Below, in pieces: positions 1-64,000 of a stretch of DNA of 64,000 nt. Source of the stretch: Bacteroidota bacterium. GTDB taxonomy: Bacteria; Bacteroidota; Bacteroidia; Chitinophagales; Saprospiraceae. The position numbers were made by a program, and so were the translations under genes. Position 1 is the first letter of the stretch. Each line of letters begins with the position of its first letter. Under the pieces are notes generated by a model. That model saw only the letters and a list, made by a program, of their open reading frames with translations, had not been told where the DNA came from and did not search any database. The DNA lies in NCBI GenBank assembly GCA_003045895.1, contig PZPC01000002.1, positions 62,001-126,000 on the forward strand. The letters are read 5' to 3'.

Positions 1-688
1 TGAGAAAAGACTGGAGCGGCCCTTTGTTCCATTCAGAAAATACCTGGTGAATAGCTTGGTTGCTTAAGCCTCCTACCTGTTTCAGTAGGTCATAAGCTTC
101 GGCAATGAGTTGCATGAGGCCGTATTCGATGCCGTTGTGCACCATTTTAACGTAGTGTCCGGCGGGGCCCTTGCCCATGTAGGCTACACAAGGATCGTCA
201 TCGACTTTGGCGGCTACCGCTTCCAGAATCGGCTGGATGCGCTCCCAGGCAGCGTGGTCGCCTCCGGGCATAATACTTGGCCCACGGCGGGCGCCTTCTT
301 CGCCACCAGATACACCTACCCCCAGGAACTGGATATTTTTCGTCTGCAGATAAGCCGCCCGACGCGCGGTATCCTCGTAAAAAGAGTTTCCTCCGTCAAT
401 GAGGAGGTCGCCCGGCGAAAGATGGGGAAGCAAGCCATCGATAACGCTATCCACAACCTTGCCCGCAGGCACCAGCAGCATGATCGTGCGGGGTTGCCGG
501 AGCGCCGCCAGGAACTCGGCCTGGTCGGTTGTACCCAATACTTTTCGGTGTTCAGCAGATTGATTAAGCGAGGCTGCTTTGTCCGCATCGAGGTCTAAAC
601 CCGCAGCAGCAAAACCGTGGTCGGCCACATTGAGCAAAAAATTACGGCCCATTACCCCCAGGCCAATCATTCCGAAATCGTATTGCAT
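1..688 (-). CDS. gnd: 6-phosphogluconate dehydrogenase, decarboxylating (partial, C-terminus beyond left edge)
   Basis: Oxidises 6-phosphogluconate to ribulose 5-phosphate and CO2 with NADP in the oxidative pentose phosphate pathway. The reading frame is open from the ATG at 686-688 to the left edge, giving 229 residues of a protein normally about 470 long. The N-terminal Rossmann motif GLGVMG is present, and the family signature VSGGEEGARRGPSIMPGG is complete, followed by GHYVKMVHNGIEYG with the catalytic Lys. It is divergent from zwf, which encodes the first enzyme of the same pathway, so the 114 bp between them probably hold both promoters. The family assignment is secure; the truncation comes only from the window edge. 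Confidence 0.97.
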   Translation of the reverse strand, partial: MQYDFGMIGLGVMGRNFLLNVADHGFAAAGLDLDADKAASLNQSAEHRKVLGTTDQAEFLAALRQPRTIMLLVPAGKVVDSVIDGLLPHLSPGDLLIDGGNSFYEDTARRAAYLQTKNIQFLGVGVSGGEEGARRGPSIMPGGDHAAWERIQPILEAVAAKVDDDPCVAYMGKGPAGHYVKMVHNGIEYGLMQLIAEAYDLLKQVGGLSNQAIHQVFSEWNKGPLQSFL

Positions 689-802
689 GGATATCACTTT
701 TTTAAATTCAAAAACTATTTAATGAACTAATAACGGGAAAACCTTACCAACCTAAAAGTAGTTTACTTTCTTTGTAAATACATCACCGCCATTCTAAAAA
801 TC

Positions 803-2311
803 ATGGATTCGCACATCTTCGTTATCTTCGGCGCCTCTGGCGACCTCGCTACCCGCAAATTGATTCCCGCTTTTTTCAAGCTTTACCAGGGCGGCTATTT
901 ACCCGAAAAATTTGCGCTCCTCGGTGTTAGTCGCACCGATTTATCAGATGATGATTTTCGTACCCAGGTGGTGACCAATAGCCAATTCCTACCCCAGGAT
1001 GCCGACCCCGACGCCTTGCGCAATTTTGCCAAACTTTTATACTACCAGCCCATTGATACTGCCGTTGAAGCCGATTACGCCAAGGTAAAAACCCGCCTGC
1101 AGGAACTGGACGACCGGCACGGAACCCCCGGCAACTATATTTTTTACCTCTCTACGCCACCCAAACTCTACGAAACTGTTCCGGCTTATTTGAGCGCGCA
1201 GGGGCTCAACGAGTCGAAAGGCCGTTTTCGGCGGTTGGTCATTGAAAAACCCTTTGGTTACGACGGAGAGTCGGCCCGGCAGCTCAATATGCACCTGTTG
1301 CGGTTTTTTCTCGAAGACCAGATCTACCGCATCGATCACTACCTGGGTAAAGAAACGGTGCAAAACCTGCTGGTCACGCGCTTTGCCAACGGCATTTATG
1401 AACCCCTCTGGAATCGCAACTACATTCACCACGTTCAAATTACCTCCGCCGAAAACATTGGGGTACAAAACCGGGGTGGTTACTACAACGAATCTGGCGC
1501 CCTCAGGGATATGATCCAGAATCACTTGTTGCAGATCGTGGCGCACATTGCTATGGAGCCACCCGTCTCATCCGATTCCAAGGCGATTCGGAATGAGAAA
1601 CTGAAGCTTTTTCAATCGCTGCGGCCCATCCTGCCCGAAGAGATGGACAAGTACGTTATCCGGGGCCAGTATACCAGTTCCAATATAAAAGAAGAGCGTG
1701 CGCAGGGTTACCGCGAAGAAAAAGGAGTGCCAACCGATTCGCGTACGGAAACCTACGTGGCGATGAAATTCTTTATCGACAACTGGCGCTGGTCCGACGT
1801 GCCTTTCTACCTGCGCACCGGCAAGCGGATGCCCACCAAGGTAACGGAAGTGGTCATCACCTTCAAGCCCTCGCCACAGCGCTTGTTCCGCAGCGAGGAG
1901 ACCTTCAACAACCCCTACAACCAGCTGATTATCCGCATCCAGCCCCACGAAGGACTCGCCCTGCGGTTTGGCATGAAAGTGCCCGGCCAGGGTTTTAAAG
2001 TCAAGGACGTCGACATGGATTTCCACTATGCCGACCTAACGGACGCCGAGGTGCCCGAAGCCTATGAGCGCCTCATCCTGGACTGTATGCGTGGTGATGG
2101 CACCCTCTACTCGCTGGGGGAAAGCGTAGAGGCCGCCTGGAAATTTGTGGATCCCATTCTGGATGCCTGGGAAGCCAACGAAACCAAACTCTTTGGCTAC
2201 CCCGCAGGTACCTGGGGGCCGAAGGAAGCGGAGAACTTGTTTACCAACGGTAGCGCCTGGCGCAACCCCTGCAAAAACCTAACGAATATGAGCGATTTTT
2301 GTGAGCTGTAG
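803..2311 (+). CDS. zwf: glucose-6-phosphate 1-dehydrogenase
   Basis: First enzyme of the oxidative pentose phosphate pathway: glucose 6-phosphate plus NADP to 6-phosphogluconolactone. The protein has 502 residues, the usual family length. The N-terminal dinucleotide-binding motif GASGDLATRK is at residues 10-19, EKPFG near 148, and the active-site signature RIDHYLGKE near 176-184. The start ATG lies 23 bp after an AT-rich stretch containing TTTCTTTG, a weak match to the Bacteroidota -7 box. It is divergent from gnd. No lactonase gene (pgl) follows; the next gene is convergent, only 12 bp away. Confidence 0.97.
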   Translation: MDSHIFVIFGASGDLATRKLIPAFFKLYQGGYLPEKFALLGVSRTDLSDDDFRTQVVTNSQFLPQDADPDALRNFAKLLYYQPIDTAVEADYAKVKTRLQELDDRHGTPGNYIFYLSTPPKLYETVPAYLSAQGLNESKGRFRRLVIEKPFGYDGESARQLNMHLLRFFLEDQIYRIDHYLGKETVQNLLVTRFANGIYEPLWNRNYIHHVQITSAENIGVQNRGGYYNESGALRDMIQNHLLQIVAHIAMEPPVSSDSKAIRNEKLKLFQSLRPILPEEMDKYVIRGQYTSSNIKEERAQGYREEKGVPTDSRTETYVAMKFFIDNWRWSDVPFYLRTGKRMPTKVTEVVITFKPSPQRLFRSEETFNNPYNQLIIRIQPHEGLALRFGMKVPGQGFKVKDVDMDFHYADLTDAEVPEAYERLILDCMRGDGTLYSLGESVEAAWKFVDPILDAWEANETKLFGYPAGTWGPKEAENLFTNGSAWRNPCKNLTNMSDFCEL

Positions 2312-2323
2312 GGTGAGGATTTG

Positions 2324-3985
2324 CTACGTCTCCCGCAGTGCCCGCCGCAGGATTTTGCCCACGTTGGTTTTGGGTAGTTCGTCGCGAAAAGTGACTTCTT
2401 TCGGTACTTTGTAACCCGTCAGGTTGTCGCGGCAGTAGGCGATCAGTTCTTTTTCCGTCAGGGAGGAATCTTTTTTGACGACAAAGATCTTCACCACTTC
2501 CCCCGATTTATTGTCGGGAATACCGATGGCGGCGACCTCCATCACTTTGGGGTGAGCCGACACTACTTCTTCTATTTCGTTGGGGTAAACGTTGAAGCCC
2601 GAAACCAGGATCATATCTTTCATGCGATCGACGATCTTGAAAAAGCCGTCCTTATCCATGACTCCGATGTCGCCGGTACACAGCCAGCCATCACGAATCA
2701 TGCTGGCGGTTTCTTCGGCCCGGTTGTAGTATCCTTTCATGACCTGCGGGCCTTTCACCTGGATTTCACCGGGTTCACCCAAGGGGCACAGGCCGGTTTC
2801 CTCGTCCCAAATCCGGACGTCGGTGGATGGCAGCGGCAGCCCAATGGTGCCGATACGTGCGGTGCCATCGAGCGGGTTGGTGGATACAACCGGGCTCGAT
2901 TCCGTCAGGCCGTAGCCTTCGGCCAGGATACAGCCCGTTACCTGCTGCCATTTTTCGGCCACGGATCGCTGGACCGCCATGGCGCCACCTACGGTAATTT
3001 TAAGGGCAGAAAAGTCCAGGCTGCTAAAATCCTTGTGGTTGAGCAAGGCATTAAAGAGCGTATTCACCCCCGGCATCAGGGTGATGCGGTAGTCTTGCAT
3101 GGTCTTGATTACCGACCCCAGATCGCGCGGATTGGTGATCAGCACGTTGAGGGCTCCGACACTCGCCATCGCCATACAGTTGACCGTAAAGGCAAAAATA
3201 TGGTAGAGGGGAAGCGGACAGAGGACGATTTCTTTGCGCTCTTCCAGAAACGGCATCATCCAGGAACGAATCTGCATCATATTGGCCACCAGGTTGCGGT
3301 TGGTGAGCATCGCTCCTTTGGACACCCCCGTGGTGCCTCCGGTATACTGCAAGGCAACGACATCTTCGGGGTGCGACTCAAAAGTGGGCAACTTGAATTT
3401 TTTTCCCTGGCGAAGCGCTTCCTTAAAGGTGACGGTATTGTCGATACTGTATTTGGGTACCATTCCCTTGAGGTTCCGAACCACAAAATTAACCACTACT
3501 TTTTTGGCGAAACCCAGCATTTCGCCAATACTGGTCGTGATGACGGTGGTAATGCCCGTCTCCTTGAGGATCGTTTCCAGGTTGGCGGCAAAATTTTCGG
3601 CGATCACGACGGCCTTTACACCGGCGTCGTTGAACTGGTGTTTCATCTCCCGCGGCGTATAGAGTGGATTGGTATTAACCACCACCAGCCCCGCCCGGAA
3701 GGCCCCGTACAAGGCAATGGGATACTGCAACAAATTGGGCATCATCAGGGCTATCTTGTCACCCGGCTGCAAACCCCGCGAATGCAGATAGGCACCAAAC
3801 TGCTGCGCATATTGATCCACTTGCCGGAACGTCAATTCCTTGCCCATGCAGGCGAAAGCCCGCTCGTCGGGATATTTGGCAAACATATCCTCCATGACCG
3901 CAACCACGCTCGGAAAAGCATCCGGATCAATATTTACGGGAATTCCTTTGGGGTAGTGTTTCAACCAGGGGCGTTGATCGTTCAT
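2324..3985 (-). CDS. fadD: long-chain fatty acid--CoA ligase (AMP-forming)
   Basis: Activates fatty acids to acyl-CoA through an acyl-adenylate, for degradation or lipid remodelling. The protein has 553 residues and is a full-length member of the ANL superfamily. The P-loop-like motif YTGGTTGVSKGA is at about 214-225, GYGLTESS at about 357-364, the TGD motif at 437-439, and the hinge/A8 region DRMKDMILVSGFNVYPNE starts near 453. The catalytic Lys is in the C-terminal KTNVGKILRR. The gene converges on zwf with a 12-bp gap and lies 60 bp downstream of glpD on the same strand, so a glpD-fadD transcript is possible. Chain-length specificity cannot be read from the sequence. Confidence 0.93.
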   Translation of the reverse strand: MNDQRPWLKHYPKGIPVNIDPDAFPSVVAVMEDMFAKYPDERAFACMGKELTFRQVDQYAQQFGAYLHSRGLQPGDKIALMMPNLLQYPIALYGAFRAGLVVVNTNPLYTPREMKHQFNDAGVKAVVIAENFAANLETILKETGITTVITTSIGEMLGFAKKVVVNFVVRNLKGMVPKYSIDNTVTFKEALRQGKKFKLPTFESHPEDVVALQYTGGTTGVSKGAMLTNRNLVANMMQIRSWMMPFLEERKEIVLCPLPLYHIFAFTVNCMAMASVGALNVLITNPRDLGSVIKTMQDYRITLMPGVNTLFNALLNHKDFSSLDFSALKITVGGAMAVQRSVAEKWQQVTGCILAEGYGLTESSPVVSTNPLDGTARIGTIGLPLPSTDVRIWDEETGLCPLGEPGEIQVKGPQVMKGYYNRAEETASMIRDGWLCTGDIGVMDKDGFFKIVDRMKDMILVSGFNVYPNEIEEVVSAHPKVMEVAAIGIPDNKSGEVVKIFVVKKDSSLTEKELIAYCRDNLTGYKVPKEVTFRDELPKTNVGKILRRALRET

Positions 3986-4045
3986 ACAGCTAAATTTTAT
4001 ACAATTGATTCCTAAGCCTCTAATTTAAGCAAATGATCGGAAAAA

Positions 4046-5692
4046 CTATACTTCCGCCTGCTGTGATCGTTTCCGGAAATCAAACAACAGCTGGCTGTAG
4101 CTGGCGGCCGCCAGTTCCTGGGCAGGCGCATCCCAACCCAGCTCGTGGCCCAGGGCCGCAGCTACTGGGGTGGTTGCTTGTTGTGCGGCGTCCCAGTCGA
4201 GAATTTCCAGCCGGATGCGCCGGGCCAGAAAATCGCGCACCGTAAGAGCCATTTCGTGCCGGGCGGCGTAAACGACCTCTCCTACCAGGAATGGATAGCC
4301 CACCACCAGAGGCGATTGCCAGGCTGGGTCTTCGTCCAGCACCGCCAGTAAGCGATCGACGCGATTGCCGTAGTGCTGGCCGAGGTGGCGGCAGGTCGCC
4401 TGGGGCAGGTTGGTCCTGGCCTGGATTTGCCGCCAGGCTTCCTGGTCATAATTTGCTCCGCCCACGAGGTAGTGTTCCGCAGTAGGGCAGGGGGTGGTAT
4501 TGGGCAGCAGGTGGTCGGCCAGGTAGTCGATGGTATCTTTGGCCATCAGGCGGTAGGTGGTCCATTTGCCGCCCAACAGGCTGACCAGGTTGGAGGCCGG
4601 ATCGTGTTCCACTTCGTGGTCGCGTACCAGTCCTTTGGTGCTCTTGCGCGGGTCGGCTGCCAAGAGGGGCCGCAAGCCACCAAAGCCTGCCTGCACCTGG
4701 TTTGGGGTAGCGGGGGTTTCGAGGTAGCGGTTGAGGGTTTCGAGCAGGAAGTCGACTTCCTCGCCTTCCAATTGCGGTTCCTTGTCCAGTTCGTGGTACT
4801 CGGTGTCGGTGGTGCCTACCATCAGTTTCCCGAAAAAGGGAATGGCGAAAACCACCCGGCCGTCCTTGGTTTTGGGGATGAGCAGGGCGTCCGTTCCACC
4901 CAACGTGGCAAAGGGTAAGATGGCGTGTACGCCCTTGCTGGGCCGCAGGCGGAGGGCCAGGTCGGGGTTCGCCATTTGCCGGATCGCGTCGGCGTGGGGC
5001 CCGGTGCAGTTGATAAACACCCTGGCGCGAATGCGAAAAATTTCGTCGGTCAGCAGATCCTTGACCCGCGCAGCGGCCAGCTTGCCCTGGGCATCGTATT
5101 CGAAGGCTACCACCGCTACGCGGTTAGCCACCGCAGCGCCTGCCTCGGCGGCGGTTTGGGCCAGGGCCAGGCAATAGCGCGCATCATCGAGTTGGCCATC
5201 GTAATAGAGGACGGCACTGTGGATTTTTTTGGACAATCCGGGAATCCGGCTCAAGGTTTCGGCTTTGCTCAGCCATTTGCTCCCGGGCAGCGTATCCTGG
5301 GCTGAGGCAAAAAGGCCGTAAACGGTAAGGCCCAGGGTGAAATAAAGGCCTTCGATCCAACTGAACACCGGAGTCACCAAGGCCTGCGGATGGGCCAGGT
5401 GGGGTGCATTGCGCAACACCGTATGGCGTTCTTCCAGGCCGTGCCTAACCTGGGCCAGCTGGGCAAAATCCAGGTTCTTAAAGGCTTGTTCCAGGTAGCG
5501 CACACCACCGTGGATCAGCTTGGTTGACTTCGAGGAGGTTGCGGCCGCAAAATCCGCTTTTTCTACCAACGCCGTTTTGTAGCCGCGCAGGGCGCTGTCG
5601 AGCGCACAACCCGTTCCGCTGGCACCGCCACCAATAATGAGGCAATCAAATTCTTCGGTACGCAGACGGTCAATACTTACTGGTCGGTTCAT
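4046..5692 (-). CDS. glpD: glycerol-3-phosphate dehydrogenase, FAD-dependent
   Basis: Membrane-associated flavoenzyme that oxidises glycerol 3-phosphate to dihydroxyacetone phosphate and passes electrons to the quinone pool. It has 548 residues. The FAD-binding motif DCLIIGGGASGTGCALD is at residues 16-32, followed by the GlpD/GlpA pattern SSKSTKLIHGGVRYLEQ and, later, FINCTGPHADAIR. The C-terminal domain (from about 400) is the usual DAO_C extension. No glpF or glpK lies next to it. A -7 box on the minus strand at 5721-5728 lies about 30 bp upstream of the ATG. With fadD downstream, the pair may serve glycerolipid breakdown (inference). Confidence 0.95.
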   Translation of the reverse strand: MNRPVSIDRLRTEEFDCLIIGGGASGTGCALDSALRGYKTALVEKADFAAATSSKSTKLIHGGVRYLEQAFKNLDFAQLAQVRHGLEERHTVLRNAPHLAHPQALVTPVFSWIEGLYFTLGLTVYGLFASAQDTLPGSKWLSKAETLSRIPGLSKKIHSAVLYYDGQLDDARYCLALAQTAAEAGAAVANRVAVVAFEYDAQGKLAAARVKDLLTDEIFRIRARVFINCTGPHADAIRQMANPDLALRLRPSKGVHAILPFATLGGTDALLIPKTKDGRVVFAIPFFGKLMVGTTDTEYHELDKEPQLEGEEVDFLLETLNRYLETPATPNQVQAGFGGLRPLLAADPRKSTKGLVRDHEVEHDPASNLVSLLGGKWTTYRLMAKDTIDYLADHLLPNTTPCPTAEHYLVGGANYDQEAWRQIQARTNLPQATCRHLGQHYGNRVDRLLAVLDEDPAWQSPLVVGYPFLVGEVVYAARHEMALTVRDFLARRIRLEILDWDAAQQATTPVAAALGHELGWDAPAQELAAASYSQLLFDFRKRSQQAEV

Positions 5693-5720
5693 CGATTTGG
5701 TCTTTTGAGCGGTTGCCAGA

Positions 5721-5728
5721 CAAAAATA
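5721..5728 (-). promoter_or_regulatory. candidate -7 promoter box for glpD
   Basis: On the minus strand the sequence reads TATTTTTG, a full match to the Bacteroidota TAnnTTTG box, 28 bp before the glpD ATG. A TTG at 5745-5747 (minus strand) lies 16 bp upstream, slightly closer than the usual 19-21 bp for the -33 element. Confidence 0.5.
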
Positions 5729-5960
5729 GCTTTTCTACTGCGTTCAACCCTGTTTTTCAAGTTATTACCTTGCCTTGCGGATGGGCTTACTTGTTTTTTT
5801 ATAACCTGTTTTCAAAAAAAAATGAAACTTTGTAAAACCCTAGTTTACTTACCTTTGTTGGTAGTGAGAATAAAGCAGCCAAGTTTCCTCTTTTTCTTAT
5901 TACCGTCAGTTTAAGACTTAGATTGACCCATTTGTTCACCGCTTTTTTTTTGACCGCTAT

Positions 5961-5968
5961 TAATTTTG
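5961..5968 (+). promoter_or_regulatory. candidate -7 promoter box for mqnC, implying a leaderless transcript
   Basis: TAATTTTG matches TAnnTTTG exactly and ends only 6 bp before the ATG at 5975. If used, transcription would start at or next to the initiation codon. No good -33 TTTG sits at the expected distance, so this rests on the -7 box alone. Confidence 0.45.
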
Positions 5969-5974
5969 AATAGT

Positions 5975-7117
5975 ATGCGTACCGACGAACTTTTGCAACG
6001 CGCCTTACAACTGGAGTTTTTGAGTACCGCTGAAGGTGTTTTCCTGCTCGAAAACGCCTCCACGGCCGAACTCATGTACGTGGCCAACCGCCTGCGCCGC
6101 CACCATGTACCTACGGATACGGTGACCTGGATCATCGACCGCAACTCCAATACCACCAATGTGTGTATTGCCAACTGTAAGTTTTGCAATTTCTACCGTC
6201 GGCCCGGGCACGAGGAATCCTACATCACGACCATTGAGGAATACAAGCAAAAGATAGAAGAAACCTTTGAGTTTGGCGGTGAACAACTCCTCCTGCAAGG
6301 TGGCCACCACCCGGATCTGGGGCTCGATTATTACGTTAAGCTCTTTCGCGAGCTGAAGGCCCTCTACCCCAATTTGAAGTTGCACGCCCTGGGACCACCA
6401 GAAATTGCCCACATCACCAAGCTGGAAGGATCGACCCACTACGAGGTACTCAAAGCCTTGCACGAAGCGGGCCTCGACAGCCTGCCCGGTGCCGGCGCCG
6501 AAATTTTGAGTGACCGCGTGCGGCGCCTCATCTCGAAAGGAAAATGTGGCGGCGAGGAATGGCTCGACGTAATGCGCGCGGCGCACCAACTACACATTAC
6601 CACCAGCGCCACCATGATGTTTGGCCACATCGAGACCAACGAAGAACGCATGGATCACCTCGTGCGCATTCGCGCGGTACAGGCCGAAAAGCCTGCCGAT
6701 GCCAAAGGTTTCCTGGCCTTTATCCCCTGGCCTTTCCAGGACGAGGACACGATCCTGAAAAAAATCAAACGCGCCCGCAATTCCGTTACCGGCGACGAAT
6801 ATATCCGCATGATCGCCCTGAGCCGCATCATGCTGCCCAACATCACCAACATCCAGGCCAGCTGGCTCACCGTTGGCAAGCAGGTGGCCGAGGTGTGCCT
6901 GCACGCTGGTGCCAATGACTTTGGTTCTATTATGATCGAGGAAAATGTGGTCTCGGCCGCCGGGGCCCGCTTCCGCTTCACCGCCGACGGTATCCAGGAA
7001 GCCATTCGCGAGGCCGGGTTCACCCCGCAATTGCGCAACCAGCAGTACGAATACCGCGAATTGCCCAAAAACATGAAGCAGCAGGTGCTGGATAAGCAGG
7101 CGATGATTGTGGATTAG
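5975..7117 (+). CDS. mqnC: cyclic dehypoxanthinyl futalosine synthase (menaquinone, futalosine pathway)
   Basis: Radical SAM enzyme that cyclises dehypoxanthinyl futalosine in the futalosine route to menaquinone, the respiratory quinone of Bacteroidota. The protein has 380 residues from the ATG at 5975; an in-frame TTG at 5966 is less likely. The CxxxCxxC cluster motif is CIANCKFC at about residues 64-71. I chose MqnC over the paralogue MqnE because of LLQGGHHPDLGLDYY, FIPWPFQDEDT and GANDFGSIMIEENVVSAAG, all typical of MqnC. No other mqn gene is in the window. It is monocistronic as far as seen; the minus-strand remnant downstream is unrelated. Confidence 0.92.
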   Translation: MRTDELLQRALQLEFLSTAEGVFLLENASTAELMYVANRLRRHHVPTDTVTWIIDRNSNTTNVCIANCKFCNFYRRPGHEESYITTIEEYKQKIEETFEFGGEQLLLQGGHHPDLGLDYYVKLFRELKALYPNLKLHALGPPEIAHITKLEGSTHYEVLKALHEAGLDSLPGAGAEILSDRVRRLISKGKCGGEEWLDVMRAAHQLHITTSATMMFGHIETNEERMDHLVRIRAVQAEKPADAKGFLAFIPWPFQDEDTILKKIKRARNSVTGDEYIRMIALSRIMLPNITNIQASWLTVGKQVAEVCLHAGANDFGSIMIEENVVSAAGARFRFTADGIQEAIREAGFTPQLRNQQYEYRELPKNMKQQVLDKQAMIVD

Positions 7118-7131
7118 GGTGGCGGGCACCG

Positions 7132-7331
7132 CTACCGGCTCAATTCCCCATGACCACAAAACAGCGCGATTCCGCCTGCTTGCCTGCCACCTCTACATGG
7201 GCAATGTAGGTGCCGGACGGATAGTGCCCCACCTGGAATTCGATCGTTCCTTGCACGTCGGGTACCTCCCGGTGGGCCATTAATTGACCGGTTTTGGCGT
7301 AAATGTTGATGCTGGATGCGAGGCCAACATT
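7132..7331 (-). pseudogene. C-terminal fragment of a T9SS type A sorting-domain protein (repeat copy 1)
   Basis: On the minus strand this 200-bp block encodes the end of a sorting domain: LASSINIYAKTGQLMAHRE, then FQVGHYPSGTYIAHVEVAG and the tail FVVMGN before a TGA at 7140-7142. The N-terminal half of the domain (the YPNP part) and all of the passenger protein are missing, and there is no start codon, so it is a remnant. It is a direct repeat of 7682-7882: the first 118 bp differ by one substitution and one inserted base, the rest is more diverged. It abuts the end of the DUF433 gene. Confidence 0.8.
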
Positions 7332-7335
7332 CCAA

Positions 7336-7554
7336 TTAGCTCACGGTAATTCCACCTCGGCTAAACTGGACATAGTTAAGACACGCCTGGATATCTTCCC
7401 TTTCAATATATGGGTAATCATCTAATATCTCTTGGAACGTCATCCCGCCAGCAATCAGCTCAAGCATCTGACTCACAGTGAACCGCATATTTCGTATTGC
7501 CGGCTTGCCGTGCATAATATTCGGATCAATCGTTATTCTATCTAAGTAGTTCAT
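7336..7554 (-). CDS. DUF433 family protein (antitoxin-like)
   Basis: A 72-residue protein with the DUF433 pattern: ITIDPNIMHGKPAIRNMRFTV, then a helix with GGMTFQEILDDYP and YIEREDIQACLNYV. DUF433 proteins are small winged-helix-like proteins often encoded directly before a PIN-like (DUF5615) toxin, and are thought to act as the antitoxin. Here no such partner follows: the stop codon is next to the sorting-domain fragment at 7331. The gene therefore appears to be an orphan sitting between the two copies of a duplicated fragment. The function is inferred from the family only. Confidence 0.75.
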   Translation of the reverse strand: MNYLDRITIDPNIMHGKPAIRNMRFTVSQMLELIAGGMTFQEILDDYPYIEREDIQACLNYVQFSRGGITVS

Positions 7555-7627
7555 TGTTGGTTATTTAAAAAACAATCGTTAACACTTATTTACTACAATA
7601 TACTGCAAATTCCCGATAGTGTGTACA

Positions 7628-7658
7628 CCGTAGCGATACTATCCGCGCATCGCTACGG
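7628..7658. repeat. perfect 10-bp inverted repeat
   Basis: CCGTAGCGAT (7628-7637) and ATCGCTACGG (7649-7658) are perfect complements with an 11-bp loop; pairing extends outward through GTACA/TTGTAC with a one-base bulge. It lies between the DUF433 gene and repeat copy 2. No T-run follows on either strand. The half-site CGTAGCGAT recurs at 55962-55970 inside another inverted repeat. Confidence 0.6.
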
Positions 7659-7681
7659 TTGTACGTTTCACAAAATTTTCA

Positions 7682-8005
7682 CTACCGGCTCAATTCCCCA
7701 TGACCACAAAACAGCGCGATTCCACCTGCTTGCCTGCCACCTCTACATGGGCAATGTTAGGTGCCGGACGGATAGTGCCCCACCTGGAATTCGATCTTGT
7801 CTGCTACGGCAGGCACCTCTCGCTGAGCCATTAATTGACCGGTTTTGGCATAGATACTGATGCTGGCCGCCAGGCCAACATTGTCTTTCATATCCAATAT
7901 CAGCAGCTCCGCAGTAGGATTCGGATAAATGATAAAGCAGCTGGGGTTTGTTCCAAAACTTTGACTAATAGCTACTTCTGATAGCTTCCCGTTCAATATA
8001 AACAC
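7682..8005 (-). pseudogene. T9SS type A sorting-domain remnant with frameshift (repeat copy 2)
   Basis: On the minus strand the frame from 8005 reads MFILNGKLSEVAISQSFGTN, then the classical sorting-domain motif IIYPNPTAELLILDM, ISIYAKTGQLMAQRE and FQVGHYPSGT. It then meets a stop because of one extra A relative to copy 1; after restoring the frame the tail AHVEVAGK...FVVMGN is recovered, ending at 7690-7692. The sorting domain directs proteins to the type IX secretion system. No secreted passenger remains upstream. 7682-7882 is the part repeated at 7132-7331. Confidence 0.8.
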
Positions 8006-8046
8006 GACTAAAAACGCCCCCCCTTTTATAACACCCCGCGAATAAT

Positions 8047-8066
8047 TATATTTGCCGCTAATTTTG
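8047..8066 (+). promoter_or_regulatory. two candidate -7 promoter boxes for pheT
   Basis: TATATTTG (8047-8054) and TAATTTTG (8059-8066) both match TAnnTTTG and lie 68-80 bp upstream of the pheT ATG. No clear -33 TTTG is seen for either. Confidence 0.45.
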
Positions 8067-8133
8067 TGCCGTAGCAGGAACTTTTGCTGTTGCTTAGCAA
8101 GTAGTTACCAGGTAAAACAGACGATTTCGCACC

Positions 8134-10584
8134 ATGAAAATATCCCTCAACTGGCTACGCCAGTATATCGATACCCAAGACCTGAGCCCGGAGGCAATTG
8201 GTGACATTCTCACCAGCACCGGCCTGGAGGTAGAAGGTATTGAAGAAGTTGAATCCCTCCCGGGCGGCCTGCGCGGCCTCGTTATTGGCGAGGTCAAGGA
8301 ATGCGGCCGCCACCCCGACGCCGACCGCCTGTCGGTGACCAAAGTGGATGTGGGGCAGGGCGAATTGTTGTCGATTGTCTGCGGCGCCCCCAACGTAGCC
8401 GCTGGCCAGAAGGTAGTCGTTGCCACCATCGGCACCGAGCTGCACCCCGCTACCGGTGAGCCCTTCGTGATCAAAAAAGGAAAAATTCGCGGCGAGGTGT
8501 CCGAAGGAATGATCTGCGCCGAGGACGAGATCGGCATCGGCACCAGCCACGCGGGTATCATTGTGCTGCCCACTACTGCTCAGGTAGGGCAGCCCGCCCG
8601 CGATTACTACGGGCTGAAGACCGACTACGTGTACGAAATCGGCCTCACCCCCAACCGCTCGGATGCCACCAACCACCTGGGAGTGGCCTACGACCTGGCC
8701 GCCGCTCTGCGGGTGAACCACGGTTACGCTGGCAGCGTACAGCCTCCCTCGGTTGCTGATTTTAAGGTAGACAACACGAGCCTGACGGTTCCGGTAGAAG
8801 TGCGCAATACGGCTGCTTGTCCGCGTTACTCGGGCGTCAGCATCAAGGGCGTCACGATAAAACCTTCGCCCGACTGGCTCAAGGAGCGGCTCAATGCGGT
8901 GGGCATCCGGCCCATCAACAACGTCGTGGACATCACCAACTTCGTGTTGCACGAGCTGGGCCAACCCCTGCACGCTTTTGACCTGGACGAAATTAAAGGT
9001 GGCAAGGTCATTGTGACCACCCTGCCCGCCGCCACAAAATTTGCTTCCCTCGACGAAGTGGAACGCACCCTCCACGCCGAAGACCTGATGATCTGTGATG
9101 GCCAGGAAAACGGCATGTGTATCGGTGGCGTATTCGGGGGCATCCATTCTGGTGTAAAAGACAGTACGACCCATATTTTCCTGGAATCGGCCCATTTCGA
9201 TCCCGAGTGGATCCGCCGCACCAGCATGCGCCACAACCTGCGCACCGACGCCGCCAAAGTCTTCGAAAAAGGCAGCGATCCCAACGTGACCGTGTACGCG
9301 CTCAAGCGGGCGGCGCGCCTCATCCAGGAGCTGGCAGGCGGGGAGATCGCTTCCGAGATTGTCGATATTTACCCACAACCCAAGCAGCCCGTCCGTATTG
9401 CCGTACGCTACCAACGGATCAACGAGCTGATCGGGGTAGAAATTCCGGCGGCCAAAGTGCACAACATCCTGGAAGCAATGGGCATGACCATCGTCAGCCA
9501 GGATGCCCAGACCTTCACCGTAGAGGTGCCCACCAACAAAGCCGACGTGCTGCGGGAAGTGGATATGATCGAAGAGATCCTGCGTATCTACGGATTCAAC
9601 AACGTGCCCATCCCCAGCCGGGTCAACACCAGCATGGCCCTGGCGCCCGATCCGGATCCGACGAAAATCAGAAACCTGGTCGGCGACTTACTCGCCAGCC
9701 AGGGTTTCCACGAAATGATGGCCCTGAGCCTTTCGGAATCCCGCTATTACCAAAACAAAACGGAACTGGTCGCTCCTACCGAGTTGGTCTACGTGAACAA
9801 TACCTCCAACGTCCACCTCGATATCATGCGGCCCCACCTCGTTTTCGGGGGGCTGGAAGCGATCCTGCGCAACCAAAACCGCCAGGAAAGCGACCTGCGG
9901 TTGTTCGAGTTCGGCCGTTCCTACCGCCAGACGGAGGGCACCTTTTCCGAAACCAACCGCCTGGCGCTGTTCCTCACCGGCCGCCGCCGCCCCGAGAGCT
10001 GGCTGACCAACGACCAACAACTGGTGAACTACTACAGCCTCAAGGCTTACGTGCATACGGTGCTGGAGCGCCTGGGCATCTCGGGCTACCAACAGGAAGA
10101 GCTGGCACAAGCCGACGTGCTGGCCTTTGGCACCCGCTACCACCGCGGCCCCCGGGAGCTGGTCCTCTTCGGCCAGCTACAGCACGCCCTGGTTAAAGAA
10201 ATGGACATCAAAGGAGACGTCTTCTACGCCGATTTCAACTGGGACAACATCCTCGCAGCCCTGCCCAAAAAACGGGTGCAATTCCAGGAACTGAACAAGT
10301 TCCCGAGTATGCGCAGAGATTTGGCACTGGTTGTTGATAATTCCGTGAATTATAGTGATATTGTGGCGATTGCCGCAAAGGCGGGCAAAAAATTGTTGCG
10401 CGAAACCAACCTTTTCGACGTTTACGTCAATGCCGAACAGTTGGGCGCAGGCAAAAAATCTTACGCCGCAAGCTTCATTTTCGAGGATGCGTCCCGCACC
10501 TTGCAAGTGAAAGAAGTGGATAAGGTCATGCAGCAAATAATTCAGACCTGCGAAACGCAACTTGGCGCCCAGATTAGGCGTTAA
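8134..10584 (+). CDS. pheT: phenylalanine--tRNA ligase beta subunit
   Basis: Beta chain of the alpha2-beta2 enzyme that charges tRNA-Phe. It has 816 residues, the normal bacterial length. Order of domains: N-terminal MKISLNWLRQY, an EMAP-like tRNA-binding domain at about 40-150 (HPDADRLSVTKVDVG), the B3/B4 editing domain from about 200 (INNVVDITNFVLHELGQPLHAFD), B5 at about 400-480, the core catalytic-like domain, and a C-terminal FDX-ACB domain from about 720 (FPSMRRDLALVVD). pheS is not in the window. The coiled-coil gene, zapA and rny follow on the same strand with short gaps, suggesting a shared transcript ending at the terminator at 12990. Confidence 0.97.
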   Translation: MKISLNWLRQYIDTQDLSPEAIGDILTSTGLEVEGIEEVESLPGGLRGLVIGEVKECGRHPDADRLSVTKVDVGQGELLSIVCGAPNVAAGQKVVVATIGTELHPATGEPFVIKKGKIRGEVSEGMICAEDEIGIGTSHAGIIVLPTTAQVGQPARDYYGLKTDYVYEIGLTPNRSDATNHLGVAYDLAAALRVNHGYAGSVQPPSVADFKVDNTSLTVPVEVRNTAACPRYSGVSIKGVTIKPSPDWLKERLNAVGIRPINNVVDITNFVLHELGQPLHAFDLDEIKGGKVIVTTLPAATKFASLDEVERTLHAEDLMICDGQENGMCIGGVFGGIHSGVKDSTTHIFLESAHFDPEWIRRTSMRHNLRTDAAKVFEKGSDPNVTVYALKRAARLIQELAGGEIASEIVDIYPQPKQPVRIAVRYQRINELIGVEIPAAKVHNILEAMGMTIVSQDAQTFTVEVPTNKADVLREVDMIEEILRIYGFNNVPIPSRVNTSMALAPDPDPTKIRNLVGDLLASQGFHEMMALSLSESRYYQNKTELVAPTELVYVNNTSNVHLDIMRPHLVFGGLEAILRNQNRQESDLRLFEFGRSYRQTEGTFSETNRLALFLTGRRRPESWLTNDQQLVNYYSLKAYVHTVLERLGISGYQQEELAQADVLAFGTRYHRGPRELVLFGQLQHALVKEMDIKGDVFYADFNWDNILAALPKKRVQFQELNKFPSMRRDLALVVDNSVNYSDIVAIAAKAGKKLLRETNLFDVYVNAEQLGAGKKSYAASFIFEDASRTLQVKEVDKVMQQIIQTCETQLGAQIRR

Positions 10585-10604
10585 ATAGAATTAATTGTCT
10601 GAAG

Positions 10605-10907
10605 ATGGAGATATCGAACCGGTTACAAGCCATTGTGGAAAAATTGCAGCAACTGCAACAAAATACCCAGGCTTTGACGGCTGAAAATGCCAAACTACGG
10701 GCAAAAAATGACACTTTAGAAAAAAAACTGCACGCCTGGGAACAGCAACAGGCAGCAGCGCATCACAATATTTCGGAGCACGCACCAGTGGAATCAGAAG
10801 AGCAGCAGCAAGGTGTGCGAGCAGTATTAGATCAGAATATTCGTCAACAAATAGATCACTACCTCAGCGAAATCGACAAATGCATCGAATGGCTGAGGCA
10901 GCAGTAA
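10605..10907 (+). CDS. small coiled-coil protein encoded before zapA
   Basis: A 100-residue protein. Residues 5-50 form a heptad-rich coiled coil (LQAIVEKLQQLQQNTQALTA and onward), followed by a polar Gln/Glu/His-rich linker and a C-terminal helix, IDHYLSEIDKCIEWLRQ. There is no membrane segment. It lies 20 bp after pheT and 3 bp before zapA. Size and coiled-coil design resemble ZapB-type division accessory proteins, and the tight coupling to zapA suggests a role in cell division, but I do not recognise a named family; this is inference from context. Confidence 0.75.
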   Translation: MEISNRLQAIVEKLQQLQQNTQALTAENAKLRAKNDTLEKKLHAWEQQQAAAHHNISEHAPVESEEQQQGVRAVLDQNIRQQIDHYLSEIDKCIEWLRQQ

Positions 10908-10910
10908 GAC

Positions 10911-11207
10911 ATGGCGGAGGAGAAAATGATAAAAATAACGGTCATCATTGCCGGCCGGCCGTATCCACTACAGATACAAGCCGCTGATGAGACCGCTGTC
11001 CGAAAAATCGTCAAGGAAGTGAATGACAAGATCAACACTTTCCAGTTGGCCTACCAAGGCCGCGACAAGCAAGATGGCTTGTCGATGACGCTCCTTACCC
11101 TGGCTTTCGATCTGTACAAACTGCGCAAAGACAATCCATCGGCCAATGAACCCGGATTGGATGCCCAGTTGGATCGTATCGACGAATTACTCGACCAAAT
11201 ACGCTAG
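10911..11207 (+). CDS. zapA: cell division protein ZapA
   Basis: ZapA binds FtsZ and promotes bundling of Z-ring filaments. The protein has 98 residues, the usual size, with the N-terminal beta-hairpin domain (IKITVIIAGRPYPLQIQAAD) and the helix VRKIVKEVNDKIN, followed by the dimerising helix. It starts 3 bp after the coiled-coil gene. The 93 bp to rny carry no confident RNA gene. Confidence 0.9.
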   Translation: MAEEKMIKITVIIAGRPYPLQIQAADETAVRKIVKEVNDKINTFQLAYQGRDKQDGLSMTLLTLAFDLYKLRKDNPSANEPGLDAQLDRIDELLDQIR

Positions 11208-11300
11208 CATACCCGCTCCGCACCTTCTCTTTTTGCTCGTTCGGCATCCGGCCTGCTTCAGTTTGCTGGGGCAGTTAACCGTTTTTTAATCCGAACCATC

Positions 11301-12983
11301 ATGGATATAGGAATAGGACTAGGAATTGGTTTGGTGGTGGGTTTAATCGTTGGGTTTGTCGCCATGATAATGCGTAACAAAGGCGTTATCAGTGCCAAAC
11401 TTGAAGAGATCAACGCCCGCTCCGACCAGGAAATCAAAGAAGCTCGCCTGACGGCCAAACGACTCGTTGACGAAGCAGAAACCAAGGCGGAGAAAATTGA
11501 AGCGACCGCAGAACTGAGGAACGAAAAAATCAAGCAACGCAAAGTTCAGGAAGCCAAGGAGAAGTTCAACCGTTACCGCGCCGAATTTGAAAAATTCAAA
11601 GCCGAAGAGCTGATCGAGCTCAAGGAGCGCGAAATGGAGATGAAGTCGCTGGTAAAAGAATTCGATCAGAAGAAAGAAACTTTTACCGACCGCGAAAAGC
11701 AACTGGAACAACAGCGCAGTGACATCGAAGCACGCGCCAGTGAAGTCGAATCCGTCCGGGAAAACCTGGAAAAGCAACTCAAAATCGTTGGCAAGAAGAA
11801 GGAAGAACTGGAAAATGCCAGCGCCCGCCACATCCAGGAACTGGAAAAGGTAGCCAACCTTTCGCAAGCCGACGCCAAAGAGCAACTGCTCGAAGCGGTG
11901 AAAGCCAAAGCCGAGAACGACGCCATGGCCATCATCAAAACGTCGCTCGAAGAAGCCAAAGCGACGGCCGCTAAAGACGCCAAGAAGATCGTGATCCAAA
12001 CCATCCAGCGGATGTGTGCGGAATACACCATCGAGAATACGGTTTCGGTGTTCAACCTGGACAGCGACGACCTCAAGGGCCAGATCATTGGCCGCGAAGG
12101 CCGCAATATCCGCGCCCTGGAAGCAGCTACCGGTGCCGAAATTATTGTCGATGATACGCCCGAAGCCATCGTTATTTCCAGCTTCGACCCCATCCGCCGG
12201 GAAGTTTGCCGCTTGTCGCTCAAGCGACTCGTTGCCGACGGCCGTATCCACCCCGCTCGTATTGAGGAAGTGGTCGCGAAGGTGCGCAAGCAGATCGACG
12301 AACAAATTCGCGAAATTGGCGAACGCACGGTCATCGACCTCGACATCCACGGCCTCGATCCTTACCTCGTCAAGATGGTGGGCCGCATGCGCTTCCGTTC
12401 TTCTTACGGACAGAACCTGTTGAAGCACTCGATCGAAACGGCCAACCTCTGTGCGACCATGGCCGCCGAGCTCGGCCTGAACGCCAAGCAGGTGAAAATG
12501 GCCAAGCGCGCCGGACTGTTACACGATATTGGCAAGGTTGCCGAAGAACAAAGCGAACTGTCGCACGCATTGCTGGGCATGGAAATTTGTGAAAAATACA
12601 AAGAACATCCAGCCGTCATCAATGCCGTAGGTGCCCACCACGATGAGATCGAGATGAGCAATATCCTCTCGCCGATCATCCAGGCCTGTGATGCGATCTC
12701 CGGCGCCCGCCCCGGCGCCCGGCGCGAGATCATGGAAAGCTACCTCAAGCGGATCACCGAACTCGAAGACCTCGCTATGGCCCACGAAGGGGTACACAAA
12801 GCCTTCGCCATGCAGGCGGGCCGCGAGCTCCGGGTGATTGTCGAAGCCGAAAAAGTGACCGACCAACACGCCGACGATCTGTCCTTCCTGATCTCCCAAA
12901 AGATCCAGGATGAAATGCAATACCCTGGCCAGATCAAGGTGACGGTTATTCGCGAAAAGCGAGCCGTTTCCTACGCACGCTAA
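11301..12983 (+). CDS. rny: ribonuclease Y
   Basis: Membrane-anchored endoribonuclease that initiates mRNA decay. It has 560 residues. An N-terminal Gly-rich membrane segment (residues 3-25) is followed by a long charged coiled coil to about 215, a KH domain near 256-300 ([26 protein letters not shown] in two parts) and an HD domain with LLHDIGK near 405-411. The C-terminus has the conserved [11 protein letters not shown]. It ends just before a strong intrinsic terminator. Confidence 0.96.
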
Positions 12984-12989
12984 AAACCA

Positions 12990-13027
12990 AGCCGGCCTGA
13001 CTTCACGAAGCAGGCCGGCTTTTTTTT
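12990..13027 (+). terminator. intrinsic terminator after rny
   Basis: Perfect 10-bp GC-rich stem AGCCGGCCTG (12990-12999) / CAGGCCGGCT (13011-13020) with an 11-nt loop, followed at once by seven T. It closes the pheT-zapA-rny transcript. Confidence 0.93.
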
Positions 13028-13062
13028 GCCTCCGGCAACGCCATTCAAACAACCTACGCCAT

Positions 13063-13695
13063 ATGCTAGCCACCCACGGGTTAAGCTTTTCCTTTCCCTC
13101 CCGGGACGCGGTGAAAATGAACTTCCCCGACATCCAGTGTGCCACGGGAGCCCAGTGGCTCCTCCTGGGGCAATCGGGCAGCGGTAAGACCACCCTTCTT
13201 CACCTGCTCGCTGGCCTGCGCACCCCGGCGGCGGGCACCGTACAAATCAATGATACCATCATCAACCGGTTGTCTACCCGGGAACTGGATCGCTTCCGCG
13301 GGCAGCAGATTGGCATCGTTTTTCAGCAAGCTCACTTTGTCCGCTCCCTCACGGTCGCCCAAAACCTGGCCCTGGCCCGACAACTGGCCGGACTCCTGCC
13401 GGATGCGTCCGCCATTCGTGTCCTGCTCGAACGCCTCAACGTGGGCCATAAGTTGCACGCCCTGCCCCAGGCACTTAGCGTGGGCGAACAGCAGCGGGTA
13501 GCCATTGCGCGGGCGCTCATCAATGAGCCCACCGTTATTTTAGCGGATGAGCCCACTTCTGCCCTCGATGACCACAATACCGAACAAGTCGTCGAATTGC
13601 TCCAAAGCCAGGCCGCAGCGGCCAACGCCACCTTGCTGGTCGTCACCCACGACCAGCGCCTGAAAGCTAACTTTGACCAATACATCCAGCTATGA
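13063..13695 (+). CDS. ABC transporter ATP-binding protein (LolD/MacB class)
   Basis: Nucleotide-binding subunit of 210 residues. Walker A GQSGSGKTT at about 36-44, signature LSVGEQQR near 138, Walker B VILADEPTSALD near 158-169, and the switch His in VVTHDQ. The sequence class is that of type VII (mechanotransmission) exporters such as LolD and MacB. It overlaps the permease gene by 4 bp (ATGA), so the two are translationally coupled. Substrate unknown. Confidence 0.9.
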   Translation: MLATHGLSFSFPSRDAVKMNFPDIQCATGAQWLLLGQSGSGKTTLLHLLAGLRTPAAGTVQINDTIINRLSTRELDRFRGQQIGIVFQQAHFVRSLTVAQNLALARQLAGLLPDASAIRVLLERLNVGHKLHALPQALSVGEQQRVAIARALINEPTVILADEPTSALDDHNTEQVVELLQSQAAAANATLLVVTHDQRLKANFDQYIQL

Positions 13696-14972
13696 ACCTG
13701 TTGCAACTCAGTTGGAAAAACCTCACGTTTCGCCCCCTGGCGATGATGCTCAGCGTCTTGTTGTTTGCGCTGGGTGTGGGGCTGATATCCATCCTGTTCC
13801 TGGTTAAAGACCAGCTGAATAAAAATTTCGAAAGCAACCTCGCCGGTATCGATCTGGTTGTTGGGGCCAAGGGCAGTCCGCTGCAATTGATCCTCAGCAG
13901 CATGTATCACATCGACAACCCGACCGGTAATGTCAGCCTGCAGGAAGTTCGGCCGTTTCTAAATCCCAAACACCCGCTCATTCAGCGCGCCGTGCCCCTT
14001 TCGTTGGGCGACAGCTACCGCAAGTACCGCATCGTGGGTACCACCCCCGCGATCCTGGATCTTTACGGTACCCAACTGGCCAGTGGCCAGGTTTGGCAAC
14101 AAGATTTTGACGTGGTTGCTGGTGGCCAGGTGGCGCAGGAGCTGGGGCTAAAGCTGGGCGACACCTTCAGCAGTTCCCACGGGTTATTGGAAGATGACAA
14201 CCTCAAACACGAACACACCGCTTTCCACATCGCAGGTATCCTGCAACCCAACGGCACCGTCCTGGATCAACTCCTCCTCACCTCCAACCAGACTTACTGG
14301 CAGGTGCATGCCCCGGCAGCGGAAACGACCGCAGCACCCGAACACGAGCACCACGAAGGAGAAACAGCATCCGAACACGAACACGAACCCCGGCCCGCCG
14401 TTTCTCTCCTGGATGCCCCGGGCGACCAACAGATCACCTCGCTCCTGATCCAGTTTAAAGGCCGCAATTTTCAGGCCCTGAACATGCAGCGCAGCATCAA
14501 CGAGAATACCAACCTGCAGGCCGCCACCCCGGCCATCGAAATTACCCGCCTCTACACCCTCCTGGATCCCGCCGAAAAGGCCCTGCGGCTGCTGGCGATC
14601 CTGATTATTTTCGTGTCCGGATTGAGCATCTTTGTTTCCCTTTACGCTTCGCTGCAGGAACGACAGTACGAACTGGCGCTGCTGCGGGTCATGGGAGCCC
14701 GGCCGCGGACGCTCTTCCTGCTCATCATTGGCGAGGGCCTGCTGCTGGCCGTCATCGGCTTTGGACTGGGCATGCTGCTCAGCCACGTTGGCATGCAAAT
14801 GCTGGCGGGTACCCTCCACGAAGCCTACCGCTACACCTTCACGGGCTGGCACTTCTTGCCGGAAGAAGGCTACCTGTTTTTAGGCGCCCTGGGTATTGGC
14901 TTGCTGGCCGCCATCCTCCCCGCGATCAAGGCTTCGCGTACGGATATTTCGGAGACGTTGCTCAAGGACTAG
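13692..14972 (+). CDS. ABC transporter permease, FtsX/MacB-like, with His-rich periplasmic loop
   Basis: A 426-residue membrane protein with the type VII layout: one N-terminal membrane helix (about 15-37), a large extracytoplasmic domain, and three C-terminal helices (about 300-320, 340-365, 398-416). The last helices contain the FtsX pattern YELALLRVMGARPRTLFLLI. The periplasmic domain carries a His/Glu-rich insert near residues 216-232 (EHEHHEGETASEHEHEP) of the kind that binds zinc, nickel or copper. Together with the ATPase it forms a complete exporter or lipoprotein-extraction type complex without a visible adaptor. The insert suggests metal sensing or transport; this is inference. Confidence 0.85.
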   Translation: MNLLQLSWKNLTFRPLAMMLSVLLFALGVGLISILFLVKDQLNKNFESNLAGIDLVVGAKGSPLQLILSSMYHIDNPTGNVSLQEVRPFLNPKHPLIQRAVPLSLGDSYRKYRIVGTTPAILDLYGTQLASGQVWQQDFDVVAGGQVAQELGLKLGDTFSSSHGLLEDDNLKHEHTAFHIAGILQPNGTVLDQLLLTSNQTYWQVHAPAAETTAAPEHEHHEGETASEHEHEPRPAVSLLDAPGDQQITSLLIQFKGRNFQALNMQRSINENTNLQAATPAIEITRLYTLLDPAEKALRLLAILIIFVSGLSIFVSLYASLQERQYELALLRVMGARPRTLFLLIIGEGLLLAVIGFGLGMLLSHVGMQMLAGTLHEAYRYTFTGWHFLPEEGYLFLGALGIGLLAAILPAIKASRTDISETLLKD

Positions 14973-15010
14973 TTTTTTGACGTGGAAGGGAGTAAAAGTG
15001 GCCTTTCCTG

Positions 15011-16735
15011 CTATTCCAAAAAATCCCGGCGCCAAAGCTCCAGGGTAAGGATCATCCAGAGCAACAAACCGTGGCGATCAAGGCCAACATCTTTGTCGTA
15101 GCGGAGCAATTCTTTGATGGTGGCGGGCTGAAACAGTCCGGCAGCCGCTACGTTTTTCGGTTGCAGTACCCTTTTTGCCGTCCGGCGCAGTTCGCCCTGG
15201 AACCAGTAACGCACCGGGACGCGCATCCCACTTTTCGGACGCTGGATAATTGGTTCGGGGACATCACAGGCGTAGGCGCGCTTGAGGATATATTTCTCCA
15301 CTCCCTGGTGAAGTTTCAGCGTGGTGGGCATTGCCATGCTGCTGGTGATGATCTTGCGGCTAAATAGTGGTGCGTATGGTACAAAATCCTGCGCGCCCAG
15401 CATCCGCTCTACTTTCGGCAAAATCAGGTGGGCCCCTTTGAGTTTGATGTTGATGGCCATTAGTTTGTCTAAAAACGACCTGTCGGGGGCCGCAAAAAAC
15501 GGCGTCAATAAAGACTCCAGGTGTGCGCCTTCATCCAATTGCTGCAACAGTTCGGGGGCCAATAGCCGGTCCAGGTGCTGGTAGCCACGGCGGTAGGTCG
15601 CGAGGTAGGCTTTTTCCCGATAACCCGTAGGCTGTTCGAGGCCGTACCACTCAGACAGCAGCATCGACATATTCTTTGGGCCACCAAAGCAAGGGTCTCC
15701 ACCTTCTCCATTGAAAATACAGGATACTTTCCCGCGGGCAAAACGGGCCAGCTCAAAATTGGGCGCGGTGATGGGATCGCCCGACGGTTCGTCCAGGGCA
15801 CGGATAATTTCCGGCAGGCGGCGATTGAAATCCCGCGGGTTCACCGTCACCTCGTGGTGAATGGTCCGGTACCGTTGCGCTACCAGTTGGGCAAAGGCAT
15901 TTTCGTGGGGGTATTTCGTTCCGAAATTAATGGAAAAAGTGTGGATCGGGCGGTGGTGTAGTTGGGCTACCCGCGCGGCAATAATACTGGAGTCCAGTCC
16001 GCCCGACAGAAAGACCCCTACTTCTTCGTGTCCTGCTATTTTTTGCGCAATGTCTTCATCAATTTCCTGGCGTAGGCGCCCGGTCCAGTAGGCCTCGCTG
16101 GTATCCGGGTGCTTGGGGATGGCCGCCAGGGGGAAATAGTTGTGCGGACTCATTTGCCCGGTAGCTGGCTCGAACAACAGCTGATGACCTGCTGGTAGCT
16201 CGTGTACGTCGCGCAGCATGGTTCCGGCGAGTGGTACAAAACTGTACGTCAGGTACTGAAATACCCCCGCGGGATTGAGTTCCGGACGGAATCCGGGAAC
16301 AGCACAAATGCCTTTGGTTTCTACCGCAAAACTGAACACCCCGTTCTGGAGCGCGTAATAGATGGTACGCAGCCCACTGGCGTCGCGCACCAGGTAGAGT
16401 CGTTGCTCGCTGACAATGGCCAGCACAAAACTGCCGTGGAGGTTTTCCGTAAAGGCGATACCTTCCCGAAGAAACCCCACCAATAGCTCGCGGGGGGAAA
16501 GAGACTGCAAGGTTTCCGTCAGCGGAGCGCCAGCCACCACCAGCAGGACTCCGTCCATTTCTGCCAGGCCACTACCCGTAGCCTGCCGGCGGTCGCCCGT
16601 CGTTTGGGCAGCACCCATTTGCCAGGAACCGACCTGCGCCTTTTGCTGAACTTCATTACCCCGGTTGATCAACACCGCCAACTGCCGATCAGCAGCCTGG
16701 GGATGGGGGGAATTGGTACCAAAAATTATTGCCAT
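15011..16735 (-). CDS. asparagine synthetase-like protein lacking the glutaminase cysteine
   Basis: A 574-residue protein. The N-terminal part has the fold pattern of a class II glutamine amidotransferase (GSFVLAIVSEQRLYLVRDAS at about 101-120), but it begins MAIIFG with no Cys at position 2, so it should not be able to hydrolyse glutamine. The synthetase domain has an intact PP-loop, SGGLDSS, at about 244-250 and the conserved GEGGDPCFGG further on, so ATP-dependent adenylation is probably active. It is last in a three-gene minus-strand cluster. Such proteins can make asparagine from ammonia or form amide bonds in peptides or beta-lactams; the substrate here is unknown. Confidence 0.8.
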   Translation of the reverse strand: MAIIFGTNSPHPQAADRQLAVLINRGNEVQQKAQVGSWQMGAAQTTGDRRQATGSGLAEMDGVLLVVAGAPLTETLQSLSPRELLVGFLREGIAFTENLHGSFVLAIVSEQRLYLVRDASGLRTIYYALQNGVFSFAVETKGICAVPGFRPELNPAGVFQYLTYSFVPLAGTMLRDVHELPAGHQLLFEPATGQMSPHNYFPLAAIPKHPDTSEAYWTGRLRQEIDEDIAQKIAGHEEVGVFLSGGLDSSIIAARVAQLHHRPIHTFSINFGTKYPHENAFAQLVAQRYRTIHHEVTVNPRDFNRRLPEIIRALDEPSGDPITAPNFELARFARGKVSCIFNGEGGDPCFGGPKNMSMLLSEWYGLEQPTGYREKAYLATYRRGYQHLDRLLAPELLQQLDEGAHLESLLTPFFAAPDRSFLDKLMAINIKLKGAHLILPKVERMLGAQDFVPYAPLFSRKIITSSMAMPTTLKLHQGVEKYILKRAYACDVPEPIIQRPKSGMRVPVRYWFQGELRRTAKRVLQPKNVAAAGLFQPATIKELLRYDKDVGLDRHGLLLWMILTLELWRRDFLE

Positions 16736-16749
16736 AAATGCGTTTCCAT

Positions 16750-17757
16750 TTATCCGAAATCATCGCCACCACTATCTCCGTCTCCATCCCCCATGGCCTC
16801 GCCAAAGAGGGATAGGACAAGGATGCCACCCACCATGTTATCTCCCGAACTATCCACGTAAGTGCCACCGTCGGCAGCTACCTCCTGAACTTTTCTTGTG
16901 GCTATTGCCAATAGCCGACGCAGCTGGGAGGTCAGGCATAGATCGAGCGGAAAGTTGGTGACCTGTTGGAATGGCTGGAGGTGCCTGACGGTCGAAAAAT
17001 CTTTACCCTGCAGGCCCAGGTCAAAGACCGGGTTTCCGGCCAGCGTAAATTTGTGGGTTATGTTTTTGGCTACGGTAGCCCCATCGTGCAGGAGATAAAC
17101 TGGTAGATCAGACCGGCTGGCCAGCAGTTCGTTGGCCTTATCGAACAAATAAGCCGGATACCCCCCCTGGGAAAGGATCAACAACCGAAATTCCGAATGC
17201 AGATCGTTCAGTACCAGTAGGTCTACATAAATATCCTGGTCCAGTAACAGGATTCCCTCTACCCCGTAGTCATAAATATCGGGTTCGGAAGTGGCGGTTG
17301 GTGCTGCCAGCAGCCGGGGGGTGCGCAGGTATTTTTCCAGCGGTTCGCCGCGGTGGCGCAACCAACGATCAAAAAGAACCTGAATTTTTACGGGGTCGGG
17401 TGCGGTGCTCAAATTTCCGCCCCGCTTAAAAATGGCAATGCCCACACTAGCCAGCGCCAGGAACAAGGAAAGTGCTATGTTTTCAAATATGGCATAACTC
17501 AACCCACCTACCAATACGGCCCCCGCTAAGTTAGCGATCCACCATTGGGTTAGCTTAGCCTGTTGGTACAACGCTGCAAAAAATTGGTGGAAGGTAAAAT
17601 ATTGCTGATCCTGCTGGCTGGCTTGCCGTAAGGCACGCACAAATTGGTTGTCGGTGAAACCCTCTTTCTTTGGATCGAGCGCAAACTTGTAGCGGCATTT
17701 GCTACAGGTCATCCCATCGCGGTAGCGCTGGTTATTTCCACACTTGGGACACTTCAT
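16750..17757 (-). CDS. zinc-ribbon membrane protein of unknown function
   Basis: 335 residues. The N-terminus is a zinc ribbon (C3, C6, C18, C21 in MKCPKCGNN and TCSKCRYKF). Two closely spaced membrane helices lie at about 72-110. They are followed by a soluble domain of about 200 residues containing YGVEGILLLDQD, LLVLNDLHSEFRLLILSQGG and LPVYLLHDGA, which I do not recognise. The C-terminus is a Gly/Asp/Ser tail (GDGDGDSGGDDFG). It sits between the cupin gene (6 bp) and the asparagine-synthetase-like gene (14 bp), so the three are almost certainly one operon. No function is assigned. Confidence 0.75.
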   Translation of the reverse strand: MKCPKCGNNQRYRDGMTCSKCRYKFALDPKKEGFTDNQFVRALRQASQQDQQYFTFHQFFAALYQQAKLTQWWIANLAGAVLVGGLSYAIFENIALSLFLALASVGIAIFKRGGNLSTAPDPVKIQVLFDRWLRHRGEPLEKYLRTPRLLAAPTATSEPDIYDYGVEGILLLDQDIYVDLLVLNDLHSEFRLLILSQGGYPAYLFDKANELLASRSDLPVYLLHDGATVAKNITHKFTLAGNPVFDLGLQGKDFSTVRHLQPFQQVTNFPLDLCLTSQLRRLLAIATRKVQEVAADGGTYVDSSGDNMVGGILVLSLFGEAMGDGDGDSGGDDFG

Positions 17758-17763
17758 AAGGTC

Positions 17764-18438
17764 TTATTTTAAATAGGTGCGGTTGATCATGGGATGGTGT
17801 TCGTCCGTGGGCCCAAAATCGGAATCCGGATGGTAGGCAATAACCAGTAATTCTTCGGTCTCGGTAGCAAAACTGTGTGGTGCGTGGGGCAGTATAACAA
17901 AGGCCTGCCCCGCCACCAATGGATAAGACTGCGCTGGCGTAATACACTGTCCGCTACCCGCTACGATCATCCCCGCCCGCAACGAAGGGTGGGTGTGTTG
18001 GTGCTGGAAAGTATGCCGGGGAATATGCAACAAATTCAGGCAGGGATCACCCAGTAAGGGCGGTGCAATGAGCAGCGAATCGGTGCACCCATCCATGTAG
18101 CGGAGTCGACCGCGGGCTTCCACGGGGCCACCCATCATAAAAAACGCCTGGTGTTCTGTTTGCGTGACCAGCAAACCTTCGCCGGTACCACTCATTTCCA
18201 AGGGGTCGGGCGAGGCAAAATACATGCCTGCCCGCAGCAGAAAAGTGCCCTGGGGTGTATCCAGTTGCGCTTCTCCATGCTGGATAAACCCCCAACAACT
18301 GCCCTGGCTACTGGTTGTGGCCAGACGCCCCCCTGCCCAGAATTGCACCCGAACCTGCGCCTGCTCATGGCGGATGGTGAACAGCCGATCGACCTGGTTG
18401 CGCAAAAGCAAAAAAGCGGGGAATGTTGTACCTTCCAC
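17764..18438 (-). CDS. double-cupin protein
   Basis: About 224 residues from a GTG start at 18436-18438; the open frame continues upstream without an ATG, so the true start is uncertain. Two cupin-like beta-barrels are visible: residues about 28-95 and 130-205. The second holds a metal-site pattern, H146, H148 and H150 in FQHQHTHP, and H185/H188 in PHAPHSF; the first lacks the histidines. Cupins of this type are small-molecule sensors, isomerases or dioxygenases. It is first in the cluster with the zinc-ribbon and asparagine-synthetase-like genes. The role is unknown. Confidence 0.7.
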   Translation of the reverse strand: MEGTTFPAFLLLRNQVDRLFTIRHEQAQVRVQFWAGGRLATTSSQGSCWGFIQHGEAQLDTPQGTFLLRAGMYFASPDPLEMSGTGEGLLVTQTEHQAFFMMGGPVEARGRLRYMDGCTDSLLIAPPLLGDPCLNLLHIPRHTFQHQHTHPSLRAGMIVAGSGQCITPAQSYPLVAGQAFVILPHAPHSFATETEELLVIAYHPDSDFGPTDEHHPMINRTYLK

Positions 18439-18572
18439 ATCGGGGTATTGAAGGAGCTGAATAATAGCCCAAAATAGTATTTTTATACTTTTTGTCGAAA
18501 AATTGACGCCGCCAACCGGAAACAGTCTACCCTCCAGGCAACAAACAGCCCCCCTTAAACGTATTTAAAACA

Positions 18573-18580
18573 TATTTTTG
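18573..18580 (+). promoter_or_regulatory. candidate -7 promoter box for the 98-residue gene
   Basis: TATTTTTG matches TAnnTTTG and ends 21 bp before the ATG at 18602. No -33 TTTG at the expected distance. Confidence 0.45.
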
Positions 18581-18601
18581 CCCAAAATAAAAGCATAGGA
18601 A

Positions 18602-18898
18602 ATGAAAAATGCCTATATGGTGGAGTTTGACCTCCCCACAGTATTCAACGAAGAATTTATGGCACTCATTCCTCGCCAGCGTTTTGTGATCAACCAAATG
18701 ATGGCCGAAGGAAGCGTACAAAACTACAGCCTGTCGCTCGACCGCTCGCGGCTGTGGGCGGTGATGGCATCAGAAAATGAGTTTACGCTCATGGAGGAAA
18801 TTTCCCGTTTCCCCTTGATCGACTTTATGGTACCGCATATTTCGCGGTTGATGTTTCACAACTCCTCTTCCGATGTAATGGAGTTCTCGCTGAACTAA
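18602..18898 (+). CDS. muconolactone isomerase-like small protein (putative)
   Basis: A 98-residue protein, MKNAYMVEFDLP onward, with alternating beta and helix segments: a first strand (MVEFDLP), a helix with FMALIPRQRFVINQMMAEG, a strand YSLSLDRSRLWAVMASEN, a helix FTLMEEISRFP and a last strand. This is the layout of ferredoxin-like dimeric alpha/beta barrels such as muconolactone isomerase and YciI. No catalytic residue can be named. It is probably monocistronic, divergent from the cupin cluster. Confidence 0.65.
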   Translation: MKNAYMVEFDLPTVFNEEFMALIPRQRFVINQMMAEGSVQNYSLSLDRSRLWAVMASENEFTLMEEISRFPLIDFMVPHISRLMFHNSSSDVMEFSLN

Positions 18899-18969
18899 AG
18901 GGACGTAAAAAAACGCAACGCCTAAATTTTCGGTTAAACTACTAATATCCATTTCTCAGGCAGCAAATC

Positions 18970-18999
18970 TTTGTGCCAGGTCTTTTTATGATACCTTTG
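18970..18999 (+). promoter_or_regulatory. promoter of the marC-like gene
   Basis: TTTG (18970-18973), an 18-bp spacer and TACCTTTG (18992-18999) together fit the two-part Bacteroidota promoter (TTTG N19-21 TAnnTTTG) within one base of spacing. The ATG at 19024 follows 24 bp later, which supports that start. Confidence 0.65.
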
Positions 19000-19023
19000 T
19001 GCTATCAATTCAAAAGGCCACCT

Positions 19024-19662
19024 ATGGTAAGTTTGTTTTTTTCTGTCTTAGCCTCCCTTTTTGCCGTGGTTAATCCGCTGGGTGCGGTGCCCGTTTTTCT
19101 GGCGCTAACGGGTGAATACGAAAGTGCCGAACGCACGCGTGTCGCCCGCTCTTCCAGCATGTATTTTGTAGCCATTCTACTGACCTTCTTCCTGGCGGGT
19201 AACGTCATTCTCAGCTTTTTCGGTATTTCCCTCAATGCCTTGCGAATCGCGGGTGGGTTGATTATCCTTCATTCTGGCTACGGGCTGCTGAAAGGACAGT
19301 CTGCCGGCAGCCGCAGTATCAACAAAGCCGTTAAAGATGAAGCCCACGCCAAAGACGATATTTCGTTTACGCCCCTGGCCATGCCTTTGCTGTCCGGGCC
19401 GGGATCGATCTCCTTATTAATCGGTTTGTTTGCCGAAAACAACGACTGGATCCGGCGCGGGGTGATCGTGTTTACCATTTTTGCGATGGGCCTGGTGGTG
19501 TTTTTAATTTTCCGCTCCGCCCCCTACCTCTTTCGGGTGCTGGGCGTTTCCGGCTTGAAAGCCCTGTCCCGCATTATGGGTTTTTTAGTTATGAGCATTG
19601 GTATTCAATACATCATTGCCGGACTGGTCAACCTGGTACAATCCTTTTTGGCACAGCAGTAA
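19024..19662 (+). CDS. MarC family integral membrane protein (UPF0056)
   Basis: 212 residues from the ATG at 19024; an in-frame GTG at 18973 lies within the promoter and is rejected. There are six predicted membrane helices. The first carries FFSVLASLFAVVNPLGAVPVF, and the fourth region AMPLLSGPGSISLLIGL, both typical of MarC. Despite the name, the family is not shown to confer drug resistance and its substrate is unknown. The marR-type gene follows 72 bp later on the same strand. Confidence 0.88.
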   Translation: MVSLFFSVLASLFAVVNPLGAVPVFLALTGEYESAERTRVARSSSMYFVAILLTFFLAGNVILSFFGISLNALRIAGGLIILHSGYGLLKGQSAGSRSINKAVKDEAHAKDDISFTPLAMPLLSGPGSISLLIGLFAENNDWIRRGVIVFTIFAMGLVVFLIFRSAPYLFRVLGVSGLKALSRIMGFLVMSIGIQYIIAGLVNLVQSFLAQQ

Positions 19663-19734
19663 GCATTGCTTGCTTAACCTCCTTTTTACATTTTTTATCG
19701 TCGCTGTGAACCAAGTTTCACCAAAGCTGTTCAT

Positions 19735-20202
19735 ATGGTTGCAAACGCAACCTTATTTACCTTGACAAACAACGCACTCATCATCGATCCTTTGCTTTTT
19801 CTCACCATCCGGTTTGGCCGGTTGGTAGCCAACATCATGCAGCAACGCCTGAACCAGGAAGAGCAGCACCTGATGGGGCCGCACATGGGAATCCTCTGGG
19901 ATCTCATGCAGCACGATGGCGTGCGTCAGCAAGATTTAGCGATCTCGAGCCTCAAGGACAAAGCAACTATTACGCGCTCGGTGAGGGTTTTAGAGCAGGA
20001 AGAATTTGTATTGCGGGCACCCGATCCGATTGACAAACGCACCAAACGCATCTACCTAACGGCCAAAGGTCGGCGCTTTTTTTTGCGCATGGTGCCCACC
20101 ACACACCAGATCATGGAAGAAGCCAAAAGCACGATCTCTGCCCAGGATCTGGAAACATGTGCAGAAGTTTTGCAAAAAATGTACAACAACTTAAACAAGT
20201 AG
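19735..20202 (+). CDS. MarR family transcriptional regulator
   Basis: 155 residues with the winged helix-turn-helix of the family at about 45-110: a recognition helix around QQDLAISSLKDKATITRSVRVLEQ and the wing RAPDPIDKRTKRIYLTAKG. MarR proteins are usually repressors released by small aromatic ligands. The gene precedes an RND adaptor and pump on the same strand. Matching inverted repeats at its start and its stop codons (19738-19751 and 20202-20215) are candidate sites for autoregulation and for control of the pump. Confidence 0.93.
   Translation: MVANATLFTLTNNALIIDPLLFLTIRFGRLVANIMQQRLNQEEQHLMGPHMGILWDLMQHDGVRQQDLAISSLKDKATITRSVRVLEQEEFVLRAPDPIDKRTKRIYLTAKGRRFFLRMVPTTHQIMEEAKSTISAQDLETCAEVLQKMYNNLNK
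19738..19751. promoter_or_regulatory. candidate MarR operator 1
   Basis: GTTGCAAACGCAAC, the core of a perfect GGTTGC/GCAACC inverted repeat (19737-19752), overlaps the first codons of the marR-type gene. Same half-sites and spacing as the second site at 20202-20215. Confidence 0.5.
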
Positions 20203-20220
20203 TTGCAGAATCAACTACTT
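20197..20220. promoter_or_regulatory. candidate MarR operator 2 in front of the efflux genes
   Basis: Perfect 9-bp inverted repeat AAGTAGTTG (20197-20205) / CAACTACTT (20212-20220) with a 6-bp spacer, 56 bp upstream of the adaptor ATG. Its core GTTGCAGAATCAAC (20202-20215) has the same GTTGC-N4-(G/T)CAAC layout as operator 1. Confidence 0.55.
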
Positions 20221-20276
20221 ACCATTGAATAAATTTTCTCCCGCCGCTAAATGGCAAATAAAAATTGGTTTGAGGT

Positions 20277-21464
20277 ATGAATGATTTAACCAAACGCCGC
20301 TTATCCATCGTTGTCGCAGTACTGGTCATTATTGCTGCCGTTTTGGGTCAAAACTATTTGGCCAGCCAGAAGGCTGAAGCGCCCAAGAAGCTGCAAGAGG
20401 TGCGGGTCAAGCAAGTAGAGGTCTTATCCGTCAAAAACGAGTCCATCTCTACTACCCTGGACGTGCAGGGTCAGTTGGCTGCTTTCGATAAGATCGAGCT
20501 GTACGCCGAAGTGGGTGGTATCCTGAAAAGCACGAGCCGGCCTTTTAAGATCGGAACTTTTTTCGCGAAAGGTGCTTCTATTTTGGAAATCGACAATACC
20601 GAAGCCTACCTGGCTCTGTTGGCCCAGAAGAGCACGCTGATGAATACCATTGCGCAGGCCATGCCCGATTTAAAAATAGACTATCCCGAGAGCTTTCCCA
20701 CCTGGGAAAAGTACCTCAATGGTTTTTCGGTTGAATCCCCCATTAAAGCCCTGCCCGCTGCCCAGTCTGATCGGGAAAAGCGTTTTGTAGCGGCGCGCAA
20801 CCTCCTGACCCAGTACTACAACATTAAAAGCCAGGAAGAGCGGCTGGGGAAATACATTCTCCGGGCACCTTTTGGTGGCGTACTGACGGAAGCCAACGTA
20901 CAGCCTGGAACCGTCATTCGCGTCGGACAGAAACTCGGTGAGTTGATGGCAACTGGCAATTACGAGCTCGTAACCACCGTTCCGCTGGCCGACCTCAACT
21001 ACATTAAAGTAGGAAACAATGTACAACTGACCTCCGAAGATATTCCTGGTCAGTGGGATGGGCGCGTCAAGCGTATCAGCGACCAGATCGACGCGGGCTC
21101 CCAAACCGTTCAGGTTTTTATTGGTGTAAATGGTAAAGATTTGCGCGAGGGCATGTACCTGCGTGGAACGGTCACCGCCCGTTCGGTAGAAAACGCCATG
21201 CGCTTGCCCCGTGAGCTGATTGTCAACCAGCAAGCGGTTTACGAAGTACAACAAGACAGCATTTTACGCCTCCTACCCATCAAATTGATCAAGCTGGAAG
21301 CACAAAGCGCCATCGTCAGTGGCTTACCCCTGGGTGCGGCACTGGTGAATAAAACAATTCCCGGGGCTTTTGAAGGGATGAAAGTAAAGGTAAGCACTCC
21401 CCAAACACCGGCCAGTAAAGCGGGTGGAACAGCAATAGCAGCCCCTCGGAGCGCTAATAAATAA
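20277..21464 (+). CDS. RND efflux periplasmic adaptor (membrane fusion protein)
   Basis: 395 residues. An N-terminal membrane anchor (about 9-30) is followed by a periplasmic adaptor with the lipoyl-like halves (VQGQLAAFDKIELYAEVGGIL near 61-81, and APFGGVLTEANVQPGTVIRVGQ near 198-219), an unusually short hairpin, a beta-barrel and a membrane-proximal domain. It links an inner-membrane pump to an outer-membrane channel. It lies 79 bp before the pump gene and downstream of the MarR regulator, and is probably regulated by it. Confidence 0.9.
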   Translation: MNDLTKRRLSIVVAVLVIIAAVLGQNYLASQKAEAPKKLQEVRVKQVEVLSVKNESISTTLDVQGQLAAFDKIELYAEVGGILKSTSRPFKIGTFFAKGASILEIDNTEAYLALLAQKSTLMNTIAQAMPDLKIDYPESFPTWEKYLNGFSVESPIKALPAAQSDREKRFVAARNLLTQYYNIKSQEERLGKYILRAPFGGVLTEANVQPGTVIRVGQKLGELMATGNYELVTTVPLADLNYIKVGNNVQLTSEDIPGQWDGRVKRISDQIDAGSQTVQVFIGVNGKDLREGMYLRGTVTARSVENAMRLPRELIVNQQAVYEVQQDSILRLLPIKLIKLEAQSAIVSGLPLGAALVNKTIPGAFEGMKVKVSTPQTPASKAGGTAIAAPRSANK

Positions 21465-21543
21465 CGTGCCCACTTCGTAGTTGGCCGAAAATCAAGCGAC
21501 CAACTTTCTCTTTGAGATTTTTATCATCTACATTTTTTAGCTT

Positions 21544-24500
21544 ATGCGCGGCATAGTCAGTTATTTCATCAAATACCCGGTAGCAGCCAACCTGCTGATG
21601 TTTGGTATTTTCATCCTTGGTTTTTTTGGCGCCAAGAGCATGAAAACTACTTTTTTTCCCGAAGTCGAAAGCCGGATCATCAGTATCCAGGCCATCTACC
21701 CCGGTGCTTCTCCCGAAGAAGTGGAGGAAGGTATTGTGAGCAAAATCGAAGACAACCTCAAGGGGCTCACGGGTGTAGAGCGCTACACCTCGGTCAGTAG
21801 TGAAAACAGCGGCTCCATTACGGTCGAAGTCCTCAAAGGTTACGATACCGACATCATCCTTCAGGATGTAAAAAATGCGGTAGATCGTATCAGTTCCTTC
21901 CCGACCAGCATGGAGCCCCTGGTGGTTTACAAACGCGAAAACCTTGGGCAAGCGATCAGCATGGCCATCAGTGGTGACGTGAGCCTGGCCACCCTCAAAC
22001 GCTACGGCCGGGAAGTGGAGAATGACCTGCTGGCGATGCCGGGGCTTTCCAAAGTGGAACTGAGTGGCTTTCCTGAGGAGGAGATCGAGATTGCCTTCCG
22101 CGAACGCGACCTCCGGGCTTTTGGCCTCACCTTCCAGGAAGCCGCCGATGCTGTACGGCGGTCCAACGTAGACATTACCGGTGGTACTATCAAAGGCAAA
22201 CGGGAAGAATTGTTGGTGCGCGCCCGTGGCAAGGAATATTTTGCGGACGGGCTGTTGGATATTGTCGTAAAAAATACCCCGGATGGTGGAGCCGTCCGCC
22301 TGCAGCAGGTGGCCGACGTCAAGGACCGTTGGTCCGACACCCCCAACCGTTCCTTTCTCGATGGCAAACCCTCGGTGGTTGTCAACGTCCAGAATACCCT
22401 GGAAGAAGACATGGTAAGCATTACCGACCAGGTCAAAATTTACGCCGAAAATTTCAATAAAACCCACACCGAAGTAGGAATCACCATATCCCGTGACAAC
22501 AGCATCATTCTTAAACAGCGCCGGGAACTCCTCACGACCAACGGAATCATTGGCTTTCTCATCGTGGTGGTATTTTTAGCGATGTTCCTGCACTGGCGCC
22601 TGGCCTTCTGGGTGGCCCTGGCCATTCCCTTGTCTTTTGCCGGCATGTTCATTGTCGCCAACCTCATTGGCGTTACCATCAATGTCATTTCCCTTTTTGG
22701 GATGATCATTGTGATCGGTATCCTGGTGGACGATGGCATTGTAATCGGCGAAAATATATACCAGCGCTACGAAGCCGGCGAAGACCGGTTTGTGGCCGCG
22801 GTAGAGGGTACGATGCAGGTTATTCCGGCCGTATTTGCGGCTATTGTCACCACGATTATTGGTTTTGGCAGTTTCTTATTCATCGACGGCCGCCTGGGCG
22901 ATTTCTTTAGTGAAATGGCCATTGTGGTTATTTTTTCCCTCGTTTTTTCCCTCATCGAAGGCGTCCTGATCTTACCCACTCACGTGGCCCACTCCAAGGC
23001 ACTCAGCAAAAATCGCCAACCCAATAAAGTGCAGAAGTGGTTTGACGATTTAATGAATAAAATTCGCGACGGCATTTATGCGCCAACTTTGCGCTTTTCC
23101 ATGAACCACAAAGCCTTGGTGAGCAGCTTGTTTATCGGTGGTTTTTTACTAACCATTGGTGGCATTCAGGGTGGGATCATTCAAACGACCTTCTTTCCGG
23201 TCATCGAGCGCGACGATGTCAACATTACCCTGCAAATGCCCGCGGGTACGCGCGAAGACATTACCCTGGGGTGGCTCGAACGCATAGAAGAAGCGACCTG
23301 GGAGGTCAACAAGGATTTAAGCGAAAAGTATTTCAACAACGAGAAGCAAGTTATTGAGAAAGTAGAAGTTACCCTGGGTCCCAGCACCTACAAGGGTAGT
23401 ATCTCGGTAGCCCTCCTCGACGGTGAAAACCGGGAAGGGTTGGCTTTGCGCACCGTTATCAATGCCATCCGCGAAAAAATGGGCCCCGTAGACGCTGCCG
23501 AAGTGTTGAGCTTTGGTGCCCAGTCCAGCTTTGGCAAACCCGTCTCTATTTCTTTGGTTGGAACCAATTACGAAGAACTCCGTGCGGCCACCGAAGAAGT
23601 GAAAACCGAGATGAACCAACTGGTAGAACTGGCCGACGTCATCGACAACAACCAGGAAGGCCTCCGCGAGGTTAACATTATCCTCAAGGAAAAAGCCCGC
23701 TTTCTGGGGCTCGACATCCAGGATATTGTCGGGCAGGTCCGGCAAGGTTTCTTCGGTACGGAAGCCCAGCGTTTGCAGCGCGGAGAGGACGAGGTTCGTG
23801 TTTGGTTGCGTTACGCGGAACAGGATCGCGGCTCAATACAAGACCTTACCCATATGCGGGTGCGCTTCCCCGACGGGCGGGAATTCCCCCTCTCCGAGAT
23901 CGCTGATCTGGATATCCAACGGGGGGTCATTGGCATCAACCACATCGACGGTAAGCGCGAAATAAAAGTAGAATCAGACATCGCCAACGACCAGGTGTCG
24001 GTTAGTGATGTAACCACCCGCCTGCAGGAGGAAATTGTTCCCCGCATTCTGGCCAACTACCCCACGGTAGCGGCCCAGTACGAGGGACAAAACCGCGAAC
24101 AGGCCAAATCAGCCGTTTCAATCCAGAAGGTAGGAGCCATTACCCTGGCGTTGATGTTCTTCGTCATTGCGCTGACCTTCCGCTCCATTGGTCAGACCTT
24201 TATGGTCTTTATGCTCATTCCTTTTGCCTTCATTGGCGTGGGTTGGGGGCATTGGTTCATGGGCGCGCCGATCAGCCTGTTCTCTTTCCTGGGTATCATT
24301 GCCCTGATTGGTATTTTGGTCAACGATGCCCTGGTCTTTATCAGCACTTACAATGACCTGCTACGCAACGGGCAACCGCAAATGGAAGCACTCTACGAAG
24401 CGGGAATCAGCCGCTTCCGGCCCATCTTGCTGACATCGCTGACGACCTTCGCCGGTCTGGCTCCCTTGATGCTGGAAAAGAGTTTGCAGGCCCAGTTTCT

Positions 24501-24696
24501 GATCCCCATGGCCATTAGTGTAAGCTTTGGCCTGCTGGCAGCCACCGTTGTTATCTTACTGATGCTGCCAATCTTACTGATCGTACTGAACCGCTTCCGC
24601 GTCTACCGCGATTATGCCTGGAACGGTAAAAAACCCGAATACCGCGAAGTGGAACCCGCTTACCGGGAGGGGGTGCCGGTAGCCGAGGAAGTGTAA
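21544..24696 (+). CDS. RND efflux pump, inner-membrane transporter
   Basis: 1050 residues, full length for AcrB/HAE1-type pumps. The twelve membrane segments are split by two large periplasmic loops. Motifs: YPGASPEEVEEGIVSKIED near 57-75, the proton-relay helix with GMIIVIGILVDDGIVIGENIYQR near 385-407, and in the second half LGIIALIGILVNDALVFI. It forms a tripartite pump with the adaptor upstream; a TolC-type gene three genes downstream (25782) could be the outer-membrane part. Substrates cannot be predicted. Confidence 0.95.
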   Translation: MRGIVSYFIKYPVAANLLMFGIFILGFFGAKSMKTTFFPEVESRIISIQAIYPGASPEEVEEGIVSKIEDNLKGLTGVERYTSVSSENSGSITVEVLKGYDTDIILQDVKNAVDRISSFPTSMEPLVVYKRENLGQAISMAISGDVSLATLKRYGREVENDLLAMPGLSKVELSGFPEEEIEIAFRERDLRAFGLTFQEAADAVRRSNVDITGGTIKGKREELLVRARGKEYFADGLLDIVVKNTPDGGAVRLQQVADVKDRWSDTPNRSFLDGKPSVVVNVQNTLEEDMVSITDQVKIYAENFNKTHTEVGITISRDNSIILKQRRELLTTNGIIGFLIVVVFLAMFLHWRLAFWVALAIPLSFAGMFIVANLIGVTINVISLFGMIIVIGILVDDGIVIGENIYQRYEAGEDRFVAAVEGTMQVIPAVFAAIVTTIIGFGSFLFIDGRLGDFFSEMAIVVIFSLVFSLIEGVLILPTHVAHSKALSKNRQPNKVQKWFDDLMNKIRDGIYAPTLRFSMNHKALVSSLFIGGFLLTIGGIQGGIIQTTFFPVIERDDVNITLQMPAGTREDITLGWLERIEEATWEVNKDLSEKYFNNEKQVIEKVEVTLGPSTYKGSISVALLDGENREGLALRTVINAIREKMGPVDAAEVLSFGAQSSFGKPVSISLVGTNYEELRAATEEVKTEMNQLVELADVIDNNQEGLREVNIILKEKARFLGLDIQDIVGQVRQGFFGTEAQRLQRGEDEVRVWLRYAEQDRGSIQDLTHMRVRFPDGREFPLSEIADLDIQRGVIGINHIDGKREIKVESDIANDQVSVSDVTTRLQEEIVPRILANYPTVAAQYEGQNREQAKSAVSIQKVGAITLALMFFVIALTFRSIGQTFMVFMLIPFAFIGVGWGHWFMGAPISLFSFLGIIALIGILVNDALVFISTYNDLLRNGQPQMEALYEAGISRFRPILLTSLTTFAGLAPLMLEKSLQAQFLIPMAISVSFGLLAATVVILLMLPILLIVLNRFRVYRDYAWNGKKPEYREVEPAYREGVPVAEEV

Positions 24697-24729
24697 TGGT
24701 TTTTGATGAACGTACCTGCTATTTCCTAC

Positions 24730-24748
24730 ACCGGGCAATTTGCCCGGT
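24730..24748 (+). terminator. hairpin after the RND pump gene
   Basis: ACCGGGCA (24730-24737) / TGCCCGGT (24741-24748), a perfect 8-bp stem with a 3-nt ATT loop, 33 bp after the pump stop codon. There is no T-run, so it may slow or partly stop transcription or protect the 3' end rather than act as a full terminator. Confidence 0.4.
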
Positions 24749-24789
24749 TGGTGGCCGTAAACATGAATTTTTGAAATAAAAAACAGCAT

Positions 24790-25323
24790 ATGCGCAAGCG
24801 AATAGCCCTGGACATGGACGAAGTGGTAGCCAACGTACTACCTAAATTCCTGGATGCTTACGAGCTGACGTTTGGGCAGCGGCTGCAACGCGCCGACTAC
24901 TGGGGCAAAAAAGTATATGATATCCCCGGTGCGGAACACCTGCGGGAAGTCTTGCGAGACAAAGGTTTTTTCCGCGATCTGCCCCTCATGGAAAATAGCC
25001 AGGAAGTGGTGCAGGAACTGCACGAACACTACGACATTTTCTTTACCACTGCTGCCATGGAATTTCGCAATTCCCTGGAAGACAAATACGACTGGCTGCG
25101 GGACCATTTTCCGTTCATCAGCTGGAAAAATTTTGTCTTTTGCGGAGACAAGAGCATCCTGCGCGCCGACTACATGATTGATGACCACCCCCGCAACCTG
25201 GTTGCTTTCCAGGGTAAAGGGCTTTTGTTTACAGCGTCGCACAATACCGACGAAAACCGCTTCACCCGGGTAAATGACTGGCTGGAAGTTCGCGACTTTT
25301 TTCGGCAGGAACGAGGACTGTAA
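24790..25323 (+). CDS. 5'(3')-deoxyribonucleotidase-like HAD phosphatase (NT5C family)
   Basis: 177 residues. HAD motif I is DMDEV with the nucleophile D8 and acid/base D10; motif II is FFTTAAM; the late motif is DYMIDDHPRNL with paired Asp residues. The family dephosphorylates deoxyribonucleoside monophosphates and helps regulate dNTP pools. It lies 93 bp after the pump gene, beyond a hairpin, so co-transcription is uncertain. Confidence 0.85.
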   Translation: MRKRIALDMDEVVANVLPKFLDAYELTFGQRLQRADYWGKKVYDIPGAEHLREVLRDKGFFRDLPLMENSQEVVQELHEHYDIFFTTAAMEFRNSLEDKYDWLRDHFPFISWKNFVFCGDKSILRADYMIDDHPRNLVAFQGKGLLFTASHNTDENRFTRVNDWLEVRDFFRQERGL

Positions 25324-25402
25324 ACCCTTTGACCATGGCGGGTGATTTTATCGTAGCCAACGGGTACAGCCATTTTACCTGTTCTTGAAATACAAACAGC
25401 CC

Positions 25403-25807
25403 ATGAATCGGGAAAAAATAATCCTTCTTTTCGGCCAAAAAGCACGCTTCGCCGTTGGGGGAGCACTGGCTACGGGTGTGGATTACCTGATCTATTTTCA
25501 ACTTTTCCGGCAGGGCGTAGCGCCGGTGATCGCGCAGGGAGTAGCTTATTCCGTTTCGGTAATTGTCAACTTCTTGTTTCAAAAATATTTTGTTTTTGAA
25601 ATGCAACGCTCTTCCCGTTCCACCTTCCTGCTGAGTATGCTGGTATCGGTGGGAGGGCTGCTAATCAGCTCCGGGATGATCTATAGCTTTAACCTGTTTA
25701 CTTATTTTCAGTCCCACCAATTGGTAGCCAAGCTGCTGACGACGGGGCTGGTATTTTTCTACAATTTTTACTGCAAGCGCTATGTATTCGAAAAGCGATT
25801 TTTTTAA
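25403..25807 (+). CDS. GtrA family membrane protein
   Basis: 134 residues from the ATG at 25403; an in-frame TTG at 25385 is less likely. Four membrane helices are visible, with FAVGGALATGVDYLIYFQLF first and the family pattern VSVIVNFLFQKYFVF in the middle. GtrA proteins are thought to flip polyprenyl-linked sugars for cell-surface glycans. It overlaps the next gene by 26 bp. Confidence 0.85.
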   Translation: MNREKIILLFGQKARFAVGGALATGVDYLIYFQLFRQGVAPVIAQGVAYSVSVIVNFLFQKYFVFEMQRSSRSTFLLSMLVSVGGLLISSGMIYSFNLFTYFQSHQLVAKLLTTGLVFFYNFYCKRYVFEKRFF

Positions 25808-27143
25808 GTCTTTCCTCGTAGGCCTCCTGGTTATTCTGGCAGGTCCAACCCTGTTATCTGGCCAGGAAGCGCTCAGTTTGGAGCAAGCTATCAATATAGG
25901 GCTGACCAATAACTTCCAGATCCGCCTCTCCCGGGCTGCGGTAGCTATTGCAGAAAACAACGACGACTGGGCGCTGGCCGGCAAATTCCCCGAAGTAGAA
26001 CTCAGCGTAAGTTCTGGCAATAATTATGCCAGTACCGACAATCCGGCCAGCGTAGTCACCCAGAGTTCGGTCATCGCCAATGGTATTACCCCGGGCATCA
26101 CGGCCAACTGGCTGCTCTACAATGGCTCGCGGGTGGAGTACACCAAAAATCAGCTGTCGCGCCAGGTCGACCTGAGCAATGAACAACTGCGGGTACAGAT
26201 CCAAAACACCATGCAGGCGATTATCCAGGCTTATAACGGCGCCCTCGTTCAGCGCGAACGCATCGACGTTTTGGCCGAAGTCCTGCAACTTTCCCGCGAC
26301 CGGATCCGCTACCAGGAGGCTCGGCAGGAGTTTGGACAAGCCAGTACTTTTGACCTGTTGCAGGCCGAAGATGCCTACCTCAACGATTCGACCACCTACC
26401 TGATTCAGGTCAACGCTTACGACAACGCCCTGCGCAGTCTGCAGCTCGCTATGGGGGTAACCACGCCTCAGAATTATACCCTGACGGATGCTTTGACCCC
26501 CGACGTCAACAACTACTCCTTTGCGGACCTGGAGCAACAAATGTTGCAAAACAATCCGGAAGTGAAAGCCAGCCAGGTGAGCATTCAACTGGCGGAGATC
26601 AATACCCGCATCCAGGCGGCCAGTCGGTTGCCACAAATCAGCCTGAGCGCTGGTGGCAACTACAATGTAAATGTCAGTACGGGTTCCCAAACGTTCAACT
26701 TCGGCGGGATGCCCAACGAGCAGAATCTGCCCGGCGTAGCAGCCCGAACACTGCGCGGATTTGTCAACCTGACGGCCAGCTACAACCTCTGGGACGGTGG
26801 CCTCCGCCAGCGCCGTATCGAAACGGCTAACCTGCAGGAAATTCAGTCGCAGTTGCAATACAGTGGATTAGAGCAGCGCCTGCAAATTGAGCTGGCCAAC
26901 ACCCTGGCCACTTACGAAAACCAGCAAAAACTCGTAGCAATTACCGGCAACCTCGTGGATAACGCCCGTCGCAACCTGGATATCGCCGAAGAACGCTTCC
27001 GGGGCGGACTCGTCAACTCCTTTGATTACCGCAGTATCCAATTGAGTTATATCAATGCGACTCAGTCCAGACTGAATGCTATTCTTAACCTCAAAAATAC
27101 GGAGACGGAGTTGCAGCGGTTGACGGGCGGATTGTTGCGATAA
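25782..27143 (+). CDS. TolC family outer-membrane efflux protein
   Basis: 453 residues. An N-terminal signal peptide (about 1-27, ending near LLSGQ) precedes EALSLEQAINIGLTNNFQIR, the typical TolC opening. Two repeats of long coiled-coil helices follow, with the second-repeat pattern LELANTLATYENQQKLVAIT near 368 and AEERFRGGLVNSFDYRSIQLS near 403. It forms a trimeric channel across the outer membrane. It could complete the RND system that starts at 20277. Its start lies inside the GtrA gene. Confidence 0.92.
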   Translation: MYSKSDFFKSFLVGLLVILAGPTLLSGQEALSLEQAINIGLTNNFQIRLSRAAVAIAENNDDWALAGKFPEVELSVSSGNNYASTDNPASVVTQSSVIANGITPGITANWLLYNGSRVEYTKNQLSRQVDLSNEQLRVQIQNTMQAIIQAYNGALVQRERIDVLAEVLQLSRDRIRYQEARQEFGQASTFDLLQAEDAYLNDSTTYLIQVNAYDNALRSLQLAMGVTTPQNYTLTDALTPDVNNYSFADLEQQMLQNNPEVKASQVSIQLAEINTRIQAASRLPQISLSAGGNYNVNVSTGSQTFNFGGMPNEQNLPGVAARTLRGFVNLTASYNLWDGGLRQRRIETANLQEIQSQLQYSGLEQRLQIELANTLATYENQQKLVAITGNLVDNARRNLDIAEERFRGGLVNSFDYRSIQLSYINATQSRLNAILNLKNTETELQRLTGGLLR

Positions 27144-27263
27144 GCAGTGATCAGGTTGGTTTGGTGAACCTTCAACAAGATAAAAAGGGCAAATTTTGTT
27201 AAGTAAATGCACTTGATATGTATTGCTTCCTATTTTAGCATCTACTGTTAAAAAGCAAATAAG

Positions 27264-28856
27264 ATGAAACAACAACTTTCCCTGCTATTACTTAGCATCC
27301 TGGCCCTAATCACCTCTTTGTCTGCTCAAACAGACGTTTCGACCACCATTGTAGAAGCTACCGTATACCTGCAGTCGGCTCAAATTACCCGCACGGGTAA
27401 AGCCAACCTGCCCGCAGGCCGCGGCGCTGTTGTCCTGTCAGGGCTGAGCCCGCTGCTGGATCAGGGTAGTGTACGCCTGGGAGCTACGGGTAATTTCATG
27501 ATCCTGACGGTAACGCCCCAGCAAAAAAACAGGCCGCCGGTCACTGACCTGCCGGAATATACCCAACTCATGGACCAGCGACAGGTGTTGGCCGATGCCC
27601 TGGCCCGCGAAAAAATAAAACTGGACGTCCTCGACGAGGAAGAGAAGGTACTGATGGTCAACAAAACCATAGCGCCAGCGCAAGCCTGGGTAAGCGCAGA
27701 AGAAGTCCAAAAGATGGCCCAGTTTATGCGCACCCGCCTGGTTGAGATTCGGACCCAACGGCTCGACATTGCTGATGGCATGCGCACCAACCAGGAAAAA
27801 CTCAAAGACCTGGACCAGCAGTTGAACGAAATTCGCCAACGCCAGCGCGAAAGTTTAACCGAAGTGGTGGTTCAGTACCAGGCCGAACGCGCTACGGCTG
27901 CCGAGTTTCAACTGACCTACCTGGTTAACGGCTCTTCCTGGATTCCCTCCTACGATTTACGCGTCAGCGACCTGACCCAACCCGTCGACCTCTCGTACGG
28001 TGCCCTGGTGAGTCAAAATACGGGCGAAGACTGGAAAAACATCATGCTCACCCTGTCTACCGGCAATCCGCAGCAACAGCAAAATGCACCCCGTATCACG
28101 ACCTGGTGGTTGAGCCCCAATCAGCCCTTTGCCCGCGTCCAGGCGGGTTATGCCTACGATAATGAACTGATGCAAACCTCCAACGTGGTGATCTCCCGCG
28201 AAGAAGCAGATGATGCGGGATTTGCGGGTGCCGACGTGGCTGTGAACCTGACCAATACCGAATTCCGGGTACGCCTGGCGCAGGATATTCCCAGCAACGG
28301 GCAACAATTTCGGGTACTGGTAGACGATTACGAACTACCGGCCGATTACCAATATTACGTTGCCCCTAAGTTCGATTGCCATGCCTACCTCACCGCCCGG
28401 GTAACCGATTGGCAAAAATACAGCCTGCTGCCCGGTGAAGTGAGCCTGTTCTTTGACGGTGCCTACGTGGGTAAATCCAACTTATCCACCTACGCCGCCA
28501 CCGATACCCTGGTCTTTAGCCTGGGTCGGGACGAAGGTATCATCATCGAGCGTGAACGCGAAGACAATTTCCGCAGCCGCTCCTTCCTGGGCGGTAAAAC
28601 GGAGCAGCGCATCGGCTGGATCATCAAAGTGCAGACGAACCGCCGCAATGAAGTGCCCATTGTCATCGAAGACCAAATCCCCGTTTCCACAACCGACCAG
28701 ATCGAGGTTAGCCTGGAAGCCGCCAAAGGCGCTACCCTGGATCCGGTGACGGGCAAGTTGCGTTGGGAACTGAAGATGAAACTCGGAGAACAGCGGGAAC
28801 TCGGTTTCCGGTATACCGTTAAATATCCGAAAAATATGACCTTGTTTTTGGAGTAG
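27264..28856 (+). CDS. MuiA/DUF4139 family secreted protein
   Basis: 530 residues with a signal peptide (about 1-21, ending LSAQ). The N-terminal DUF4140 domain (VEATVYLQSAQITRTGKANL) is followed by a coiled coil at about 95-205 and a DUF4139 domain from about 215 (YLVNGSSWIPSYDLRVSDL; LVSQNTGEDWKNIMLTLSTGNP). The C-terminus contains PIVIEDQIPVSTTDQIEVSL. The family was named from a mucoidy-inhibitor gene; its molecular role is unknown and it is likely to act in the cell envelope. A wobble-containing hairpin follows at 28894-28924. Confidence 0.85.
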   Translation: MKQQLSLLLLSILALITSLSAQTDVSTTIVEATVYLQSAQITRTGKANLPAGRGAVVLSGLSPLLDQGSVRLGATGNFMILTVTPQQKNRPPVTDLPEYTQLMDQRQVLADALAREKIKLDVLDEEEKVLMVNKTIAPAQAWVSAEEVQKMAQFMRTRLVEIRTQRLDIADGMRTNQEKLKDLDQQLNEIRQRQRESLTEVVVQYQAERATAAEFQLTYLVNGSSWIPSYDLRVSDLTQPVDLSYGALVSQNTGEDWKNIMLTLSTGNPQQQQNAPRITTWWLSPNQPFARVQAGYAYDNELMQTSNVVISREEADDAGFAGADVAVNLTNTEFRVRLAQDIPSNGQQFRVLVDDYELPADYQYYVAPKFDCHAYLTARVTDWQKYSLLPGEVSLFFDGAYVGKSNLSTYAATDTLVFSLGRDEGIIIEREREDNFRSRSFLGGKTEQRIGWIIKVQTNRRNEVPIVIEDQIPVSTTDQIEVSLEAAKGATLDPVTGKLRWELKMKLGEQRELGFRYTVKYPKNMTLFLE

Positions 28857-29381
28857 GAAAGGGTTACTGATTTTATCACCGTTCATCCTGGTTTGATCCT
28901 GTAGCTTTCGCTGCTGTAGGATCAGATCGCGGGGTGGGCGGTTCCGGAGAGTAGCTGATAAAAAGGGGAGTAGGTAGTAAAGAGGGGGGAAGGGTTGGAA
29001 TTTGAGGAGAAAAGTCAAGATCCCCTTTGGGAGGGGCCCGCCCTTAAGGCCTGGACGCCAGCCCCTGCTCCGGCTCAATGACCGTACGGGACAAACCACC
29101 ACCATTGCTCACCAGAAGTGAACAACCAAGCAGGTAGAAAAAACCGATGAATGCCCTGGTTGGCCAAGCAAAGTGAAGTTGCTATCCAGGGGTAGTCCCT
29201 ATGAGTAGGTGATGAATAAAGCGGTTGTTATATTTTCACCTACCCTACAAATTTAACAATAAATTTTTAATTTAAAAATTAAAAACAATAATTTTAAAAA
29301 TATTATCCTCAAACCCTTTCGCTGAATCAATGAAATTTTCAACAGTTTCTGTATATTTGTTATTACATTGCATTTTGCACT
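28857..29381. other. 525-bp intergenic region with hairpin and AT-rich block
   Basis: No gene is supported here. At 28894-28905/28913-28924 there is a 12-bp stem containing two G-U pairs and a 7-nt loop, 37 bp after the muiA-like stop codon and without a T-run. At about 29256-29310 the sequence is almost pure A/T with short palindromes. Codon-like content is absent in all frames. Confidence 0.5.
29352..29359 (+). promoter_or_regulatory. candidate -7 promoter box for the lytic transglycosylase gene
   Basis: TATATTTG matches TAnnTTTG and ends 22 bp before the ATG at 29382, the usual distance for a short leader. Confidence 0.5.
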
Positions 29382-30839
29382 ATGGAAACTGAACCAATAT
29401 CGACCCGGCGCTGGGTCATCCTTCTAAGCTGCTTGTTCTTTTTGCAGCCCGTTTTACTGAAGGCTACAGCGCACACCTCCCGCCTGGATGTAGAAGTAGA
29501 TTACCTCATGGATTTTGCGGCGGATCAAGTCAAAGAACGACTACAACTCCTTGACCAGTCTTTGTTGGAGCATCGCTTCGACAAATCTGTACGCGATCTC
29601 ATCGCCTACCATTTGCGCTATCCTGCCCAAACGGCACGCAATGTCGGCCGGGCGGTTGCTTATTTCCCTGTTTTCGAAGCCGAACTCGCCGCTGCGGGAT
29701 TACCTGAAGCTTTGAAATACTTACCCGTCATTGAGTCCGCACTTCGGCCAGAAGCCTTGTCGCGGGTTGGTGCCCAGGGGCTTTGGCAATTTATGCCTTT
29801 TACCGCCCCTGAATATGGGCTGCTTATTGATGAATACGTAGATGAACGACTCGATGCCTACCAGGCTACCCGTGGCGCCATTAGATACCTGGCTGATGCC
29901 TACGACTATCTGAACGACTGGTCGCTGGCCATTGCGGCGTACAACGCTGGCAAAGGTGGCGTTCGCCGGGCCATGCGCCGAAGCGGAGGCAAAAACTTCT
30001 GGACCGTACGTCGCTACCTACCCCGGGAAACACGCAATTACGTTCCTGCCTTTATTGCCGCTATCTACCTGACCGAGTTTTACGCCGTACACGGCATTGA
30101 ACCCGAAATGCCAAGCCTGGATGAACAGCTGGTAGAACGGGTCGTGGTTTACCAACCACTCAGCTTTTACCGCGTAGCTCAGGTCACAGGGCTTTCTATT
30201 GAAGTTATTCAACGATTGAATCCGGGTTACCGCAAAGGGTATCTGCCGGGTTATAAAAGTGGGCACAACCTGGTACTCCCTCAACGCGTGACGGCAGCTT
30301 TGCGAAATTACCTGGCTACCTGCGCCAATAGCGACGATGAACCCACTCTGCCCTGGGCCCCCGTATTGCGTATGCCGGCTTATAGCCCTCAGAATGGCAC
30401 CGATTACGAAAGATTTTTTCAACGGGCAACCAACCTTGATTCACTCCAGTCTATTGCTGAAAAATTACAAATTCCAGCTTCTCAATTGGCTATCTGGAAT
30501 CACTTATCTCCGCTAGACACCCTGGTGCAAGGGCAAGCCATCAAATACTTCCGGCCAATTGTGCTTGAAGCAAGACTCCAACGAGTCGTCAATTTTAGTA
30601 CCTGGCGAGCGCCGTCTCTGGCTGTACCAGGAAAACTTACCCCTGCCGATTTGCGCGCCTATCCCCTGCCTGCCATGTTAGGCAATCCACTCTATTTATC
30701 GCTGACCCAAAAAGAAAAGCCTTCGGCTATTGTCGCACGCTTTCCCTACCTGGAAATGAACCGCTTCTTATCGGCCAATGAACTCGCCAACGACAAGACG
30801 CTCCCCGCAGGCAGTGTGGTCCGGATTCCGCGGAAGTGA
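29382..30839 (+). CDS. lytic murein transglycosylase, MltD-like
   Basis: 485 residues. An N-terminal hydrophobic signal segment (about 12-30) is followed by a goose-type lysozyme/SLT domain at about 105-230 with YLPVIESALRPEALSRVGAQ (the catalytic Glu in PVIES), GLWQFMP and WSLAIAAYNAGKGGVRRAM. LysM-like repeats for peptidoglycan binding follow, the first near 250-305 (YRVAQVTGLSIEVIQRLNPG). It cleaves glycan strands to form 1,6-anhydro ends and acts in the periplasm. Confidence 0.92.
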   Translation: METEPISTRRWVILLSCLFFLQPVLLKATAHTSRLDVEVDYLMDFAADQVKERLQLLDQSLLEHRFDKSVRDLIAYHLRYPAQTARNVGRAVAYFPVFEAELAAAGLPEALKYLPVIESALRPEALSRVGAQGLWQFMPFTAPEYGLLIDEYVDERLDAYQATRGAIRYLADAYDYLNDWSLAIAAYNAGKGGVRRAMRRSGGKNFWTVRRYLPRETRNYVPAFIAAIYLTEFYAVHGIEPEMPSLDEQLVERVVVYQPLSFYRVAQVTGLSIEVIQRLNPGYRKGYLPGYKSGHNLVLPQRVTAALRNYLATCANSDDEPTLPWAPVLRMPAYSPQNGTDYERFFQRATNLDSLQSIAEKLQIPASQLAIWNHLSPLDTLVQGQAIKYFRPIVLEARLQRVVNFSTWRAPSLAVPGKLTPADLRAYPLPAMLGNPLYLSLTQKEKPSAIVARFPYLEMNRFLSANELANDKTLPAGSVVRIPRK

Positions 30840-30978
30840 TTTGCGTAATTACATTAATTTGATGGTTGTTTTCTTCCGCATTGCCTAAAAATTCCGCATT
30901 TTGCACGAATTTTGTGGACACACCATGCAGGTCTCCTGCCCCGACATTTTTTGTAGTCAAACTAAAACAAATAACACG

Positions 30979-31008
30979 CGACTAATAAGTCGTCTCGTTT
31001 GTTTTTTT
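30979..31008 (+). terminator. weak terminator after the transglycosylase gene
   Basis: CGACT (30979-30983) / AGTCG (30988-30992) with an AATA loop, extended by a G-U pair, followed by TCTCGTTTG and a run of seven T. The stem is short, so the call is tentative. Confidence 0.35.
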
Positions 31009-31050
31009 AACTGATTTTAATCAAAAAACCTGTCCGAGAACGACTAGACT

Positions 31051-31058
31051 TAGCTTTG
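31051..31058 (+). promoter_or_regulatory. candidate -7 promoter box for sucA
   Basis: TAGCTTTG matches TAnnTTTG, 61 bp before the sucA ATG. The 280-bp gap upstream of sucA otherwise holds only the weak terminator. Confidence 0.45.
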
Positions 31059-31119
31059 GTTTGTTTACAATTGGTCTATTACCTCAAAAATCACCTCAGA
31101 CGGGCTTAACGCAGACAGC

Positions 31120-33894
31120 ATGACTGATTTCTCATTTATCGCAAATGCTCATCCAACCTACATTGAAAATTTGTATGAGCAGTACCAGCATAACCCCCTG
31201 GCAGTAGAACAAAGCTGGGCGGCTTTTTTTAAAGGTTTTGAATACGGCAACGACGCTAACGGCAACGGAAGCACCAGTAGCAGTGGCTCGGCCAGTATAG
31301 AGCAAATGGCCAAGGAATTGCGCCTTTTATCGCTCATCAAAGCCTACCGCGATCGCGGGCACCTGCTCTCCACCACCAACCCCATCCGGGAACGCCGCAA
31401 CCGCCATCCCCACGTCAATCTCGAAGATTTCGGATTGAGTGATGACGACCTGGACAAGCCCTTTTTTGCGGGCCGGGAAATTGGTTTGGAAAATGCGACC
31501 CTCCGCCAGATCATTGACCGCCTACGCGAAGTTTACGCCGGAAACATCGGCTATGAATACCACCAAATTGCCGACCGCATCAAGCGGCGGTGGATCCGTA
31601 CGCGGGTCGAAGCGACCCAGCCTGGGCAATCATTTGGACTAAGCCTGGAAAAAAAGCGCCGCATACTAGAGAAACTGAACGGCGCAGTCATGTTCGAGAA
31701 GTTTTTGCACACCAAATACGTCGGCCAGAAACGCTTTTCAATCGAAGGTGGCGAAAGTGCTATTGTAGCCCTGGATGGGATCATCAACGAAGCAGCCAAA
31801 CGCAATGTGCAGGAAATTGTCATCGGAATGGCTCACCGGGGTCGCCTCAACGTGCTGGCCAATATTATGGGTAAAACCTACGCCAATATCTTCAACGAAT
31901 TCGAGGGCACGGCCATCCCTAATTTGAGCTTTGGTGACGGCGACGTCAAATACCACCTCGGTTTCAGTAGCCAGGTGACAACCCTGGGAGGGGAGAACGT
32001 ACACCTCAAACTCGCCCCCAACCCCAGTCACCTGGAGGCCGTAAACCCCGTCGTGGAAGGATTTGCCCGCGCGAAAGCCGATCTGCTTTACGAAAGTAAT
32101 TTCGATGCCATCCTGCCCATCACCATCCATGGCGACGCCGCCGTAGCTGGCCAGGGAGTCGTTTTTGAAACCGTGCAAATGAGCCGCCTCGAAGGCTATT
32201 ACACGGGAGGAACCATCCACCTGGTGATCAATAACCAGGTCGGTTTTACCACCGACTTCGACGACGCACGATCTTCGGTCTATTCCACCGGCGTAGCTGC
32301 CGTAGTGGGAGCCCCCGTTTTCCACGTCAATGGCGACGATCCCGAGGCCGTACTCCACGTCTGTGAAATGGCCATGGCGTACCGCCAGGAATTCAATACC
32401 GATGTGTTCATCGATATGGTTTGCTACCGCCGTCACGGACACAACGAAGGTGACGACCCAGAGTTTACCCAACCGGAAATGTACAAGTTCATCAAGGATC
32501 ACAATAATCCGCGCGAGATTTACTCCAAACAACTCATCGAACGGGGTGACCTGGAAGCCAAAATAGCCGATGAACTTGAGCAGGATTTCTGGAATCTGCT
32601 GCAGGATCGGCTGGACGAAGTTCGCCAGAATTCCTTGCCGTACGAGTACCAGGAACCCGAACTGGCCTGGAAAAAATTGCGCAAAACGACTGATCCTAAT
32701 GATTTCAGGGAGTCGCCGGTAACGGGGGTAGAAAAAAAGACCATCCAGCACATTCTGGATAAACTCACCGAAATTCCCGCCGGTTTTACCCCGCTCAGTA
32801 AGGTCGAACGCCTGTTTAAAAATATTAAAAAGAACAGAAAAAACAACGAACTGGATTGGGCCATGGGCGAATTGCTCGCTTACGGCACCATCCTCATGGA
32901 AGGGCGGAATGTGCGTATGAGCGGCCAGGATGTCAAGCGTGGCACCTTCAGCCACCGGCATGCCGTTTTGCGCGATGCCGTTAATTATCAGAATTACAAC
33001 CGGCTGAGCACCCTGAGCGATAACCAGGGGAAATTCAGAATTTACAACTCCCTGCTTTCGGAGTTCGCCGTACTCGGTTTTGAGTTTGGCTACACCTTGG
33101 CGACCCCCGATGACCTCGTCCTTTGGGAAGCCCAGTTTGGTGATTTTGCCAACGGCGCTCAGACTATCTTCGACCAGTTCATCTCCTCTTCCGAGTCAAA
33201 GTGGCAACGCATGAGCGGACTGGTGGCCTTGTTGCCCCACGGTTACGAAGGCCAAGGGCCCGAACACTCCAGTGCCCGCCTCGAGCGTTTTCTGCAACTG
33301 TGCGCTGAATTCAATATGACCGTTGCTAATATCACTACGCCTGCTAACTTCTTCCACCTGCTGCGCCGCCAGTTGGCCCGGCCGTTCCGCAAGCCCCTGA
33401 TCGTGATGTCGCCCAAAAGTTTGTTGCGGAATCCACAGGCAGTGAGCCCCGTAGAAGAATTTTATGCCGGTACCAAATTCCAGGAATTAATCGATGACGC
33501 AACCGTCGGCGCCCGCAGTGGCGGAAAAATTAAAAGGCTACTGTTGTGTTCCGGAAAAATCTATTTCGACCTTTTGAATTACAAAGTCGAAAATAAACGC
33601 GACGAGGTGGCCATCGTCCGGCTGGAACAGTTATTCCCCTTGCCCATCGATCAGTTGAATGCGGTGTTCAAAAAATACAGCAACACCGATGATATCATCT
33701 GGGTACAGGAAGAACCCTCCAATATGGGTGCCTGGCAGTATATTCATTCCATGCGTTTCAGTGACAGTGTTACCATTCCTAAAGAATTGAATTACGTGGC
33801 CCGTAAAGCCAGTGCCTCACCAGCTACCGGCTTCAAAAAAGTCCATGATGAGGAACAAGCTAGCATTATCAACCGCGCTTTTGGCGACAAATAA
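31120..33894 (+). CDS. sucA: 2-oxoglutarate dehydrogenase E1 component
   Basis: Thiamine diphosphate-dependent E1 subunit that decarboxylates 2-oxoglutarate in the TCA cycle. 924 residues, usual length. The N-terminal segment (FIANAHPTYIENLYEQYQHNP) binds E2. The TPP domain has EGGESAIVALD, GMAHRGRLNVLANIMGK, HGDAAVAGQGVVFE and FIDMVCYRRHGHNEGDDP. The C-terminal part contains HSSARLERFLQLCAE. sucB (E2) is not adjacent; a hairpin separates sucA from the next gene. Confidence 0.97.
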   Translation: MTDFSFIANAHPTYIENLYEQYQHNPLAVEQSWAAFFKGFEYGNDANGNGSTSSSGSASIEQMAKELRLLSLIKAYRDRGHLLSTTNPIRERRNRHPHVNLEDFGLSDDDLDKPFFAGREIGLENATLRQIIDRLREVYAGNIGYEYHQIADRIKRRWIRTRVEATQPGQSFGLSLEKKRRILEKLNGAVMFEKFLHTKYVGQKRFSIEGGESAIVALDGIINEAAKRNVQEIVIGMAHRGRLNVLANIMGKTYANIFNEFEGTAIPNLSFGDGDVKYHLGFSSQVTTLGGENVHLKLAPNPSHLEAVNPVVEGFARAKADLLYESNFDAILPITIHGDAAVAGQGVVFETVQMSRLEGYYTGGTIHLVINNQVGFTTDFDDARSSVYSTGVAAVVGAPVFHVNGDDPEAVLHVCEMAMAYRQEFNTDVFIDMVCYRRHGHNEGDDPEFTQPEMYKFIKDHNNPREIYSKQLIERGDLEAKIADELEQDFWNLLQDRLDEVRQNSLPYEYQEPELAWKKLRKTTDPNDFRESPVTGVEKKTIQHILDKLTEIPAGFTPLSKVERLFKNIKKNRKNNELDWAMGELLAYGTILMEGRNVRMSGQDVKRGTFSHRHAVLRDAVNYQNYNRLSTLSDNQGKFRIYNSLLSEFAVLGFEFGYTLATPDDLVLWEAQFGDFANGAQTIFDQFISSSESKWQRMSGLVALLPHGYEGQGPEHSSARLERFLQLCAEFNMTVANITTPANFFHLLRRQLARPFRKPLIVMSPKSLLRNPQAVSPVEEFYAGTKFQELIDDATVGARSGGKIKRLLLCSGKIYFDLLNYKVENKRDEVAIVRLEQLFPLPIDQLNAVFKKYSNTDDIIWVQEEPSNMGAWQYIHSMRFSDSVTIPKELNYVARKASASPATGFKKVHDEEQASIINRAFGDK

Positions 33895-33907
33895 TTTTTG
33901 ATCAGAA

Positions 33908-33947
33908 AAGCAGCTATTGGTGCAACTCATTTCACCAGTAGCTGCTT
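33908..33947. repeat. 15-bp hairpin between sucA and the ABC-F gene
   Basis: AAGCAGCTATTGGTG (33908-33922) pairs with CACCAGTAGCTGCTT (33933-33947) with one G-U pair and a 10-nt loop. It lies 13 bp after the sucA stop codon. There is no T-run downstream on the plus strand, so it is a stem that may stabilise the sucA 3' end or act as a partial terminator. Confidence 0.55.
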
Positions 33948-33970
33948 AGACCATTATCCAACATACCATT

Positions 33971-35650
33971 ATGGCAGACCACAAGATTATCTTTTCCATG
34001 GAAGGCGTATCCAAGTCCTTCTCCACCGGAAAGAAAGTACTGAACAACATTTGGCTCAGTTTTTTCTACGGCGCTAAAATTGGCGTCCTGGGTCTGAACG
34101 GTTCGGGCAAGTCAACCCTCCTCAAGATTATCGCTGGTAAGGACCCCAATTACCAGGGAAAAATAACTTTTGATGGTACTTACAAGATTGGCATGTTGGA
34201 ACAGGAACCTGAACTGGACGAAAACAAGACCGTCCGCCAGGTTGTCGAAGAAGGTGTCCAGGAAATCGTGGACCTGTTGCAGGCTTACGAGGAGATCAAT
34301 TTAAAGTTTTCCGAGCCCATGAGCGACGATGAGATGAATAAACTCATCGAAAAACAGGGCGTCATGATGGAACAACTGGACCACCAGAACGCCTGGGAAC
34401 TCGACAACCGCATCAATACAGCACTCGAATCGCTGCGTTGCCCCCCCGATGACGCCTCCGTAAAAGTGTTGTCGGGCGGTGAACGCCGCCGGGTAGCCCT
34501 GGCCCGCCTGCTGCTCAGTAACCCCGATATCCTCCTGCTCGACGAACCCACCAACCACCTCGACGCCGAGTCGGTTCACTGGCTGGAACAGTACCTGCAG
34601 AGTTTCCCGGGTACGGTCATTGCTGTTACCCACGACCGCTACTTCCTCGACAACGTCGCGGGGTGGATCCTGGAACTCGACCGCGGAGAAGGCATTCCCT
34701 GGGAAGGCAACTACTCTTCGTGGCTGGAACAAAAGGCCCGCCGCCTGGCACAAGAAGAACGCTCCGAAAGCAAGCGCCGAAAAACCCTGGAGCGCGAACT
34801 CGAATGGATTCGGATGGCGCCCAAAGCACGCCAGGCCAAAGGGAAAGCCCGTCTGAGTGCTTACGATAAACTGGTCGGCGAAGAAGCCAAGGAAAAAGAA
34901 GCCAAACTGGAAATCTTTATCCCCTCGGGTCCCCGACTGGGTGATGTCGTCATTGATGTGGAACAGGTAACCAAAGGCTTCGGTGATCGGATCTTGTTCG
35001 AAAACCTGAATCTGAGTATTCCCAAAAATGCGATCGTCGGCATCATTGGCCCCAATGGTGTCGGTAAGAGTACCCTCTTCCGGATGATTATGGGCCAGGA
35101 CACCCCGGATAACGGACAGATTAAAAAAGGCAACACCGTGCAGCTGTCCTACGTGGATCAGAGCCACGCCGAACTGCAAAACGGCGATCAAACGGTTTAC
35201 GAAGTGATTTCCGGTGGCAACGATATCCTCGAAATTGGTAATACCACCGTCAACGCCCGGGCTTACCTCAGTCGTTTTAATTTCGGTGGCAGCGACCAAC
35301 AGAAAAAAGTTGGCATCCTGTCGGGTGGTGAGCGCAATCGCCTGCACCTGGCCATGACCCTCCGCGAAGGTGGCAATGTACTTTTACTGGACGAACCGAC
35401 CAACGATATCGACATCAACACCCTCCGGGCACTCGAAGATGCACTCGATAACTTTGCCGGTTGTGTGCTGGTCATTTCCCACGACCGCTGGTTTATCGAC
35501 CGACTGGCCACCCATATTCTTTCCTTTGAAGACGAAGCGGAAGTGGTCTTCTTTGAAGGAAATTACTCCCAGTACGAGGAAATGAAAAAAGAAAAACGGG
35601 GCAATGCCTCCCCGAAACGCCCCCGCTTTAAAAATGTGATTAACCGGTAA
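33971..35650 (+). CDS. ettA: ABC-F ATPase, energy-dependent translational throttle EttA
   Basis: 559 residues, two ABC domains and no membrane segments. Walker A motifs are GLNGSGKSTLLK (near 42) and GPNGVGKSTLFR (near 360); both signatures are LSGGE. The linker and arm, with WEGNYSSWLEQKARRLAQEE and WIRMAPKARQAKGKARLSAY, are the EttA type. EttA binds the ribosomal E site and gates elongation in response to ATP/ADP. It lies 40 bp before thrA on the same strand. Confidence 0.92.
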   Translation: MADHKIIFSMEGVSKSFSTGKKVLNNIWLSFFYGAKIGVLGLNGSGKSTLLKIIAGKDPNYQGKITFDGTYKIGMLEQEPELDENKTVRQVVEEGVQEIVDLLQAYEEINLKFSEPMSDDEMNKLIEKQGVMMEQLDHQNAWELDNRINTALESLRCPPDDASVKVLSGGERRRVALARLLLSNPDILLLDEPTNHLDAESVHWLEQYLQSFPGTVIAVTHDRYFLDNVAGWILELDRGEGIPWEGNYSSWLEQKARRLAQEERSESKRRKTLERELEWIRMAPKARQAKGKARLSAYDKLVGEEAKEKEAKLEIFIPSGPRLGDVVIDVEQVTKGFGDRILFENLNLSIPKNAIVGIIGPNGVGKSTLFRMIMGQDTPDNGQIKKGNTVQLSYVDQSHAELQNGDQTVYEVISGGNDILEIGNTTVNARAYLSRFNFGGSDQQKKVGILSGGERNRLHLAMTLREGGNVLLLDEPTNDIDINTLRALEDALDNFAGCVLVISHDRWFIDRLATHILSFEDEAEVVFFEGNYSQYEEMKKEKRGNASPKRPRFKNVINR

Positions 35651-35690
35651 TTGTTCCTCGTACGGTCATTTTGACCTAAATTAATTTGTT

Positions 35691-38150
35691 ATGAAAGTGC
35701 TGAAGTTCGGTGGCTCATCAGTAGCCAAACCGGAAAGAATTCTCAATATCGTAAACATCCTTAAAACGTATTACGCAGAGGGTGAGCACTTTACGGTAAT
35801 ATTCTCCGCATTTGGTGGCGTAACAGATTCCCTCATTGAAATGAGTAGCCTGGCCGAAAAAGGTAATCGGGCCTACCTGGATATTCTGGATGCTTTTTGC
35901 GAACGCCATTCGGCAACCGTGGAAGAGCTCTTCAACGAAGATTATAAAAATGTCGTTTTACCCCACCTGGAACGCAACCACGAAGTACTCCGCAATTTGT
36001 TACACGGCGTGTACCTGGTTCGGGAAGCCTCTTTGCGCACCATGGACTACGTACTCAGTTTTGGTGAGCGCAATTCGGCCTTTATCATCGCTTACGCGCT
36101 GCAACAGGCGGGCATAAAAAGTGCCTACCTCGATGCCCGTAAAGTGATCAAAACAGATAAGCATTTTGGTGCTGCCAAGGTTGATTTCAAGGTCACGTAC
36201 GAAAAGGTGCGCACCTATTACGCCGAGCATCCGGAGATCCAAATCGTGACGGGTTTTATTGCTTCTGCCAAAGGTGGCCTCACCACCACCCTGGGGCGTG
36301 GGGGTTCTGATTACACGGCAGCGCTTATTGCTGCGGGGCTTTCGGCCAAAGTAATCGAAATTTGGACAGACGTGGATGGTGTACTGACCGCTGACCCCCG
36401 AAAAGTAAAGAAAGCTTTTACGATCCAGAACATGACCTACGCCGAGGCGATGGAAATGTCGCACTTTGGGGCCAAGGTCATTTATCCGCCCACCTTGCAA
36501 CCAGCCCTGCAACAGCAGATTCCGCTCTATATTAAAAATACGTTCAATCCTACTTTTCGCGGCACCTACATTTCTCATATTTCGGACCCGAATGGTACCC
36601 CCGTCAAAGGCATTTCTTCGATCAACAAGGTTGCTTTGCTTACCCTTGCCGGAAGTGGTCTTTTTGGGGTCCCGGGAATTGCCGGGCGGTTGTTCAGTTC
36701 GCTGGCCCAGGCAAGCATCAATGTTATCCTGATTACCCAGGGATCCAGTGAAAATTCGATCAGCTTTGCCATCGAGCCCCAGTTGGCCAAAAAAGCAAAA
36801 AACTGCGTGGAAGAAGCTTTCCAGTATGAGCTGGATCGTGGAGTGGTAGACAAAGTCAAAGTAGAAGAAGATCTCTCCGTCATTGCTATCATCGGTGAAA
36901 ACATGCGCTACCGACCAGGCATCTCCGGCCGCCTGTTCCAAGCCCTGGGTAAGAATGGTATCAATATCATTGCGATCGCCCAGGGATCCAGTGAGCTCAA
37001 TATTTCGGTGGTCATTCCACAAACCGACGAATCCAAAGCGCTCAATGCACTGCACGAGGCTTTCTTCCTGAGTGATACCCAGGTGCTGCACCTTTTCATT
37101 GTAGGCGTCGGTCTTATTGGTGGCACCTTGCTGGAACAGATCAGGGCGCAGGCTGAATTCCTCCGGGAAAAACGCGCCCTGGAAATTAAGGTCATCGGTT
37201 TGGCCAACACTAAAAAAATGATCTTCAACCCCGACGGCCTGGATCTGGCTAACTGGAAAAAAGACCTCCATGGAGGTGACCACGTCAGCGACCTCCCCAT
37301 CTTCATCGCCCGCATGAAAGAGATGAACCTGACCAATAGCATCTTTGTCGACAATACGGCCAATGAGCGGGTGGCCAATTACTACGAATCCATTCTAGAC
37401 AATAGCATCTCTATTTCTACCCCTAATAAATTTGCGACGTCTTCTTCTTTTCTGCAATACCAACGACTCAAGACCATTGCCAATAGCCGGGGTGTTGCTT
37501 TCCGTTATGAAACCAATGTGGGGGCCGGGTTACCCGTGATCTCTACCCTGAATGACCTGATCGACAGCGGGGATGAAATTCTGAAAATCCAAGGGGTTTT
37601 ATCGGGGTCATTGTCTTTTATCTTTAACCATTTTGACGGGCAACAACCTTTTAGTGCGATCGTGGAAGAAGCCCAAAAGCGCGGCTACACCGAACCCGAT
37701 CCACGTACCGATTTGAGTGGTGCCGACGTCCGCCGAAAAATACTGATCCTCGCAAGGGAAGCAGGGCTCTCCCTCGAAAGCGACCAGGTGCACATCGAAC
37801 CTATTCTACCACCAGTGGTACAAAACGCCACCAGTGTAGCCGAGTTTTTCACCCAACTGGTTGCCCACAATGCGTATTTTGAGAACCTGCGGTCCGAAGC
37901 AGCGCAAGCAGGTAAAGTATTGCGCATGATTGCTACCCTGAACGAAATGGGAACCGCACGGATAGCGCTCGAAGCCGTGGGAACCGATAGTCCTTTCTAC
38001 TTCCTGAGTGGCAGTGACAACATGATCGTTTTTGTAACCGAGCGCTACAAAGAACGTCCGTTGGTCGTTCGCGGCCCGGGTGCTGGTGCCGAAGTAACCG
38101 CCGCCGGGGTATTCGCGGAGATCATTTCTATAGGCAAATATTTGTCCTAA
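35691..38150 (+). CDS. thrA: bifunctional aspartate kinase / homoserine dehydrogenase I
   Basis: Catalyses the first and third steps from aspartate to homoserine. 819 residues, the usual fused length. The kinase half begins MKVLKFGGSSVAKPERI with FGGSSV for ATP/aspartate binding; two ACT domains follow near 315-455 (ITQGSSENSISFAIE, IAQGSSELNISVVI), which usually give feedback inhibition by threonine. The dehydrogenase half starts near 460 (HLFIVGVGLIGGTLL, Rossmann) and includes GAGLPVISTLNDLIDSGDE. First gene of a compact thrABC operon. Confidence 0.97.
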   Translation: MKVLKFGGSSVAKPERILNIVNILKTYYAEGEHFTVIFSAFGGVTDSLIEMSSLAEKGNRAYLDILDAFCERHSATVEELFNEDYKNVVLPHLERNHEVLRNLLHGVYLVREASLRTMDYVLSFGERNSAFIIAYALQQAGIKSAYLDARKVIKTDKHFGAAKVDFKVTYEKVRTYYAEHPEIQIVTGFIASAKGGLTTTLGRGGSDYTAALIAAGLSAKVIEIWTDVDGVLTADPRKVKKAFTIQNMTYAEAMEMSHFGAKVIYPPTLQPALQQQIPLYIKNTFNPTFRGTYISHISDPNGTPVKGISSINKVALLTLAGSGLFGVPGIAGRLFSSLAQASINVILITQGSSENSISFAIEPQLAKKAKNCVEEAFQYELDRGVVDKVKVEEDLSVIAIIGENMRYRPGISGRLFQALGKNGINIIAIAQGSSELNISVVIPQTDESKALNALHEAFFLSDTQVLHLFIVGVGLIGGTLLEQIRAQAEFLREKRALEIKVIGLANTKKMIFNPDGLDLANWKKDLHGGDHVSDLPIFIARMKEMNLTNSIFVDNTANERVANYYESILDNSISISTPNKFATSSSFLQYQRLKTIANSRGVAFRYETNVGAGLPVISTLNDLIDSGDEILKIQGVLSGSLSFIFNHFDGQQPFSAIVEEAQKRGYTEPDPRTDLSGADVRRKILILAREAGLSLESDQVHIEPILPPVVQNATSVAEFFTQLVAHNAYFENLRSEAAQAGKVLRMIATLNEMGTARIALEAVGTDSPFYFLSGSDNMIVFVTERYKERPLVVRGPGAGAEVTAAGVFAEIISIGKYLS

Positions 38151-38205
38151 TATTTTATAGTATTACAATTTTTTGAAATAGTAAAACTATGAAAATTATT
38201 TTTCC

Positions 38206-39144
38206 ATGAACAATGCATTAGTAAGGGTCTTTGCACCTGCTACGGTAGCTAATGTCGCCGTAGGTTTCGACATTTTGGGTTTTGCCATCAATGGTCCGGG
38301 AGATGAAGTGGTCGTAAGAAGATGCGCCACGCCTGGTTTGCGGATAACCCAAATAACCGGAACCGGGTTGAAACAGCTCCCGCTGGAGGCGGAAAAAAAC
38401 ACCGCTGGTTTTTCCGCTTTGCGCTTACTCGAGCACCTGAAAGCAACCAGCTTGGGTATTGAAATGGAAATCCATAAAAAAATGCCTTTCGGTAGTGGGC
38501 TGGGGTCAAGTGCGGCTAGTGCAGCGGCCGGCGTATTTGCCGTCAATGAATTATTGGGACAGCCATTATCCAAGGTCGAGCTATTGCCCTTTGCCGTAGC
38601 CGGCGAACAAATTGCCGATGGCGCTTACCATGCGGATAATGTAGGTCCGTCCTTACTCGGTGGAATTACGTTCATTCGCGACAATGCCACCCTGGATGTC
38701 CATCAGCTCCCCGTCCCTGCTGAATTATTCGCGGCGGTCGTGTATCCTTTTGTCGAAATCCTCACGAAGGATGCCCGGGAGGTCTTGAGCAAACAAACCA
38801 GCCTGGCGCAGTGCATTCAGCAGACCGGCAACCTCGGTGCTTTATTGATTGGCTTTTACGAAAATGATTACGAATTGATCCGTCGATCTTTAACCGATGT
38901 TATTATTGAACCGCAGCGGGCCCGGCTTATTCCAAATTTCTTGGAAGTAAAAAACAGTGCCCTTCGGGCTGGGGCATTGGGTTCGAGTATTTCGGGAGCT
39001 GGCCCGAGTGTTTTTGCGCTTTGCCGCAGCCGGGCTACTGCCCAACAAGCGGCCCAGGCCATGCAAGCTGCTTTCACCGCTGTGGACATTCAAAGCGAGG
39101 CCTTTGTTTCTGCCATCAATACCGATGGTGCTGTTCGACTTTAA
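38206..39144 (+). CDS. thrB: homoserine kinase
   Basis: Phosphorylates homoserine to O-phosphohomoserine. 312 residues, GHMP kinase fold. ATVANVAVGFDILGFAI at the N-terminus, the ATP loop PFGSGLGSSAASAAAG near 91-106, and GSSISGAGPSVFAL in the C-terminal domain. It lies 55 bp after thrA and 31 bp before thrC. Confidence 0.96.
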   Translation: MNNALVRVFAPATVANVAVGFDILGFAINGPGDEVVVRRCATPGLRITQITGTGLKQLPLEAEKNTAGFSALRLLEHLKATSLGIEMEIHKKMPFGSGLGSSAASAAAGVFAVNELLGQPLSKVELLPFAVAGEQIADGAYHADNVGPSLLGGITFIRDNATLDVHQLPVPAELFAAVVYPFVEILTKDAREVLSKQTSLAQCIQQTGNLGALLIGFYENDYELIRRSLTDVIIEPQRARLIPNFLEVKNSALRAGALGSSISGAGPSVFALCRSRATAQQAAQAMQAAFTAVDIQSEAFVSAINTDGAVRL

Positions 39145-39175
39145 TTTTGCCCCTCCCCTACTAAAAAAGAAGCGC

Positions 39176-40513
39176 ATGCATTTATACAGTACTAAAAACC
39201 GGGACTTACAGGTTGATTTAAAAGAAGCTGTTTTTCGGGGCTTACCCGAAGATAACGGGCTGTACATGCCCAACGAAATCCCCCGATTACCCGACAGTTT
39301 CTTTGCCCAGCTGCCCGAACTGAGTATGCCAGAAATTGGTTTTGCTGTTTGCGAAGCTTTGTTTCAGGGAGCCATTCCGGCAGCAGACCTACACCACATC
39401 ATTGATGAGGCGATCAATTTTCCGGCGCCACTGGTTTATTTGAATCCCCGGCAGTCGGTACTGGAATTATTCCATGGCCCTTCCCTGGCTTTCAAAGATT
39501 TTGGTGCCCGTTTTATGGCGCAGCTCATGAGCTATTTCAACCGGGGCGAAGACCAGGAACTCACCATTTTAGTCGCTACCTCTGGTGATACCGGCGGAGC
39601 AGTGGCCGCTGGATTTTACCAAACGCCCGGTATTCGGGTGGTCATTCTTTATCCTAGTGGTAAGGTAAGCCCCTTGCAAGAAAAGCAACTCACCACCCTG
39701 GGGCACAACATTACGGCCCTGGAAATCGAGGGCACCTTCGACGATTGCCAGGCCCTGGTAAAACAGGCCTTTCTCGATCAGGAATTGCGCGGCAAATTGC
39801 GAATCAGTTCAGCCAACTCAATCAACATTTCCCGCCTCATTCCACAGTCTTTCTACTACTTCGAGGCCTACAAACAATTGCCTAAGGAAGGTGACCCCGT
39901 CGTATTCGCCATCCCTTCGGGCAACTTCGGCAACCTCACCGCCGGACTCCTGGCCTACCAAATGGGCTTACCCGTACACCAATTCATTGCGGCAACCAAC
40001 GCCAATGATGTTGTGCCCGCTTATTTACAGGCAGGAACATACCACCCCCGCCCTTCCGTTCCGACCTTGTCCAATGCGATGGATGTCGGCAACCCGAGTA
40101 ATTTTGCGCGCATGGTCGACCTCTTTGCCGTGGCCAAGGGCAAGGGCATTGACACAGATAAGGGCATCTGGGAGGGTATGAAAAACAAAATTTCCGGCTA
40201 TGCTTATACAGATGAAGCCACCGAAAAAGCGGTCGTAGCCGTCAAAGAAAAGTACGACTACACCATCGACCCCCACGGCGCCATCGGTTATTTAGCCCTC
40301 GAAGCTTACCAGAAAGCCAACCCGCACACCCGGGGAATCATCCTGGAAACGGCCCATCCAGCCAAGTTCAAGGAAGACATGGATCGTATCCTAGGTCACG
40401 AAATTGAAGTTCCGGCCCGTTTACAAGCCTTAAGTAATCGGACCAAAACGGCTACTTTACTCCAAAAAAATTATGCCGGGTTCTTGAACTGGATAGAAAA
40501 GAACTTGTTTTAA
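39176..40513 (+). CDS. thrC: threonine synthase
   Basis: PLP enzyme that converts O-phosphohomoserine to threonine. 445 residues from the ATG at 39176 (MHLYSTKNRDLQVDLKEAV); the frame is open further upstream inside thrB, but that start would overlap thrB by about 190 bp and is rejected. The PLP lysine is in HGPSLAFKDFGARFM, with the phosphate-binding region SGDTGGAVAAGF and PSGNFGNLTAG. Last gene of the threonine operon; the parS-containing region follows. Confidence 0.96.
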   Translation: MHLYSTKNRDLQVDLKEAVFRGLPEDNGLYMPNEIPRLPDSFFAQLPELSMPEIGFAVCEALFQGAIPAADLHHIIDEAINFPAPLVYLNPRQSVLELFHGPSLAFKDFGARFMAQLMSYFNRGEDQELTILVATSGDTGGAVAAGFYQTPGIRVVILYPSGKVSPLQEKQLTTLGHNITALEIEGTFDDCQALVKQAFLDQELRGKLRISSANSINISRLIPQSFYYFEAYKQLPKEGDPVVFAIPSGNFGNLTAGLLAYQMGLPVHQFIAATNANDVVPAYLQAGTYHPRPSVPTLSNAMDVGNPSNFARMVDLFAVAKGKGIDTDKGIWEGMKNKISGYAYTDEATEKAVVAVKEKYDYTIDPHGAIGYLALEAYQKANPHTRGIILETAHPAKFKEDMDRILGHEIEVPARLQALSNRTKTATLLQKNYAGFLNWIEKNLF

Positions 40514-40562
40514 CCCTGTTGTTTTACCGGATTTCGCCTATTTCCCTTGTGATTCAAACCTA

Positions 40563-40584
40563 CAATGTTCCACGTGGAACATTG
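40563..40584. other. parS: parS centromere site 1 (ParB binding)
   Basis: The 16-bp palindrome TGTTCCACGTGGAACA at 40566-40581 matches the bacterial parS consensus TGTTNCACGTGNAACA at every position. It is the core of a perfect 22-bp palindrome. ParB binds such sites near the origin, spreads with CTP and recruits ParA and SMC. It lies 53 bp after the thrC stop codon, and 54 bp separate it from the second core. Confidence 0.88.
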
Positions 40585-40623
40585 CACAAGCGCCACCTTT
40601 GCCCTATACTGCTTAATACCCGT

Positions 40624-40664
40624 ATCCTACTGCAATGTTCCACGTGGAACAATTGCAGTAGGAT
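40624..40664. other. parS: parS centromere site 2, nested in a long inverted repeat
   Basis: A second perfect TGTTCCACGTGGAACA lies at 40636-40651. It is flanked by ATCCTACTGCAA (40624-40635) and TTGCAGTAGGAT (40653-40664), which are complementary, giving 20-bp arms with one unpaired A at 40652. As RNA this would fold into a very stable hairpin that could also end the thrABC transcript, although only GGTTTGTTTACC follows. It lies 39 bp before the aminopeptidase ATG. Confidence 0.88.
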
Positions 40665-40703
40665 GGTTTGTTTACCTTTACTTTTCTACTAAAAAAAACC
40701 TTC

Positions 40704-43040
40704 ATGAGTATTAGAATACTACTATCTACCTGCCTTTTCATCCTCCTGGGCAATGCTGTTTTTGCCCAGGTTGAAGACGACAAGCAAGACAAATTCCGAC
40801 AACTCTACCAGGAATTTGCCACCCCTAATGTGTACCGTACTGCTGCTGGTGCTCCCGGCCACCAGTACTGGCAACAACAGGCCGATTACCAAATCAGCAT
40901 TCGGCTCGAGGATGAGACCCAACGGATTTATGGTGAAGAGACCATTACCTACCACAACAACTCGCCCAATCCACTCAGCTACCTCTGGTTGCAACTGGAC
41001 CAAAACATGCGCGCCAAGGAGTCGGACACGTATAAAATAGCGACCAATTCCATTGGCGAACGCATGACCATGAAACAGATTTCTGATCTCGAACCCAGCT
41101 TTGATGGCGGATTCAAATTGGAATACGTTAAGGATGGCGCCAACAAAGACCTTCCCTACACCGTGGTAAAAACCATGATGCGTATTAATTTACCGCAAGC
41201 TTTAGCTCCGGGTGCAACTACCCAACTGAAGATAAAGTGGTGGTACAACATCAACGACCGCATGATTATGGGCGGACGGTCAGGATACGAATACTTTGAA
41301 GAAGAGGACAACTACCTGTATACCATCGCCCAATTCTTCCCCCGCATGGCAGTATACAGCGACAACGAAGGCTGGCAAAACAAGCAGTTTTTGGGCGAAG
41401 GCGAATTCACCCTTCCCTTCGGCAACTACGACGTGAAGCTTACCGTGCCCGCCGACCATAAAGTTTCTGCCACCGGCGTATTGCAAAATGCAAAAGAAGT
41501 CCTCACCAAGGACGAACAAAGCCGGTTTGCTGAAGCTAAAAAAGAACGGCAGACCCCCGTCGTTATCGTGACCGAAGCAGAAGCTATTGCCAACGAAAAG
41601 GAAAAGGCGACAACTACTAGCACCTGGCACTTCAAAGCCGAAAACGTTCGGGACTTTGCTTTTGCCTCTTCGCGCAAATTCATCTGGGATGCCATGGGGG
41701 TTGACCAGGAAGATGGCTCGGTGGTTATGGCTATGTCCATGTACCCCAAAGAAGGAAATCCATTATGGGGACAATATTCTACCAAAGTCATTGCCCACAC
41801 CTTGAAGTGGTACAGCCACTATACCTTTCCGTATCCCTATCCCGTGGCCTGGTCTATTCATACCGATCGCATTGGCATGGAATACCCCATGATCTGTTTT
41901 AATGGAGGTCGGCCGGAAAAAGACGGCACCTATTCCGAACGCACCAGAAATGGTATGATCAGTGTGATCGTTCACGAAGTAGGCCACAACTACTTCCCCA
42001 TGATCGTCAACTCCGACGAGCGCCAGTGGACCTGGATGGACGAAGGTCTGAACTCCTTCCTCCAATACCTAACCGAACAGGAATGGGAACGGGACTATCC
42101 CAGCCGCCGGGGGCCAGCTGCTAATATCGTTCCTTACATGAGCGGCGATAAAGCGGGCATGGTGCCGATCATGTCCAATTCAGAATCACTCCTACAGTTT
42201 GGCAACAACGCCTACGGCAAACCAGCTACCGCACTCAACATCCTGCGCGAAACTGTCATGGGCCGGGAGTTGTTCGATTACGCATTTAAGGAGTATGCCC
42301 GCCGTTGGGAATTCAAACACCCCACACCAGAAGACTTCTTCCGTACCATGGAAGACGCTTCGGCCGTTGACCTCGACTGGTTCTGGTGGGGTTGGTTCTT
42401 TACCACCGACCACGTAGATATTGCCCTCACTGATGTGAAGTGGTACCAACTGAGCACGAAAAACCCGGAAACAGAAAATGCCCTGACCCGCAAGCAACAG
42501 GAAGAAAACCCGCGTTACATTGGCAGCATTCGCAACGAAAAAAGCATTGCCAAAACGCAGGACGAAATCGATCCTACCCTCCAGGATTTCTATTCTACCT
42601 ACGATCCGTTGCAGGTGAATGTACTGGACCAAAAAGACTACACCGCCTACGTAGCTTCTCTTTCAGCAGATGAGAAGGCCGTACTGGACGCTGGCAAAAA
42701 TTACTACGAGTTGAGCTTTGCCAATGAGGGTGGCCTGGTCATGCCTATCATTGTCCAACTTCGCTTTGCCGACGGTAGCTCCGAAGACCATTACATTCCT
42801 GCCGAAATCTGGCAGAAGAACGGCAAAGATATAACTAAAGTATTAGTTACCAACAAAGAGGTCACCAATATCATTCTCGACCCCTACCTGGAAACCGCCG
42901 ATACAGATCGCGCCAACAACTACTTCCCGGCACAACCACAAATGAACCGGTTTGAAATGTACCGCCGCAATGCACGCGGTGAAAGTGAAAACCCCATGCA
43001 ACGTGCCCTTCGGGCAAAGGAAGTACAAGGTTCGAACTAG
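40704..43040 (+). CDS. M1 family zinc metallopeptidase, secreted
   Basis: 778 residues from the ATG at 40704 (MSIRILLSTCLFILLGNAVF); an in-frame TTG at 40668 overlaps nothing useful and is rejected. Signal peptide to about residue 23 (VFAQ). The N-terminal beta-sandwich typical of M1 is followed by the catalytic motif HEVGHNYFP (about 423-431) and, 18 residues later, the third zinc ligand in WMDEGLNSF. Only about 300 residues follow, without a sorting domain. It probably trims peptides in the periplasm or outside the cell. A good terminator follows. Confidence 0.92.
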   Translation: MSIRILLSTCLFILLGNAVFAQVEDDKQDKFRQLYQEFATPNVYRTAAGAPGHQYWQQQADYQISIRLEDETQRIYGEETITYHNNSPNPLSYLWLQLDQNMRAKESDTYKIATNSIGERMTMKQISDLEPSFDGGFKLEYVKDGANKDLPYTVVKTMMRINLPQALAPGATTQLKIKWWYNINDRMIMGGRSGYEYFEEEDNYLYTIAQFFPRMAVYSDNEGWQNKQFLGEGEFTLPFGNYDVKLTVPADHKVSATGVLQNAKEVLTKDEQSRFAEAKKERQTPVVIVTEAEAIANEKEKATTTSTWHFKAENVRDFAFASSRKFIWDAMGVDQEDGSVVMAMSMYPKEGNPLWGQYSTKVIAHTLKWYSHYTFPYPYPVAWSIHTDRIGMEYPMICFNGGRPEKDGTYSERTRNGMISVIVHEVGHNYFPMIVNSDERQWTWMDEGLNSFLQYLTEQEWERDYPSRRGPAANIVPYMSGDKAGMVPIMSNSESLLQFGNNAYGKPATALNILRETVMGRELFDYAFKEYARRWEFKHPTPEDFFRTMEDASAVDLDWFWWGWFFTTDHVDIALTDVKWYQLSTKNPETENALTRKQQEENPRYIGSIRNEKSIAKTQDEIDPTLQDFYSTYDPLQVNVLDQKDYTAYVASLSADEKAVLDAGKNYYELSFANEGGLVMPIIVQLRFADGSSEDHYIPAEIWQKNGKDITKVLVTNKEVTNIILDPYLETADTDRANNYFPAQPQMNRFEMYRRNARGESENPMQRALRAKEVQGSN

Positions 43041-43059
43041 CATATTTCTTTTGCTAAAT

Positions 43060-43101
43060 AGAAATGCCTTGCGGTTTGATACTGCAGGGCATTTCTGTTT
43101 T
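43060..43101 (+). terminator. intrinsic terminator after the M1 peptidase gene
   Basis: AGAAATGCCTTGC (43060-43072) / GCAGGGCATTTCT (43084-43096), a 13-bp stem with one G-U pair and an 11-nt loop, followed by GTTTTAAT. Confidence 0.8.
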
Positions 43102-43204
43102 AATACTTTGACTAAATTGGTGCCTGCGTGAGCGCCATCGTCATCCCGTAGTCAAAGAAGGATTATTTTTAAAAAAGGAAACCTAATTCCGATTGGATTG
43201 TCCC

Positions 43205-43212
43205 TATCTTTG
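43205..43212 (+). promoter_or_regulatory. candidate -7 promoter box for mvaD
   Basis: TATCTTTG matches TAnnTTTG and ends 20 bp before the GTG start at 43233, which favours that start. It overlaps the 12-bp palindrome CTTTGATCAAAG (43208-43219). Confidence 0.55.
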
Positions 43213-43232
43213 ATCAAAGCAACAACAAGCAG

Positions 43233-44333
43233 GTGATAGACTACAAGAATCCAAAATTCATTCTCGACAGCAGCCAATTGGAACCGGGTAAAGTGCGCTG
43301 GCGTAGCCCTAGCAATATTGCCCTGGTTAAATACTGGGGAAAATACGGGCAACAGTTGCCGCGCAATCCGTCCATCAGTTTGACGCTAACCCAGGCCGCC
43401 ACCGATACGACCATCCATTTCAGTTTGAAAAAAAGTGATCGAGAGATTGATCTCGACTTTTACTTCGAGGGCCAGCACCGTCCGGACTTTTCCCTCCGGA
43501 TTGAAAAATTCTTACAAAGCCTTCTCCCCCTCTATCCATTTCTCAAACAATTGCACCTCCGCATGGAGAGTAGCAATAGCTTTCCGCATTCGGCGGGTAT
43601 CGCTTCCTCAGCATCGTCTATGAGTGCACTCGCCCTGGCCTTGTGTAGTTTGGAGCAACGCTTCTTCGGCACCCTGGCCTACGAGGGCGAATTTATGCGC
43701 AAGGCTTCCTACCTCGCACGCCTTGGATCGGGGAGTGCGTCGCGTTCCATCTATCCCTATGTTTCGGTGTGGGGTGAGCATGCGGATATCCCGGCGGCCT
43801 CCAACGAATACGCCATTCCCTTCGCTGAAGATGTAGACAAAATATTCCATACCTACCACGACGATATCCTTATCATCAGCAAAGCCGAAAAAAGCGTGAG
43901 CAGCGGTGCCGGCCACAACCTCATGGAAGGCAATCCTTATGCCGACAGCCGTTACCTACAGGCTGGTCAGCGACTAGCCCGGCTGACTGCCGCCATGCGC
44001 AGCGGTGACCTGACCACCTTTGGCCAAATAACCGAAGCCGAAGCCCTCACCCTCCACGCACTCATGATGACCTCTCAGCCTTCTTACCTGCTGATGGAAC
44101 CCAACAGCCTGGCAGCTATTCGCCAGGTACAGGCTTTCCGCGAAGCGACCGGCCATCCTCTGTATTTCACGCTGGATGCTGGCCCCAATTTACACCTCTT
44201 GTATCCCGATTCCATTGCGACGGAAGTGAAAAACTTTATCCGAACAGAACTGACGCCTTTGTGCCAGGACGGCATCTATATTGCCGATCGTTGTGGAAAG
44301 GGGCCAGAAGAGCTGGAGGGAAGCGTCAAATAG
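43233..44333 (+). CDS. mvaD: diphosphomevalonate decarboxylase
   Basis: Converts mevalonate diphosphate to isopentenyl diphosphate with ATP, the last step of the mevalonate pathway. 366 residues from a GTG start; no ATG is available upstream. GHMP fold with the family motifs SNIALVKYWGKYG near 27-39, PRNPSISLTL near 44, the ATP loop SAGIASSASSMSALALAL near 122-139, and RLGSGSASRSIYPYVSVWGEH near 162-182. The mevalonate route for isoprenoids is found in some Bacteroidota, whereas others use the MEP route. The other pathway genes are not in the window. Confidence 0.93.
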   Translation: MIDYKNPKFILDSSQLEPGKVRWRSPSNIALVKYWGKYGQQLPRNPSISLTLTQAATDTTIHFSLKKSDREIDLDFYFEGQHRPDFSLRIEKFLQSLLPLYPFLKQLHLRMESSNSFPHSAGIASSASSMSALALALCSLEQRFFGTLAYEGEFMRKASYLARLGSGSASRSIYPYVSVWGEHADIPAASNEYAIPFAEDVDKIFHTYHDDILIISKAEKSVSSGAGHNLMEGNPYADSRYLQAGQRLARLTAAMRSGDLTTFGQITEAEALTLHALMMTSQPSYLLMEPNSLAAIRQVQAFREATGHPLYFTLDAGPNLHLLYPDSIATEVKNFIRTELTPLCQDGIYIADRCGKGPEELEGSVK

Positions 44334-44359
44334 CGTTTTAAATAATTCCCACTTTCCAT

Positions 44360-44367
44360 TATCTTTG
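44360..44367 (+). promoter_or_regulatory. candidate -7 promoter box for the alpha-oxoamine synthase gene
   Basis: TATCTTTG, identical to the box before mvaD, 50 bp upstream of the ATG at 44418. Confidence 0.5.
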
Positions 44368-44417
44368 CAGCTTAATCCTAACGTGCAAGAGGCGTCTTGC
44401 GCAAAAAAATGTGTCTC

Positions 44418-45665
44418 ATGGATTTATTCGAAAAAATAAAAATGGATCAAGGCCCTTTAGGCAGGTATGCCCACTTTGCCCATGGTTATTATGCCTTTCC
44501 AAAATTAGAAGGAGAACTGAGTAGTCGGATGACCTTCCAGGGAAAGGAGATGATTGTTTGGAGTATCAACAACTACCTCGGGCTAGGCAACCATCCGGAA
44601 GTACGCAAGGCTGATGCACAAGCGGCAGCAGACTGGGGCCTGGCTTACCCCATGGGTAGCCGGATGATGTCGGGCGAAACAAAATACCACGAAGAACTGG
44701 AACAAAAGCTGGCGGCCCACGTCGGCAAGGAAACGGGGCTCTTGCTCAACTTTGGCTACCAGGGAATCATGTCGGTCATCGACTCCCTGCTTTCCCGCCG
44801 CGATGTGGTCGTGTACGACAAAGACGACCACGCCTGTATCTTCGATGCTATCCGGATGCACATTGGTCCTCGCTTTGCTTTTGAGCACAACGATATCGAT
44901 AGCTTCAAGAAGCAAATGGAAAAGGCGACCGTGAAGGCTGCCGAAACGGGTGGCGGTATTCTCGTCGTCACCGAAGGCGTATTTGGTATGCGCGGTGAAC
45001 AAGGTATCCTCAAGGAGATCGTGGCTACCCGTGACCAATTCGAATTCCGCTTACTCGTCGACGATGCCCACGGCTACGGTACCCTCGGTGCTACCGGGGC
45101 CGGTGCCGGGGAAGAGCAAGGCGTACAAGACCAGATTGATGTGTACTTCAGCACCTTCGCCAAATCAATGGCGGGCATTGGTGCCTTCGTTGCGGGCGAC
45201 AAAGAAATCATCAATTACCTCCGCTATAACATGCGTTCCCAGATCTACGCCAAGTCGCTGCCGATGCCGATGGTCATTGGTGCACTTAAGCGTTTTGAGC
45301 TGCTGACCACCATGCCCGAGCTGCGGGAAAAACTGTGGGCCAACGTAAAAATGTTGCAGACCGGCTTGCAGGAAGCAGGCTTTGAAATCGGCAACACCGG
45401 CGCCTGCGTGACCCCCGTTTACATGAAAGGTACCATGGGAGAAGCCGTCGCGATGGTTAAAGACCTGCGCGAAAACTTTGGCATCTTCTGCTCTATCGTA
45501 ATCTACCCCGTGATCCCGAAGGGACAATTGATCCTCCGACTCATTCCTACTGCTTCGCATACCGCCGAAGATATCGATATCACCCTGGAGGCTTTCAAAG
45601 CCATTCGCGACAAACTGGAAAGTGGCATCTACGCCGCCGAAGGTGCGCTGGTGACCGACGTGTAG
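44418..45665 (+). CDS. alpha-oxoamine synthase family PLP enzyme (serine palmitoyltransferase or KBL-type)
   Basis: 415 residues from the ATG at 44418; an in-frame ATG at 44409 is possible. Family motifs: WSINNYLGLGNHPEVRKA, LAYPMGSRMMSGETKYHEELE, GVFGMRGEQGILKEI, LLVDDAHGYGTLG (Asp for the PLP ring) and FSTFAKSMAGIGAFV with the Schiff-base lysine near 248. Members condense an acyl-CoA with an amino acid: serine palmitoyltransferase, glycine C-acetyltransferase (Kbl), 8-amino-7-oxononanoate synthase. Bacteroidota often use this type for sphingolipid synthesis, so SPT is a good guess, but the sequence alone does not settle it. It is followed by a hairpin terminator. Confidence 0.8.
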   Translation: MDLFEKIKMDQGPLGRYAHFAHGYYAFPKLEGELSSRMTFQGKEMIVWSINNYLGLGNHPEVRKADAQAAADWGLAYPMGSRMMSGETKYHEELEQKLAAHVGKETGLLLNFGYQGIMSVIDSLLSRRDVVVYDKDDHACIFDAIRMHIGPRFAFEHNDIDSFKKQMEKATVKAAETGGGILVVTEGVFGMRGEQGILKEIVATRDQFEFRLLVDDAHGYGTLGATGAGAGEEQGVQDQIDVYFSTFAKSMAGIGAFVAGDKEIINYLRYNMRSQIYAKSLPMPMVIGALKRFELLTTMPELREKLWANVKMLQTGLQEAGFEIGNTGACVTPVYMKGTMGEAVAMVKDLRENFGIFCSIVIYPVIPKGQLILRLIPTASHTAEDIDITLEAFKAIRDKLESGIYAAEGALVTDV

Positions 45666-45729
45666 GTGAAGGGTGATTTTGAAGAGAACGCTAGTTGACT
45701 CAATTCTTGTCGATTTTATGTTTGGTATG

Positions 45730-45761
45730 AAGGGACAGCTATTTGAAATAGCTGTCCCTTT
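45730..45761 (+). terminator. hairpin terminator after the alpha-oxoamine synthase gene
   Basis: AAGGGACAGCTATTT (45730-45744) and AAATAGCTGTCCCTT (45746-45760) are perfect complements around a single G, which leaves a tight loop. Only three T follow, so efficiency is uncertain. Confidence 0.65.
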
Positions 45762-45858
45762 GTGGTTGAGCATCACTTTAAATCATTGAACTTGATCACC
45801 TCAAATACCCATTGAAAACAGTGGAATCCGGCAAACTGGCCATATCATCCACCAGCGC

Positions 45859-46071
45859 TTGTGCGTCACAGCCATAAATTGTATCCAGGGCAAAGCGCGC
45901 CATCAGTCGGAAAGCCAATTGGTCAACTTCCTGCGCGTACACAAATCCTTCATCGTTGCAATGGATAAGATCGACTTTATCGAAAACAACCGCATTGTGG
46001 TTGGTAGCAAATATATCCCCATCAGTGTTACTTACCAGGAAGCGTTTTGGGCGCGGGTAAAAGGTAAATAA
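45859..46071 (+). pseudogene. remnant of a LytTR-type response regulator (C-terminal end only)
   Basis: The frame ends with FLRVHKSFIVAMDKIDFIEN, then NRIVVGSKYIPISVTYQEAFWARV, the last two strands of a LytTR DNA-binding domain (compare the usual F(I/L)RVHKS(F/Y)IV). The receiver domain and the first half of LytTR are absent, and the sequence before residue 25 does not look like the family. No histidine kinase is nearby. It is best explained as a decayed gene end. Confidence 0.6.
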
Positions 46072-46084
46072 CCCACTAAAAGGT

Positions 46085-46112
46085 GTATTTCTCGGTTACA
46101 ACCGAGAAATAC
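46085..46112. repeat. inverted repeat A upstream of the DUF4143 ATPase
   Basis: GTATTTCTCGGTT (46085-46097), AC, AACCGAGAAATAC (46100-46112): perfect 13-bp arms with a 2-bp spacer. Its inner 11 bp are shared with repeat B. Confidence 0.8.
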
Positions 46113-46155
46113 ATACATATTTCTCGGTTAAAACCGAGAAATATGTATGTATTTC
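46106..46155. repeat. inverted repeat B, 24-bp arms, upstream of the DUF4143 ATPase
   Basis: Arms 46106-46129 and 46132-46155 are perfect complements over 24 bp around AA. The inner part, ATTTCTCGGTT/AACCGAGAAAT, repeats that of repeat A, and the outer part is an alternating ATACATAC/GTATGTAT tract. It overlaps repeat A by 7 bp, so only one of the two hairpins can form fully at a time. It ends 14 bp before the ATPase ATG and so covers the expected promoter and leader. Confidence 0.85.
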
Positions 46156-46169
46156 ACTAAATTAGCCGT

Positions 46170-47300
46170 ATGTATATAGCAAGAGAATTATTTCCACTGA
46201 TCAAAAAACGGTTGTCGCCAGGCAAAGCAGTTCTCATTTTAGGTCCTCGCCAAGTGGGAAAATCAACCTTAATGCAAGAAATTGCTAAGCATACGGATTG
46301 GAAAATTAAACACTTTGATTGTGATGATGCGGTTGTTAGAGCGCGGTTGGCCATACAAACGCTTCCCAATTTACAAAATATGGTAGGCGATGCCGACCTT
46401 ATTTTGATCGACGAAGCACAACGCGTAAAAAATATTGGGCTTACCTTAAAAATTATCACCGACCAAATAAAAGACATCCGTTTACTGGTGAGTGGTTCAT
46501 CGGCATTAGAATTAGCCAATGAAATTAATGAACCCCTCACTGGTAGAAAATGGGAATACCATTTGCTGCCGATAGCTACCCAGGAAATGGTAAATTTTCA
46601 TGGTGCCTTCGAAGAATCCCGCTACCTGGAGCAACGGCTACTATACGGAATGTATCCAGAGGTAATTACAAATCCGGGTGATGAGTTGGCTATTTTAAAT
46701 CAGCTAGCAAGCAGCTATTTATACAAAGATATTTTCTCTTTTCAAGACCTTCGAAAACCCGAACTATTAGACAAACTACTCAAAGCGTTGGCGCTGCAGG
46801 TAGGTTCAGAAACCTCGTATAATAAACTTGCACAGTTCATTGGTAGCGACATTTCTACCGTTCAACGTTACGTTGACCTGTTGGAAAAGTCCTTCATCAT
46901 TTTTCGGTTACGTGCTTTCAGCCGTAACCTTCGCAATGAACTTAAGCGCAGCCGGAAAATTTACTTCATCGACTGCGGCATACGCAATGCGATCATTGGT
47001 GATTTTCGGCCACTTGCCCAACGCAATGACATTGGCGGATTATGGGAAAATTTCCTCGTGAGCGAACGTCTAAAACTCAACCAATACAACAATTTCTATG
47101 GCCAATCTTATTTTTGGCGAACCACTGCTCAACAAGAAGTAGACTACCTCGAAGACTACGACGGACAATTACATGCTTATGAATTCAAATGGAGTGCGAA
47201 GAAAAAGGCAACCCTTCCGATCACCTTTCGCAAAGCGTACCCCAATAGCAGCTTTACCGCCGTCAGCCCCGAAAACTACCAGAATTTCCTCTGTAAATAA
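46170..47300 (+). CDS. AAA ATPase with C-terminal DUF4143 (AAA_14 family)
   Basis: 376 residues. Walker A GPRQVGKST at 25-33 and Walker B LILIDEAQ near 77-84, sensor-like VSGSSALEL near 111. The C-terminal DUF4143 half holds a winged-helix-like segment (TSYNKLAQFIGSDISTVQRY), then FLVSERL and a nuclease-like ending, EVDYLEDYDGQLHAYEFKWS, which resembles the D-ExK core of PD-(D/E)XK enzymes. The family is widespread and often multicopy in Bacteroidota; its role is not established. AT content is higher than in its neighbours, and the large inverted repeats in front suggest a transferable unit. Confidence 0.88.
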   Translation: MYIARELFPLIKKRLSPGKAVLILGPRQVGKSTLMQEIAKHTDWKIKHFDCDDAVVRARLAIQTLPNLQNMVGDADLILIDEAQRVKNIGLTLKIITDQIKDIRLLVSGSSALELANEINEPLTGRKWEYHLLPIATQEMVNFHGAFEESRYLEQRLLYGMYPEVITNPGDELAILNQLASSYLYKDIFSFQDLRKPELLDKLLKALALQVGSETSYNKLAQFIGSDISTVQRYVDLLEKSFIIFRLRAFSRNLRNELKRSRKIYFIDCGIRNAIIGDFRPLAQRNDIGGLWENFLVSERLKLNQYNNFYGQSYFWRTTAQQEVDYLEDYDGQLHAYEFKWSAKKKATLPITFRKAYPNSSFTAVSPENYQNFLCK

Positions 47301-47319
47301 GCGCGCTCCTTACACCTCT

Positions 47320-47790
47320 TTACACCAGTTTCCGCATGGCAATCATCGTGCCCAGGTGCATGGCTTCGTGGGCCAGGTTAAAAGTAAAAGCCTCTTCTAC
47401 ACTGGTCAGTTCCATCCCAAAACTGGTGGTATAGGCGTTGTACGCCTGAAATACACCCGCGGTATAATCGAATTTGAACTGCTCGAGGGTGGCCGTAGAC
47501 AAACGCAACAAGTCGTCAAAAGCTTCCTGGCTGATACCGCCAGCAGGTGCCGATCCCCGACGGTAAGCCGCAATAAGGTCATCATCTACCAGGGGCTTAG
47601 CGCCCGCCAGGCTGTAGCACAGCAACTGCTGCGTCACGATCACGTGGCCGAAATTCCAAACCAGGTTGTTGTTAAAACCTTCAGGAAAAGCGTTGACTTG
47701 TGCCAGCGTGAAGGGCTTCATCAATTCCACCATATTGCGGCGCGCCTGTTGGGTGGCGTTAAAAAGGAAGTCGAAGTGAGCAGTTGTCAT
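47320..47790 (-). CDS. DinB family protein
   Basis: 156 residues, four-helix-bundle DinB-like. The metal-ligand histidines fit H49 (NLVWNFGHVIVTQQ) and H141/H145 (LAHEAMHLGTMIAM). The superfamily includes DNA-damage-induced proteins and thiol-dependent transferases (bacillithiol, mycothiol). It converges on the ATPase gene (19 bp) and lies 33 bp downstream of the acetyltransferase gene, perhaps as one transcript. Confidence 0.85.
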   Translation of the reverse strand: MTTAHFDFLFNATQQARRNMVELMKPFTLAQVNAFPEGFNNNLVWNFGHVIVTQQLLCYSLAGAKPLVDDDLIAAYRRGSAPAGGISQEAFDDLLRLSTATLEQFKFDYTAGVFQAYNAYTTSFGMELTSVEEAFTFNLAHEAMHLGTMIAMRKLV

Positions 47791-47823
47791 AAATTCAATT
47801 GTTATTGAGGAGGCTGCAATTTA

Positions 47824-48315
47824 CTACAATTTCCGATACATAATATGTGCCGACACCAGCCCCAGTTGGTGGTGGCGGAAAGCTTCGGGAACGGTGCCGA
47901 TGATCTCGAAGCCATTGGCCAGCCAGGCCCGCACCGCACTCACGTTGGTCGTCAGCACCAGGTTGAACTGCATGGCCAGGTAGCCGCTCGCCTTGGCCAT
48001 CGCAATCGAATGCGCACCCAGCAATTTGCCAATCCCCTGCCCACGCTGCGTTGTATCCACCATGTAGGCCGCATTGGCAATGTGGTTGCCGTACCCTGGC
48101 TGGTTCGGCCGCAAAATGTACGCCCCCACAACCTGACTTCCCCGTTCGGCCACCACACATACATTGTCCCGGTTGATCCAGGTCGCCTCAATAGCCACCC
48201 GGTCGTAGGTCTCATCGTAGGGATAATATTCCCGTTGTGCCATCACCTCTTGCCACATCCGCCAAATGGCGTCGTAATCGGCAGTCGTCTCGGCGGGGCG
48301 AATGATCGTTTCCAT
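47824..48315 (-). CDS. GNAT family N-acetyltransferase
   Basis: 163 residues from the ATG at 48313-48315 (METIIRPAETTADYDAIW); a longer frame exists but without a good start. The acetyl-CoA-binding motif A is MVDTTQRGQGIGKLLGAHSI (about 87-106), and the late motif NVSAVRAWLANGFEIIGT is typical of acetyltransferases acting on small molecules or peptides. Substrate unknown. It is divergent from dtd. Confidence 0.88.
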   Translation of the reverse strand: METIIRPAETTADYDAIWRMWQEVMAQREYYPYDETYDRVAIEATWINRDNVCVVAERGSQVVGAYILRPNQPGYGNHIANAAYMVDTTQRGQGIGKLLGAHSIAMAKASGYLAMQFNLVLTTNVSAVRAWLANGFEIIGTVPEAFRHHQLGLVSAHIMYRKL

Positions 48316-48381
48316 TTTCCTTAATTTATCGGGGAAAGTTAAATTTTCTGCGTTAATTCGTGGACAATTAATCAAAAAAAC

Positions 48382-48834
48382 ATGCGGGTTTTAATTCAAC
48401 GCGTCAGCGAAGCTTCCGTTACCATTGCCGACCAGGTTAAATCAGCTATCGGTGCCGGCCTATTGGTATTCGTCGGTATGGAAGACGCCGATACGAGCGA
48501 TGACATCGAGTGGCTGTGTAAAAAGATTACCCAGTTGCGGATCTTCAATGATGCGGAAGGAAAAATGAACAACTCCGTCCTCGACATCAACGGCGAACTG
48601 CTGGTCATCAGCCAGTTCACCCTCCACGCCAACACCAAGAAAGGCAACCGCCCCAGCTACATCACCGCCGCCAAACCAGAGGTAGCCATACCACTATACG
48701 AGCTGTTTCTCAAGCAATTGAGCTTTGTGGCCCAACGTCCCGTAGGTAGCGGCGAATTTGGCGCCGATATGAAAGTGCGTTTACTCAACGACGGCCCCGT
48801 CACCATTTGGATAGATTCAAAAAGCAGGGGGTAA
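48382..48834 (+). CDS. dtd: D-aminoacyl-tRNA deacylase
   Basis: Removes D-amino acids (and glycine from tRNA-Ala) from mischarged tRNA. 150 residues, usual length. MRVLIQRVSEASVTI at the start, the active-site motif SQFTLHAN near 78-85 and the Gly-cisPro motif NDGPVT near 138-143. It converges on porZ with a 2-bp gap. Confidence 0.95.
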   Translation: MRVLIQRVSEASVTIADQVKSAIGAGLLVFVGMEDADTSDDIEWLCKKITQLRIFNDAEGKMNNSVLDINGELLVISQFTLHANTKKGNRPSYITAAKPEVAIPLYELFLKQLSFVAQRPVGSGEFGADMKVRLLNDGPVTIWIDSKSRG

Positions 48835-48836
48835 GA

Positions 48837-51197
48837 TCAATTGACAAATACCACTTTCGCCACCACTGCATCTGGCTGTGCCAAACTACCCGCTTCGCGC
48901 GGATTGGTACTGGCAAAGATCAGGTACACCCCCGTCTGCACGCGCCGACCGTTGTAGTCGCGTCCGTTCCACACCAATTGCCCGCCTAGTGCTTCGGTTT
49001 CGTACACCAATTTACCGTTCACATCTGTAATCTTTACATTGGCATTCTCGGCCAGGCCGCGCACCGTAATGGGACCATCGTATTCCGGCCGTACCGGATT
49101 CGGAAAAACCTGGGGGTTGGTACTGTTCACCCGACGGCCTTCGATGGCGTCGCCCTGGTAGGAAATGACGCCTTTATCGGTACCGAAAAATACTTCGCCC
49201 GTGCGCGGATTGATGGCAATGCTGCGGATAAAATTGTCCACCAGTGGGGAATTGTCTTCCGTAAAGTGGAGCAATTCTTCCTTACCATCGGGCGAAATGA
49301 GGTACACCCCGTTGGTCGTTCCCACCCACTTGCGGTTGGCCCCGTCTACTGCAAGTGCCTGTACGGCCTGCGTTTTGAACAGGTACTCCAGAAAACCATC
49401 CAGGTCGACGGTGCGCAGGGAGCCTGTACAGTTGTCGTCGAAAGCCGAGCCCCCACATTCAAAAATGACGATCCCCTGATTCGTTCCTACCCAAACATCG
49501 CCATCCTGATCCACCACCAAACAGTTGGTTTCGTTGGTTGGAATATTCGAGTTATTGGCGGTGAAGCTGCGGCAGCGGTCGTCGTTGAGGTTGTCGATAT
49601 CTCCTTCGTCATACAATAGCACCCCGGCGTTGGCACTCCCCACAATAATCCACTTGTACCCATTGCGGTCAATAACAATTTGGAACAGGTCGTCCTGCCC
49701 ACAGGTGGCGCCGAAAGAGGTCCAGGTACCGTCGGGTGCCAGGCGGTGCAAGGGTTTCCCACTTAGCGCCCCGTAATTACTGACCCAAAGGTTACCTTCC
49801 GCATCGGTGGCCAGGCCGCTCACCCGGGTCCGGTTGGCATCTCCATTGGTATTGGACAGGGGCGAGTTCTCATCGTTGTATAGCCTGATGTTATCGCCAG
49901 CAATTTCTATCAGTCCGGTATAATAAGAGGCACCGTAAACTTTGTGCGTAACCGGATTTATTTCTACGTCGATCAGGGCAAAAACGTCATCGTCCCGAAA
50001 ATTGGGATCGGTATTGGCGCCCTTGAAGGCATCCTTGGACCAACGGTTGTAGATCGACCAGTTGCCGTCGGCAAACGATGCCATCCCCGCATCAATAGGC
50101 GCGGGCGTCCGATTGGGTTCGTAGGCGCCAGCAGCCAGCCAGAGGGTATCGTCGAGAATCTCCAGGTCCCAGGTATTTTGGCTGTAGGGCGAATTGATCT
50201 CGAAGGTGTTGCAAATTTCGTCGGTGGTGTTATCCAGCCAGCGAAAGCCCATGAATTCGTCGCCGAACCAAAACCGGCCAAACTGGTCCTCGATCGCACC
50301 GTTCGGCAGGCCGATGCAACCAGCAGCCAGTTCACCAGCAACTCCCGTCTCCGTCAGGTACAAGACCTGCCCACTGCCACAGCCCGCTCCGTTGCAACGG
50401 TAACCCGCCAATAGATACGCGCCTTCAGCCGACAAGTATTGCAACCCATAAACGGCGTCCTGCTCGTGAAAAAGTACGGGTTCCCCGTTTTCCAGTCGGT
50501 AAATAGCTTCGTTGATCCCCAGGTAGAGCTGCCCTTTGTAAACTGACAGTGCCGAGGTGGTATAATCTTCGGGAAACCCGGCAGCAGCACCCAGGAAATT
50601 CCAGGTACCAAAGTCATCGGCATTGGGATTGGTAATAGGGGTACGGTAAATACCTTCGCCGGTGCCCGCATAGATATTGCCTTCAAAAACAGCCACGGAG
50701 CGCACATTGGCTTCCCCCATAAAGGTGGTAAAAGGGAAAGAACCATTGTCGACCCGGAAGGCCGAAACGCCGTAGGAACCCGCCAAAAACAAGGTATCAT
50801 CGTCGTAAATAAAAATATTATTCACTTGTTTTTCACCCGTGATATTGGTAAAATTCTTGATGGAATTAACCGTCAGCACCTTGCCTTCATCGTAGAGGTC
50901 AATGACCCCATCCTGGTACACTACGATCAACTTGCCACTGGGTTGGTGAAAACGGATTAGCCGAATGTCGACGCCGCTTAAACCATCTACCGTGGTAATA
51001 AACTGAGGGGCAATCTCGTCTTTATCCAACACCATGAGGCCGGCCCGGGTGGCGTAAAAAATCTGGTCGACACTCTGGGTTACTGAGCGCCCCACCCGCT
51101 TGGGTGAATGAGAACGCCAGGCTCCCAGCGGTAAAACATTCTGTGACTGCCCCAGCATCGCGGTGAGCAAAAACAAGGAGAGTAGCCAATATTTCAT
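48837..51197 (-). CDS. porZ: PorZ-like type IX secretion protein with sorting domain
   Basis: 786 residues from the ATG at 51195-51197; a longer frame has no sensible start. Signal peptide MKYWLLSLFLLTAMLGQSQN. Seven-bladed propeller repeats follow (LPLGAWRSHSPKRVGRSVTQ; FITTVDGLSGVDIRLIRF; NNIFIYDDDTLFLAGSYGV), a two-component-regulator-propeller type. The C-terminus (from about 695) is a sorting domain, VFPNPVRPEYDGPITVRGL, ending AVVAKVVFVN. PorZ is a surface part of the type IX attachment complex and binds A-LPS in Porphyromonas. Assignment rests on domain order and N-terminal similarity. Confidence 0.8.
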   Translation of the reverse strand: MKYWLLSLFLLTAMLGQSQNVLPLGAWRSHSPKRVGRSVTQSVDQIFYATRAGLMVLDKDEIAPQFITTVDGLSGVDIRLIRFHQPSGKLIVVYQDGVIDLYDEGKVLTVNSIKNFTNITGEKQVNNIFIYDDDTLFLAGSYGVSAFRVDNGSFPFTTFMGEANVRSVAVFEGNIYAGTGEGIYRTPITNPNADDFGTWNFLGAAAGFPEDYTTSALSVYKGQLYLGINEAIYRLENGEPVLFHEQDAVYGLQYLSAEGAYLLAGYRCNGAGCGSGQVLYLTETGVAGELAAGCIGLPNGAIEDQFGRFWFGDEFMGFRWLDNTTDEICNTFEINSPYSQNTWDLEILDDTLWLAAGAYEPNRTPAPIDAGMASFADGNWSIYNRWSKDAFKGANTDPNFRDDDVFALIDVEINPVTHKVYGASYYTGLIEIAGDNIRLYNDENSPLSNTNGDANRTRVSGLATDAEGNLWVSNYGALSGKPLHRLAPDGTWTSFGATCGQDDLFQIVIDRNGYKWIIVGSANAGVLLYDEGDIDNLNDDRCRSFTANNSNIPTNETNCLVVDQDGDVWVGTNQGIVIFECGGSAFDDNCTGSLRTVDLDGFLEYLFKTQAVQALAVDGANRKWVGTTNGVYLISPDGKEELLHFTEDNSPLVDNFIRSIAINPRTGEVFFGTDKGVISYQGDAIEGRRVNSTNPQVFPNPVRPEYDGPITVRGLAENANVKITDVNGKLVYETEALGGQLVWNGRDYNGRRVQTGVYLIFASTNPREAGSLAQPDAVVAKVVFVN

Positions 51198-51257
51198 AAG
51201 GTAGTTGTATGTATAACATCTAAACCCGCCAGTGGCGAAATGTATTGTAAACGGGCA

Positions 51258-51265
51258 CAAATTTA
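51258..51265 (-). promoter_or_regulatory. candidate -7 promoter box for porZ
   Basis: TAAATTTG on the minus strand matches TAnnTTTG, 60 bp before the porZ ATG at 51197. Confidence 0.4.
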
Positions 51266-51343
51266 GCACGTAAAGTTAACTCTACGACGTAACCCCCATG
51301 ATTTGCCACACCTGCCGGTGACCATCGCTGTGCCGCGGGCTTT

Positions 51344-52027
51344 TCAGAACAGCTTCAGGCTCGCGTCAGTTTCTTCTTCGTGCAGTTGGGGGCCGTTGTT
51401 GCGCACCGAGTTCAGCGCCTGGCTTACCCGATAGTACCGCAAGGTACCGTCAGCGGGGGTCTGCAACAGGTCGAGCACTTGCTCCAGGGAGGAATCGGCC
51501 AGCCAGTCGGTCTGCTGTTCTTTTTGCTGCAGCAATACGGGCATGCGATTGTGCAGTGCAGCTATTTCAGCATTCGCATCCGTGGTGATAATGGAGAAGG
51601 TGCGCATATACTGGTCTTCGTTGCGCCAGACATCCCAGATACCCGCCATGATCAGCAGTTCTCCGTTGGGTCGTAATATACGGTAGGGAATTTTTGCCTT
51701 CCCTTCGGCCCGCCACTCGTAAAAGCTATCGGCAATGACCAGGCAGCGGCGTTGCCGGATGGGAATGCGAAAAGAAGGTTTGCTTTCAATCCCTTCCCGT
51801 CGGGCATTGATCAGCTTTGGCCCCGATTCCGTATCTTTCGACCAGTAGGGAACCAGGCCCCACCGCAAGTATTGCAATTGTTCGGGTGCCTCATTCAGGA
51901 TAACCAATCCCGGATGCGTCGGCGCTACGTTGTAATTGGGGGGAATGGGCTGCTCGTCGTCGAGCACGATGTCCAATTGCTGGGCTATTTGCTGCGTTGT
52001 GGTAACTAGTGAGTATCTGCCGCACAT
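51344..52027 (-). CDS. SOS response-associated peptidase (SRAP, YedK/HMCES family)
   Basis: 227 residues starting MCGRYSLVT, so C2 becomes the N-terminal catalytic Cys after Met removal; it forms a thiazolidine crosslink with abasic sites in single-stranded DNA. Other family residues: NVAPTHPG, the catalytic Glu in VIADSFYEWR, and HNRMPVLL with the conserved His. It protects abasic sites at replication forks. The gene starts exactly at the left edge of the candidate oriC. Confidence 0.92.
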   Translation of the reverse strand: MCGRYSLVTTTQQIAQQLDIVLDDEQPIPPNYNVAPTHPGLVILNEAPEQLQYLRWGLVPYWSKDTESGPKLINARREGIESKPSFRIPIRQRRCLVIADSFYEWRAEGKAKIPYRILRPNGELLIMAGIWDVWRNEDQYMRTFSIITTDANAEIAALHNRMPVLLQQKEQQTDWLADSSLEQVLDLLQTPADGTLRYYRVSQALNSVRNNGPQLHEEETDASLKLF

Positions 52028-52652
52028 GAAATAGAAAATTTAAATGAAGGATAAAGAAGTTATCCACAACGCAATGATGTAATCCACCTTTAACTAAGAC
52101 CAAAACCGTCGGGGTAAAACAAAACCGTACACCTGCCCCGAAAAGGTTTTCCACAGTGGCTTTGGTTAGCATTCCCTAAGTACGTAAAAATAAGGGATTT
52201 AGCCAAATGGCTTTTCCACAACCAGCGTTGGTAAGACCGGGGAAAACCGCCATGTTATCAACGGCTACCAACAGCTCCGGACGATCCCGGACGTTCTCAA
52301 CACCACGCACCGCTTTGGGGGTGGATAAACCGATAGGTTATTGACATTCAAACGTCATATTTTAAGATGGCCAAGGAAAAAAGTTGTCCTGTTGGTTATA
52401 TTATAACACCCTGTGAATAAGTTTGCATCTCCTTGGTTTTTAAGCCTTTTCAATGTGAATAGGCTGTTAATAAACACCACTCAATTATTAACAATGAAAT
52501 AACCAAGAAGTAACCTGGAATTTTCTCCACCAAACTAACAGCACTAATAATAAGAGGGCTTTTTTAAAAAATCATTAAAATCTATTAATAGAAGCTATTA
52601 CCGAAACGGCTTTGTCAAAGTATGTTTTTGGTTGGCTTTAAACGACAAACAA
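52028..52652. other. oriC: candidate chromosomal replication origin (oriC)
   Basis: A 625-bp gene-free stretch between divergent SRAP and ctaA genes. DnaA boxes on the plus strand: TTATCCACA 52060-52068 (perfect), TTTTCCACA 52147-52155 and 52212-52220, near matches TTATCAACG 52255-52263 and TTATTGACA 52338-52346. On the minus strand: TTATCCACC 52320-52328, TTATTCACA 52412-52420 (perfect), CTATTCACA 52454-52462, TTATTAACA 52465-52473. An AT-rich block at about 52541-52600 begins with TAATAATAA (52545-52553), like a DnaA-trio, and could be the unwinding element. Two parS sites 12 kb away and scpA 1.1 kb away fit an origin. dnaA itself is not here, which is common in Bacteroidota. Confidence 0.78.
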
Positions 52653-53726
52653 ATGGAAACGACCGCAACGGCTGCTCCTCAACAAGCTTATCACAGCGCA
52701 GTTAAAATATGGCTGGTGATCGGCGTAGTCATGATTATTGGCCAGGTGGTCATTGGCGGGATTACCCGTCTGACCGGATCGGGCTTATCGATCACCAAAT
52801 GGGAAATTGTTACGGGTACGCTCCCCCCCCTGAACGGCATCGAGTGGCACGAAGCCTTCGAATTGTACCAGGCGACACCCCAGTACGCCAAGATCAACGA
52901 AGGAATGTCACTCAGCGAATTCCAATTCATTTACTTCTGGGAGTATTTTCACCGCTTGTGGGCGCGCTTAATGGGATTCGTGTTCATCATCCCCTTTGTG
53001 GTCTTTTGGCGCAAGGGGTGGCTCGACAAGCCGCTGATGCGCCGTTTGGGCATTACCGTGCTCTTGGCAGCTGTTGTGGCGTCATTTGGATGGATCATGG
53101 TGGCCAGTGGGCTGATTGAGCGACCCTGGGTCAACGCCTACAAACTCACCATGCACCTGTCACTCGCTTGCATCCTGTACAGCTACCTGTTGTGGGCGAC
53201 TTTCACCGTTTTTCAACCCCAGCCCAGCCGTTTTCCACATCAGGTGTTGAAAACCTGGGCCAAAGTGATCTCCGTGGTCACCGCCGTACAGATCGTGCTG
53301 GGAGGGATTATGTCAGGTGCCAAGGCTGGGCTTTTTTATCCTACCTGGCCGGATATGAACGGCGCCTTTATCCCGGAGGTCTTGTTGAAAAGTGAGCTAT
53401 GGAATGTGGATAACCTGATCAACTACGACGCCACCCTGTTCTTGCCCGCGCTCATTCATATACTCCATCGGAGCACTGCTTATTTGCTGGCTATCATGGT
53501 TTTATACTTTGTCTGGCGGCTCCTTAAACAAGATATTAACGCCCTTACCAGGCGGGCAGGCTACCTGTTGGTAAGTATGTTGGTAATCCAGGTTTTACTG
53601 GGGATAATTACGGTTGTCAACTGCTTGGGTGCGGTTCCCGTCCTGTGGGGCGTATTGCACCAGGCAGGGGCAATATTCCTTTTATCAGCGGTCTTATTCG
53701 TTGATTATCAGCTGTTGAAAAAATAA
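52653..53726 (+). CDS. ctaA: heme A synthase (COX15/CtaA family)
   Basis: Oxidises heme O to heme A for cytochrome c oxidase; integral membrane protein. 357 residues from the ATG at 52653; an in-frame TTG at 52632 is less likely. Eight membrane helices. The family pattern GGITRLTGSGLSITKWEIVTG follows the first helix, the heme-ligand histidines lie in EYFHRLWARLMGF, TMHLSLA, HILHRSTAYL and VLHQAGAI. Other cytochrome oxidase genes are not in the window. Confidence 0.95.
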   Translation: METTATAAPQQAYHSAVKIWLVIGVVMIIGQVVIGGITRLTGSGLSITKWEIVTGTLPPLNGIEWHEAFELYQATPQYAKINEGMSLSEFQFIYFWEYFHRLWARLMGFVFIIPFVVFWRKGWLDKPLMRRLGITVLLAAVVASFGWIMVASGLIERPWVNAYKLTMHLSLACILYSYLLWATFTVFQPQPSRFPHQVLKTWAKVISVVTAVQIVLGGIMSGAKAGLFYPTWPDMNGAFIPEVLLKSELWNVDNLINYDATLFLPALIHILHRSTAYLLAIMVLYFVWRLLKQDINALTRRAGYLLVSMLVIQVLLGIITVVNCLGAVPVLWGVLHQAGAIFLLSAVLFVDYQLLKK

Positions 53727-53757
53727 CTCACATTTCAATGTGGAAAAGTGTTGGTAA

Positions 53758-54516
53758 CTATTCTTCTTCCTCATTTTGCCCCGCTTCGAGCCAAAAACTG
53801 TTGACTTCCTGACCGCCAATCAGGCGGACCAGCTCCATGTTGAGGAGCTCCAGTAACCCTAAAAACGTTACAATAGCGTGGATGCGGTTCTGGCAACCGC
53901 CGAAGATATCTACAAAGCTGGGGCGCTGCCCCGCATTGACCAGGGTGAGGATGAATTGTTGTTGCTCTTCGATGGTATAATTGAACTGAATAATTTCGTG
54001 TACGGTGGTGCGCTGCTGTGCTGCTTCGAGGCGCTGCATGAGTCCTTCAAAGGTTTTCAACAGTTTGAACAAAGTCACCGATTCCAGTTCGGCATCTACC
54101 AGGGCTTTGGTCGCAATCTCCTGGAGCTCGTCGCTGACGTTCCCCCGGAGGTTGCGCATCGACCGGTTTTCCTCCAACAGGCGCATATCCTCCAGGATGC
54201 TTTTGTAGCGCTTGTATTCCAGCAGGCGCTGGACCAGTTCCTCGCGGGGATCAATGATATTGCCTTCGTCGTCGATGGGTTTGCGGGGAATGAGCATCTT
54301 GGCCTTGATGCGACAGAGGGTAGCTGCCACCAGGACAAATTCGCTGGCCAGGTCGATATCCATTGCTTCCAGGTGCCGGATATAATCCAGGAAATCGTCC
54401 GTCACCTTGGCAATGGGAATATCGTAAATATCGAGCTCATCGCGCTCGATAAAAAACAGCAGAAGGTCGAATGGCCCCTCAAACTGCGGCAGCTTAATGG
54501 TGTAAGTCGTGCTCAT
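53758..54516 (-). CDS. scpA: segregation and condensation protein A
   Basis: Kleisin subunit of the SMC-ScpAB condensin, which compacts and separates new chromosomes from the origin. 252 residues. The N-terminal domain has the signature YTIKLPQFEGPFDLLLFFIE, ELDIYDIPIAKVTDDFLDYI and LVAATLCRIKAKMLIPRK; the C-terminal winged helix is near 210-245. scpB is not adjacent. Position 1.1 kb from the candidate oriC suits its role, although synteny with oriC is not a general rule. Confidence 0.94.
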   Translation of the reverse strand: MSTTYTIKLPQFEGPFDLLLFFIERDELDIYDIPIAKVTDDFLDYIRHLEAMDIDLASEFVLVAATLCRIKAKMLIPRKPIDDEGNIIDPREELVQRLLEYKRYKSILEDMRLLEENRSMRNLRGNVSDELQEIATKALVDAELESVTLFKLLKTFEGLMQRLEAAQQRTTVHEIIQFNYTIEEQQQFILTLVNAGQRPSFVDIFGGCQNRIHAIVTFLGLLELLNMELVRLIGGQEVNSFWLEAGQNEEEE

Positions 54517-54520
54517 GCCG

Positions 54521-54528
54521 CAAAGGTA
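54521..54528 (-). promoter_or_regulatory. candidate -7 promoter box for scpA, implying a leaderless transcript
   Basis: TACCTTTG on the minus strand matches TAnnTTTG and ends only 4 bp before the scpA ATG (54514-54516), so a start at or next to the first codon is expected. Confidence 0.45.
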
Positions 54529-54659
54529 AGCAATGAAATGATTTCCCTGCCTTGGTCTTACCTGGAATTTCGGTTTCAGGCGGGAGCCCGGTAGCGCTAA
54601 AAAAAGGAAGCTGTCTCATTGCATCCTTCCCGCGGAAGTTGTATTTTTAAAAGAAAAAT

Positions 54660-54977
54660 ATGCTGGTAGCCATTCTCATCGTCGTAGCTTTTGTCAGACG
54701 TGCCGATGAACTCGGCCTGAACAAATGGATATGGGGGGCTGTCGCGCTGGCCGCTTATTTCGGGACCCAATTGCTGATAGGATTGATCCTGGGCCTGTTT
54801 TTGGTTGACCAGGGAACTACCTTGGAACAATCGGAAGAATTAGGGCTTAATTTGGTGGGGATAATCGTTGGGGGCATTTGTGCCTACGTCGCCTACCAGC
54901 AAATGCCTGGCTACGTGGCTAATATGCATTCACACAGCGAGATTAATGATTTGCTGGATGAAGATATTTTCGATTAA
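54660..54977 (+). CDS. small membrane protein of unknown function
   Basis: 105 residues with two or three membrane helices: about 1-12, 24-49 (WIWGAVALAAYFGTQLLIGL) and 62-82 (LGLNLVGIIVGGICAYVAYQ), then an acidic tail, EINDLLDEDIFD. I do not recognise a family. It ends 1 bp before the stop of the convergent gene at 54978. Confidence 0.65.
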   Translation: MLVAILIVVAFVRRADELGLNKWIWGAVALAAYFGTQLLIGLILGLFLVDQGTTLEQSEELGLNLVGIIVGGICAYVAYQQMPGYVANMHSHSEINDLLDEDIFD

Positions 54978-55547
54978 TCAATTTTTTAATTTTCGTTTCC
55001 AGAATCGCAGCGTCCGGGTGTGCTCCGGCAAAGTGAGCGGCGCCTCATCGAACAGCAGCATAATATAAGCCATCGCTACACCTTCCCGGAAAATCGCCAG
55101 GAGCTGACAGTTTTTTGCCGTGCTAAAGCCGGGTTTCGGATGAAAGAAATAGGTTTCCCCCCAGTCGGCGTGGTACACACTGTCCAACAGGCCCGGATCC
55201 AGTTGGTGCGTAGAAATGTAGCTGTCTTCTTCGTTGTCGGCCAGGTGCATCGCCAGGGTTGCCGCTTGTATTTGGGGAATGTCACTGCGCTCATCATCCA
55301 CATCCACTACCGGAACCAGTAGGTACCTGATTTGTAGGTCTTCCTTGCGGATCTGTACGGCAAAGTCAACGGGCTGAAAGCTGTTGACCGCCGGTTTTAC
55401 GAACCGGTAAGCCGCGGCAGTTGGTGGCCACCATTCCAGTTCGTACTGGGCCAGCCGCAGGCGCTGATCCAGGGGCAAACCTTCCTGAGCTGCACCCGTA
55501 CGCAGGCAACAGCAAAAGAGGACCACCAGGAAAATCAAACGCTCCAT
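54978..55547 (-). CDS. secreted protein of unknown function
   Basis: 189 residues with a signal peptide (MERLIFLVVLFCCCLRTGAA, cut near AQEG). The mature part is soluble with mixed beta content (YELEWWPPTAAAYRFV, LQIRYLLVPVVDVDDERSD, VAMAYIMLLFDEAPLTLPE) and a basic tail, RFWKRKLKN. No motif that I recognise. It lies downstream of the ECF sigma pair on the same strand; a perfect short hairpin (55600-55618) separates them. Confidence 0.6.
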   Translation of the reverse strand: MERLIFLVVLFCCCLRTGAAQEGLPLDQRLRLAQYELEWWPPTAAAYRFVKPAVNSFQPVDFAVQIRKEDLQIRYLLVPVVDVDDERSDIPQIQAATLAMHLADNEEDSYISTHQLDPGLLDSVYHADWGETYFFHPKPGFSTAKNCQLLAIFREGVAMAYIMLLFDEAPLTLPEHTRTLRFWKRKLKN

Positions 55548-55599
55548 GACGGATTTGTTCGGAAAAATAATGCTAAAGTTAGGGTTTAGGCCCAGACTG

Positions 55600-55618
55600 T
55601 ACTGCTGTGACAGCAGTA
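55600..55618. repeat. short hairpin
   Basis: TACTGCTGT / ACAGCAGTA are perfect 9-bp arms around a single G, between two minus-strand genes. There is no T-run on the minus strand side. Confidence 0.45.
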
Positions 55619-55653
55619 TCCGGAAAATTATAGGGATTACTTTTAGGAATAAT

Positions 55654-55914
55654 TTAGATCGCGGAATCTAACGGGTCTATAAGTACAATACGATCTTTAA
55701 TGGACTGAATTAAGGCAGGTGAAGGCTTTCTATTGGGTATACTTCGTTTCAGGAATTGCTTAAAGGATAACTGGCTATCTAATTGTTCGACGATACTGGG
55801 TTTGGCTTCTCCAACATGTTGTGTGGCGGTGGTCTCGCTGACGTTGCTGGGGCCATCATCTGGCAAGAAGTGATCGATGTTGCTCATCAGTTCTTGAAAA
55901 TTCTGATCTCTCAT
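55654..55914 (-). CDS. small soluble protein after an ECF sigma gene, possible anti-sigma-like partner
   Basis: 86 residues from the ATG at 55912-55914 (MRDQNFQELMSNIDHFLPDD). A longer upstream frame runs through non-coding repeat sequence and is rejected. The C-terminal half, FKQFLKRSIPNRKPSPALIQ then SIKDRIVL, resembles the C-terminus of small soluble anti-sigma factors (PxxLxxxIxxxI) that in Bacteroidota follow sigma genes, but the zinc-finger HxxxCxxC is absent. 278 bp separate it from the sigma gene. The role is inferred from position. Confidence 0.5.
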   Translation of the reverse strand: MRDQNFQELMSNIDHFLPDDGPSNVSETTATQHVGEAKPSIVEQLDSQLSFKQFLKRSIPNRKPSPALIQSIKDRIVLIDPLDSAI

Positions 55915-55955
55915 GGCTGAAAAATTGCTTTGCCCCGCGCGTAGGAACCTCGAAT

Positions 55956-55999
55956 AACAGCGTAGCGATGACCGCAGCGGAGATACAAAAAACGCTGTT
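55956..55999. repeat. inverted repeat upstream of the small partner gene
   Basis: AACAGCGT (55956-55963) and ACGCTGTT (55992-55999) are complementary. The loop contains CGTAGCGATGACCGCAGCGG, which shares CGTAGCGAT with the inverted repeat at 7628. A third ACAGCGT follows at 56021-56027. Confidence 0.4.
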
Positions 56000-56192
56000 C
56001 GCGACCCCACTGGGACACGGACAGCGTTACTGTATAAACTCGTTAGCGAATGTGTGCTCATCTTACGTTATTTTCCTGGGGAACCTTTCTGTATGAAATC
56101 CGCTGCTCAATTCGTTATTTAAAATTCGAAGAACAACTCATCCCATCCAAAAAAAATCCCCAGAGTGAAGTCCAACCTGGCCGGGGGCAAGG

Positions 56193-56774
56193 TTATGAAT
56201 CTTTTTTACGATTATTGGTAAAGCCGTTTGCTGCGGCGTAATCTTGCAAATCTTTGGCCAGCAGGTTGCGTGCCCGGAACAACCGCGAACGAACCGTTCC
56301 GATGGGCACCCCGAGGATTTCTGCAATTTCTTCGTACTTGAAGTCGAGCAGATCATTCAGGATAATGACCATCCGGAAGTCGTCGGATAAGCGATTCATG
56401 GCTGCTGACAACTCGTCGCCGACCATGTTTTGCAAATCCGCATCGTCCCAATCCACCAGGGAAGGAATGTTTTGGCTTTCCGTATCTGGAATCAGCGCAG
56501 CTACATCTTCGAAATCCACCGTATTGGGGCGCCGTGCCCGCTTGCGGTAGTCGTTGATGAAGTGGTTGCGCATGATGGTAAACAACCAGGCCTTCGCATT
56601 GGTCCCCTGCCGGTACTGATCGATAGCTTTGATGGCCCGCTCGATCGTATCCTGCACGAGATCTTCTGCTCCGGCCTCATCGTAGGTGAGGTGGAAGGCA
56701 AAGCCGTACAAGGCGTCGAGTTCTGGGAGGAACTCGCTCTCAAAGACCCTTTGTCTTACGTCGTTGGTAGCCAT
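56193..56774 (-). CDS. RNA polymerase sigma factor, ECF subfamily
   Basis: 193 residues from the ATG at 56772-56774 (MATNDVRQRVFESEFLPELD); ATGs slightly upstream are possible. Region 2: LDALYGFAFHLTYDEAGAED then LVQDTIERAI and AWLFTIMRNHFINDYRKRAR. Region 4: LNDLLDFKYEEIAEILGVPI then GTVRSRLFRARNLL. Such factors direct stress or envelope responses. No membrane anti-sigma gene is next to it; a small gene with a weak anti-sigma-like tail lies downstream. Confidence 0.92.
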   Translation of the reverse strand: MATNDVRQRVFESEFLPELDALYGFAFHLTYDEAGAEDLVQDTIERAIKAIDQYRQGTNAKAWLFTIMRNHFINDYRKRARRPNTVDFEDVAALIPDTESQNIPSLVDWDDADLQNMVGDELSAAMNRLSDDFRMVIILNDLLDFKYEEIAEILGVPIGTVRSRLFRARNLLAKDLQDYAAANGFTNNRKKDS

Positions 56775-56951
56775 CAGAACCATAAAAATAGAATTTAATT
56801 GTTTGTTGTGCAAGCAATGGAAAATAAGAACCTTCTATTACCTACATGAAAGGGATAACCCAAGCAGGATGCGTTTCAGTTCCCGGTGGGGTTCCTTTTT
56901 TATTGGATAAAGTGAAATTGATTTTCAAAATACTGATAATCAATTTTTTAT

Positions 56952-56981
56952 GATTTTATTTTTTTTTAAAAAAATAAAATC
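56952..56981. repeat. AT-only perfect inverted repeat
   Basis: Fourteen-base arms 56952-56965 and 56968-56981 around TT, made up almost entirely of T then A. It lies just 5' of the truncated DCC-type gene and may mark the break point or act as a bidirectional terminator. Confidence 0.5.
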
Positions 56982-57032
56982 ACCGGGAGCAGACCAATTT
57001 CGGAGAAGGCGGTAGGTTTCGTTCTTATTCAG

Positions 57033-57632
57033 GTGCGACCCATCTTCGAGCAGCAGCTCGACCTGGCGCGCAGCAAAGAAGAAATCCCGCTCCTGGATCA
57101 TGCGGGTGGAGCCACCCGCTACGGCATCGACAGCCTGTTGTATATCCTGGGTCAGCGCTGGGCCTGGATCCCTGCCGTGGCCCGCCTGCGGCCGGTAGAT
57201 TGGTTTTTGCGGCGGCTCTACCGCCTGGTTTCCTACAACCGCCGGGTCATTGTGGCCAACAATACGCCCGCGGGGGCTTTTGACTGTGCCCCGCCTTTCC
57301 ACCTTTTCTACCGTGTGCTCTACCTGCTGCTGGCCCTGGCGGTAGGTGGGGGCTTACTGGGTTGGTTTGCAGAAAAATACTTTCCGCCGCTGCTGGCCTT
57401 AGCAGTGCTGGTGGGGGCGATGGCTATTTTGCTACCCGCACTCCGCCGCCCATCACCGGATGCCGTGCACTACCTGGGCATTATGGCCACGCCGTTGCTG
57501 GTCGCAGGGTTGCTGGTTTTGCCGGCGCTGTGGTGGCCGCTCCTGGCCTGGCCGCTGGCGGGGTTGGCTTTGGTGGTGGGGGGCAGCATGGTTGGGCGAC
57601 GTTGGGACTCGTTAATTAAAAGTAATAGGTAG
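57033..57632 (+). pseudogene. 5'-truncated DCC-type (DUF393) membrane protein gene
   Basis: 199 codons from a GTG at 57033. The visible part, LDLARSKEEIPLLDHAGGAT then RYGIDSLLYILG and LYRLVSYNRRVIV, matches the second half of the DUF393/DCC thioredoxin-like domain found in Bacteroidota, followed by about four membrane helices (FYRVLYLLLALAVGGGLLGW and on). The first about 50 residues with the redox motif DGDCxxC are missing: upstream the frame meets a stop at about 56967 in an A/T tract. I therefore call it broken, though a short translated product is possible. Confidence 0.6.
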
Positions 57633-57640
57633 CAATTCGC

Positions 57641-58336
57641 TCACCGCTTACCCGCCAACAAATCGGGCAATTCCAGTACCTTATTCAGGGTAAAATTCGG
57701 TTGAATAGCGGTGGTGTTGTCCTGGCCGTGGCTGATCCAGCAGGTCGGTACGCCAAAATCGATACCCCCTTTGATATCCGAGTGGAGGTTGTCGCCGATG
57801 ACCAGCAGGTGGTCCTTATCCGGGGCATCGTCCAGGGTGCGGTAGGTGTGCTCGAAGAACGCGTGATGGGGTTTGGCCGCGCCTATTTCGTCGGAGACCA
57901 CAATGCTGTCGAAGTAGGTGTCCAGGCGGAGGCGGGCCAGGCGGGGCCGCTGCACTTCCCGCAGGCCATTGGTGATGACCCCCAGGCGGTAATCGCGTTT
58001 CAGGGCCACCAAAACAGATGTGACCCCGGCGTAGGCCTCGCTCAGCAGCACCAGGTTTTCGAGGTAGCGCACACTGAAAACGGCGGGGGTGGCGGGGGCC
58101 TGTCCGAGGTCCGTGAATAAAGCTTCAAACCGCTGGACCCGCAGCCGCTTCGCGCTGATGAGTCCTTGTTCAAAAGCGGCCCAAACCTGGCCGTTTACCA
58201 CTTTATAGGTGCGGTAAATCTCCTCGGTACAGCTGGCCCCAAAATCGGTGTACGTGGCCCACAAGGCGAGCTTACTGGCCTTGTTGAAATCGAGTAGGGT
58301 ATTGTCAATATCGAAAAGCAACCACTTGAAATGCAT
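57641..58336 (-). CDS. HAD-family nucleotidase, YjjG-like
   Basis: 231 residues. HAD motif I FDIDNTLLDF with D9 and D11, motif II VITNGLREVQ, motif III/IV region AAKPHHAFFEHT and LVIGDNLHSDIKGGIDFGVPTC. The helical cap lies at about 15-80. YjjG removes phosphate from non-canonical pyrimidine nucleotides and dUMP. It lies 23 bp downstream of the decarboxylase gene, probably in one transcript. Confidence 0.88.
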   Translation of the reverse strand: MHFKWLLFDIDNTLLDFNKASKLALWATYTDFGASCTEEIYRTYKVVNGQVWAAFEQGLISAKRLRVQRFEALFTDLGQAPATPAVFSVRYLENLVLLSEAYAGVTSVLVALKRDYRLGVITNGLREVQRPRLARLRLDTYFDSIVVSDEIGAAKPHHAFFEHTYRTLDDAPDKDHLLVIGDNLHSDIKGGIDFGVPTCWISHGQDNTTAIQPNFTLNKVLELPDLLAGKR

Positions 58337-58359
58337 GGGGTAAGTTTTTAGGATGAGCG

Positions 58360-59763
58360 CTACCGGCTTGCTTCTTCCAGGGCCTGCCGGAAGGCCGCTA
58401 CCGAGCGGGTAATATCAGCCGGCGTGGTGGCCCAGGAGCACACACTTACCCGAATCACTTTGCGTTCGCGCCAGATCGATCCACCGGCCCAGCATTCCCC
58501 CGATGCCTGCATCCGCACCAGGGTTTTATCCGTCAGTTCATCGTTGGCACAACACACCACCACCTGGTTAAAAACCACGTCGTTAAGGATGGTAAAGCCG
58601 GGTAGGGCTTGTATTTCCTGGGCAAACTGGGTGGCGCGTTGGTGGAGCCCGTACACCAGTTCGGCGATACCTTCCCGGCCCAGGTAGCGCAGGATGGCCC
58701 AGAGTTCCACCACCCGGGCCCGCCGCGACATCTCGGGGGTGTAGGACATGCCGTCGCGATTTTCGCCCATCACCAGGTAGCTGGCTTTTACTTGCATGGC
58801 CGCGGCCAGTGCGGCGCGGTCGGCACACAATAAGATGCCGCAATCGTAGGGGGTATTCAGGGTTTTGTGGCCGTCTACTGCCCAAGAATGGGCCAGTTCC
58901 ATACCCTGGGTAAGGTGTTGGAGGGGCCCGACTGCCCCGGCCCACAAGCCAAAGGCCCCGTCGATGTGTACCCAGGCGCCCACTGCGCTGGCGCGCTGGC
59001 AAATTTCCGTAAAAGGATCAAAAGAACCACTGTTCACGTTGCCGGCCTGCAAGACGACGATGGTACGGTCATCCAGTTCCGGCAGCGCCTCGGGGATAAT
59101 GCGCCCCTGGCTGTCGACATCCACCCATTCGATATTTCCCGTACCGAAGCCCAGCATCATCACGGCCTTGAGCACGGCGGAGTGCGACTGCCGGCTGGTG
59201 ACAATCCGCAATTTTGGGGCACCAAAAACACCTTGTACATTGAGGTCCCAGCCCTGGCGCTCCAGCAGCCGGTAGCGGGCCGCCGCCAGGCCGCAGAGGT
59301 TGGCAGTGGAGGTGCCGCTCACGTAGCTGGCTACGGTATCCGGGGGTAAATTAAAGAGCTCCCGCAACCAGCCCTCTACCACCGTTTCCAGCGTGGAGGT
59401 GATCGGCGACATGATGTGCATCGCCGAGTTCTGGTCCCAGTAAGTGGCCAATTGTTTGGCCGCGAGGCCAATGGGCAAGGAACTGCCCGTGACGAAACCA
59501 AAGTAGCGCCCGCCCAACGTAGCTACGGTGGCCGGTGAACCGTGCTGGTGCAACTGCTCCAGTACGCTGGCCGCAGTGCTGGAATGCGCCGGCAGGGGTT
59601 CTGCGAAAGCGGTCAAACCAGACAATGCTGCTGCGGTAGGGAAAACCGGCCGCTCCAGGATGGTTTGGAGGTACGCCCTCACATCCTGCTGTGCGAGGTC
59701 AAAGAGGGTTTGTTCCCGCAATTCGTCGTGCATCCGGGCTTGCAGCGTGGTGGTTTCTGTCAT
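58360..59763 (-). CDS. PLP-dependent group II decarboxylase family enzyme
   Basis: 467 residues from the ATG at 59761-59763 (MTETTTLQARMHDELR). PLP fold of glutamate/aromatic amino acid decarboxylases: TSTANLCGLAAARYRLLE, VHIDGAFGLWAG (Asp for the PLP ring) and WAVDGHKTLNTPYDCGILLC with the Schiff-base Lys near 300. Substrate cannot be fixed: aspartate, glutamate, 2,4-diaminobutyrate and aromatic amino acids are all used in the family. Upstream lies an HD-domain gene, downstream the HAD gene. Confidence 0.88.
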   Translation of the reverse strand: MTETTTLQARMHDELREQTLFDLAQQDVRAYLQTILERPVFPTAAALSGLTAFAEPLPAHSSTAASVLEQLHQHGSPATVATLGGRYFGFVTGSSLPIGLAAKQLATYWDQNSAMHIMSPITSTLETVVEGWLRELFNLPPDTVASYVSGTSTANLCGLAAARYRLLERQGWDLNVQGVFGAPKLRIVTSRQSHSAVLKAVMMLGFGTGNIEWVDVDSQGRIIPEALPELDDRTIVVLQAGNVNSGSFDPFTEICQRASAVGAWVHIDGAFGLWAGAVGPLQHLTQGMELAHSWAVDGHKTLNTPYDCGILLCADRAALAAAMQVKASYLVMGENRDGMSYTPEMSRRARVVELWAILRYLGREGIAELVYGLHQRATQFAQEIQALPGFTILNDVVFNQVVVCCANDELTDKTLVRMQASGECWAGGSIWRERKVIRVSVCSWATTPADITRSVAAFRQALEEASR

Positions 59764-59806
59764 GGAAATTTGTTTTATGATTAGCCTTGTGCTGGTTGTC
59801 AACAAC

Positions 59807-60391
59807 CTACAAAACAACGGGTGAGATGTCTGGAAAATTAGCTTCCACCCACCTGATTGGTGCCGGGTTTTTGTCACCCGTCAGGGAGTCGCATTTAAAA
59901 AACAGGTAGTACAGTTGGCTACGTCCCTCAATGCGTTGCAGCAGGCGTTCCATGCGCAGCGCGGCCTGGGTATCTTTTTTGTATACCACGGTATCGCGCC
60001 AGATGTAGTAGGCTTCGTCGTGGTACTGGATCAAATTGAGGAGCAGGTGGTCGTCGGTGAACTGTTCCATATACCGCCGTGCCAGTACGGCGTGATGGCG
60101 GTGCCAGTTGCGGGGATGTTCCTTGTCTTCCTGGAATTTGAACGTGTCGTGGATGAGGGCGATCAGGCGCAGCGACTCTCTTTGGGCAGGGGTGGTGTCT
60201 AGCTGGTTGATATTATCCAGGACTTCTTTGACGTGCTTGTAGACCTCTCCTTCGGGGTGGCCGTAACGCGGGACACCCCAGTGCATACCTTCCTGCACCG
60301 GCGCTTGCACCAGTAGATGGTGTTCCAGTTCTGTTTCGGGTCGCAGTTCAGCGATCAAGTCTACCTTGTCCGCAGTGGTATTTTTGAGCAT
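59807..60391 (-). CDS. HD-domain phosphohydrolase family protein
   Basis: 194 residues from the ATG at 60389-60391. HD pattern: GHPEGEVYKHVKEVLDNI, then LRLIALIHDTFKFQEDKEHP (the His-Asp pair), HRHHAVLARRYMEQF and LLNLIQYHDEAYYIW. The family hydrolyses phosphate mono- or diesters of nucleotides and needs a metal. It lies 43 bp before the decarboxylase gene on the same strand. Confidence 0.8.
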   Translation of the reverse strand: MLKNTTADKVDLIAELRPETELEHHLLVQAPVQEGMHWGVPRYGHPEGEVYKHVKEVLDNINQLDTTPAQRESLRLIALIHDTFKFQEDKEHPRNWHRHHAVLARRYMEQFTDDHLLLNLIQYHDEAYYIWRDTVVYKKDTQAALRMERLLQRIEGRSQLYYLFFKCDSLTGDKNPAPIRWVEANFPDISPVVL

Positions 60392-60674
60392 GCGCACTAT
60401 TCTTCCAAAATCTTTGGATAAAAATACAATCCTGAAAGTTAACGATTGCTGTTTAGGATAAGTTGCTTTTTTAAAACAGCCGTAGTTTTTATGGTATCGT
60501 TGGTTTTTTGTTAGTTAAATTATATTTTATTTGGGTTAAAGTCAAGGTTGTTTGTTTAATATTTTGTATTTAATTATTTTTGCATTTTATTATGCTGTTT
60601 GAAAAAAAAACAGAAAAATCGCAGGGATTGTTTTTAAAATAATTATTAATTTTGTTTTTAAAAACAAACAAAAC
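60392..60674. other. AT-rich intergenic region with palindrome and promoter box
   Basis: 283 bp, strongly AT-rich in its right half. TAATTTTG at 60647-60654 matches the plus-strand -7 box and is followed by an 18-bp palindrome, TTTGTTTTTAAAAACAAA (60651-60668), directly before the Rpn-type remnant. No gene is seen. Confidence 0.5.
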
Positions 60675-61086
60675 GTGCTCTCTGAGAAACACCACCCTAA
60701 AGTCACTGATAAGGGAAATGTCTACGACAACATTTTCAAGCAGGTGATGGAAGATTTGGCGCTGATCATTCTGAACTGGTTTCGGGAGCTTAAAGTCGTA
60801 CATCTTCATCGATTAACGGAAAAGCTCCATACCACCACCCAGCATGAGGCTGATTTTCTGTGCGAAGTAACTGAGGAATCGGGTAACCGCTTTCTACTTC
60901 ATATTGAATTCCAAAGCCGTGACGATCGGGAGATGCTGGCGCGAATGCAGGAATACCATGGTATCCTGGTCCGCAAACACAAGCTGCCCGTACAGCACTA
61001 CGTGTTCTATTTTGTATATTGAACAATTATTACTGGATTTTGGCTTACCAACGGATGCCGTGCAAGCGTATCTGGCGAAGAGTTAA
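60675..61086 (+). pseudogene. Rpn-type PD-(D/E)XK nuclease/transposase-like gene, broken
   Basis: The first 115 codons read MLSEKHHPKVTDKGNVYDNI, then FKQVMEDLALIILNWF, EADFLCEVTEESGNRFLLHI and EFQSRDDREMLARMQEYHGI, the N-terminal half of the Rpn family (nuclease core D-n-ExQ). The frame then stops at 61020-61022 after VFYFVY; in another frame EQLLLDFGLPTDAVQAYLAK follows and ends at 61086. The middle of the protein (about 100-150 residues) is missing, so a deletion or frameshift killed the gene. AT-rich, unlike the neighbours. Confidence 0.75.
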
Positions 61087-61225
61087 ACCTAATACATATC
61101 CATATCGCAATCAGAGACGTCAGTGTAGGCATTATCAGGCTTGTTCTATTGGGTCAGATTGCCTTCGGTGACCGACTTCGTGTCTGCGACATAGTTAATC
61201 CCAATATAATTTCAGCAGCACAATT

Positions 61226-64000
61226 CTAACAAGTACCCCACCCACCCCCTCCAGGCGTAGCTATCCGGATGCACTCACCGGGCTGTAGGTTCAGGCTGAC
61301 CACCCCTGGAAGTGCTTCCGTAGAGCCATCGGCACGGACAAGGAGTTGTTGCCCGGGCAAGCCAGCTTCCCCTCCTTCCTGGCCGTAGGGGCCACTTTTT
61401 CGGCGCTGGGTCAGGAGCGTGACGTCGAGCGGAACCAGGGCTTCTACCTCTCGCACGAGTCCGTTGCCTCCCGGCCAGCGGCCAGCGCCGCCGGAGTGCG
61501 CGCGCAAGGCAAACTGCCGCAGGCGCACCGGGTACACCCGTTCCAGGTCTTCCGGATCGGTGATCCGGGTGTTGGTCATGTGTTGGTGCACGCCCGAGCG
61601 GCCCGCAAATCCGGGGCCAGCGCCAGCGCCTCCGCCAATGGTTTCGTAGTAACCGAAGGTGGCGTTTCCGAAAAGAAAATTATTCATGGTACCCTGGCTG
61701 GCGGCCGCCAGGCCAAAGGCTTTCAGGAGCGTATCCACCAGGCGCTGACTCACTTCGGTGTTGCCACCCACTACCGCCGGGCAACGGGCGGGCTCGTCCA
61801 CAAAATCGGGATGCAGAAAAGTATTCGGCGGTAAAGCCAACCGAACGCCGCGCAGCAGCCCTTCGTTGAGCGGAATATCGTCGGCACAAATCAGCCGCAA
61901 CACGTAGATGAGGGCGCTGTAGACAATGGACACATTGGCGTTGAAATTGGCGGGATGCACTGGCGACGTGCCCGCAAAATCCAAGGCGAGTTGCTGGCCG
62001 TCGAAAAGGATGCTGACCACGATTTCGTGTCCATCATCCAGGCTTTCACGGGCCAGCAGGGGGCGGTTGGCAAAGGGTTGCAACTGCTGCAGGAGGTTCT
62101 GATGGGCACTTTTCTGCAAAGCTTCCATGTAGTACAAGACGCGTTCCTGCCCGTACTGATCCACCAGTGCCCGGAGGGCTTTTTCGCCGGTATGCAGCGC
62201 GGCCAGCCCCGCCCGCAGGTCGGCCAGGTTTTCGGCCAGCGCACGGGTTGGATAGGGGGCAGCGGTCAGCTGGCGGGTAACGCTTTCCCACTGCGGCACC
62301 CCGCGCCGCACCAACAACTGGGGGGCAAAAACCACCCCCTCTTCGGCCAGACAAGTGGCATCGGGGGGCATCGACCCTGGGCGCTTGCCGCCAATTTCGG
62401 CGTGGTGGGCCCGGTTGATGACGTAGCCGACGCAGGAACCATCAGCCAGAAAAACGCCCTGCAGCAGGGTAATATCCGGCAGGTGGGAGCCGCCGTATTT
62501 GGGATGATTGACCAGGAGGACATCCCCCGGCTCCAGCGGCAGTTTTTCCAGACACAACCGCGCGCACACCCCCAGGCTCCCCAGGTGGACGGGAATATGG
62601 GGGGCATTGACCAGCAGGTTGGCCTGGGGGTCGAGCAGGGCACAGCTGAAATCCAGCCGCTCCTTCACGTTGACACTGAAAGCCGTGCGCTGCAGCTGGG
62701 TCCCCATTTCTTGGGCAACAGCCTGGAAGCGGTTGGTGAACAACTCGAGGGCGATGGCTTCCCCCCAGGACTCCCCGGTTGCACGGGTTGCAGCCGGTGT
62801 GTGGGTCAGCACGGCGTGCCCGTTGGCCCAGATGGCCAGCTGCCAGGCGGGGGGCAGGTAGGCCGTCGCTTGCTGTCCGGCCAGCACCAGCGGGCCGCGG
62901 GCCGCAAATCCCTCCGGCAGCTCTTCCCACAGGCGGATGGTGTGGCCCGGGAGCGCCAGCGCTTGCGGGGCTGGCGGAAAAATGCGGGCCGGATCGTCGG
63001 CCGCCGTAGTCGCGAAAACCTTGACACTTTCCAATTCGATCACCGTTTGCTCGGGCAGGTAGCCAAATTGCGCTGCGTAGGCCGCCAGGAAGGCCTGGGT
63101 AGGATCCATGCCGGGCTGGTAGCGCAATTCCAGGGGGGTGTCCTGGCCCCGGAAGCGCAGGTACAGCAGCACCCGCGCCGGATGGGCGGCTACGGCTTCG
63201 GGCCCCGCCTGGCGCAACTGCGCCTGGGCCTGCCCGAAGAGGGTGGCTACCAGTTCCGGGACGGATAACGCCGGATCGGACAAGGGCCGTAGAACCTGCT
63301 GCTCGGCCAGTTTTTCCAGGGGCGCCTGCCCCATGCCGTAGGCACTGAGCAGCCCCGCATCGCGCGGGAGGATGACCTGGTTGATGCCTAGCAATTCGGC
63401 GATGGCACAAGCGTGCATCCCGCCAGCGCCCCCGAAAGCGAGCAGGGCATAGTCGCGCGGATCAAAGCCCTGGCGAACGGAGATCCGGCGGATGGCGTCG
63501 GCCATCTTTTCGTTGGCAATTTGCTCAAAGCCGCGGAGGAGTTCGGTGTCGGAATAGGTCGTTCCGGTGCGGGCCAGTAGGTCGTGTTGCACCTGTTGCA
63601 GGGCCGCCTGCGCGGCGGGCAGGGACAGGGGCACACTGATGGCATCGGCCGCCAATTTGCCCAGCAATAAATTCACATCGGTAATGGTGAGTGGGCCCCC
63701 AGCGCCGTAGCAGGCGGGCCCCGGGCTGGCGCCCGCGCTGGCGGGACCAACGGTGAGCTTTTCCCCGTCGAAGCCGCAGATGGATCCGCCACCCGCCGCC
63801 ACCGTTTCGATGGCCAGGCTGGGGCTCAAAATTTGGGCGTCGCCCACCTGGCAGAAAAAGCGGAAATCGAATTGTCCGGCATAGCGGGCCGCATCGGTGC
63901 TGGTGCCGCCCATATCCAGGGTGAGGATTTTTTCGAAACCCAGCTGCCGGGCGATCGCTACCGCGCCGACAATGCCGCCCGCCGGGCCACTGAGGAGGCT
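61226..64000 (-). CDS. fused hydantoinase A/B, 5-oxoprolinase-type (partial, N-terminus beyond right edge)
   Basis: The frame is open from the right edge (64000) to the stop at 61226-61228, 924 codons; complete members have about 1,250 residues. The visible part starts SLLSGPAGGIVGAVAIARQL and LTLDMGGTSTDAARYAG, the ATP-binding HyuA motifs, and continues through the HyuA C-terminus. From about window position 62740 downward it is HyuB: FSVNVKERLDFSCALLDPQA, HIPVHLGSLGVCARL, DVLLVNHPKYGGSHLPDITL. It ends TPGGGGWGTC. The enzyme hydrolyses 5-oxoproline or hydantoins with ATP. Very GC-rich. Confidence 0.9.
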   Translation of the reverse strand, partial: SLLSGPAGGIVGAVAIARQLGFEKILTLDMGGTSTDAARYAGQFDFRFFCQVGDAQILSPSLAIETVAAGGGSICGFDGEKLTVGPASAGASPGPACYGAGGPLTITDVNLLLGKLAADAISVPLSLPAAQAALQQVQHDLLARTGTTYSDTELLRGFEQIANEKMADAIRRISVRQGFDPRDYALLAFGGAGGMHACAIAELLGINQVILPRDAGLLSAYGMGQAPLEKLAEQQVLRPLSDPALSVPELVATLFGQAQAQLRQAGPEAVAAHPARVLLYLRFRGQDTPLELRYQPGMDPTQAFLAAYAAQFGYLPEQTVIELESVKVFATTAADDPARIFPPAPQALALPGHTIRLWEELPEGFAARGPLVLAGQQATAYLPPAWQLAIWANGHAVLTHTPAATRATGESWGEAIALELFTNRFQAVAQEMGTQLQRTAFSVNVKERLDFSCALLDPQANLLVNAPHIPVHLGSLGVCARLCLEKLPLEPGDVLLVNHPKYGGSHLPDITLLQGVFLADGSCVGYVINRAHHAEIGGKRPGSMPPDATCLAEEGVVFAPQLLVRRGVPQWESVTRQLTAAPYPTRALAENLADLRAGLAALHTGEKALRALVDQYGQERVLYYMEALQKSAHQNLLQQLQPFANRPLLARESLDDGHEIVVSILFDGQQLALDFAGTSPVHPANFNANVSIVYSALIYVLRLICADDIPLNEGLLRGVRLALPPNTFLHPDFVDEPARCPAVVGGNTEVSQRLVDTLLKAFGLAAASQGTMNNFLFGNATFGYYETIGGGAGAGPGFAGRSGVHQHMTNTRITDPEDLERVYPVRLRQFALRAHSGGAGRWPGGNGLVREVEALVPLDVTLLTQRRKSGPYGQEGGEAGLPGQQLLVRADGSTEALPGVVSLNLQPGECIRIATPGGGGWGTC

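Follow-up and report, generated by a model that had tools for sequence, protein, structure and literature searches.

Where does the chromosome of a Saprospiraceae bacterium begin to replicate when dnaA, the usual signpost, is of no help? Bacteroidota origins lie without this marker, and according to a Prevotella genome paper oriC and dnaA commonly lie far apart in Bacteroidetes (PMC4755523). We analysed a window of 64,000 nucleotides, corresponding to bases 62001-126000 of contig C31 (173,179 bp) in a genome of 5.57 Mb assembled in 161 contigs; positions given below without a contig or genome name are those of this window. A sequence-only reading had proposed that the chromosomal oriC is located at 52028-52652, between an SRAP gene and ctaA and without dnaA. 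This proposal was strongly supported by the boxes, the GC skew, the placement of parS, a conserved unwinding-type module and the corresponding loci of relatives, these signals converging immediately before ctaA. With a box cluster, a skew switch, an AT-rich element and conservation in relatives, the locus has the sequence attributes of an oriC, and we estimate at roughly 93% the probability that a Lewinella-like Saprospiraceae bacterium has its chromosomal origin here, apart from dnaA. A literature search (titles and abstract openings, with few subscription journals) retrieved no paper on this origin; DoriC may hold predictions for some of the species concerned.

The intergenic core of the proposed oriC (52028-52655) extends from the SRAP gene (SOS response associated peptidase; 51344-52027, minus strand; Pfam PF02586, 1.8e-69) to ctaA (COX15-CtaA family, haem A synthase; 52656-53726, plus strand; PF02628, 8.2e-89), both gene identities in the earlier reading being borne out by Pfam. 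The closest named relative according to CtaA was Lewinella cohaerens DSM 23179 (76% identity). This strain is letter-identical, over the 730 bp compared, to G003, a congener of the window genome, and the window genus is therefore taken to be Lewinella-like. The gene immediately 3' of ctaA is scpA (condensin subunit; 53758-54516), as it also is in L. cohaerens. Elsewhere in the window, an ATPase-like gene (46170-47300) with no NCBIfam match at E<=0.001 lies in a low-GC stretch (0.41 at 46001-47000) and was possibly acquired, and the GC content climbs to 0.65 at 62001-64000, higher than in the remaining window.

Using TTWTHCACA as the definition of a strict DnaA box, we recovered four boxes in the core: TTATCCACA at 52060-52068 (+), TTTTCCACA at 52147-52155 (+) and again at 52212-52220 (+), and TTATTCACA at 52412-52420 (-). 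The two perfect boxes and the two further ones were thus found where they had been reported, with the plus-strand boxes on the left and the minus-strand boxes on the right, as described. The count of five additional near matches in the same reading varies with the mismatch threshold; allowing at most one mismatch adds only TTATCCACC at 52320-52328 (-). The boxes at 52147 and 52412 are conserved in every row of the genus alignment, and the one at 52212 is identical in G001 and G002 with one mismatch in G003.

The DnaA-box cluster at this locus exceeds chance. Five sites with at most one mismatch to TTATCCACA occur in 52028-52652, for a simulated mean of 0.17 and with none of 1000 simulations reaching five, and where the SRAP-ctaA gap has four strict boxes, sequences simulated for the region with a first-order Markov model average 0.078 (0/1000 reaching four). 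Over the whole 173-kb contig there are 17 strict boxes, seven of which are grouped within 1.7 kb at the ctaA locus. Beyond the fetched stretches the genome was scanned for TTATNCACA only, so that a cluster made solely of TTTTCCACA could have escaped. TTATNCACA was not enriched genome-wide (58+43=101 sites versus 55+57=112 for the reversed-pattern control); it is therefore the clustering itself that constitutes the signal.

The cumulative GC skew, calculated on the whole 173-kb contig (one of the 161 of the assembly), reaches its minimum at contig position 113379, i.e., 51379 of the window, 0.65 kb outside the SRAP-ctaA gap. G002 is the sole single-contig genome in the genus (7,507,556 bp), and we sampled it in 20 stretches of 20 kb (5.3%). 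The skew was negative in all eight stretches between 0 and 2.34 Mb and in those at 6.6 and 7.2 Mb, and positive in all nine between 2.36 and 6.0 Mb, with one intermediate stretch spanning the switch (+0.005). The only negative-to-positive switch among the 20 sampled stretches adjoins ctaA; within the 60 kb around this gene (2347714-2348757), the minimum is at 2349196. The skew check suggested by the sequence-only reading, performed on the window's own contig and on this congener, placed the minimum or the switch near the locus and left the oriC reading standing.

Other genomes of the family gave a mixed picture. G187 and G190 are presumably Saprospira, G060 and G062 presumably Aureispira, and G078 presumably Haliscomenobacter. 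The Saprospira-like and Aureispira-like genomes carry dense clusters of 9 to 13 boxes upstream of ctaA. The minimum of the 20-kb stretch fell within the 12-box cluster before ctaA in G190 (1958578; genome-wide samples irregular), within the 13-box cluster in G187 (2052643) and, in G060 (6094494), 0.15 kb from the end box of an 11-box cluster. In G062 the genome-wide sign pattern was clear, and the minimum, at about 359.9 kb where a 7-kb gap in the sampling begins or ends, was 18.5 kb from the 9-box cluster (378397-379086); the sampled skew of G078 showed no clear switch. Among the 47 named loci with both flanks, the left skew was lower than the right one in 40 and not lower in 7, the left flank was negative and the right one positive in only 24, and the minimum lay within -2000 to +2500 of the ctaA start in only 21.

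Clusters of parS have been used together with the skew to locate origins, and dnaA as a marker is advised with caution, in the part of the parS literature consulted here (PMC10197239). At up to one mismatch, the genome contains only two sites for the parS palindrome TGTTCCACGTGGAACA, at 40566-40581 and 40636-40651, both 11.4 kb from the proposed oriC. Such sites were located 5.5-30.5 kb from ctaA in 9/9 genomes searched, the sole parS elsewhere in these nine being a single-mismatch site in G190 at 3874340, and 25 of 80 named loci contain parS inside the DNA fetched. In our own reading, the window sites (40566-40651) sit between threonine-synthase-like and peptidase-like genes; NCBIfam gave a homoserine kinase at 38206-39141 and a weak aminopeptidase N match at 40668-43037, and homoserine-kinase-like and peptidase-like ORFs were likewise seen by eye near parS in G190. 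As for dnaA, it maps to another contig than ctaA (C28:3771-4256), the proposed oriC thus being without an adjacent dnaA, as had been claimed. An origin at dnaA itself was rejected, the first 20 kb of this 25.5-kb contig being devoid of strict boxes.

Between the box array and ctaA, we recovered a module of the unwinding type. Published searches for the basal unwinding system (BUS) ask for a box with at most two mismatches, a spacer of up to 16 bp peaking at 10-13, and at least three NAN triplets (PMC8287927). In the window, the module starts with the weak box TTCTCCACC (52523-52531, +; two mismatches), followed after a 13-nt spacer by the DnaA-trio-like triplets TAA TAA TAA GAG (52545-52556, +); the trio-like TAATAATAA that had been noticed at the start of the AT-rich block is indeed found at 52545. 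The proposed unwinding element (52554-52600) is 78.7% AT compared with 47.4% for the window, an AT content which is in itself not rare (376 of the 63,954 47-bp windows of the stretch reach 78.7%). At the weak box, TTTTCTCCACC is conserved in every row of the genus alignment, and four genomes of the genus show hardly any variation in the succession of TTTTCTCCACC, ACTAACAGC and CTAATAATAA, then A/T-rich DNA.

The triplets were also sought across a wider set of loci. A looser triplet pattern, composed post hoc after 24 upstream sequences had been viewed and whose counts are therefore descriptive, was present within 700 bp upstream of ctaA on the ctaA strand in 43/77 loci, counting the window, and on the opposite strand in 6/77, versus 94/1680 and 120/1680 control windows; a few matches fall off the module (e.g., L069 at -619, L068 at -687 and L082 at -225). 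The strict pattern (TAA|TAG)x3 was found on the plus strand in 13/77 loci and on the minus strand in 4/77, versus 29/2006 control windows. By eye, most triplet matches were preceded by a TCCACA-like box, often by a second one, and in the aligned relatives the A+T content was 0.92-0.93 at 18-37 bp past the anchor.

How far does the association between ctaA and the boxes extend? The gene is present in 162/180 family genomes of at least 97% completeness, and upstream of ctaA SRAP was matched in 32/81 loci and dtd in 37/81 (many matches being truncated). The comparison with relatives, which the sequence-only reading had called for, recovered the upstream cluster: within 1000 bp before ctaA, 65 of 74 named loci have at least one strict box, 53 at least two and 37 at least three, the nine others having none in this interval. 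Across 80 named loci, the box density was 3.38/kb in the last 500 bp before ctaA and 1.27 in the preceding 500 bp, 3.23/kb in the third quarter of ctaA, 5.37/kb in the 150 bp starting 40 bp before the end of the ctaA match, and 0.04-0.12/kb farther out (more than 1 kb upstream or 0.5 kb downstream); the control with the reversed pattern stayed at 0.00-0.47/kb throughout, with its peak (0.47) in the last 500 bp before ctaA. We also searched 23 genomes from other families of the order (two without a match, one with a fragment), and the 20 ctaA loci used had no cluster of strict boxes. In two of these genomes, G041 and G048, the skew has a local minimum close to where ctaA starts (-422 and -166, respectively) without a box cluster, and in G048 (locus L244) parS is 6.1 kb away. 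From the skew minimum and parS of G048, the linkage between ctaA and the origin could predate the family, and the G048 origin may use diverged boxes.

The limits first assigned to the locus (52028-52652) turned out to be too narrow: the boxes they enclose are real, and further boxes run on to 53747. Two boxes lie within ctaA, site 1 at 53231-53239 (+) and site 2 at 53405-53413 (-), and a third at 53739-53747 (-) between ctaA and scpA. In 81 ctaA genes, window included, we counted 91 strict boxes versus 11.7 +/- 3.05 after synonymous codons had been shuffled within each gene, keeping protein and codon use (200 shuffles, maximum 20 boxes; the 81 genes are treated without correction for relatedness). 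Site 1 carries a box in 30/81 genes (shuffle mean 1.98, maximum 7) and site 2 in 28/81 (mean 2.78, maximum 7), both being occupied in 17/81 and site 1 lacking in 51/81. On a quick CtaA tree, in which the site columns were kept, presence at site 1 requires at least 10 changes and presence at site 2 at least 16. Downstream, a strict box occurs at -12 to +70 of the ctaA stop in 29/79 named loci, 21 of which have at least two, versus 88/14,058 control windows. Since scpA was matched in only 3/81 loci, window included, these 3' boxes appear independent of the next gene. We read the in-gene and 3' boxes as the product of DNA-level selection in the relatives.

This second array is, judging from the genomes compared, a feature of only part of the Saprospiraceae. 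In the Saprospira-like and Aureispira-like genomes the ctaA gene contains no strict box, and G078 has two adjacent boxes in ctaA plus one behind. Together with the lack of site 1 in 51/81 genes, the empty ctaA of the former lineages indicates that in-gene boxes are not essential to the origin of the family.

Could the boxes inside and behind ctaA be simple by-products of the conservation of a protein or of a terminator, rather than DnaA sites? Site 2 lies in a partly conserved protein motif, W-[TN]-V-[ED]-N-F, its boxes all being in one frame (28/28), and the 3' box of the window overlaps a short inverted repeat (CACATT/AATGTG). Protein-preserving shuffles nevertheless produced 2.78 boxes at site 2 where 28 were observed (relatedness uncorrected), and the protein stretch at site 1 is variable, its commonest residues occurring in at most 27/81 rows, and the boxes there fall in two reading frames (18 and 15 boxes, three genes having both), so that protein conservation hardly explains site 1. 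As for a terminator, 19 of the 21 loci that have at least two 3' boxes contain a pair with starts 12 bp apart, the minus strand carries 49/54 of these boxes, and most of the 3' sequences inspected by eye do not have the inverted repeat of the window. We thus regard the by-product explanation as unlikely.

Two other explanations concern the locus as a whole. The boxes could belong to a DnaA-regulated promoter or to a datA-like titration site, controlling ctaA or the supply of DnaA rather than initiation. The genome does possess such a site: on contig C89, which has no parS, four strict boxes lie within about 100 bp (L012 10032-10132) before ribonucleotide reductase genes, namely a beta-subunit-like ORF at L012:10557 (below the NCBIfam curated cut-offs) and an alpha subunit at 11845 (TIGR02506, above cut-off). 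We explain this second cluster as the ribonucleotide reductase promoter region, probably a promoter controlled by DnaA; the box pairs of contigs C110 and C136 were discarded, since over the first 20 kb of either contig no 1.7-kb interval has more than two strict boxes. A promoter or titration site corresponds to a box cluster without origin features, and here these features are present; it would leave unexplained the skew switch, the proximity of parS in 9/9 genomes and the module of box, triplets and AT-rich DNA, and we give it hardly any credence. Alternatively, the true origin could be elsewhere within tens of kb, for instance at parS, the ctaA cluster being a secondary DnaA site. The distance of 11.4 kb to parS in the window and that of 18.5 kb to the skew minimum in G062 would agree with this, as would the second cluster of 10 boxes found among parS, 5.4 kb from ctaA, in G190 and G187. 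The contig of the window, however, has no other cluster, with 7 of its 17 strict boxes in 173 kb at ctaA, and the skew reaches its minimum 0.65 kb from the cluster in this contig and inside the cluster before ctaA in G190 and G187; a displaced origin appears very improbable to us. The second cluster, with 10 strict boxes interleaved with parS in each genome (L165 4229-4618 in G190 and L242 6974-7370 in G187), is an unusual mixture of segregation and initiation sites.

With an origin before ctaA as the preferred reading, DnaA binding, unwinding and initiation at the locus, which we infer from these sequence features, could proceed as follows. DnaA would bind the box array at 52060-52420 and extend, by way of the weak box (52523), to the TAA triplets that start at 52545; the AT-rich stretch 52554-52600, directly before ctaA, would then open, and the helicase would be loaded there, with two forks departing. 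The second array (53231, 53405 and 53739) would bind DnaA as a second arm, ctaA being looped out as in bipartite origins. That this array forms the second arm of the same complex seems to us its most likely role, with about an even chance of being correct; alternatively, the boxes of ctaA may tune or titrate the supply of DnaA beside the origin. Extended to Lewinella, Neolewinella and several other Saprospiraceae lineages, the same idea would make ctaA a part of the origin, the in-gene and 3' boxes (often a 12-bp-spaced pair) acting as a second sub-origin which loops to the upstream array, in a bipartite origin formed around a gene other than dnaA, with a variable protein stretch accommodating a box in either of two frames. 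We advance this broader proposal tentatively, its chances being slightly below even.

In this phylum, nothing is unusual about an oriC that lacks dnaA; what would be new is the array, apparently selected at the DNA level, inside and behind ctaA. Its in-gene boxes indicate that selection for initiator binding may be imposed on a protein-coding gene at the DNA level, and they prompt one to ask if bipartite origins can be built around a gene other than dnaA. Since the family has cultivated members, the origin is directly testable, and a known oriC would aid the building of vectors and the estimation of growth rates from metagenomes.

Several known systems resemble this locus, as far as they are described in the portions of the literature consulted. 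The parS palindrome of the window is the same 16-bp element as the parS centromere sites of PMC10197239, likewise clustered near the origin, and its sequence (TGTTCCACGTGGAACA) has two changes from the consensus given there, which is nothing unusual. The predicted oriC of Prevotella intermedia (PMC4755523) shares a box cluster at a skew transition with dnaA elsewhere; unlike in its available description, the neighbour here is ctaA, the boxes run through and behind this gene, and parS and the unwinding-type module share the same address in relatives. With the basal unwinding system of Bacillus subtilis and others, as outlined in the accessible part of PMC8287927, the candidate module of the window shares a box with at most two mismatches, the 13-nt spacer, four NAN triplets and the neighbouring AT-rich DNA. 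It differs by its weak box and by its triplets: the window has 5'-TAA-3', relatives often have 5'-GAT-3', and the commonest in that source is 3'-GAT-5'. Finally, in Helicobacter pylori and B. subtilis, dnaA lies between two arrays and is looped out, according to the sections consulted of PMC5043019. The locus studied here likewise has two box arrays, the upstream one and that formed by 53231, 53405 and 53739, which are separated by a gene, and a proposed unwinding element adjoins one of them; behind ctaA, the window has one strict box where relatives often have two. Unlike in these bipartite origins, the gene between the arrays is ctaA instead of dnaA, and some of the boxes lie within its coding sequence.
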